A stretch of DNA of 25,627 nt from a virus, in IMG/VR virus record IMGVR_UViG_3300044632_002328, positions 1 to 25,627 of that record. One strand, given 5' to 3'. Below the pieces are notes generated by a model, which did not search any database, was not told the origin of the DNA, and was given only the letters and a program-made list of their open reading frames with translations. Position 1 is the stretch's first letter; each line of letters starts with the position of its first letter. This document shows positions 1 through 25,627 of the stretch, piece after piece. Made by a program: the position numbers and the translations under genes.

Positions 1-10
1 GAGGTCGCAG

Positions 11-2620
11 ATGTCCACGCTCCGGGAGTCCGGGTACCTGACGAAGAACGGGAACCTGGTGAACCCGGACAGCATGGAAGCCAACGAGCAGGTCCGCGCC
101 CTGCTGACCGACGATGTCGCCAACGAGTTGATGCGCGTCGCACGCACGCGTACCCGCGTCGGGGGCAGGCAGGTGGGGGCCACTGCGGAGGAGATCGAGA
201 ACGCAGTGGTGGAGGCGATGGCAAAGGGGTTCGAGGATCCCTACTACCTGCCACGCAACACGATCGAGGCGAGGGATGCCCAGAACCGGGTGATCGCCTA
301 CAACCCTTACACCGGTCGGCAGGAAGGTACGCAGGGCGGACCGAACGTCAGCAGCCGCACGTTCAGCCGTGTGAGGACGAACGAGATCCCGTTCGATCCC
401 GACGACCTCAAGTACATGGCCCGGAGGTTCGGAGGGAACCACCGGTTCGACCGCTTCATCCTGAAGCAGGAGCAGCGCGTCAACGGCCAGATCGTGAACC
501 AGAACTTCTACCGGGTCCTTCGCGTCAACCCCAGCATGGCGGCAGCGAAGTACATCCGCAGCGTGGCCCGTGACTACGCGTTCTTCGCGCATGACGCCGG
601 ATCTGATCCTGCGATTCAGATTGCGCTGAAGGACTCGTTTCCCGGCATCGGTAAGGCACGGCTGCCTGGACCGCTCGGCAGGAGCCAGAAGGGAGCACCC
701 GTCACAACCACGGATCTTGCGGGGATCAACCCGAAGAGGAAGCCGCTGGGCGGGTACAGCCTGTACGACCTGATGAAGTCGAGCCTTGACGATGCGGCGA
801 TGGAGTCTGTCGGGGACCGGGACTACGTGGACCTGTGGCAGAGGCACATCATCCCTGCGGTAGCGGGGATCAAGCCGATAGACGAGACTTCCATGCGCGC
901 AAGCGCGACGATGTTCCAGAACGCAGCGTTGAAGATCGCGAACAGCCGGTTCTTCACGGCCATCGAGAGGAAGGGTGGATATCCAAGGCGGTTCGTGCAG
1001 GACCTCCGCAAGTGGGCAACGAGCGCGGATCCGAGCGGGATGCCTCTGTTCGATGACGCGACCCGGTACCTGTACGGAAGCCACCTTGGCCTGAACATGG
1101 GCACGGTGATCCTGAACCTGATGCAGCCGCTCCAGAGCGTGCACCAGCTGGGTTTCAGGAACACTGTCGATGCGTACTGGGAATCCCTCCAGATGATCGG
1201 GAGGTACGCGAATGCGCGCATGAAGCTTGGGCCGGGTGCTGGGGAGGAAGCGGTGAAGGCCGCGATGAAGGCTTCATTCACCCGCAAGTTCGGCGGCAGG
1301 GACTTGGACCTGGTGGAACTGGCGGACCTTGGGTCCACGTGGGAGATGATCGACAAGTCCGGGTACGGGACACGGGCAATGGCTGGGAGCCCGAGGTTCA
1401 AGTTCCTCGAGATGATCATGAAGCCGTTCCAGCTCAGCGAAACGATGAACCGGACGGTGACCGCGAATGCGGTGCTGAACGCATACTCGCGTGCCGGCCG
1501 GGTGGTGGGGGATGACGTGGTTCGGGCGCAGCTGGATGCGATGACGGCAGTCCAGCAGTTCCAGTTCGGCACGAGCCCGATCAGCAGGCCCGCGTTGTTC
1601 TACCTGCCCGGCCTGCGGGAACCGATCTTCCGCCAGTTTCTCCAGTACGGACTCCGGTCGTTCGCCAACATGTTCACCGTCCCGAGGATGATGGGCGGAA
1701 CCCGTTCGTTCGCCGGACGGGAGGTGACAAGCACCGAACCCACGCTCTTTGGGCTGGGCCCCTCGCCGGTGACGCTGGTGGACATCAGCAGGTTGCTGGG
1801 CGTGAGCGCGCTGACGTACGAAATCGGCAAGGGCATGTTCGGCGCGGACACCAGCCGTGGCCTTGCTCTCGGGTTCACGGACATCGTCGGTGGACAGCAG
1901 GCATTCCAAGGCGATCAGCCCCAGCTGTACATCCCGCCCATCGTGGACCTGGGTTGGACGGCGGCACGGTTCGTGACGCAGGGGGACCTGGAGATCCTGC
2001 AGGACCTCGTGCCTCGTTCGTTGCCTGCAGGTGTGGCGCTGAGCCGCCTGACGGGGACCTTGCCTGCGAGCGAGACGCTTCAGGCGGTGGGGTTGCAGAA
2101 GACGTACGTGGACTGGAACCAGTCGAAGGAAGGCATGGCTCCGCTGTTCAACGCGGACGGTCGGTTCATGGGCCAGTACCCCACCAGCGACATCGTGCTG
2201 AAGGCGTTCGGTGCGGACATGGGCAGATTCAGCCAGCCCCAGGAGCTGAGCCAGTTCCTGCTGAAGAACAGGGACGCGATTCGCGAGGGGCGCAGGCGTT
2301 ACATCGCTGCGGTGCTTGGCAACAACATGGGTGCTGCGGCGAAGGTGAAGGCGGAGTTTGAGAAGAGGTTCGGCCTGCCGCTGACCGTGACGCAGGAGCA
2401 GATGAAGTCCGCGATCAAGCTGCGCGAGGAAAGCGTGGTGGGCCGGACGGTGGAGACGATCGACCGGACTGCACGGGATGTGTACCAGCAGGCAGTCGAG
2501 CAGACCTTGCCGGGCCAGCTCATGGGCGCGGAGGTGCCCGGTCCGGTGGAGCAGGGCGACGTGTATCGGTGGACTACAGGGAGAACCAGAGCTGAAGGTG
2601 GCGGCCAGGGAGGAACCTGA
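11..2620 (+). CDS. Large virion-type protein, probable internal or ejected phage protein
   Basis: An 869-residue protein starts at ATG 11 behind a GAGG ribosome site with 6-nt spacing. It has no signal peptide. The N-terminal third is polar and rich in Arg and Asn. A central part (about residues 340-560) holds helical, mildly hydrophobic segments such as LNLMQPLQSVHQLG, and the C-terminus is charged and helical (about 720-850). From memory this layout resembles the very large internal or polyvalent virion proteins of podovirus-like phages, but I see no catalytic motif, so the role is inferred from size, composition and its position outside the replication block. It is the only gene on the plus strand in the first 24.9 kb and would belong to a late operon entering from the left edge. 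Its 3' end overlaps the convergent minus-strand gene by 47 nt. It carries one Chi-like octamer (1774) but no exact GCTGGTGGGG. Confidence 0.6.
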   Translation: MSTLRESGYLTKNGNLVNPDSMEANEQVRALLTDDVANELMRVARTRTRVGGRQVGATAEEIENAVVEAMAKGFEDPYYLPRNTIEARDAQNRVIAYNPYTGRQEGTQGGPNVSSRTFSRVRTNEIPFDPDDLKYMARRFGGNHRFDRFILKQEQRVNGQIVNQNFYRVLRVNPSMAAAKYIRSVARDYAFFAHDAGSDPAIQIALKDSFPGIGKARLPGPLGRSQKGAPVTTTDLAGINPKRKPLGGYSLYDLMKSSLDDAAMESVGDRDYVDLWQRHIIPAVAGIKPIDETSMRASATMFQNAALKIANSRFFTAIERKGGYPRRFVQDLRKWATSADPSGMPLFDDATRYLYGSHLGLNMGTVILNLMQPLQSVHQLGFRNTVDAYWESLQMIGRYANARMKLGPGAGEEAVKAAMKASFTRKFGGRDLDLVELADLGSTWEMIDKSGYGTRAMAGSPRFKFLEMIMKPFQLSETMNRTVTANAVLNAYSRAGRVVGDDVVRAQLDAMTAVQQFQFGTSPISRPALFYLPGLREPIFRQFLQYGLRSFANMFTVPRMMGGTRSFAGREVTSTEPTLFGLGPSPVTLVDISRLLGVSALTYEIGKGMFGADTSRGLALGFTDIVGGQQAFQGDQPQLYIPPIVDLGWTAARFVTQGDLEILQDLVPRSLPAGVALSRLTGTLPASETLQAVGLQKTYVDWNQSKEGMAPLFNADGRFMGQYPTSDIVLKAFGADMGRFSQPQELSQFLLKNRDAIREGRRRYIAAVLGNNMGAAAKVKAEFEKRFGLPLTVTQEQMKSAIKLREESVVGRTVETIDRTARDVYQQAVEQTLPGQLMGAEVPGPVEQGDVYRWTTGRTRAEGGGQGGT

Positions 2621-3020
2621 CGCCGGCAGGGATGCGGCGCTTCTCGAACCTAGACTCGGCCATGTCCTTGCCCATCTGGTGCGAAAGGTAGGACTTCATG
2701 CCGAGTACGCCTGAGTCCTTGATGCGTGCGGACACGACCTTCTCTTGGGTTGGCAGCAGGTAGAGGCCGATCGTGGCGCACTGCCCGAACCACACGCAGG
2801 GGGGCAGGTGGGGTTCGTAGTGGGCGACGGTGTCCTGCGGGTGCTGGTGGGGGAGCGTGTGCGTGACTATGCCCCACCAGCCTGTGGGGGTGTGGTGGAG
2901 GCCGAGGTGGGCGGGGAGGGGATCGGTGGTTTCGGAGAAGGGGCTGGGTCCCGTCACCGAAAGCGGTTCGCCGGAGTGCTGCTGGATGACTGCGGAAAGA
3001 CCGTGCTCAGAGGTGTGCAC
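2574..3020 (-). CDS. Hypothetical protein, 148 aa, GTG start
   Basis: I do not recognise this protein. No ATG fits. The chosen start is GTG at 3020, which overlaps the end of the upstream gene (stop at 3007) by 14 nt and suggests translational coupling; no good ribosome site is visible. The middle is rich in His, Pro and Trp (GWWGIVTHTLPHQHPQD), and the basic C-terminus reads FEKRRIPAGVRFLPG. It is the last gene of the minus-strand block, and its 3' end lies inside the convergent virion gene. Two copies of GCTGGTGGGG in opposite orientations (2843 and 2872) fall in its coding sequence, encoding PHQH and GWWG. Reading continues from the operon with no terminator seen. Confidence 0.55.
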   Translation of the reverse strand: MHTSEHGLSAVIQQHSGEPLSVTGPSPFSETTDPLPAHLGLHHTPTGWWGIVTHTLPHQHPQDTVAHYEPHLPPCVWFGQCATIGLYLLPTQEKVVSARIKDSGVLGMKSYLSHQMGKDMAESRFEKRRIPAGVRFLPGRHLQLWFSL

Positions 3021-3444
3021 GCTGCGATTCCACGAATACCTGGGCTTCCATGACGATCTCCTCGCACTCGTCCAGGTACTCGAGGATGCCCTTCGAGCCC
3101 ACGCCGCGAACGCACAGTTCGCGGATCGCGCGAGACAGGGCGAGCCGGAGCGCTCGCCCGTTCTTCTCCGCGAGGAGGACGGCATCGAATTGGTCCGGGT
3201 CGAGTCGATGCGTGCGTTCGACCTGAACGGCCACGTCGATCGACTTCCACGACTGGATGAGCTGGTCGCTCTCGGTCAGCGTGGGCGTCATGTATGTGAT
3301 CGTCGCGAAAACAAGGTCATCAGCCGGCTGCACTCGCACGTTCGCGGGAGGCATCGCGGTTTCCTGCATCGCGTTCGTGACGTGGGCCGCAACTTCTCCG
3401 GCTCGTTCGAGTGGCAGTTGGTAGACGAACCGGGTCTGGTACAT
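3007..3444 (-). CDS. Hypothetical protein, 145 aa
   Basis: A 145-residue acidic protein from ATG 3444, preceded by a very purine-rich leader (GGAGGGGGAAGGAACCC) that gives a strong ribosome site. No family recognised. The predicted secondary structure is mixed: an N-terminal strand-like segment (MYQTRFVYQLPLERAGEV) and a C-terminal helical part with RLALSRAIRELC and ILEYLDECEEIVMEAQVFVE. It follows the ssDNA-binding-like gene, separated by two GC-rich hairpins (3469-3506 and 3526-3557). It may therefore be expressed by partial read-through from the recombination module. No signal peptide or membrane segment. Confidence 0.7.
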   Translation of the reverse strand: MYQTRFVYQLPLERAGEVAAHVTNAMQETAMPPANVRVQPADDLVFATITYMTPTLTESDQLIQSWKSIDVAVQVERTHRLDPDQFDAVLLAEKNGRALRLALSRAIRELCVRGVGSKGILEYLDECEEIVMEAQVFVESQRAHL

Positions 3445-3468
3445 GGGTTCCTTCCCCCTCCGGGAAAA

Positions 3469-3506
3469 CCCCCTGGCGCGTTCCGTCGAAGGTCGCAGCC
3501 AGGGGG
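3469..3506 (-). terminator. GC-rich hairpin with T-run upstream of gene 3007-3444
   Basis: Perfect 9-bp stem CCCCCTGGC/GCCAGGGGG with a 20-nt loop. On the minus strand it is followed by TTTTCCC and then the ribosome site of the 3444 start. It fits a rho-independent terminator or a leader attenuator, because the next start lies only 24 nt past the stem. Confidence 0.6.
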
Positions 3507-3525
3507 CTATCCGGGGGCTCTGAAA

Positions 3526-3557
3526 GGGGGCGGGAGCTTTGCGGGCTACCCGCCCCC
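3526..3557 (-). terminator. Terminator-like hairpin after ssDNA-binding-like gene
   Basis: Perfect 9-bp stem GGGGGCGGG/CCCGCCCCC with a 14-nt loop and a short TTTC after it on the minus strand. It lies 26 nt past the stop of the gene ending at 3584. A copy of GCTGGTGGGG (3559-3568) sits between stem and stop codon. Confidence 0.55.
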
Positions 3558-3583
3558 GGCTGGTGGGGTGACTGGTGAGTGTA

Positions 3584-4105
3584 TCAGGACGCGAGGGGCT
3601 TCACAAGGAAGTCCTTGCGATAGGTGCGTCCGTTGACGTTGTCGTACTGGCACTTGACCACGACTGCCACGGCCTGGTCGCCGTTGATGCGTGCATCTGC
3701 CTCGGCGAGAGCCGTGGCAATGTCCTTGACATCGCGGCGGAGGATGGTCTGAAGGTGGCCCTTCAGGCGGCGCATCTCGATCTCGACACGCATGCGGCCC
3801 TTGTCATCGAGGGACGAGGTGTCCTGCGGGAGCCGGAACGCCGAACCGTCGAAGGAGCGGGGCTCGTTGGGCTGGTCAGGATCGTTGATGAGCTGGTACC
3901 GGAACACGATCTCGGTGCCGGGGACCTTCTGGCCGTCAGGCATCTTGAACTCGCTGGCACGCACGTTGAGGCTGGACACGAACACGTCGTGCTGGCCTTC
4001 GGCGGGCCACCAACCGCCAGCACCCATGCCGTTGTCGGGCTGGGCCTGCGCGAAGGTGTTGTTGAGCGAGTTGAACATGGCCTTGACGTTGTTCTCAATG
4101 GGCAT
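3584..4105 (-). CDS. Putative ssDNA-binding protein (DUF669-like)
   Basis: A 173-residue protein from ATG 4105 with ribosome site GGAG (ACGGAGCATCAG). It has the β-rich pattern of phage OB-fold-like proteins: GWWPAEGQHDVFVSSLNV, then a polar strand set (PGTEIVFRYQLI), a FRLP turn, a helical HLQTILRRD segment, and a final strand pair RTYRKDFLVKPL. No catalytic residues seen. The placement directly after a Sak4-like ATPase and a PD-(D/E)XK nuclease fits a single-strand-binding role in phage recombination or replication; the family assignment is from memory of DUF669-type proteins and is an inference. The leader carries an 11-bp hairpin and a pyrimidine tract like those before the second such gene (20858-21466), suggesting shared translational control. 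Confidence 0.55.
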   Translation of the reverse strand: MPIENNVKAMFNSLNNTFAQAQPDNGMGAGGWWPAEGQHDVFVSSLNVRASEFKMPDGQKVPGTEIVFRYQLINDPDQPNEPRSFDGSAFRLPQDTSSLDDKGRMRVEIEMRRLKGHLQTILRRDVKDIATALAEADARINGDQAVAVVVKCQYDNVNGRTYRKDFLVKPLAS

Positions 4106-4198
4106 CTGATGCTCCGTAAAGAGGGGTGAAAGAAACGAAACGAACGAAACAGAGTCTGGGAAGCGAACGCGGTTCCCGCGTCAGCGGACCGCGTTCGC
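4106..4198 (-). promoter_or_regulatory. Hairpin plus pyrimidine-rich leader of ssDNA-binding-like gene
   Basis: The stem GCGAACGCGGT (4163-4173) pairs perfectly with ACCGCGTTCGC (4188-4198) around a 14-nt loop that holds the stop codon of the ATPase gene (4181). On the transcript it is followed by about 57 nt rich in U and C, including CGTTTCTTTCA, with little visible structure, then GGAG and the start at 4105. No run of Ts follows the stem, so a plain terminator is unlikely. The same layout precedes the gene at 21466. Confidence 0.5.
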
Positions 4199-5080
4199 GC
4201 TCTCGTACGCGGCGCAGAAGGATTGCCACGCATTCTCACGCGGCAGCTCGAAGGTCGAGAGCGGAGTGAGCGTGCGGACCTTCGCGATGCCGTCGAGCTT
4301 GGGGTTGTCGAACGAGGCGTAGTGCCTGCGGATCTTCTGCTGGCTCGTGACCTTGCGGCTCACGGGCTTGCCGTTGATCTCCACCGTCTGCTCGGTCACG
4401 ACTTCGCGGGTGTCCCACTGGGCCGTGACGGGGATGACGATGTCGAACATGGGGAACATGCGCGCGTACAGGCCGTCCGAGATGAGGATCTTGTACTCCT
4501 CGACATGCTGGTTCTCGCTGAGCGGAACGTGCTTGCGGGACAGGTGGGCGATGTAGTAGACGCCGTAGCCGTGCCGGCGCAGGCTCGTGCCAAACTCGAT
4601 GAGCGTGTCGAAGAGGCGTTCCCAGCCCAGCCGGCCATCGACGTCCGTGAACCGCTCGCGTCCGTAGAGCTTGGCGATGTGCGGACGCAGCAGGCGGATC
4701 GCCGCGCCGAGCGTGTCGATGACGACGGTTTCTGGTCGGGGCTGGTTGCTCTTGGCAAGGTCGAGAAGGACCTTGTGCTTGGCCTCGAGCGCAGCCCAGT
4801 CGATCACGACCGGGTTGCCTCGCTCATCGATGGAGCGTCCGTCCGGTCCGGGCGTGGGGAACATGACGGCTTCGCTGGTCGAGCACACTGCAGGAGTCTC
4901 GTCCAGATTGAGGATGTACGCGCCCGGATGGGACTGGAGGAGGAAGGACTTGCCGCAGCCTGCCTCACCGACCACGAGTCCAAGCATGCGAGAAGGAACG
5001 CTACGACCAGTAGAAACGGCATTGCCGAGCCCTGCGTACTTGGAGGCGATGGTGGGACCGTGAGTGACGGAGTGTGTCAT
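4181..5080 (-). CDS. Sak4-like / AAA_24 phage recombinase-mediator ATPase
   Basis: A 299-residue P-loop ATPase from ATG 5080 behind a strong AAGGAG site. Walker A is GEAGCGKS at residues 38-45, followed by the β-strand AYILNLDETP typical of phage nucleotide-binding proteins. Walker B is VVIDTL with Asp122. The length and the RecA-like core match Sak4-type single-strand annealing or recombination-mediator ATPases (AAA_24), which act with a phage SSB. Here it lies between a putative DNA-binding protein (5090-5629) and the ssDNA-binding-like gene (3584-4105), which supports that role. Its C-terminal codons overlap the leader hairpin of the next gene. An alternative is a generic AAA_24 protein of unknown process. 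Confidence 0.75.
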   Translation of the reverse strand: MTHSVTHGPTIASKYAGLGNAVSTGRSVPSRMLGLVVGEAGCGKSFLLQSHPGAYILNLDETPAVCSTSEAVMFPTPGPDGRSIDERGNPVVIDWAALEAKHKVLLDLAKSNQPRPETVVIDTLGAAIRLLRPHIAKLYGRERFTDVDGRLGWERLFDTLIEFGTSLRRHGYGVYYIAHLSRKHVPLSENQHVEEYKILISDGLYARMFPMFDIVIPVTAQWDTREVVTEQTVEINGKPVSRKVTSQQKIRRHYASFDNPKLDGIAKVRTLTPLSTFELPRENAWQSFCAAYESANAVR

Positions 5081-5089
5081 GATGACTCC

Positions 5090-5629
5090 TTAGTTTGCGT
5101 AGTCGTTTGAATCGAGGAAGGCGGGACCACGCATGCCGCCTGGGAGAACGTCGGGAAGTCCATCGTTCGAGAACATCCGGGATGGTGGGGGCTTCGGCGG
5201 ATCCCACCTGATCGGAACATCCGGCTCGGGCGAGACGGACACTTCGATGGTGGGCGAGTTCTCGGGTCCCGTCTCCGACACTGCACGAAGCGGGATCTTG
5301 ACCGGCTGGGACACGGGTTTCCAGCCGGGGATGGTGACTTCGATGCGCTTGCGGAACGTGATGCCCAGATCCTCGCACCACCCGCTGAAGGTGGAGTACG
5401 AGATGCGCACCGAGTTCAGCTCGCAGAACCGCTTGTGCAGTTCGTGCCTGTTCTCGATGGGGGGATCGAGGCGGATTGCCGATGCGATGCGTGGTGCGAT
5501 CACGCGCTGCAGGACTTCGGACCACATCTCCGGGCCGAGGACCGACTTGCCAGACTCGCGGCTGGTGGGGGACTTCTCCTCAGGTTGCTGGTTCTCCAAG
5601 ATCCGTCTCCGTGAAGGTGTCTCTGTCAC
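5090..5629 (-). CDS. Putative DNA-binding protein, 179 aa, GTG start
   Basis: Starts at GTG 5629 and overlaps the end of the nuclease gene (5580) by 50 nt. Residues around 45-100 form a helical block, with VRISYSTFSGWCEDLGITFRKRIEV resembling the helix-turn-helix-like segment of a common phage protein family; the exact family is not certain. The C-terminal half is Pro-rich and probably disordered (RWDPPKPPPSRMF). One copy of GCTGGTGGGG (5561) is read as Ser-Pro-Thr-Ser near the N-terminus. The coupled position in the nuclease, ATPase and SSB-like operon suggests a recombination or regulatory role. Confidence 0.6.
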   Translation of the reverse strand: MTETPSRRRILENQQPEEKSPTSRESGKSVLGPEMWSEVLQRVIAPRIASAIRLDPPIENRHELHKRFCELNSVRISYSTFSGWCEDLGITFRKRIEVTIPGWKPVSQPVKIPLRAVSETGPENSPTIEVSVSPEPDVPIRWDPPKPPPSRMFSNDGLPDVLPGGMRGPAFLDSNDYAN

Positions 5630-6809
5630 GCTGCAGGAAACCTTCGGTGAGGATCAGGTCGGGCCACTTGCCGGGTTCGATCATGTGGAACGGGAGGTAA
5701 GGCGACGGCGTGCCGTGCTGTACGACCGGATCCCCAATCTCGTAGTTGCCGGGTTCTGCGGCTTGCTCCCTGTATCTCCGCACGAAGGACAAGCGAGCAT
5801 TGTACTCGGCCTGCACTTCGGCGGAAAGCAGCAGTTCGGCGGAAGTGGTGGAAATCGCGACGCACGGATCGGTGAGCCGTTCGGGTTCGTTGTGCAGGTA
5901 CTCGCCGCGACCGATGTACCAGTCGAGGCAACGCTGCTCGTAGAGGTACGGGTCCGGTTCGCCGTGGAAGACCTTCTCGTTGCGCGGCTCGCCCTTGCGG
6001 GGGCCGGACTTGAATGGACTGGTGTCCAGGCTGAACGGACGGTCACGCATGCCGAACTCGATGGACGGCTTGCGCACGGCGATGTGCAGGACGCCGCCGA
6101 TGCGGTCGGGTGCGGACCATTGCGCTGCGGCGGCTGGGTCTGCGGCCGTGCGGCGAAGCATGGTGTTGAAGTAGTGCTGGGTCTGGAACTCGAGGGGGCA
6201 GGTCTGGAGACGGGCGTTGGTGGACATGGCCGTGGTCTTGAAGTCCACGATCCAGAGTTTGCCGGCCTTGTCCCGGACGAGGCAGTCGGGCTGAATGAGG
6301 CAGTCCTTGAACGCGATCTCCGGTTCCTGCTCCACGATCTGCCAGTCATCGCGGAAACGCTGGGCGATGGTGCGTCCGGATCCGTCCGGGACCTGGAGGG
6401 CGGCATTGAACCACGCGATGCTGACACGGGCGTCCTGCTCCTCACGGGCGACGATCTCCCGGATCTTGTCCGAGGAGCTGCCAAGGGTCTTGGCCACGTC
6501 CCGCAGTTCCTCGCACCGGGCGACCACGGCTTGCTCCAGCGTCACGGCACGGTCGCTAGGATCGTCCAGGATGCACGCGAAGGCCAGGTGTACCCATGAA
6601 CCCCGACTAAGCGCCCGGCTGTACTGGAAGGCTTTTACGAGCCCCAGACGGCGTGACAGATAATATGTGCGTGGGCACGACCGGACGAGGCGGTAGTCGC
6701 TGGACCGAATGAGGGGGGTCCGGGCAAAGATCCCGTGGCTTTCAAGCCAGGGTGAAACCGGGTCACATACGGACGTTGGGTAGCTGACTGATACGGTTGG
6801 TGGGGGCAT
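5580..6809 (-). CDS. PD-(D/E)XK nuclease (RecB/Cas4-like, PDDEXK_1)
   Basis: A 409-residue nuclease. The start chosen is ATG 6809 because AGGAG lies 8-9 nt upstream; an upstream in-frame ATG at 6836 falls inside a hairpin and is rejected. Features in order are SCPRTYYLSRRL (residues 44-55, the usual Cas4/RecB-type N-terminal segment), GSWVH with His74, PDC with Asp175, the catalytic strand IVDFK with Asp189 and Lys191, and a Gln-Tyr motif EFQTQHYF (207-214). This is the PDDEXK_1 arrangement found in phage exonucleases that process DNA ends for recombination or packaging. There are too few clustered cysteines to claim a Cas4-type Fe-S cluster. It is the first gene of a four-gene recombination module. 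Confidence 0.85.
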   Translation of the reverse strand: MPPPTVSVSYPTSVCDPVSPWLESHGIFARTPLIRSSDYRLVRSCPRTYYLSRRLGLVKAFQYSRALSRGSWVHLAFACILDDPSDRAVTLEQAVVARCEELRDVAKTLGSSSDKIREIVAREEQDARVSIAWFNAALQVPDGSGRTIAQRFRDDWQIVEQEPEIAFKDCLIQPDCLVRDKAGKLWIVDFKTTAMSTNARLQTCPLEFQTQHYFNTMLRRTAADPAAAAQWSAPDRIGGVLHIAVRKPSIEFGMRDRPFSLDTSPFKSGPRKGEPRNEKVFHGEPDPYLYEQRCLDWYIGRGEYLHNEPERLTDPCVAISTTSAELLLSAEVQAEYNARLSFVRRYREQAAEPGNYEIGDPVVQHGTPSPYLPFHMIEPGKWPDLILTEGFLQRDRDTFTETDLGEPAT

Positions 6810-7140
6810 AGTCGGGACTCCTGGGGGTGAGCGCACGCGGGGCGCACCGCGCCTCCCCGCGTGCGCGACTCTAGGGGGAGGGGGTGTAGTATCTGCTTCA
6901 CCGCCGTTGATCTAATCGCTCGCTTCGGTCGGAAGCCAACAACAAGATGCCGTGTGTTCCCCGGCAATGTGGGTAGTGGGAATCCCACACGGCGGCTGTG
7001 ATGAATTGTCGGTCGCCGGATAGAAAGTGCTACAGATCTTCACAAGTGTGGTGGGTCCGTACACGTTATTTGGGACTGTCGATCCCACGTACGCGGTAAT
7101 GAAGACTTGTAAGAGTTTCTTACAAGTGGAAGTTTAAGCT
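6810..7140. other. 331-nt noncoding control region with inverted repeats
   Basis: No convincing gene. From right to left it holds a 10-bp perfect dyad ACTTGTAAGA-GTT-TCTTACAAGT (7105-7127), another ACAAGT at 7042, a TGGGA-N7-TCCCA pair (7071-7087), the palindrome GTGGGA-A-TCCCAC (6976-6988), a GCTTC-N5-GAAGC hairpin near 6932, and the 12-bp GC hairpin at 6831-6866. A weak minus-strand promoter guess is TTGGCT, 18 nt, TTAGAT around 6910-6945. It probably ends the phosphoesterase operon and starts the recombination operon. Confidence 0.55.
6831..6866 (-). promoter_or_regulatory. Perfect 12-bp GC-rich leader hairpin before nuclease gene
   Basis: GCGCACGCGGGG pairs with CCCCGCGTGCGC around a 12-nt loop, ending 21 nt before the nuclease start at 6809. 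No T-run follows; the AGGAG ribosome site lies between hairpin and start. It fits a transcript-stabilising, processing or attenuation element better than a terminator. Confidence 0.5.
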
Positions 7141-7407
7141 TCACTTCCGGCGGTAGCCCAGACGCCAGAGTGCGGCGGAGATTGCGTTGGCCGTCTCGTT
7201 CACCGCCTCTTCGTCCAGGTCCCACAGCGCCGCGTGCAGGATCTCATGGATGATCGAGTCCATGGTCCGCTCCTCGGGGTAGCCGCGTGCAATGCGGATC
7301 ACGCGCTCCTCTTTGTGGCACAAGCCCTCCGCGTCCCCCAGGTGCGGCACGAACCTGATCCGCCATCGCTGGCCACGGATGCGGAGGATTCGATCGCCCT
7401 TCGCCAT
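7141..7407 (-). CDS. Small HExxH metallopeptidase-like protein
   Basis: An 88-residue protein from ATG 7407. The motif HEILH at residues 54-58 (in SIIHEILHAALWDLDEEAV) matches the zinc-binding HExxH of metallopeptidases, followed by acidic residues that could supply a third ligand. The N-terminal half is basic and β-like (RIRGQRWRIRFVPHLG). Its size and motif resemble the short SprT- or ImmA-like phage proteins with an IIHEILHA signature. A proteolytic substrate cannot be inferred. The 12-nt gap between the phosphoesterase stop and this start is almost entirely a copy of the dispersed 10-mer (7409-7418), which leaves no classic ribosome site. Confidence 0.65.
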   Translation of the reverse strand: MAKGDRILRIRGQRWRIRFVPHLGDAEGLCHKEERVIRIARGYPEERTMDSIIHEILHAALWDLDEEAVNETANAISAALWRLGYRRK

Positions 7408-7419
7408 GGCTGGTGGGGT

Positions 7420-8358
7420 TCAGTGCGCGAGGTGGAACTCAGGCGTGAGCTGGTAGTAGGTCTTGCGGTCGCCGCTGATCGTCTTGCCGGTCTGCTTCGC
7501 GAGGTAGAGCCGCATCCACACCGCGCCCTGCACCTCGGGTCCTCGGCCCTGCTCGATGTGCCAGCCGCTGTGGCCGTCGCCGAACTCGTCCTTGTACGTC
7601 CCGGTGCGGACGTGGTACTGGATGTCGCTGACCACGCGGCAGCCGGCCTTGTCGCAGACAAGTCGCTCGCGGGACAGCGGCATGAACCACTGCTTGTGGA
7701 CGTGGCCCTGCACGATCACGTCCGCGTCCGGCATGACCGCCGCGTTACGCCGGACCTTGAGCGTGTCGAAGGACATGAGCGCAGCCCCACCAGCCCCGTG
7801 GAAGTACTTGAGGGACAGGGTGAACCGCTCGGTGTCAAGGTTGATGTTGAAACGGAGCCAGCCGCCGTAGCCTCCGGGATACACCTTGTGCCCGGTCTGC
7901 TGGCTCATGCGCTCGCACAGCCGCTCGGTCAGGTCCGTCTCGCAGTTCTTCAGGATCGCGGACTCGTGATTGCCCCGGCCGATCACGACGAAGTTCTTTG
8001 CGTACGGCGCGTAGAAGTCGGAGGCGTGGCGGACTAGGGAATCGAGGTAGTCCGCAGCCAGTGCATGCTCTTCGCGAATGCCCGCCTTGTTGCGGCGAGG
8101 ATCGAACTTGCCTTCCATGGCGCAGAACAGATCGCCGACATCGATGATGCCAGCGCGACGCTCAACCGCTTGATCAAGGTGCTTGAGCTCAAGTTCATGG
8201 TCTGCGTGCGGGTTGTCGTGGTGGCGGTCCCCGGACAGCAGGAACCACCACTCATCCGTCTTCGAGGTGCAATCGAGATCGACAAGGTGAATGTTCCTTG
8301 TCGCTGCCCTCACCTGAAACGGGGCCTTAGGATGCTCTCCCAAGGGAGTCTTTGACAT
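7420..8358 (-). CDS. Calcineurin-like metallophosphoesterase
   Basis: A 312-residue protein. The start chosen is ATG 8358 because it overlaps the stop of the upstream 38-aa gene as TGATG; a longer in-frame version from 8436 would run through that gene. It shows the metallophosphatase signature: GDRHH with Asp44 and His46, DVGD with Asp76, GRGNHE at 127-132, a His in KYFHG (187), and GHVHK at 218-222. These bind two metal ions for phosphodiester hydrolysis. The substrate is unknown; phage members of this superfamily can be Mre11/SbcD-like nucleases or RNA/nucleotide phosphatases. It is translationally coupled to the small membrane-protein genes, an odd neighbourhood for a nuclease. A copy of the 10-mer (7785) is read as Ala-Gly-Gly-Ala. 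Confidence 0.8.
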   Translation of the reverse strand: MSKTPLGEHPKAPFQVRAATRNIHLVDLDCTSKTDEWWFLLSGDRHHDNPHADHELELKHLDQAVERRAGIIDVGDLFCAMEGKFDPRRNKAGIREEHALAADYLDSLVRHASDFYAPYAKNFVVIGRGNHESAILKNCETDLTERLCERMSQQTGHKVYPGGYGGWLRFNINLDTERFTLSLKYFHGAGGAALMSFDTLKVRRNAAVMPDADVIVQGHVHKQWFMPLSRERLVCDKAGCRVVSDIQYHVRTGTYKDEFGDGHSGWHIEQGRGPEVQGAVWMRLYLAKQTGKTISGDRKTYYQLTPEFHLAH

Positions 8359-8474
8359 CAGATCTTGGAGCCATGCTTCTTGCACAGGTACCAGCCGGCC
8401 ACGAAGCCGACCGCACCAAGTAGGGCTGCAAACCAAAGGCTACCGAGGAAAGAGGAGAAGTCAGCGAGGATCAT
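8358..8474 (-). CDS. Tiny single-span membrane protein, 38 aa
   Basis: A short gene from ATG 8474, overlapping the lipoprotein stop as ATGA and ending TGATG on the phosphoesterase start. One predicted transmembrane helix covers about residues 8-30 (FLGSLWFAALLGAVGFVAGW), followed by a short basic tail ending KKHGSKI. Ribosome site AAAAAGGAAACAGC is good. Tight coupling on both sides argues it is real. By size and neighbours it could be a holin-like or lysis-accessory protein, which is inference only. Confidence 0.65.
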   Translation of the reverse strand: MILADFSSFLGSLWFAALLGAVGFVAGWYLCKKHGSKI

Positions 8475-8950
8475 GCTGTTTCCTTTTTGTGAATGCGTCG
8501 CCACGCAGCATCGAACTCCGGGTCAGATGCCCGCCGCGCAGCGACATACTCGCGGGCATCCTCAGGTGATTTGTCATCGAGCATCCGGCTGGCAAGGTCC
8601 GCATCCGAAACCTTCTTGCGCGGGATCCAGCCGACGGCAATCCGGATGGCCTGGCCCAGTCCGGTCTGCCACAGGACAATGACGACTGCAACGGCAACCA
8701 CGGCACCAGCCACCCAAACGAGCGTCTCCATCCACGCAGGGGTACGGTCCTCAAGGCCAGGAAGCTGAGCATGGATATCGGCAGCCAGTTCGTAGATTCT
8801 GTCGGCACGGGTGACTACCTCCTTGTCTTGGATGGATTCCCCGTGCACGGACAGGGCGCGGGCTTCTGCCCGGATCTCGTTCGTGTTGTCCGATACCCGC
8901 TCCGTCGCGCTGCACCCCACCAGCAGGAGGCTAGCGGTGAGGCGTTTCAT
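8471..8950 (-). CDS. Predicted lipoprotein with an internal membrane helix
   Basis: A 159-residue protein. The start chosen is ATG 8950, which gives a clear lipoprotein signal peptide MKRLTASLLLVGC with lipobox Cys13. After a charged helical segment (about 18-70), a second strongly hydrophobic stretch lies at about 75-100 (ETLVWVAGAVVAVAVVIVLW), then a charged tail probably in the cytoplasm. A lipid-anchored N-terminus plus a downstream transmembrane helix could span the periplasm, like a unimolecular spanin turned around; this is speculative. The lipobox codons CTG GTG GGG TGC are one copy of the 10-mer (8915). It overlaps the upstream gene by 20 nt. Confidence 0.65.
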   Translation of the reverse strand: MKRLTASLLLVGCSATERVSDNTNEIRAEARALSVHGESIQDKEVVTRADRIYELAADIHAQLPGLEDRTPAWMETLVWVAGAVVAVAVVIVLWQTGLGQAIRIAVGWIPRKKVSDADLASRMLDDKSPEDAREYVAARRASDPEFDAAWRRIHKKETA

Positions 8951-9140
8951 AAAGCTTCGTCTCGATCTTGTCCAGCCGGGCGTTTGTGTACTGCTGCTGG
9001 ATGATGAGCTGGGTGAGTTGGCGGTCGTGGTGCAGGTAGACGCCGAGCAGGCTTCCAAACAGCGTGATCGCCACGCCGGCGATCTTGGCCCAGTCTCCTG
9101 CTGACAGCTTGACGATGTTGGATCCTGGCTCCATTGTCAT
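8931..9140 (-). CDS. Small membrane protein, holin-like
   Basis: A 69-residue protein from ATG 9140 (ATG 9134 is possible). One transmembrane helix at about residues 17-38 (WAKIAGVAITLFGSLLGVYLHH) is followed by an amphipathic, Gln-rich helix ending LDKIETKLYE. This architecture is common in small phage holin or holin-associated proteins near tail-fibre genes, but I cannot assign a class. It starts 1 nt after the stop of the upstream gene and overlaps the lipoprotein start, which supports one lysis-type cassette. No endolysin is recognised in the window. Confidence 0.6.
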   Translation of the reverse strand: MTMEPGSNIVKLSAGDWAKIAGVAITLFGSLLGVYLHHDRQLTQLIIQQQYTNARLDKIETKLYETPHR

Positions 9141-9141
9141 C

Positions 9142-9435
9142 TCAGGACCACACCCTTACCGGATGTGCCGGCGGCTGGATCAGGATGGGGCTCAGGATGA
9201 CCTCCTGGGTGGCCGTCAGGGGATCCCTGAGCCGCAGGTTGGCATGCCATCCGGGGAGCGGCACGGGGACGGGGTTGCCTTCCTCGTCCACGTCCGGTCC
9301 CGGCACCCAGATCGTGCCGATGGCCGAGTACGAGGTTTCCTGCGTGAACCCGCAGACGAGGCCGGCGGCTGCCATCGCCTCTTGGACGTGGGCCTCGTCC
9401 TCGCCCTTGAGCCAGTAGTCGTGGAAGGGGGTCAT
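9142..9435 (-). CDS. Tail-fibre-associated small protein
   Basis: A 97-residue protein from ATG 9435, coupled to the fibre stop by ATGA. It begins with a helical segment (EDEAHVQEAMAAAGL). The C-terminus contains GWHANLRLRDPLTATQEV and ends PPAHPVRVW. That ending is familiar from short proteins encoded next to phage tail-fibre genes, where the peptide LR-P-L is followed by a Pro-rich tail; I infer a fibre accessory or chaperone role. No membrane segment. Confidence 0.6.
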   Translation of the reverse strand: MTPFHDYWLKGEDEAHVQEAMAAAGLVCGFTQETSYSAIGTIWVPGPDVDEEGNPVPVPLPGWHANLRLRDPLTATQEVILSPILIQPPAHPVRVWS

Positions 9436-11993
9436 GTGGTGATCGTCTGGAGGTTGCCCGATGTGAGCGTCCCGGCGTAGAACTCGACTTTTCGGATGAT
9501 GAGATTCGGGTACTGCGTGTACGTCCCCGGCGTGCCGCTGCTGTCGGTGGCCTCCATCCCGAAGGTAACGAAGTCGATGTTTCCGAAGGTCGTGACATTG
9601 TTTGTCTGGGTGTCTACGGACCCGCCATTGATGCAGAACGACGATGACGTTCCGCTCCAGTAGTGGACGGCCTTGTTCACCCCCGCGGCGATGGTGCCCG
9701 TCGAGGTATTACCGTTCGACCAGAACGCCCGCGCCGCGGTCGTGCTGCTGGCCTGAAGGCCGAGTTGCTCCGCAGGCGCATCGTCGGTGGACAGCAGCGT
9801 CCCGGCCTGACCCGGCGGGTAGAAGTGGATGACCAAGGCACCGGGGTCGCCCCACGACGTGATCGTGGAGTCGAGGACGTACACGCGGTCGGGGTCGCGC
9901 TGGACGGATGCGTTCGACGGCGTCTTGATGTAGGAGGTCGGCACTACGTTGACGTTCGCGCCATCCATTCCCCAGATGTAGATTCCGTCCGTCGTATTCG
10001 CCCCCAAATACGACTCGCCATTGGCAGTCATTGCAGGAGTGCCGCTGGAATCGTTGGTTGCCAGCGCGAGGACGAAGTTCAAGTTCCCGGAAGTGCTGGC
10101 CGTGCCGCGCACCCAGATCCGGTACCAGTCGTCCTTGAACGCCTCGATGCCTCGGTCGGTCGAAGAAATCACCGTTCCGACCACCGCCGACTGCGTGACC
10201 GTCCCGGCATCAAGATCGAATGTCGCGTGGTAATACTCCGTGCCGCTTCTTGACAAGAGGAGCGTCGCGTACTTTCCAGCCCTTCCGCTTCCTCCCGTAA
10301 GGTTCTGCTTCTTCACGAACACGCTGTTCATTCGCGCCGTCTGTGAACCGACCGTCCGGCTCATGTAATGCGCCGCAGAAGAGGTGTTCTGACGCAGCAG
10401 CACGGCGGTTGACGCATTGTCTGGAGCCGTCCAGAAAGCGCCGCTGTTGTTGTTGATTCCACTACCTGACTTCGTCCAGTACGCATTCGCCGGGTCTTCC
10501 GAATATTGGAATTCGTTCGTCCTGCTCTCCTCCACCAGAAGCCCGAGCCGGGTTCCGCTGCTGTTGTGGGTGAGGCGGGCGACGTCCGTGGCCGCCGACG
10601 CGATGTAGCCCGAGGAGTCCACGTAGGTGCCGCTGCTGGCGCGGGTGAGCGTGTAGCCCGAAGGGGTGCCGCTGCTGAAGTCGAGGGTCCAGGATGGTGA
10701 CAGCGCCCCGCTCTGCGTGGTCGCGTTCGCAGCCGTCGACGGCGACGAGTCGTAGTCCGCGTTCGTCGCCACGATGCGGTACTCGTACGAGGTCGACGCC
10801 GTCAGCCCCGTGTCGCTGTACGTCGTGGCCGTTGCGCTGACGGTCGTCAGGGTCGAGTACGACCCGCTGCCGCTCGGGCTGCGCCGTTCGATGCGCTGGC
10901 CCGTGTTCCCGGTCGACACGTCCGTCCACGAAAGGTCGATCTGCGAGCTGCTGACCGCCGTCGCCGTCAGGCCCGTGGGGGTCGCGGGGATCGTGAACTT
11001 GCTTGCCGCGTTGCTGTTGGCGCTGGCGCCCGCCGCATTGGTCGCGTAGACGCGGTACTCGTACTGGACGCTCTCGGTCAGGCCCGTGTTGCTGTACGAG
11101 TTTGCGCCAGCCGACAGGGTGGCGATCTGGCTGTAGCCGCCGCTCCCGGCGGGACTGCGCCGCTGGACGATGTACCCGGTCTCGTTCGTGGCGTTGTCGG
11201 TCCACGCGAGGTCGATCTGCGTGGTGCTCGTGGCGGTCGCGGTGAGCGAGGTCGGCGCGGCCGGGACGTTGAGGGTCGTGACCCCGCCCGTCGCGTTCTG
11301 GCTTGCCGCGACCTTCGTGCTCTCGCCGATCCCGTTGTGGGCGCTGACCCAGTAGTAGTAGGTCGTGTTCACGGCGGGCGCGTTGCCGCCGCTGTTGGCC
11401 CCGTCGTCGGTGTAGGTCTGGACGCCCGCGCCGACCCCGTTCACGAGGGTTGCGCCCACCGTGGTGTTGGTCGTATTGCGGTAGACGTAGAAGCCGTCCT
11501 CGTTGGCCGAGGCGTCCGTCCAGGTGATCGTGACCGCGACCGCCGTGCCGTCCGTGCTCGGGGACGCGCTGACCCCGGTCGGGTCGGCGGGCACGGTTCC
11601 GGCCTGCGTGGTCGCGTTGGCCGTGGCGCTTGGCGGGGTCTTGTCGTAACAGTTCCCGGCGATCACCCGATACCAATACTGCGTGCTCGCCGCCAGCCCG
11701 GTATCGACGTATGCGTTGATCACGACCACCGCGACCTGCGTCCATCCGGTGCTGCCGTTGGGCGACCGCTCGACCTCCCAGAACGTGGCCTCGTTTGGGC
11801 CGCCTGCGGTATCCGGGTCCCAGCTAACGTCGATGGACGAAGCGCTGAGTGCGCTGGCCGCCACGCGCGTGACCGCGTCGGGCTTGTTGTCGGACAAGCA
11901 CCCGCTCGGACCTGCGATCGGCAGGACTCGGTTGCGCTGCGTGCGCAGGACAGCCTCGGTGTCAGTGAGGTTCCAGGTCCTGTTGCGATGCAT
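9432..11993 (-). CDS. Tail fibre / receptor-binding protein with four FN3 domains
   Basis: An 853-residue protein from ATG 11993, overlapping the upstream stop as TGATG. An N-terminal 38 residues precede four fibronectin type III repeats: about 38-130, 133-237, 243-333 and 336-427. Repeats 3 and 4 share TSL/TGLTATA, QIDLxWTD, RRSPxGSGxYS and YEYRVxATN patterns. The rest (about 435-853) begins WTLDFSSGTPSGYTLTRASSGTYVDSSG and continues GLLVEESRTNEFQ, a β-rich sequence common in phage tail-fibre C-termini that resembles a concanavalin/LamG-like sugar-binding fold. This supports host-surface attachment. It lies in the replication-strand block, far from the plus-strand virion gene. It contains no exact copy of the dispersed 10-mer. 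Confidence 0.85.
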   Translation of the reverse strand: MHRNRTWNLTDTEAVLRTQRNRVLPIAGPSGCLSDNKPDAVTRVAASALSASSIDVSWDPDTAGGPNEATFWEVERSPNGSTGWTQVAVVVINAYVDTGLAASTQYWYRVIAGNCYDKTPPSATANATTQAGTVPADPTGVSASPSTDGTAVAVTITWTDASANEDGFYVYRNTTNTTVGATLVNGVGAGVQTYTDDGANSGGNAPAVNTTYYYWVSAHNGIGESTKVAASQNATGGVTTLNVPAAPTSLTATATSTTQIDLAWTDNATNETGYIVQRRSPAGSGGYSQIATLSAGANSYSNTGLTESVQYEYRVYATNAAGASANSNAASKFTIPATPTGLTATAVSSSQIDLSWTDVSTGNTGQRIERRSPSGSGSYSTLTTVSATATTYSDTGLTASTSYEYRIVATNADYDSSPSTAANATTQSGALSPSWTLDFSSGTPSGYTLTRASSGTYVDSSGYIASAATDVARLTHNSSGTRLGLLVEESRTNEFQYSEDPANAYWTKSGSGINNNSGAFWTAPDNASTAVLLRQNTSSAAHYMSRTVGSQTARMNSVFVKKQNLTGGSGRAGKYATLLLSRSGTEYYHATFDLDAGTVTQSAVVGTVISSTDRGIEAFKDDWYRIWVRGTASTSGNLNFVLALATNDSSGTPAMTANGESYLGANTTDGIYIWGMDGANVNVVPTSYIKTPSNASVQRDPDRVYVLDSTITSWGDPGALVIHFYPPGQAGTLLSTDDAPAEQLGLQASSTTAARAFWSNGNTSTGTIAAGVNKAVHYWSGTSSSFCINGGSVDTQTNNVTTFGNIDFVTFGMEATDSSGTPGTYTQYPNLIIRKVEFYAGTLTSGNLQTITT

Positions 11994-12490
11994 CACAGTC
12001 CCCCGTGAAGAACCTGGACGGTGGGGGTTCCGGACGCCGCGGAGCAGTGGACCTCGATGAACTGGCATCCAACCGTATCGATCAGGATGAATGCACCGTT
12101 CGTCGTCGAGTTCGTGGAGTTGAAGATCTTCGCGTCACCGACCGTCTTGGTGTACTGCGAAACCTCGTAGTAGTTCGTGCCGGCCAGCCCCGGGAAAGCC
12201 GCCTGCGCGTTCGTGTTCAGGACCGTCGTGGCAACGCAGAGCGTCTGGGGAACCCACGCCATCTGGTCTGGGTAGAAGGACCAGCCGATGAACGTCATGG
12301 TCAACGCGCTAGTCGAGGTCGACAGCGTCTTGAACTTCAGGTAGTTCAGGCTGGACCCCACCAGCACACTTCCCGATCCTGCCACCGGCTTGGTCGTCGT
12401 GACCACCCGGCTTGGCGTCGTCGTCGTGACTGCGGCAATCGATGCGATCGAGAAGCTCTTGACGTCCGTGGTGAGTTGGACCTGTGCCAT
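11993..12490 (-). CDS. Minor virion protein, fibre-proximal
   Basis: A 165-residue Ser/Thr-rich, β-type protein from ATG 12490 with ribosome site CAGGAACGAC. It has segments such as SFYPDQMAWVPQT and GAFILIDTVGCQFIEVH, few charged residues and no transmembrane segment. Composition and coupling to the fibre gene suggest a head-decoration, tail or fibre-trimer component; no named family recognised. Its first 182 nt also encode the C-terminus of the ERCC4 nuclease in another frame. A 10-mer copy (12356) encodes Leu-Val-Gly. Confidence 0.6.
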   Translation of the reverse strand: MAQVQLTTDVKSFSIASIAAVTTTTPSRVVTTTKPVAGSGSVLVGSSLNYLKFKTLSTSTSALTMTFIGWSFYPDQMAWVPQTLCVATTVLNTNAQAAFPGLAGTNYYEVSQYTKTVGDAKIFNSTNSTTNGAFILIDTVGCQFIEVHCSAASGTPTVQVLHGGL

Positions 12491-12983
12491 GTCGTTCCTG
12501 CGCGAGCAGCCACCTCAGTGCCCATTCTCCTGCGGCCCTACGCTGGCCGACTGTGCTCAGGGGAAGAAGCATGAGCGGCAAACCGTGCTCCCCGATGATA
12601 TCGAGCAAAGCATCGGTTGCCACCCCCGGATGCGGAAGTCCAGGACGCACTTCGAAGTCCCGGATCCAGCCCTCGAACAGCAGGCAGGCGGTCCTGCATT
12701 CGTCACGGAGGCGACGGCAGCACTCGGCGAAGCGTCGCCTGCCGTCCACGGTCAGGCAGTTCCCCGCGATTTCCTCGAAGGAACCCTTGCGCTCGATTGC
12801 GCTTGTGCCCCCCACCAGCCGGTAGTCCCCGGTCTTGAGGGTCTGAGACTGAGTGCGGACCGTCAATGTGAGGGACTTGCCGGCGGTGGAGGGGCGGCTG
12901 CGGTCCAGCACCACGAGGTGGGCCGGGAACGCAAGCGGCTTCTTCTCCCTGCTGTCGATCAGGACTGTGGCGGTTCGGGACAC
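12309..12983 (-). CDS. ERCC4-type nuclease
   Basis: A 224-residue protein from GTG 12983, overlapping the upstream gene by 25 nt. It shows the ERCC4 nuclease signature: IDSREKKPL with Asp10 and Glu13, LKTGDYRLVGG with Asp53, and AIERKGSFEE with Glu64, Arg65 and Lys66. The usual ERKxxxD ends in Glu here. XPF/MUS81-type nucleases cut branched or single-to-double-strand junction DNA, so a role in phage replication or recombination intermediates is likely. The recognisable domain ends near residue 163. Residues 165-224 are read out of frame through the start of the virion gene and look like noise, so the original stop may have been lost. A 10-mer copy at 12810 encodes Leu-Val-Gly. Confidence 0.8.
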   Translation of the reverse strand: MSRTATVLIDSREKKPLAFPAHLVVLDRSRPSTAGKSLTLTVRTQSQTLKTGDYRLVGGTSAIERKGSFEEIAGNCLTVDGRRRFAECCRRLRDECRTACLLFEGWIRDFEVRPGLPHPGVATDALLDIIGEHGLPLMLLPLSTVGQRRAAGEWALRWLLAQERHGTGPTHHGRQELLDRIDCRSHDDDAKPGGHDDQAGGRIGKCAGGVQPELPEVQDAVDLD

Positions 12984-13396
12984 TCCCGGATGCTAGGGAT
13001 TTCCTTGTGCAGTCCGTAGATGTCCTTCAGGAGATTCTTCCTGGTGTCCGCCCATTCGTCTCCGCTGATCGGCGGCTTGGTGGGGACTCGGTTCATGCCG
13101 ATGGTGAGCTTCATGTTGGACAGCCACCACTCGGGCGTGGGCAGGAAACCCATGTCCTCCATGACGTGCTGCTCCGCGACCAGCCGGACCGGAACCAGCT
13201 TGTCGCCAACCTTGATGTTGGTTCCGAACTCCTGCTCGCACCAGAAGATGCCGGCGGTGTGGTGCCGGAGGGCACGGTGTCGTGCGTCTCCCATCAGTGC
13301 CTTCGTCTCGTCGAACCAGTTGTGGATGAACAGGTAATCCTGCCATTCCCCGCCGAACTTCTTGGCGGAGGACAGTGCGTGGTGGTATGGGTGCAT
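12959..13396 (-). CDS. DUF6915-like protein
   Basis: A 145-residue protein from ATG 13396, joined to the upstream stop as TGATG. It has the opening MHPYHHALSSAKKFGG, a middle section HRALRHHTAGIFWCEQEFG, and VPVRLVAEQHVMEDMGFLPTPEWWL. These blocks match what I recall of DUF6915 proteins found in bacteria and phages, whose function is unknown. The many conserved His residues could bind metal, but no enzyme can be named. The C-terminus (PTKPPISGDEWADTRKNLLKDIYG) extends beyond the recalled family core. Confidence 0.7.
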   Translation of the reverse strand: MHPYHHALSSAKKFGGEWQDYLFIHNWFDETKALMGDARHRALRHHTAGIFWCEQEFGTNIKVGDKLVPVRLVAEQHVMEDMGFLPTPEWWLSNMKLTIGMNRVPTKPPISGDEWADTRKNLLKDIYGLHKEIPSIRECPEPPQS

Positions 13397-13794
13397 CAGA
13401 AGCTCACTTTCTCGTCTGGACTCTCGTCCTTGGTTTCCTGGAATCGGATCTCGTGCCGCTGGGAGATGACGTTGTTCTTGCTGCGGATCGTGAATGCTCC
13501 GTTCGATCCGTCCACGTACCCATCCCCGATCTCCCAGCCGGGGAATCTGGACTCGAGCAGCTGGTACAGCTCGTCGTGGATGTCGGAGATGAACGACTGG
13601 ACGATGGAGTGCGCTGCTTCCTTCTCGTCTTCGGACTTGTAGATGACCCGGTCGCCTTCCTCCATCGAGAAGAAGTGGTGGTCGAACCAGCCGGAGTCGT
13701 TGGACCCGGAGTACTCCACGACCAGCGTGAACTCAGCGGGGAGGAGAGGGCGGATCTGGTCGATGCACTTTCGTATGTTCGGGAATTGACTCAT
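13396..13794 (-). CDS. DUF6878-like protein
   Basis: A 132-residue acidic protein. The start chosen is ATG 13794 because it overlaps the upstream stop as ATGA. It contains VVEYSGSNDSGWFDHHFF, GWEIGDGYVDGSNGAFTIRSK and a final strand set. The order of a YSGSxDSG motif and a GWExxDGxxG motif resembles DUF6878, often seen beside DUF6915-like genes in mobile elements and phages. The link is from memory and moderate in strength. Function unknown, probably cytoplasmic. Confidence 0.6.
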   Translation of the reverse strand: MSQFPNIRKCIDQIRPLLPAEFTLVVEYSGSNDSGWFDHHFFSMEEGDRVIYKSEDEKEAAHSIVQSFISDIHDELYQLLESRFPGWEIGDGYVDGSNGAFTIRSKNNVISQRHEIRFQETKDESPDEKVSF

Positions 13795-14096
13795 GGCTTC
13801 GCTGCTTTCTCCAGTTTGTCCTGGATCTCGTTGTTGAATGTGTCCACGACGTTTCTGATTTTGGGGTGCATGTCTTCCCCATAGATCCACCGATACTCGT
13901 TGTCGAGCGCGTCGCCGTACTCGACCTTGATGAGCGTGCGGTCGAGCCACTCGACAGAGGAGCGTCGGTCGCCGTTGCCGATCCGCTCTGTGACCACGTT
14001 GTACTTGCATGCAAACGTGCACTCGAGGTAGATGCCGTTGCGCTCGATGTACACGGGGATGTCACGCTCGACTTCACTGATGGTGTGCTCAGTCAT
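13791..14096 (-). CDS. Hypothetical protein, 101 aa
   Basis: Start ATG 14096 overlaps the upstream gene by 8 nt. Not recognised. It is acidic and mixed in structure: VYIERNGIYLECTFACKYNVV looks like a β-hairpin, VEWLDRTLIKVEYGDALDNEYRW is mixed, and the C-terminus is helical (RNVVDTFNNEIQDKLEKAA). It is coupled on both sides to small genes of unknown role. Confidence 0.7.
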   Translation of the reverse strand: MTEHTISEVERDIPVYIERNGIYLECTFACKYNVVTERIGNGDRRSSVEWLDRTLIKVEYGDALDNEYRWIYGEDMHPKIRNVVDTFNNEIQDKLEKAAKP

Positions 14097-14406
14097 CTTC
14101 TTCCTCTCCGAGGTTGACGGCGATCTCCTGGGCTTCCGGGCTGTACCTGCCGCGCCATGCTTCCCAGCGCAGGTCGTATCCGGACATGTCGTTCGACAGC
14201 TTGCAGTCACGGTGGTATCGGCTGGCCTGCCCGTTGAACAGCAGGATGTCGGCCAGGTGCTGGCGGTTGACTGGGTCGGCACGAGCTGCGGCTTCCCATC
14301 CCTTGTCGTTGATGACGGACATGACGAAGTCGCCGCCGGGGATGCCGTGTCTGTAGTAGCGGTAGAGGGACTCGAAGACGGTGGGGGGAACGGACCAGTT
14401 CTGCAT
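14089..14406 (-). CDS. Small conserved phage-type protein, 105 aa
   Basis: Starts at ATG 14406, 3 nt after the polymerase stop. The segment FESLYRYYRHGIPGGDFVMSVINDKGWEAAARADPVNRQHLADILLF follows a pattern often seen in short phage proteins (HGIPxGxF, V-ND, A-AD-N). The function of that family is unknown. It has an acidic C-terminus (LGEEEDD). Co-transcription with the polymerase suggests early expression. Confidence 0.65.
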   Translation of the reverse strand: MQNWSVPPTVFESLYRYYRHGIPGGDFVMSVINDKGWEAAARADPVNRQHLADILLFNGQASRYHRDCKLSNDMSGYDLRWEAWRGRYSPEAQEIAVNLGEEEDD

Positions 14407-14409
14407 GGC

Positions 14410-16494
14410 TTACTCGTAGATGAGGGGTGCGTGATGACCGGAACGGGAACAGAGTTCGTACCAATAGCCGCACTCGGACACGTGCTCGACTGCTTCCGCC
14501 ATGAGGTCACGGGCATGGTCCTCGGTGCCCAGCGGGCAGTCGAAGTACAGGGCGTCGTAGACCTGGAGGAACAGGCGCGGCTGGAGGTGGCTGGTGGGGG
14601 ATGTGAGGGGTCCGAGGTTGCGGTGGATGTGGTTCTGGATGGCGAGCATGGCGTTGCCGGCGGTCGCCTGCACGGGGAAGTTGCAGACTTCGGAGATCAT
14701 CGACTTGCCGCCACGGGCGAGGAGCTGTCGGAGTTCACGGCGGGTGCGCCACGCCCGTTCGTCCAAGCGGAAGTTGGTGAACGTACGGGAGTGGCCGGTG
14801 TATGGCAGCTCGATGTGGCCCTGCGACTCGGCGGTCTTGCACAGGGAGTGCTGCCACTCCACCAGGCGGGGACGCTGGGCGTGGCGTGAGGCGACGATCT
14901 GGTCGAAGAAGGACATGGGGTAAAGCGTGCCGGACATGTCGAGCACGGAACGCTGGAGTCGTGCGGCGGATGCGCCGAACAGGTCGGCGAAGTTCACGGT
15001 CTTGCCGATCTGGCGCAGGGCCTTGAAGTCCGGGCGGTCCTTGGAGTCGGGGCCGAAGATGGCGAGCGTGCGCTCGGTGTGCAGGTCGAGGCCGTCGTTG
15101 AACGCGGCGAGCAGGGTTGGCTCGCCGGACAGGACGGCTGCGACGCGGAGCTCGATCTGGCTCAGGTCGAATGAGACGATGCTGCCGCCGGGGAAGCGTG
15201 ACTCCTCGCAGTCCTTGATGACGGCGGGGAATGTCTGGGCTGCGGGGTTCTTGCAGGTGATGCGTGCCTGGATCGTGCCACCCTCGGAGCCGGAGTCCTT
15301 GGGGACGGACGGGACGGTGTACCACGTGGGGTACGCGATGCCGATGATCGGGTTGCCGGCGCAAGGGATGAGGACGGAGGACTTGTCCGTGGGCTTAGTG
15401 CGACGGTGCCGGAGGAGCGGGTAGGTGTATGAGGAGACGAGCTTCTGTGCGGTGGCATGCTTGTCGGCGCACTCGAAGACGGCACGGGCCGGGTGCGTGT
15501 CGGGCAGGTGGCTGGAGATGAGGCGGCGGTTCTCGCTGGACCACGAGAGCTGCTTGTTCTTCTCGGTGTAGGTGAGCAGTGGGTGGGTGAGGAAGTCGGG
15601 GTGCGCGACCTGGATGTCGGCGATGCAGCGGTCGAGGAACTCGCGCTGCGACTGGACGCTGCCTTCGCCTTCGATGAGTACCCCACCAGCGGCGGCGCAG
15701 TTGGATGCTTGGTCTGCTTCGAGGAGCAGGCGATCCTCGAGGTTGTGCAGGGTGCGGAACCGGAACGGGATGCCGGCTTCGCTCATGCGGATGGTGGACC
15801 ACAGCGTGCTGCTGAAGTGGCTGACGCACTTTGGGTTGAGCTTGTCCGTGCCGGGGTAATCCTGCTGGATGCGCCGTGCCAGGTGGGCGACGGCGAGCAT
15901 GGTGTTGTGCGTGTCCTGCGCGTTGTAGGCGTGGAGGTCCGGGCTGGTGGGGGAAGGGAAGCGGCGGCCGTCCTTGAGAGTGGCGTCGTCACGGTACGAG
16001 TGCGTGCCGAGGACGGGGCCGAGTGACTTGAGGCTGCGCTCGGGACGTAGCTCGGAGTGCAGGAAGTTGACGACGGACAGGTCGATGAGCGTGTGCCTGC
16101 CGGACAGGAGCATCGCGAACTCGTTGCTGAACGCACGCAGCCAGAGGATGTCGAACGGCAGGTTCATGCCGACGATCACGTCGGAGTGACGCAGCCATGC
16201 GGACAGGCACGCGTGGCTGGTGGGGTCGGTCAGGTTGAGCGTGAAGGTGGAGCCGGGTACGAGGCTGGCGATGCCGTCGAGGTCGAGCGTTCCCTTGGCG
16301 GGACGGCGTGGCTCGGACGCTGCGACGGTGATGGCGCACGTGAGCACCAGGTCCTGGCGGGCAACGCCGTCCGTGGCGATGGCCCGTGCAGGATGGAACA
16401 CGGTCTGCGCAGGCAACAGGGTTCCCTTCCCGTTGGTGGCAGCGGCTCCGTAGGTTTCGATGTCGAGGGAGATGACTCGGGGACTATTGCTCAC
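14410..16494 (-). CDS. Family A DNA polymerase with 3'-5' exonuclease
   Basis: A 694-residue polymerase from GTG 16494, with GAGG 4 nt upstream and an 11-nt overlap with the upstream gene. Exonuclease motifs are SLDIETYG (Asp11, Glu13), GMNLPFD (Asn111, Asp115) and YNAQDTH (Asp194). Polymerase motif A is SFDLSQIELR (Asp443). Motif B is RQIGKTVNFADLFG with Arg494, Lys498, Phe502 and Phe506. Motif C is LQVYDAL with Asp647. Typical members have HDE in motif C, so His is Tyr and Glu is Ala, and the usual motif B Tyr is Phe506. It lacks a 5'-3' exonuclease domain, as usual for phage replicases. Four copies of the dispersed 10-mer fall inside it (14590, 15681, 15943, 16216). UDG lies upstream in the same operon. 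Confidence 0.9.
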   Translation of the reverse strand: MSNSPRVISLDIETYGAAATNGKGTLLPAQTVFHPARAIATDGVARQDLVLTCAITVAASEPRRPAKGTLDLDGIASLVPGSTFTLNLTDPTSHACLSAWLRHSDVIVGMNLPFDILWLRAFSNEFAMLLSGRHTLIDLSVVNFLHSELRPERSLKSLGPVLGTHSYRDDATLKDGRRFPSPTSPDLHAYNAQDTHNTMLAVAHLARRIQQDYPGTDKLNPKCVSHFSSTLWSTIRMSEAGIPFRFRTLHNLEDRLLLEADQASNCAAAGGVLIEGEGSVQSQREFLDRCIADIQVAHPDFLTHPLLTYTEKNKQLSWSSENRRLISSHLPDTHPARAVFECADKHATAQKLVSSYTYPLLRHRRTKPTDKSSVLIPCAGNPIIGIAYPTWYTVPSVPKDSGSEGGTIQARITCKNPAAQTFPAVIKDCEESRFPGGSIVSFDLSQIELRVAAVLSGEPTLLAAFNDGLDLHTERTLAIFGPDSKDRPDFKALRQIGKTVNFADLFGASAARLQRSVLDMSGTLYPMSFFDQIVASRHAQRPRLVEWQHSLCKTAESQGHIELPYTGHSRTFTNFRLDERAWRTRRELRQLLARGGKSMISEVCNFPVQATAGNAMLAIQNHIHRNLGPLTSPTSHLQPRLFLQVYDALYFDCPLGTEDHARDLMAEAVEHVSECGYWYELCSRSGHHAPLIYE

Positions 16495-16681
16495 GTGCCT
16501 CGTACTCCTGGATCTTGGATAGGAGCTTGACGTTCTGTTCCTTGGCTGCGTTGCGTTCCGTCAACAGGCGCAGGGCGTCTGCCTGCCACCGTTCCGCGTC
16601 CCGCCTCGCCTCGTCGCGCTCGGCGGTGAGGATGTCGATCTGCAGGCGCAGGTTCTCGATGTCCTTCTCGTGGTCGGTCAT
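16484..16681 (-). CDS. Short coiled-coil protein
   Basis: A 65-residue protein from ATG 16681, overlapping the upstream gene as ATGA and the polymerase start by 11 nt. Nearly all of it is a heptad-rich charged helix (IENLRLQIDILTAERDEARR...), so it probably forms a coiled coil. It could be a polymerase accessory peptide, judged only from its position. No family recognised. Confidence 0.6.
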   Translation of the reverse strand: MTDHEKDIENLRLQIDILTAERDEARRDAERWQADALRLLTERNAAKEQNVKLLSKIQEYEAREQ

Positions 16682-16896
16682 GTCTCGTCCTCGATCTCGG
16701 CGGCGTAGTGCATCTCGGCACGGGCCACTGCGGCAAGGACTTCCTGCCTGCCGAACAGGTGCATGGCGTCGGTGATGAGGTCGGTGAGCGCAGCCTCGTC
16801 GGGGGTCTCGAGGACACGGGTCAGTGGCTGGTCATCGACGTACTTGATGAGTGCGTTGCGTGCACGGTTCGCCTTCTCCTCGTTGTCGCGGGTCAT
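16678..16896 (-). CDS. Hypothetical acidic protein, 72 aa
   Basis: Starts at ATG 16896, ATGA-coupled on both sides. Acidic and helical, with LTDLITDAMHLFGRQEVLAAVARAEMHY in the middle and an acidic end. Not recognised. It lies between UDG and polymerase genes in a chain of overlapping reading frames, so it is likely co-translated with them. Confidence 0.6.
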   Translation of the reverse strand: MTRDNEEKANRARNALIKYVDDQPLTRVLETPDEAALTDLITDAMHLFGRQEVLAAVARAEMHYAAEIEDET

Positions 16897-17141
16897 GCCA
16901 GGTCCTCGGAGATGTGGAGGTGGCCGGGCCCGTTGCCTTCGGGGTCACGCAGGATCTCGGTGTAGAGGAAGTGTTCCTTGCCGGACTCGTCGGTTCGGCT
17001 GAAGACGAAGCCGTATGCGGTTTCCTCGGGGACTCCCTCGGATGCGTAGATGATCACGGTCTTGGCGGTGTAGCCGATCAGCTGCTCGAGGTAGGTGGCA
17101 TACGGATCCTTGTCGGCGGGTGGGGTGGCAGGGTTGGTCAT
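16893..17141 (-). CDS. Hypothetical protein, 82 aa
   Basis: The start chosen is ATG 17141, ATGA-coupled to the UDG stop; the longer frame upstream is a shadow of UDG. It has a helix (YATYLEQLIGYTAKTVIIYA) followed by strands (TAYGFVFSRTDESGKEHFLYTEIL) and a final HLHIS. No family recognised. Probably cytoplasmic. Confidence 0.6.
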   Translation of the reverse strand: MTNPATPPADKDPYATYLEQLIGYTAKTVIIYASEGVPEETAYGFVFSRTDESGKEHFLYTEILRDPEGNGPGHLHISEDLA

Positions 17142-17854
17142 CGGAGCGTGCCTTGCCGGAATGCGGCGTTGTTGAGGTTGGCCTCGGTCACTGGGTAGAA
17201 GGGTTCGCGGATGAGGGGAGCGGACGGGCGTGCGAGTTCTCCGGTCAGGAAGTTGCGGAGCAGGGCCATGTGATCTGCGACCGGGTGGATGAGGCCGGGC
17301 TCGCGCAGGACTGCAGCCGGGTGGTACGTGGCGAAGAAGTGCGTGCGCGACAGGGTCGGGATGGCGATGCCCTGGGTACGGAAGGCATCCTGCTGGGAGA
17401 GTGCACGCTTGGACCAGGTGCGGGACAGGTGCGTGACCGGGTCGGCACCGGCGCACAGTATGGCACGGGCGGTGGCCGGGATGTGGTGCTCGAGGATGGA
17501 CTGGATGTCGGCGAGCGTGTGGCTGAAGCAGGTGCGGTAGTGGGCGGGCTTGGGCTTGCCGCCGGGTGACACGCACCGGGCCACGTTGCAGAGGTACACG
17601 GTGGCGAGGGAGTTGATGCCGGAGCCCGTGAGGTACGGGCCGGACAGGAGCTGGCCCGACGGGCCGATCCAGCACTCGCCGGCACGGTCCTCTTGGGTGC
17701 CGGGGTTCATGCCGATGACGATGACGACCGGGTTGGCGGGGTCAGGGGGAAGGCTGGTGGGGAGATGGCGGGACGGGATGCCTACGTTCTTGGCGGAGGA
17801 ATGGAGATCGCATGCCGTGCATGACGGCTTGGCGGGGAGCAGCGTGAGTTGCAT
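17138..17854 (-). CDS. Family 4 uracil-DNA glycosylase (Fe-S type)
   Basis: A 238-residue protein. Start ATG 17854 is chosen because GAGGAACGAC gives a strong ribosome site and the sequence then opens with the family's usual CxxC (PSCTACDLH). It removes uracil from DNA. The four expected Fe-S cysteines are CTAC near residues 14-17 and C/C in NVARCVSPGGKPKPAHYRTC. The first catalytic motif is GMNPGTQEDRAG, with WIGPSGQLL after it. A late motif TYHPAAVLR matches the usual HPS-type active-site loop. The gene heads the polymerase operon, so it may guard phage DNA from uracil or assist replication. 10-mer copies occur inside it (17753) and just before it (17884). Confidence 0.85.
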   Translation of the reverse strand: MQLTLLPAKPSCTACDLHSSAKNVGIPSRHLPTSLPPDPANPVVIVIGMNPGTQEDRAGECWIGPSGQLLSGPYLTGSGINSLATVYLCNVARCVSPGGKPKPAHYRTCFSHTLADIQSILEHHIPATARAILCAGADPVTHLSRTWSKRALSQQDAFRTQGIAIPTLSRTHFFATYHPAAVLREPGLIHPVADHMALLRNFLTGELARPSAPLIREPFYPVTEANLNNAAFRQGTLR

Positions 17855-18111
17855 GTCGTTCCTCGGATGGGGCGGGAATGGTACCCCACCAGCCAGAGCC
17901 TTATCGTGGTGGACGCTAGTGGCGTGTGCTGGGTTCCGCGGAACCGAGACAGAGGCATGGTCGCTCAGAGGAGGGCGGATGGCCGGGGGATACCTCCCTG
18001 CGCGCGGACCGTCGTCCGCCACCAGGTAAACCTGGAGCGCAGGGTGTTCATGGGATTCCGCTTGACGCCGGTTACGAGCCGGCGGTGCGGACGGTCCCAT
18101 GGCTTGGTTCG
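17855..18111 (-). promoter_or_regulatory. 257-nt leader with four inverted repeats before UDG
   Basis: No coding gene is evident. It holds the palindrome GGTTCCGCGGAACC (17932-17945), GCGGAC-CGTC-GTCCGC (18004-18019), CCAGGT-AA-ACCTGG (18022-18035) and CGCCGG-N7-CCGGCG (18066-18084). GGACCGTC (18006-18013) can also pair with GACGGTCC (18090-18097), closing a multi-branched fold of about 92 nt. A 10-mer copy is at 17884. Candidate roles are leader RNA, operator cluster or origin. Confidence 0.5.
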
Positions 18112-18717
18112 TCAGTCGTTGGGGTTCGACGGACGGGGAAGGTAGCGATCACGGTCGGCGAGTTCGCCGGACAGGGGGCAGGCCGGGCCACGAACGTACG
18201 TGGTGGCAGGGTTGGCCGGCTTCCGTGCTGCGAGTTTCTTGCCGAGCGGGTGGTCAAGGTCGAGCGGGTGCAGGCAGTCGATGTACTCGCAGGCTTCGCA
18301 GGAAGGTGGCAGGCCACGTGTCTGCTCGTCGAGGATGCGGAAGTACAGGCGGGCGTACACGTCACGGTCACACATGTGGTCCGTGTTGAGGAGGTAGATG
18401 CCGGTCTTGGCCATGCCTTCGATGACGGTCCACAGTTCGTCGTGAACGTCGAGGTCCGTGATGAGTTCCTGCGGGGGGCAGGGGATGATGCCCTGCGTGA
18501 GCAGGAGTTCACGGCTGGTGATAAGCGGCGCTTGCTCGAGGTCGTAGACCAGCGTCCAGTGGAAGATCTCCTTCTGGTCGGACGGTGCTTCTGCGACGAG
18601 GCGTGAGATGGCACGCTTGCGTTCGGCGAATCGCTCGCGCTGGCGCTTGAGTGCGTCCTCCTGGATGCGGATGGTGGGGTGTGGGTCGGTGTAGGGACGG
18701 GTGCGGGTGGCGATCAC
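18112..18717 (-). CDS. Hypothetical Cys-containing protein, 201 aa
   Basis: Start is GTG 18717, overlapping the upstream stop as GTGA. Not recognised. It has a basic helical N-terminus (RQRERFAERKRAISRLVAEA), a middle acidic section, and a C-terminal cluster SCEACEYIDC plus PAC further on that could bind a metal or Fe-S cluster. Ends in a Pro/Arg-rich tail. Early operon neighbours give no clear job. Confidence 0.6.
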   Translation of the reverse strand: MIATRTRPYTDPHPTIRIQEDALKRQRERFAERKRAISRLVAEAPSDQKEIFHWTLVYDLEQAPLITSRELLLTQGIIPCPPQELITDLDVHDELWTVIEGMAKTGIYLLNTDHMCDRDVYARLYFRILDEQTRGLPPSCEACEYIDCLHPLDLDHPLGKKLAARKPANPATTYVRGPACPLSGELADRDRYLPRPSNPND

Positions 18718-19031
18718 TTGGATGCTCCGTTCTTGGCGCGTTCGATGTCGTCGGACAGGATGCCGTTGTCCTCGCAGAGTGCGATGAAGCGGTCGACCCT
18801 GGCGGACAGGCGGGAGATGAGTTCGGACTGGACTTCGATGGTGGTGATGGAGTTGCGGACGGCGTCGTTCAGTTCGATCCACTTGGGAGCGAGCTTGAAG
18901 TAGGCGGCGGCGTACTTGGCCGTGGCATCGATGTGCTCGGGCTTGCTGGGTGCATCCCAGAAGTACTCGTTGTTGTTCTTGAATGCGGAGCGGATGGATT
19001 CGATGAGGCGTGGGTCGAGGACGTTGTTCAT
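18714..19031 (-). CDS. Hypothetical helical protein, 105 aa
   Basis: From ATG 19031, ATGA-coupled to the DUF932-like gene. Largely α-helical with no signal peptide. It contains DATAKYAAAYFKLAPKW, a middle helix with EVQSELISRL and an acidic C-terminus. Not recognised. Its position between a DUF932-like gene and an unknown gene gives no functional clue. Confidence 0.6.
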   Translation of the reverse strand: MNNVLDPRLIESIRSAFKNNNEYFWDAPSKPEHIDATAKYAAAYFKLAPKWIELNDAVRNSITTIEVQSELISRLSARVDRFIALCEDNGILSDDIERAKNGASK

Positions 19032-19825
19032 GAGTGTGCGTACTCCAGGTCTGCGATGCGGGTGACGTAGTTGGTTGCGGCCTGCATGCGATCGACGGTG
19101 GACAGGGCGTTGAGCGATCGCTTCTCAACTTCGGTGACGGCTTGGAGGACAAGGCCCGTGGTCAGGCCGGCGTTGCGTTCGGTGGGGAAGAATCCGCCGG
19201 GCCCGTCGATGCGCATGAGCTCACGGCGCAGGTGCGGGACGTTCTGCCAGAGGACTGCGCCTTCGTCGGCGAGTGCGCAGGCAGTGGTGTCGATGAACTC
19301 ACGGGTGTCCGGGACGCGGACGTGGTTGAGCTGGTCGAGCACCTTGATGAACTGGTTGGCGGTCGAGATGAAGTTGATCATCGCCGTGGCGATGGTGGTT
19401 TCGTAGTCGGCTGCGAGTCCGGGCGTGTTCTTGCGGTGGAACGAGATGGCTTCGCCGCCGGAGAACGCCATGTTGTCGCAGACGAACGTGCGGAACGAGA
19501 TGATGCCGGACTGCGCGATGGTCTTGTCCCACGAGCCACGGAATCCGAAGCCTGCGATGCCACCCTTGGAAGAGTGCAGGCGCGGGTGCTCGAACTCGAT
19601 GAGGCCGAAGAGCTTGTCGGCTCCGGTGTGGCCCGGCTTGATGGCGAACCGTTCGGTGACGATGGACGCGCCGAGCACGGAGAGGGAGTCGCGGATGGCG
19701 GAGATGTAGGTGGAGTGCGGGATCGGATGCCACGAGGGCGTGGGTTCGGGGGCCGGGATGGCGGCGAGGTCGGAGAAGGAGATCTCGGAAGCGCCGGCGT
19801 GGAGGTAGAGGCGGGAGGTTGTCAT
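19028..19825 (-). CDS. DUF932-like phage/plasmid protein
   Basis: A 265-residue protein. ATG 19825 is chosen because it sits behind GAGGACTGAC and the upstream frame is a shadow. The centre reads GIAGFGFRGSWDKTIAQSG, then FRTFVCDNMAFSGGEAISFHRKNT (residues 111-134), the pattern I recall for DUF932, a family common on phages and plasmids and thought to act in DNA metabolism or plasmid maintenance. The C-terminal half is helical. No enzyme activity is established for the family. The stop is ATGA-coupled to the next gene. Confidence 0.7.
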   Translation of the reverse strand: MTTSRLYLHAGASEISFSDLAAIPAPEPTPSWHPIPHSTYISAIRDSLSVLGASIVTERFAIKPGHTGADKLFGLIEFEHPRLHSSKGGIAGFGFRGSWDKTIAQSGIISFRTFVCDNMAFSGGEAISFHRKNTPGLAADYETTIATAMINFISTANQFIKVLDQLNHVRVPDTREFIDTTACALADEGAVLWQNVPHLRRELMRIDGPGGFFPTERNAGLTTGLVLQAVTEVEKRSLNALSTVDRMQAATNYVTRIADLEYAHS

Positions 19826-19826
19826 G

Positions 19827-20111
19827 TCAGTCCTCGAGTTGGGGGTCCAGGGTGTGGCACTTGGTGCCGAGAGCGGAGCAGGTGGTACGGCAGGCGGATG
19901 CGTTGGCCCGCCACGACTGGAGTGCGGTGGCGTAGTCGTCGGTTGCGCAGACGAGCATGGTCTGGCAGGTGTCGGGGTCGGGATAGTCGGTGGCGATGAC
20001 CTCGGGGAAGAAGCGGGGCGGCTGCGCCCAGACCTGCATGATTCGGCCGGACGGGTTGGTGGCGCAGAAGACCTGGTACTTGGCGGTGATGATGGGTGGT
20101 GGGGTCGGCAT
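19827..20111 (-). CDS. Small Cys-rich hypothetical protein, 94 aa
   Basis: Start ATG 20111, chosen over a longer shadow frame. It contains AKYQVFCATNPSGRIMQVWAQP and a Cys-rich end (DTCQTMLVCATDDYATAL, SACRTTCSALGTKC), six Cys in all, perhaps disulfides or metal sites. No clear ribosome site, only a weak CTGTCCC leader downstream of a GC hairpin. One nt separates its stop from the DUF932-like start. Confidence 0.6.
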   Translation of the reverse strand: MPTPPPIITAKYQVFCATNPSGRIMQVWAQPPRFFPEVIATDYPDPDTCQTMLVCATDDYATALQSWRANASACRTTCSALGTKCHTLDPQLED

Positions 20112-20139
20112 GGGACAGGTCGAAGAGGTGCGGACAAAT

Positions 20140-20178
20140 CCCCCGGCGAGGGGGCGCGAACGCGTCCCTCGCCGGGGG
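20140..20178 (-). terminator. 13-bp perfect GC hairpin
   Basis: CCCCCGGCGAGGG pairs with CCCTCGCCGGGGG around a 13-nt loop; on the minus strand ATTTGT follows. It lies past the stop of the gene ending at 20191 and 28 nt before the next start (20111), so it is either a weak terminator or a leader hairpin. Confidence 0.55.
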
Positions 20179-20190
20179 TGCAGAAAGGAG

Positions 20191-20769
20191 TCAGGAGTGC
20201 TGAGCCCAGCGGACACGGCGGTCGAGACCGCCGATGGTGGTCCAGGCCGAGTCCGGGTCACGGGCAAGGCGCTGGGTGCGGGGGCAGCGGACGATGCCGA
20301 GCCGGCGGTAGAGCCGGGCACGGAGTGCTCGCTTGCGGTCGGTGCCGAGCAGGGTTTCGATGACGGCGGGTGCGGGCGGGGCAGGCGGAGCGTGGATGAC
20401 GATGGGCTCGAGGCCGGCGTAGCGGTGAGCGCCGCCTGCGGACATGGAGAGCTGGTGCTCTTGGGAGAGGACTCGGTTCCACTTGCGGTACATGGGACGC
20501 AGGGCAGGCGGAAGGGATTCGAGGGAGCGTGTCAGTTCCCATGCTTGGCGGAACGAGAACTCCTCGCGTTCCGTGCCGAGCTCGGTGGGGAGGGGGATGC
20601 CCTCGGTCATGTCGCTGGTGGGAGGGAGGAGGTAGGGACGGTGGTCCTCGGAGAGGGGCAGGTTGGGCATGGTGGATGCGGTGGCCGAATCCATGGCGGA
20701 GTGGCTGACGATCCACGAGGAGAATGGGATTGGGACGAGGAGGGCGGAGACGGTGAGTGAGGGCAGCAT
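20191..20769 (-). CDS. Hypothetical protein, 192 aa, possible signal peptide
   Basis: From ATG 20769 behind AAAGGAACCGC. The first ~30 residues are hydrophobic (LTVSALLVPIPFSSWIVSHSA), suggestive of a signal peptide or anchor but without a positively charged start. The middle is Pro/Ser-rich, then helical (FRQAWELTRSLESLPPALRPMYRKWNRVL). The C-terminus is Arg-rich with RKRALRARLYRRLGIVRCPR. Not recognised. It includes GCTGGTGGGA, a one-mismatch 10-mer relative at 20614, read as Pro-Thr-Ser. Confidence 0.6.
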   Translation of the reverse strand: MLPSLTVSALLVPIPFSSWIVSHSAMDSATASTMPNLPLSEDHRPYLLPPTSDMTEGIPLPTELGTEREEFSFRQAWELTRSLESLPPALRPMYRKWNRVLSQEHQLSMSAGGAHRYAGLEPIVIHAPPAPPAPAVIETLLGTDRKRALRARLYRRLGIVRCPRTQRLARDPDSAWTTIGGLDRRVRWAQHS

Positions 20770-20857
20770 GCGGTTCCTTTCTGCATGTGGTGATCCCGGC
20801 TCCCCGCACCAGCATGTCCGGGTGGACAGAGGCTGGTGGGGGAGACGAGTGGATGGA

Positions 20858-21466
20858 TCAGCGGCGACCCTTCACGAGGGTGCGCTTGGCCCGGCGTGAG
20901 GGCTGTTCGGCGTGACCGTCGACGTCATCGCCGGTGAACGAGGCGGCGGGGTCCGACTCGTTGGCGGCGGAGATGTAGGAGGGGTTGGCCTTGGTGCCCT
21001 TCACGTTGGCGTACATGCCGTCGTCCGTCCACGTGATGAACGGTGCGACGCGCTGTCCGGGCAGGGTTGCGGCGAGGGCAGCGATGTTGATGAACGAATC
21101 ACGGACGGCCGTGGGGTTGGCGGACTCCAGTGCGTTGGCGAGTGCCTTGCAGGCAGAGTAGCAGCGGTCACGGTCGTGGCCTGCGATGGCCATGAGGTCG
21201 CAGAAGACATTGGCGCCAGCCCACATGAAGCCGTTGGGTCCGACGAACGAGACGAGGTCGTTGACGCGGAGGTTGGGCTTGCCGGCCTCCTGGTCGACGG
21301 TCATCTGGACCTGCAGGCGGAGCGTGAAGTTGTCCTTGCTGTCCTTGGTCTGCGGGACGACGCCGGTGATGGTCGCGGAATAGCGGCCAGCCGGGTAGTC
21401 GGCGGGAGTCGGACGGGCAAAGCGCGAGAAGTCGAGCGAGGCGAGCGAGTCAAACTTGATTTCCAT
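20858..21466 (-). CDS. Second putative ssDNA-binding / DUF669-like protein
   Basis: A 202-residue protein. ATG 21466 is chosen because CAGGAAACTGCC provides the ribosome site and the longer frame would translate through a hairpin. The N-terminus is MEIKFDSLASLDFSRF, followed by PAGRYSATITGVVPQTKDSKDNFTLRLQV, the typical β-strand pattern of small phage OB-fold-like proteins. Then come NDLVSFVGPNGF and a helical middle. The end is basic and polar (AEQPSRRAKRTLVKGRR). Family link is inferred. It shares an unusual leader layout with the gene ending at 3584, suggesting a functionally similar partner. Confidence 0.55.
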   Translation of the reverse strand: MEIKFDSLASLDFSRFARPTPADYPAGRYSATITGVVPQTKDSKDNFTLRLQVQMTVDQEAGKPNLRVNDLVSFVGPNGFMWAGANVFCDLMAIAGHDRDRCYSACKALANALESANPTAVRDSFINIAALAATLPGQRVAPFITWTDDGMYANVKGTKANPSYISAANESDPAASFTGDDVDGHAEQPSRRAKRTLVKGRR

Positions 21467-21557
21467 GGCAGTTTCCTGTGAAAGAGATGAAAGAAGAAAT
21501 GAAAGAAACGGAAGCAACCCCACGCGGGGGGCGCGAAGCGCATCCCCCCGCGTGGGG
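21467..21557 (-). promoter_or_regulatory. 14-bp hairpin plus pyrimidine-rich leader of second ssDNA-binding-like gene
   Basis: CCCCACGCGGGGGG (21518-21531) pairs perfectly with CCCCCCGCGTGGGG (21544-21557) around a 12-nt loop. On the transcript it is followed by 51 nt that are almost all U and C with CGTTTCTTTCA inside, then the start at 21466. Further upstream, 21558-21580 is also a pyrimidine tract on the minus strand. Confidence 0.5.
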
Positions 21558-21581
21558 AAAGGAAGGAAGGGAAGGGAAGGA

Positions 21582-21686
21582 TCAGTAGTTGACGGCGTCC
21601 CATTGGGGACGGGAGGCACGGCGATGATCGGACACGGCGTTCTGGAGGGCACGGTCGATGTCCTTTCTGCTGGTGGGGTCGGGGTG
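21582..21686 (-). other. In-frame coding-like continuation after a TAA stop (34 codons)
   Basis: Directly after the TAA of the 45-aa gene, the same frame stays open for 34 codons to TGA at 21582. It reads plausibly as protein (DIDRALQNAVSDHRRASRPQ then WDAVNY). No ATG or well-placed GTG starts it. It may be a truncated gene end, a read-through product or a separate peptide. A copy of the 10-mer (21669) lies at its first codons, read as Pro-Thr-Ser. Confidence 0.4.
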
Positions 21687-21824
21687 TTACAGGGATTCCG
21701 CTCCGCAACGGGTGCAACGGAGTTCGGCATCGATTTCGAGGTCGTTCTTGCAGGCGTGACAGACATGGATGCCCGGATGGTCGCGATCGCCGTCCGGATC
21801 AGGCTCTTCGTACTGGTTGCACAT
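21687..21824 (-). CDS. Small zinc-ribbon-like protein, 45 aa
   Basis: Starts at ATG 21824 behind the strong site AAAGGAGGCCAGTC. The peptide has an acidic start (MCNQYEEPDPDGDRDHPG) and two knuckles, CHAC and CTRC, separated by an acidic segment (KNDLEIDAELR). That spacing fits a zinc ribbon, so DNA or protein binding is plausible. It ends with TAA, after which the frame remains open for 34 codons. Confidence 0.65.
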   Translation of the reverse strand: MCNQYEEPDPDGDRDHPGIHVCHACKNDLEIDAELRCTRCGAESL

Positions 21825-21880
21825 GACTGGCCTCCTTTGGCCATTGGGTTGATGTCCGGCTACGAGCTGGACGGGTTGAA

Positions 21881-21912
21881 ATCTCCTGCAGGCCTTTCGA
21901 CCTGCAGGAGAT
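21881..21912 (-). terminator. Perfect 12-bp hairpin after gene 21916-22209
   Basis: ATCTCCTGCAGG pairs with CCTGCAGGAGAT around an 8-nt loop, just 4 nt past the stop codon at 21916. Only a short TTC follows on the minus strand, so termination may be partial. Confidence 0.6.
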
Positions 21913-21915
21913 GGA

Positions 21916-22209
21916 TCACAGACCGATCAGTTCGGGATCTACCTCGTAGATCTGCAGCCCGCACTCACGGATGTGCTGCATGGCGTTCTCCATCGAGGTG
22001 TGGTTGGTCCGGGTGATCTCCAAGACCTGCCAGGTGGCGCGGGGCGGACAGACGAAGTTCCGCTGGACGCGCTCCCAATAGGCGTTGGCGTGATGGACCC
22101 TGACATGCACGACCTCTCCGGTGTCCTCCATGGCGTACACGCAGGTGAACTGGGCGGGCTGCCACGGGGCGAGATACGCGAACGGACGGGTTGTGTTGGC
22201 AGTCTGCAT
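21916..22209 (-). CDS. Hypothetical protein, 97 aa
   Basis: Starts at ATG 22209 behind AGAAAGGAGGCAGTC, nearly the same ribosome site as the zinc-ribbon gene. Not recognised. The sequence is β-like: PFAYLAPWQPAQFTCVYAMEDTG, HVRVHHANAYWERV, then a helix (NHTSMENAMQHIREC) and QIYEVDPELIGL. A GCAC-N4-GTGC mini hairpin (22225-22236) sits just before the ribosome site. It is followed by the 12-bp hairpin terminator and preceded by two strong terminators, so it needs its own promoter. Confidence 0.65.
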   Translation of the reverse strand: MQTANTTRPFAYLAPWQPAQFTCVYAMEDTGEVVHVRVHHANAYWERVQRNFVCPPRATWQVLEITRTNHTSMENAMQHIRECGLQIYEVDPELIGL

Positions 22210-22325
22210 GACTGCCTCCTTTCTGCACTTTCGTGCTGTTGCCGGCCTCGCGACGAGCGAAGCCGAGCTATGCCATTCACCCCACAACAACTGGACTGAC
22301 GATGCTCGGCACCGCGCTTCGGCAA

Positions 22326-22360
22326 GAAAAAACACTGCTCCCCCGCAGGCAAGGGGGAGC
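22326..22360 (-). terminator. Rho-independent terminator
   Basis: GCTCCCCC pairs with GGGGGAGC around an 8-nt loop, followed on the minus strand by AGTGTTTTTTC. A classic intrinsic terminator. Confidence 0.85.
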
Positions 22361-22400
22361 AAGAGGGGTCGGGGTGTGACAGATCGAACTCATCGCCCGG

Positions 22401-22442
22401 CTAAAAGAAAACCCCTCGTAGCCGGTTAGGGCTACGAGGGGT
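22401..22442 (-). terminator. Rho-independent terminator after gene 22455-22814
   Basis: ACCCCTCGTAGCC pairs with GGCTACGAGGGGT (13 bp) around a 6-nt loop, with TTTCTTTTAG after it on the minus strand. It lies 12 nt past the stop codon, with the second terminator 40 nt beyond. Confidence 0.9.
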
Positions 22443-22454
22443 GCTGTGCGGACG

Positions 22455-22814
22455 TCAGAAGGTGATTTCTGCCGTCTCGCTGGACGCTGCTGGCGTCTCG
22501 GTTGCTGCCGGAGCCGCCGGCGCGTTGTCCTTCATGCAGGACGCGTAGAACACCGTCTGCTCGGCACCATCGCTGCGCTTGCCTGCCGCGTGCCGCTTGT
22601 CGAGGAAGTACTTCGTGACCTCGCCGGTCTTCACGTTGGTCACCTCAACGGTGCCCCACGCGTTGCCGGACTTGGAGGGGATTCCCTCGGTCACGACGAT
22701 CTTCATGTCGGACGGCTTGCGGACGGGCTGGGCGGCGAGCGTTGCCTTCAGTTCGGCGATCTCGGCCTTCATGGCGGACATCATCGCGGCGACCTCAGCG
22801 TTCAACTTGGACAT
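22455..22814 (-). CDS. Hypothetical protein with helical N-terminus, 119 aa
   Basis: Start ATG 22814 behind CGAAAGGAGCACGCT. The first 40 residues are helical and Met/Ala-rich (EVAAMMSAMKAEIAELKATLAAQ), likely a coiled coil. The centre is a β-rich module (SGNAWGTVEVTNVKTGEVTKYFLDKRHA), and the tail is a disordered Ala/Pro/Thr stretch. Not recognised. Strong initiation and a double terminator suggest a well-expressed single-gene transcript from the AT-rich region upstream. Confidence 0.65.
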   Translation of the reverse strand: MSKLNAEVAAMMSAMKAEIAELKATLAAQPVRKPSDMKIVVTEGIPSKSGNAWGTVEVTNVKTGEVTKYFLDKRHAAGKRSDGAEQTVFYASCMKDNAPAAPAATETPAASSETAEITF

Positions 22815-23239
22815 AGCGTGCTCCTTTCGAGCATGGTGGGATTCGAGTGCTGCTCTGGCCGACTGGACAGAGAGAAACAACACCCGTTTCCCCCTGTAGG
22901 AAACGGAATAGTGACTCGCGCTTTGGCATCGTCATCGGCTCTGTGTCTGGGTGTCCGGTAACGATGGACGTAGGCTGTGGCGTCTGCGTTGGGTGGCGAT
23001 CTGGGGGGAGGGGCGTCGGCCCCCGCGCTGTGCGTCTGTTACGGGGGAAAGGCCCTATCTCTCTCAAAATTCCCCAACAAATCCCTAACCCGTACCGGGA
23101 GTACCAGACTTCTTCTCTTATATAGAAGAGGTATATATAAAGAATAGGGGAGCCTGTCTCTCGGTACGCCCGGTACCCGTACAGCGACCAAAAAGAACCC
23201 CCCACCAACCCGAAGGCGATGGGGGGCGAGAGGGGAGTA
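22815..23239. other. 425-nt noncoding region with AT-rich core
   Basis: No convincing gene in any frame. It holds an AT-rich block around 23106-23150 (TATATA, TATAAA), unlike the GC-rich surroundings. A 14-bp inverted repeat frames it: GTACCGGGAGTACC (23092-23105) and GGTACGCCCGGTAC (23163-23176), 13 of 14 matching. Next to it is the terminator of the 23240-23491 gene. Promoter-like hexamers can be read in both directions. Candidate origin or early promoter. Confidence 0.55.
23198..23226 (-). terminator. Rho-independent terminator with TTCG loop
   Basis: On the minus strand a C6 arm (CCCCCCATCGCC), the loop TTCG and the arm ending GGTGGGGGG pair with one bulged base, followed by TTCTTTTTGG. 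It lies 14 nt past the stop of the gene at 23240. The near-match to the dispersed 10-mer here is part of the stem. Confidence 0.85.
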
Positions 23240-23491
23240 TCAGTCCATTTCGCCGTGCAGGTGCAGCTTCAGGTAGTCCAGCGCGGCCTTCCGCACCTCC
23301 AGCTCCTGATCGGTCGCCTTCCGGCCCTCGTGCTTGACCGCACCCCGCTCAGTGCCCACCCACCTCGGTCCGGTCACCCCCTCAAGCCAATCCAGGAACC
23401 GCAAGGCAGCCGTAGCCCGCTGGCTGATGTCGCCCATCTGCACAGCCAACACCTGCTCCTCCACCGCCCCGTCCATGGATCCTGGCTTCAT
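23240..23491 (-). CDS. Hypothetical protein, 83 aa
   Basis: From ATG 23491 behind AGGAGGGCTC, 8 nt after the helicase stop. Helical: ISQRATAALRFLDWLEGV, then charged (GRKATDQELEVRKAALDYLKLHLHG). Not recognised; no DNA-binding motif is evident. Co-transcribed with the helicase and ended by a strong terminator. Confidence 0.65.
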   Translation of the reverse strand: MKPGSMDGAVEEQVLAVQMGDISQRATAALRFLDWLEGVTGPRWVGTERGAVKHEGRKATDQELEVRKAALDYLKLHLHGEMD

Positions 23492-23499
23492 GAGCCCTC

Positions 23500-24918
23500 C
23501 TAGTGCTCGTCATCATACTCCTTCCTCAGACCCAATCCCTCGATTCCCCGCTCATGCCCGTGAGCCTCGCTCAACCGGGTCTGCCTCACGTCCCAGCTGC
23601 TCCCCTGCACCACCTTCATCGGCAGCAGGTTCATGCTCACGTGCATCCGGATCCGGTTCGCCTTCACCCACGCGTCCCACTGCGCCCTCAGCAGCGTGTT
23701 GCTCACGAACCCCCCCGGCATCCTCACGAACCGCGCCTCGAGGAACGCATCGAACGGGTTGTTCTGCAAGTGATACATCTTCACCGCCCGATCGCTCGCC
23801 TTCGGCACGGGCCACCTCTCCCCAGCCGCACTCCCCTCCAGCCGATGCGCACCCCTGATCGCCCACGCCGCAATCCCCTGCAACTCACCCTCCAGATCCC
23901 CCTCCAGATCCAGGTCCTCCCGCCCCTCGAAGCTCACTTCAAACGGCAGAACCAGCATCTTCCCGCTCAGCCCCCTGCCCTTGTTCGGCAGCACCGGGAT
24001 CTCGTTGCTCTGCATCATCACCGCCGCATTCACCACCACGTTCCGCTGCTGCCGCATGTACTTCGCGTCCACCGTCATCGGGTCCCTGCCCACGATGTTC
24101 TTCACCACCCGGCACACCCTCTCCCCGTTCTTCCCCTCCAGCTCGCTCACCTCGTTGATGCTCAGCACCTTCGTCCGCTCCAGCCCGTCCATCCCAAAGC
24201 CTCCCGCCAAGTCCTCCAGGCTCGCGCCCATGAACGCGTCCCGGCCTACCAGCTTCCTCAACACCCCGCTGATCGTGCCCTTTCCACCCCGGATCTTGCC
24301 GTACATCAACATCCACCGCGCATACTTCCGCGTCCCCATCAGGCAATAGCCCATCCATCGCGCCAGCAGCTCTGCCCAGATCGGGTCCCCCTCGCCCCAC
24401 TCCCGGACTGCCTGCTCCCACCTCGGGCACTTTGCGTCCGGATCCCAATTCACGGGCAGGATCGCCGTATCAAACCACCTCGGCGTCCTCTCCACCGTCT
24501 CCAGCGTCTTCACGTTCACCAGCCGGTCCATGAATGCGACCGTCTCCCCCGCCGGGAAGTCACCCGCCCTGCGGTCCAGCCACAGCGGGACGCTCTCCGC
24601 GTCGATCCTCACCAACGCCTCCAGCGCCCTCACCACCCCGTCCACCTTCGGCTTGTCCGGCCTCACCCGCTCCAGCACCAGCCCGTTCTGCGTGGCCCTC
24701 TGCCACACGCTGTCCTCCAGGAACAGCCACATGAGGTCCCGCACGCGCTCCTCATCGACCACCCGCCACACGCTGCCCTCGAGCACCCACCAGTCATTCC
24801 GCCAACGCCACAGTCCTCGCACCCCATCGGCTGTGGTAAATTGCCTCTGCAACGCAACGCGCGCAACCTTGACAGGCTCTACGCTGTCAAGCGGATTCTG
24901 AAGCCACCAATCTCGCAT
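23500..24918 (-). CDS. D5-like / virulence-associated E-type SF3 helicase
   Basis: A 472-residue protein from ATG 24918 behind GAGGAGCACGAC. An N-terminal segment of about 190 residues resembles the D5 N-terminal region (NDWWVLEGSVWRVVDEERV). The ATPase core has Walker A YGKIRGGKGT (residues 206-215), a Walker B-like strand VLSINE (251-256), sensor-like NAAVMMQSNEIP with Asn305, and an Arg-Gly pair (315-316) that could serve as an arginine finger. This pattern belongs to the D5/VirE/DUF5906 helicases used by phages, plasmids and large viruses to unwind DNA at replication forks. No AEP or DnaG-type primase catalytic motif is visible, so the primase must be missing, elsewhere or novel. Confidence 0.8.
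   Translation of the reverse strand: MRDWWLQNPLDSVEPVKVARVALQRQFTTADGVRGLWRWRNDWWVLEGSVWRVVDEERVRDLMWLFLEDSVWQRATQNGLVLERVRPDKPKVDGVVRALEALVRIDAESVPLWLDRRAGDFPAGETVAFMDRLVNVKTLETVERTPRWFDTAILPVNWDPDAKCPRWEQAVREWGEGDPIWAELLARWMGYCLMGTRKYARWMLMYGKIRGGKGTISGVLRKLVGRDAFMGASLEDLAGGFGMDGLERTKVLSINEVSELEGKNGERVCRVVKNIVGRDPMTVDAKYMRQQRNVVVNAAVMMQSNEIPVLPNKGRGLSGKMLVLPFEVSFEGREDLDLEGDLEGELQGIAAWAIRGAHRLEGSAAGERWPVPKASDRAVKMYHLQNNPFDAFLEARFVRMPGGFVSNTLLRAQWDAWVKANRIRMHVSMNLLPMKVVQGSSWDVRQTRLSEAHGHERGIEGLGLRKEYDDEH
24869..24890. promoter_or_regulatory. TTGACA dyad near divergent gene starts
   Basis: TTGACA and TGTCAA are separated by 10 nt, so both strands carry a consensus -35 hexamer. The plus-strand copy lies 79 nt before the 24948 start; its -10 would be near 24892-24900 but is poor (GATTCT). 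It sits inside helicase codons 10-17. It may be a phage promoter or operator. Confidence 0.35.
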
Positions 24919-24947
24919 GTCGTGCTCCTCTCTCTGAATCGACCATT

Positions 24948-25475
24948 ATGACAAGCTTCATTCCGAACTTCAACGCTCCCAGCCAGAATTACGCCGCTTC
25001 GTCGCTCACGCCGTACTCAAAGCGCCGCCACTCCCGCGACTCGAACCGCGGCGGCTCCGATCCTCGCAACCGCCGTCGTCGCGTCCGCTCCTCCGCTCCC
25101 GCCGGCACCCGAGTCGAAACCCTGCCGGACGGAACCCAAGTCTCCGTCACCCCCAAGATGCGGGGCATGCGCGTCCGACAGCAGCAGAAGACCTCGGGGA
25201 CCGAAGCAAAGTCAACCAAGGCCACGAACGAGACAATGCGATTCCTCTCCTCAATGGGGATGATTCCCGGACAGGGAACCAGCGACTTCATCATGACCCC
25301 CGAGGAAACCGAAAGACGTCGGCGTGCCGCAGCGATGCAAAAGATGGCGAACATGCGGTACTCCGGATCTGCCCCAAGTTCCTGGTACGGCCAGTCCGTG
25401 CTCGGCGACCCCTCTGAGCTGACGGGAACCGGCGGAATCGCCTACTCCCGCTTCTACCCCCTGCTTGCCGACTGA
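24948..25475 (+). CDS. Hypothetical basic protein, 175 aa
   Basis: ATG 24948, just 29 nt from the divergent helicase start. No ribosome site is visible ahead of it, so translation may be leaderless or start at a later Met. It is very Arg/Ser/Lys-rich over residues 25-52 (SKRRHSRDSNRGGSDPRN, then RRRRVR), probably disordered and nucleic-acid-binding. This is followed by TLPDGTQVSVTPKMRGM, a helix with Glu/Arg repeats (TPEETERRRRAAAMQKM) and a C-terminal YSRFYPLLAD. Not recognised; it may be a small terminase-like or virion protein judging from its place at the start of a plus-strand block. Confidence 0.6.
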   Translation: MTSFIPNFNAPSQNYAASSLTPYSKRRHSRDSNRGGSDPRNRRRRVRSSAPAGTRVETLPDGTQVSVTPKMRGMRVRQQQKTSGTEAKSTKATNETMRFLSSMGMIPGQGTSDFIMTPEETERRRRAAAMQKMANMRYSGSAPSSWYGQSVLGDPSELTGTGGIAYSRFYPLLAD

Positions 25476-25627
25476 GCAGCAAGTCATCTCGTTCGGCCGT
25501 GGCGTTCGCCTGATGAGCGAGGAGTACTACATCGGCGAACTCCGGGCGTTCGGCATCGACAAGCCCCGCGCGTTCCGCGCCCTGTGCCGGTCGATCTGCT
25601 GTCCGGTCATCGTGCTCGGCAGCACGG
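25465..25627 (+). CDS. Hypothetical protein, partial at window edge
   Basis: The frame is open to the end of the window. Two starts are possible: TTG 25465, overlapping the previous stop by 11 nt, or ATG 25513, with no clear ribosome site ahead. The visible part reads MSEEYYIGELRAFGIDKPRA then FRALCRSICCPVIVLGST, preceded by EQQVISFGRGVRL if the TTG is used. Not recognised. Overlap with the upstream gene suggests one operon. Confidence 0.5.
   Translation, partial: MPTEQQVISFGRGVRLMSEEYYIGELRAFGIDKPRAFRALCRSICCPVIVLGST

What the first reader, a model, noticed from the sequence alone, without database searches (positions are those of the whole stretch)
4106..4198. Hairpin plus pyrimidine leader before an SSB-like gene (copy 1)
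An 11-bp perfect stem followed by about 57 nt of U/C-rich, seemingly unpaired leader precedes the start at 4105. The same design precedes the second SSB-like gene. T4 gp32 represses its own mRNA by binding an unstructured leader next to a folded element (established), so a parallel autogenous control is plausible.
Basis: partly seen in the sequence, partly recalled or inferred. Interest (0 to 1): 0.6.

Follow-up and report, generated by a model that had tools for sequence, protein, structure and literature searches.

The report
Conserved leader before phage SSB genes
In a family of uncultured phages, two different genes for proteins that probably coat single-stranded DNA each carry the same kind of untranslated leader, a GC-rich RNA hairpin followed by a U/C-rich unstructured stretch; the layout resembles the leader through which phage T4 lets its own single-strand-binding protein shut off its own synthesis.

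Summary
On the minus strand, an 11-bp perfect stem (4163-4198) and a 57-nt U/C-rich leader (4106-4162) precede the gene 4105-3584. The hairpin straddles the stop codon of the upstream Sak4-like gene, with UGA in the apical loop. It is kept in 28 distinct leaders with compensatory changes. A different hairpin with the same kind of leader precedes the SSB-like gene 21466-20858 and also covaries. Across 12 phage records (the window and 11 relatives), all 18 leaders of these two genes are U/C-rich (Y>=0.75, U>=0.45), against 0 of 217 other intergenic leaders. The tract is enriched in U, not C. Both proteins are sequence orphans with predicted OB-like folds; the first resembles DUF669 phage SSBs and sits next to Sak4, as those do. 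Best explanation: autogenous translational control, SSB in excess over ssDNA coating leader and ribosome-binding site as T4 gp32 does. Binding and repression were not testable here. A U-rich ribosome-loading leader for abundant proteins is the main rival. The hairpin alone is not SSB-specific. New variant of a known kind: gp32-like by analogy, not by descent.

The parts
4181..5080 (-). Sak4-like AAA ATPase / annealing-protein gene upstream of SSB1; its last codons form the 5' arm of the hairpin
   Evidence: PF13479 3.3e-13, phrog_124 1.2e-9
4163..4198 (-). Covarying hairpin 1: 11-bp outer stem (4188-4198 with 4163-4173), 4-bp inner stem (4184-4187 with 4176-4179), loop UGAC (4180-4183) holding the Sak4 stop codon
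   Evidence: covariation in 28 distinct leaders
4106..4162 (-). 57-nt leader: C-rich spacer, then U/C tract with GUUUC repeats (about 4121-4150), then GGAG at 4112-4115
3584..4105 (-). SSB1: DUF669-like, OB-type predicted protein, 173 aa
21518..21557 (-). Covarying hairpin 2: 14-bp GC stem
   Evidence: covariation in 11 distinct leaders
21467..21517 (-). 51-nt U/C-rich leader of SSB2 with AGGA before the start
20858..21466 (-). SSB2: OB-like predicted protein, 202 aa; conserved start at 21466, not at the longer ORF start 21844

Best explanation
Each element is the 5' leader of an SSB gene and works as an autogenous translational operator. Shown here: a conserved, covarying GC hairpin ends about 47-63 nt before the start codon, and a U-rich, G-poor leader runs from it to the Shine-Dalgarno site; in this lineage only the two SSB genes have this. 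Inferred: while replicating ssDNA is plentiful, SSB is titrated and the open leader loads ribosomes well. Once SSB exceeds ssDNA it coats the U-rich leader, which mimics its ssDNA ligand, and covers the ribosome-binding site. The hairpin bounds or nucleates that binding and separates it from the upstream cistron. At SSB1, ribosomes ending at the Sak4 UGA in the loop would open the hairpin, which may tie SSB1 control to Sak4 translation (speculative).
For: Hairpin 1: 13 double-sided changes against 3.7 in shuffles, 0 of 500 shuffles reach it; hairpin 2: 100% paired, 16 against 3.8. The leader separates SSB genes from all others: 18 of 18 against 0 of 217; U content rank 1 or 2 in every record in which the genes were tagged; the only two such tracts in the window. 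The tract keeps its composition while its letters diverge between clades. Two genes with no detectable sequence relation share it. Protein 1 has a DUF669-like fold and a Sak4 neighbour (PMC5928155). Layout parallels the T4 gene 32 operator (PMC3014915, PMC535899).
Against: No binding or repression data. SSB identity rests on predicted folds and gene context; SSB2's model is poor (pLDDT 64) and its PDB matches are weak. GC hairpins precede other genes too. In some relatives the tract is not among the least paired. A U-rich leader also suits plain high expression.
Confidence: 0.5

Rival explanations
1. Ribosome-loading leader: the U-rich unstructured tract is a standby or S1-type enhancer that gives the abundant SSBs high translation; the hairpin only insulates or stabilises the mRNA. 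There is no feedback.
For: U-rich, G-poor, mostly open just upstream of a good Shine-Dalgarno site. SSBs are abundant proteins (general knowledge).
Against: None of about 60 other genes per genome has it, including the likely capsid gene by gene order (G001 26266-27771, Y 0.54, U 0.19; the capsid was not identified by sequence). It does not explain why the tract is confined to two SSBs or why it always follows a conserved hairpin.
Confidence: 0.3
2. Transcription or RNA-processing site: the hairpin is an attenuator, terminator, or RNase/3'-end-protecting element between cistrons, and the tract is a by-product.
For: GC hairpins recur between genes here, some followed at once by T runs and therefore terminator-like (22411-22442, 22335-22362, 22883-22907).
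Against: The two SSB hairpins are not followed by an immediate T run and were not reported by the terminator scan; U runs start about 9-13 nt after the stem. Hairpins elsewhere lack the U/C tract.
Confidence: 0.12
3. Rho utilisation site giving conditional termination before the SSB genes.
For: The tract is G-poor, pyrimidine-rich and has many UC steps.
Against: C is not enriched (0.29 in SSB leaders against 0.32 elsewhere), U is (0.53 against 0.19); the tract is only about 35-45 nt.
Confidence: 0.05

Closest known systems
T4/RB69 gene 32 autogenous operator (PMC3014915, PMC535899)
   Same: SSB gene; folded element tens of nt upstream; adjacent unstructured, repeat-bearing leader running into the ribosome-binding site; the fold overlaps an upstream reading frame in T4 as here
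   Different: Plain GC hairpin instead of a pseudoknot; U/C (GUUUC-type) instead of UUAAA repeats; SSBs of unrelated sequence; repression not shown; two SSB genes share the design
T4/RB69 gene 43 (DNA polymerase) operator (PMC3014915)
   Same: Simple hairpin about 40 nt upstream plus sequence over the ribosome-binding site; loop UAAC there, UGAC (UAAC in L135) here, perhaps by chance since this is a stop codon
   Different: Regulator is a polymerase; short stem; no U/C tract described
Sak4-ssb (DUF669) pairs of HK620 and phiAT3 (PMC5928155)
   Same: SSB gene directly downstream of sak4; DUF669-like fold
   Different: Genes abut or overlap, no leader and no U/C tract
STAXI RNA motif (PMC2864571)
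   Same: Structured element near SSB and other DNA-handling genes
   Different: Tandem pseudoknots; no Rfam family matched the window

Membership tests
gp32-type autogenous SSB operator | Downstream gene encodes an ssDNA-binding protein | tested here: inconclusive
   Predicted OB-like folds and Sak4 context; no binding assay
gp32-type autogenous SSB operator | Folded RNA element upstream of the ribosome-binding site | tested here: met
   Covarying hairpins
gp32-type autogenous SSB operator | The fold is a pseudoknot | tested here: inconclusive
   Nested hairpin predicted; the tools do not predict pseudoknots
gp32-type autogenous SSB operator | Unstructured leader between fold and start codon | tested here: met
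   Mostly unpaired near the start; above the genome mean in every tagged case
gp32-type autogenous SSB operator | A+U-rich leader with UUAAA/UAAA repeats | tested here: not met
   Leader is U/C-rich, GUUUC-type repeats
gp32-type autogenous SSB operator | The SSB represses translation of its own mRNA | not testable with these tools
   Needs bench work
DUF669 / Sak4-associated SSB (for SSB1) | Gene next to sak4 | tested here: met
   phrog_124 neighbour, kept in relatives
DUF669 / Sak4-associated SSB (for SSB1) | DUF669 fold | tested here: met
   Foldseek best viral match DUF669, E 1.7e-5, probability 1.0, TM about 0.4
DUF669 / Sak4-associated SSB (for SSB1) | Matches the Pfam DUF669 model by sequence | tested here: not met
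   No such Pfam match for any of 23 members
Intrinsic terminator | GC stem followed at once by a T run | tested here: not met
   Neither SSB hairpin reported by the scan; U runs begin about 9-13 nt later
Rho utilisation site | C-enriched, G-poor leader | tested here: not met
   G-poor but C not enriched: 0.29 against 0.32

The most novel reading that the evidence does not exclude
A class of SSB-sensing mRNA leaders, apparently independent of T4's, in which two sequence-unrelated SSBs of one phage are controlled through the same hairpin plus U/C-tract design, possibly each repressing both genes, with SSB1 further tied to Sak4 translation because the Sak4 stop codon lies in the hairpin loop.
Probability: 0.25. 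Interest if true: 0.7.

Novelty: new variant of a known kind. Interest (0 to 1): 0.55.

Why it matters
Autogenous control of a phage SSB through an unstructured mRNA leader is established for T4 and its relatives. A sequence-unrelated, covarying leader used by two different SSB genes in an uncultured lineage would suggest that SSB self-titration through ssDNA-like mRNA leaders evolved more than once. It gives a compact test system with natural variants already aligned.

Tried and rejected
Rfam: no match at gathering score, one chance-level snoRNA hit on the other strand. tblastn of both SSBs and of Sak4 against isolate phages: none. SSB1 profile against prokaryote genomes: none, so the host is unknown. 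Profile comparison of SSB1 with SSB2: no sequence relation. Sigma-70-type promoter in the leaders: none reported. Whole-leader folding energy is unremarkable (z -0.71), so energy alone would have missed it; covariation carries the case. Naming the capsid gene by sequence failed.

Full report
What is there. Most of the window's minus strand carries a phage replication and recombination module. The gene at 4105-3584 (SSB1, 173 aa) follows a Sak4-like ATPase at 5080-4181. Between them lie 75 nt. An 11-bp perfect stem spans 4198-4163, and inside it is a further 4-bp stem closed by UGAC. The UGA is the Sak4 stop codon. The next 57 nt are a C-rich spacer, a U/C tract with GUUUC repeats and a Shine-Dalgarno-like GGAG. 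The second gene (SSB2, 21466-20858) has a 14-bp stem at 21557-21518 and a 51-nt leader of the same style.

Conservation. More than 40 IMG/VR contigs carry relatives, with SSB1 proteins down to about 53% identity and SSB2 to about 45-52%. Every SSB1 leader and every SSB2 leader examined keeps hairpin plus tract. Hairpin 1 keeps 92.9% of cells paired over 28 distinct leaders, with 13 double-sided changes (shuffle mean 3.7; 0 of 500 reach it; slid versions 0-4). Its 5' arm encodes the last Sak4 residues, so the non-coding arm follows changes in coding sequence. Hairpin 2 keeps 100% of cells paired over 11 distinct leaders, with 16 double-sided changes (shuffle mean 3.8; slid versions 0-1). The rows are related, so these counts are not independent events.

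Specificity. I called genes in the window and 11 related records with my own script and scored the stretch -50 to -13 before each start. The SSB genes rank first or second in U content in every record where they were tagged; SSB2 of G010 and G012 was missed by the tag in that script and is counted in the next one. Among genes with at least 50 nt of intergenic space, 18 of 18 SSB leaders and 0 of 217 others pass pyrimidine >=0.75 and U >=0.45. Means: U 0.53 against 0.19, C 0.29 against 0.32, G 0.10 against 0.30. In the window no other place on either strand has such a tract; in relatives a few others exist, but not before a predicted start. The thresholds were set after seeing the SSB values; the lowest SSB U is 0.46 and the highest other 0.43, with no other leader high in both measures. 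Gene starts are predictions and the records are related. GC hairpins by themselves also precede other genes, so only the combination is SSB-specific.

The proteins. Neither SSB matches Pfam or NCBIfam. The SSB1 model is good (pLDDT 86). Its best viral fold match is a DUF669 protein (E 1.7e-5); its best PDB matches are the ssDNA-bound protein PrgE and then RPA and SSBs, none below E 0.001. A DUF669 protein encoded next to sak4 was shown to be a true SSB in HK620 (PMC5928155). SSB2 has a weak PHROG SSB match in 7 of 8 members and a poor model whose best matches are RPA and PriB at E >= 0.03. SSB1 and SSB2 show no sequence relation to each other. So SSB1 is a probable SSB and SSB2 a plausible one.

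Mechanism. In T4, gp32 in excess over ssDNA binds a pseudoknot 67 nt upstream of its start and spreads through an unstructured A+U-rich leader over the ribosome-binding site (PMC3014915, PMC535899). The present leaders have the same order and similar spacing with different letters. A U-rich tract is a natural ligand for an SSB (general knowledge of SSBs). That two unrelated SSB genes share it and no other gene does is the main argument for control by the product. It does not by itself separate feedback from a translation enhancer for abundant proteins, and both could be true: a ribosome-loading tract for which SSB competes. A terminator is disfavoured because U runs begin about 9-13 nt after the stem, while other hairpins of this window have them at once. 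A Rho site is disfavoured because C is not enriched.

Comparison. HK620 and phiAT3 have sak4 and ssb abutting without a leader, and N4 ssb has a 45-nt A/T-rich gap. So the leader is a feature of this lineage, not of Sak4-linked SSBs in general. The element is described as working like the gp32 operator, not filed as a member: UUAAA repeats are absent and repression is untested. I know of no report of this leader; the paper library searched is incomplete.

Noticed in passing
window 4180-4183: The Sak4 stop codon sits in the apical loop (UGAC) of a covarying hairpin in all relatives (UAAC in L135); this could couple termination with the next cistron. T4 gp43's operator loop is UAAC.
   Followed up: partly
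window 22335-22442 and 22883-22907: Three GC hairpins followed at once by T-rich runs look like intrinsic terminators between small genes upstream of SSB2.
   Followed up: no
window 20140-20178 and 6831-6866: GC hairpins with 12-13 bp stems end 21-28 nt before two other genes, without the U/C tract; role unknown.
   Followed up: partly
G002:C1:3162-3488 and G004:C1:21162-21377 (upstream of SSB2): A small gene just upstream of SSB2 has a hairpin and a C-rich, U-poorer leader (Y 0.81-0.89, U 0.19-0.32), perhaps a related element.
   Followed up: no
window 17138-17854: Phage-encoded family-4-like uracil-DNA glycosylase, below the curated cut-off.
   Followed up: no
window 3460-3515: Imperfect 18-nt inverted repeat (83% complementary) in the gap after SSB1, possibly a terminator or processing site.
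   Followed up: no
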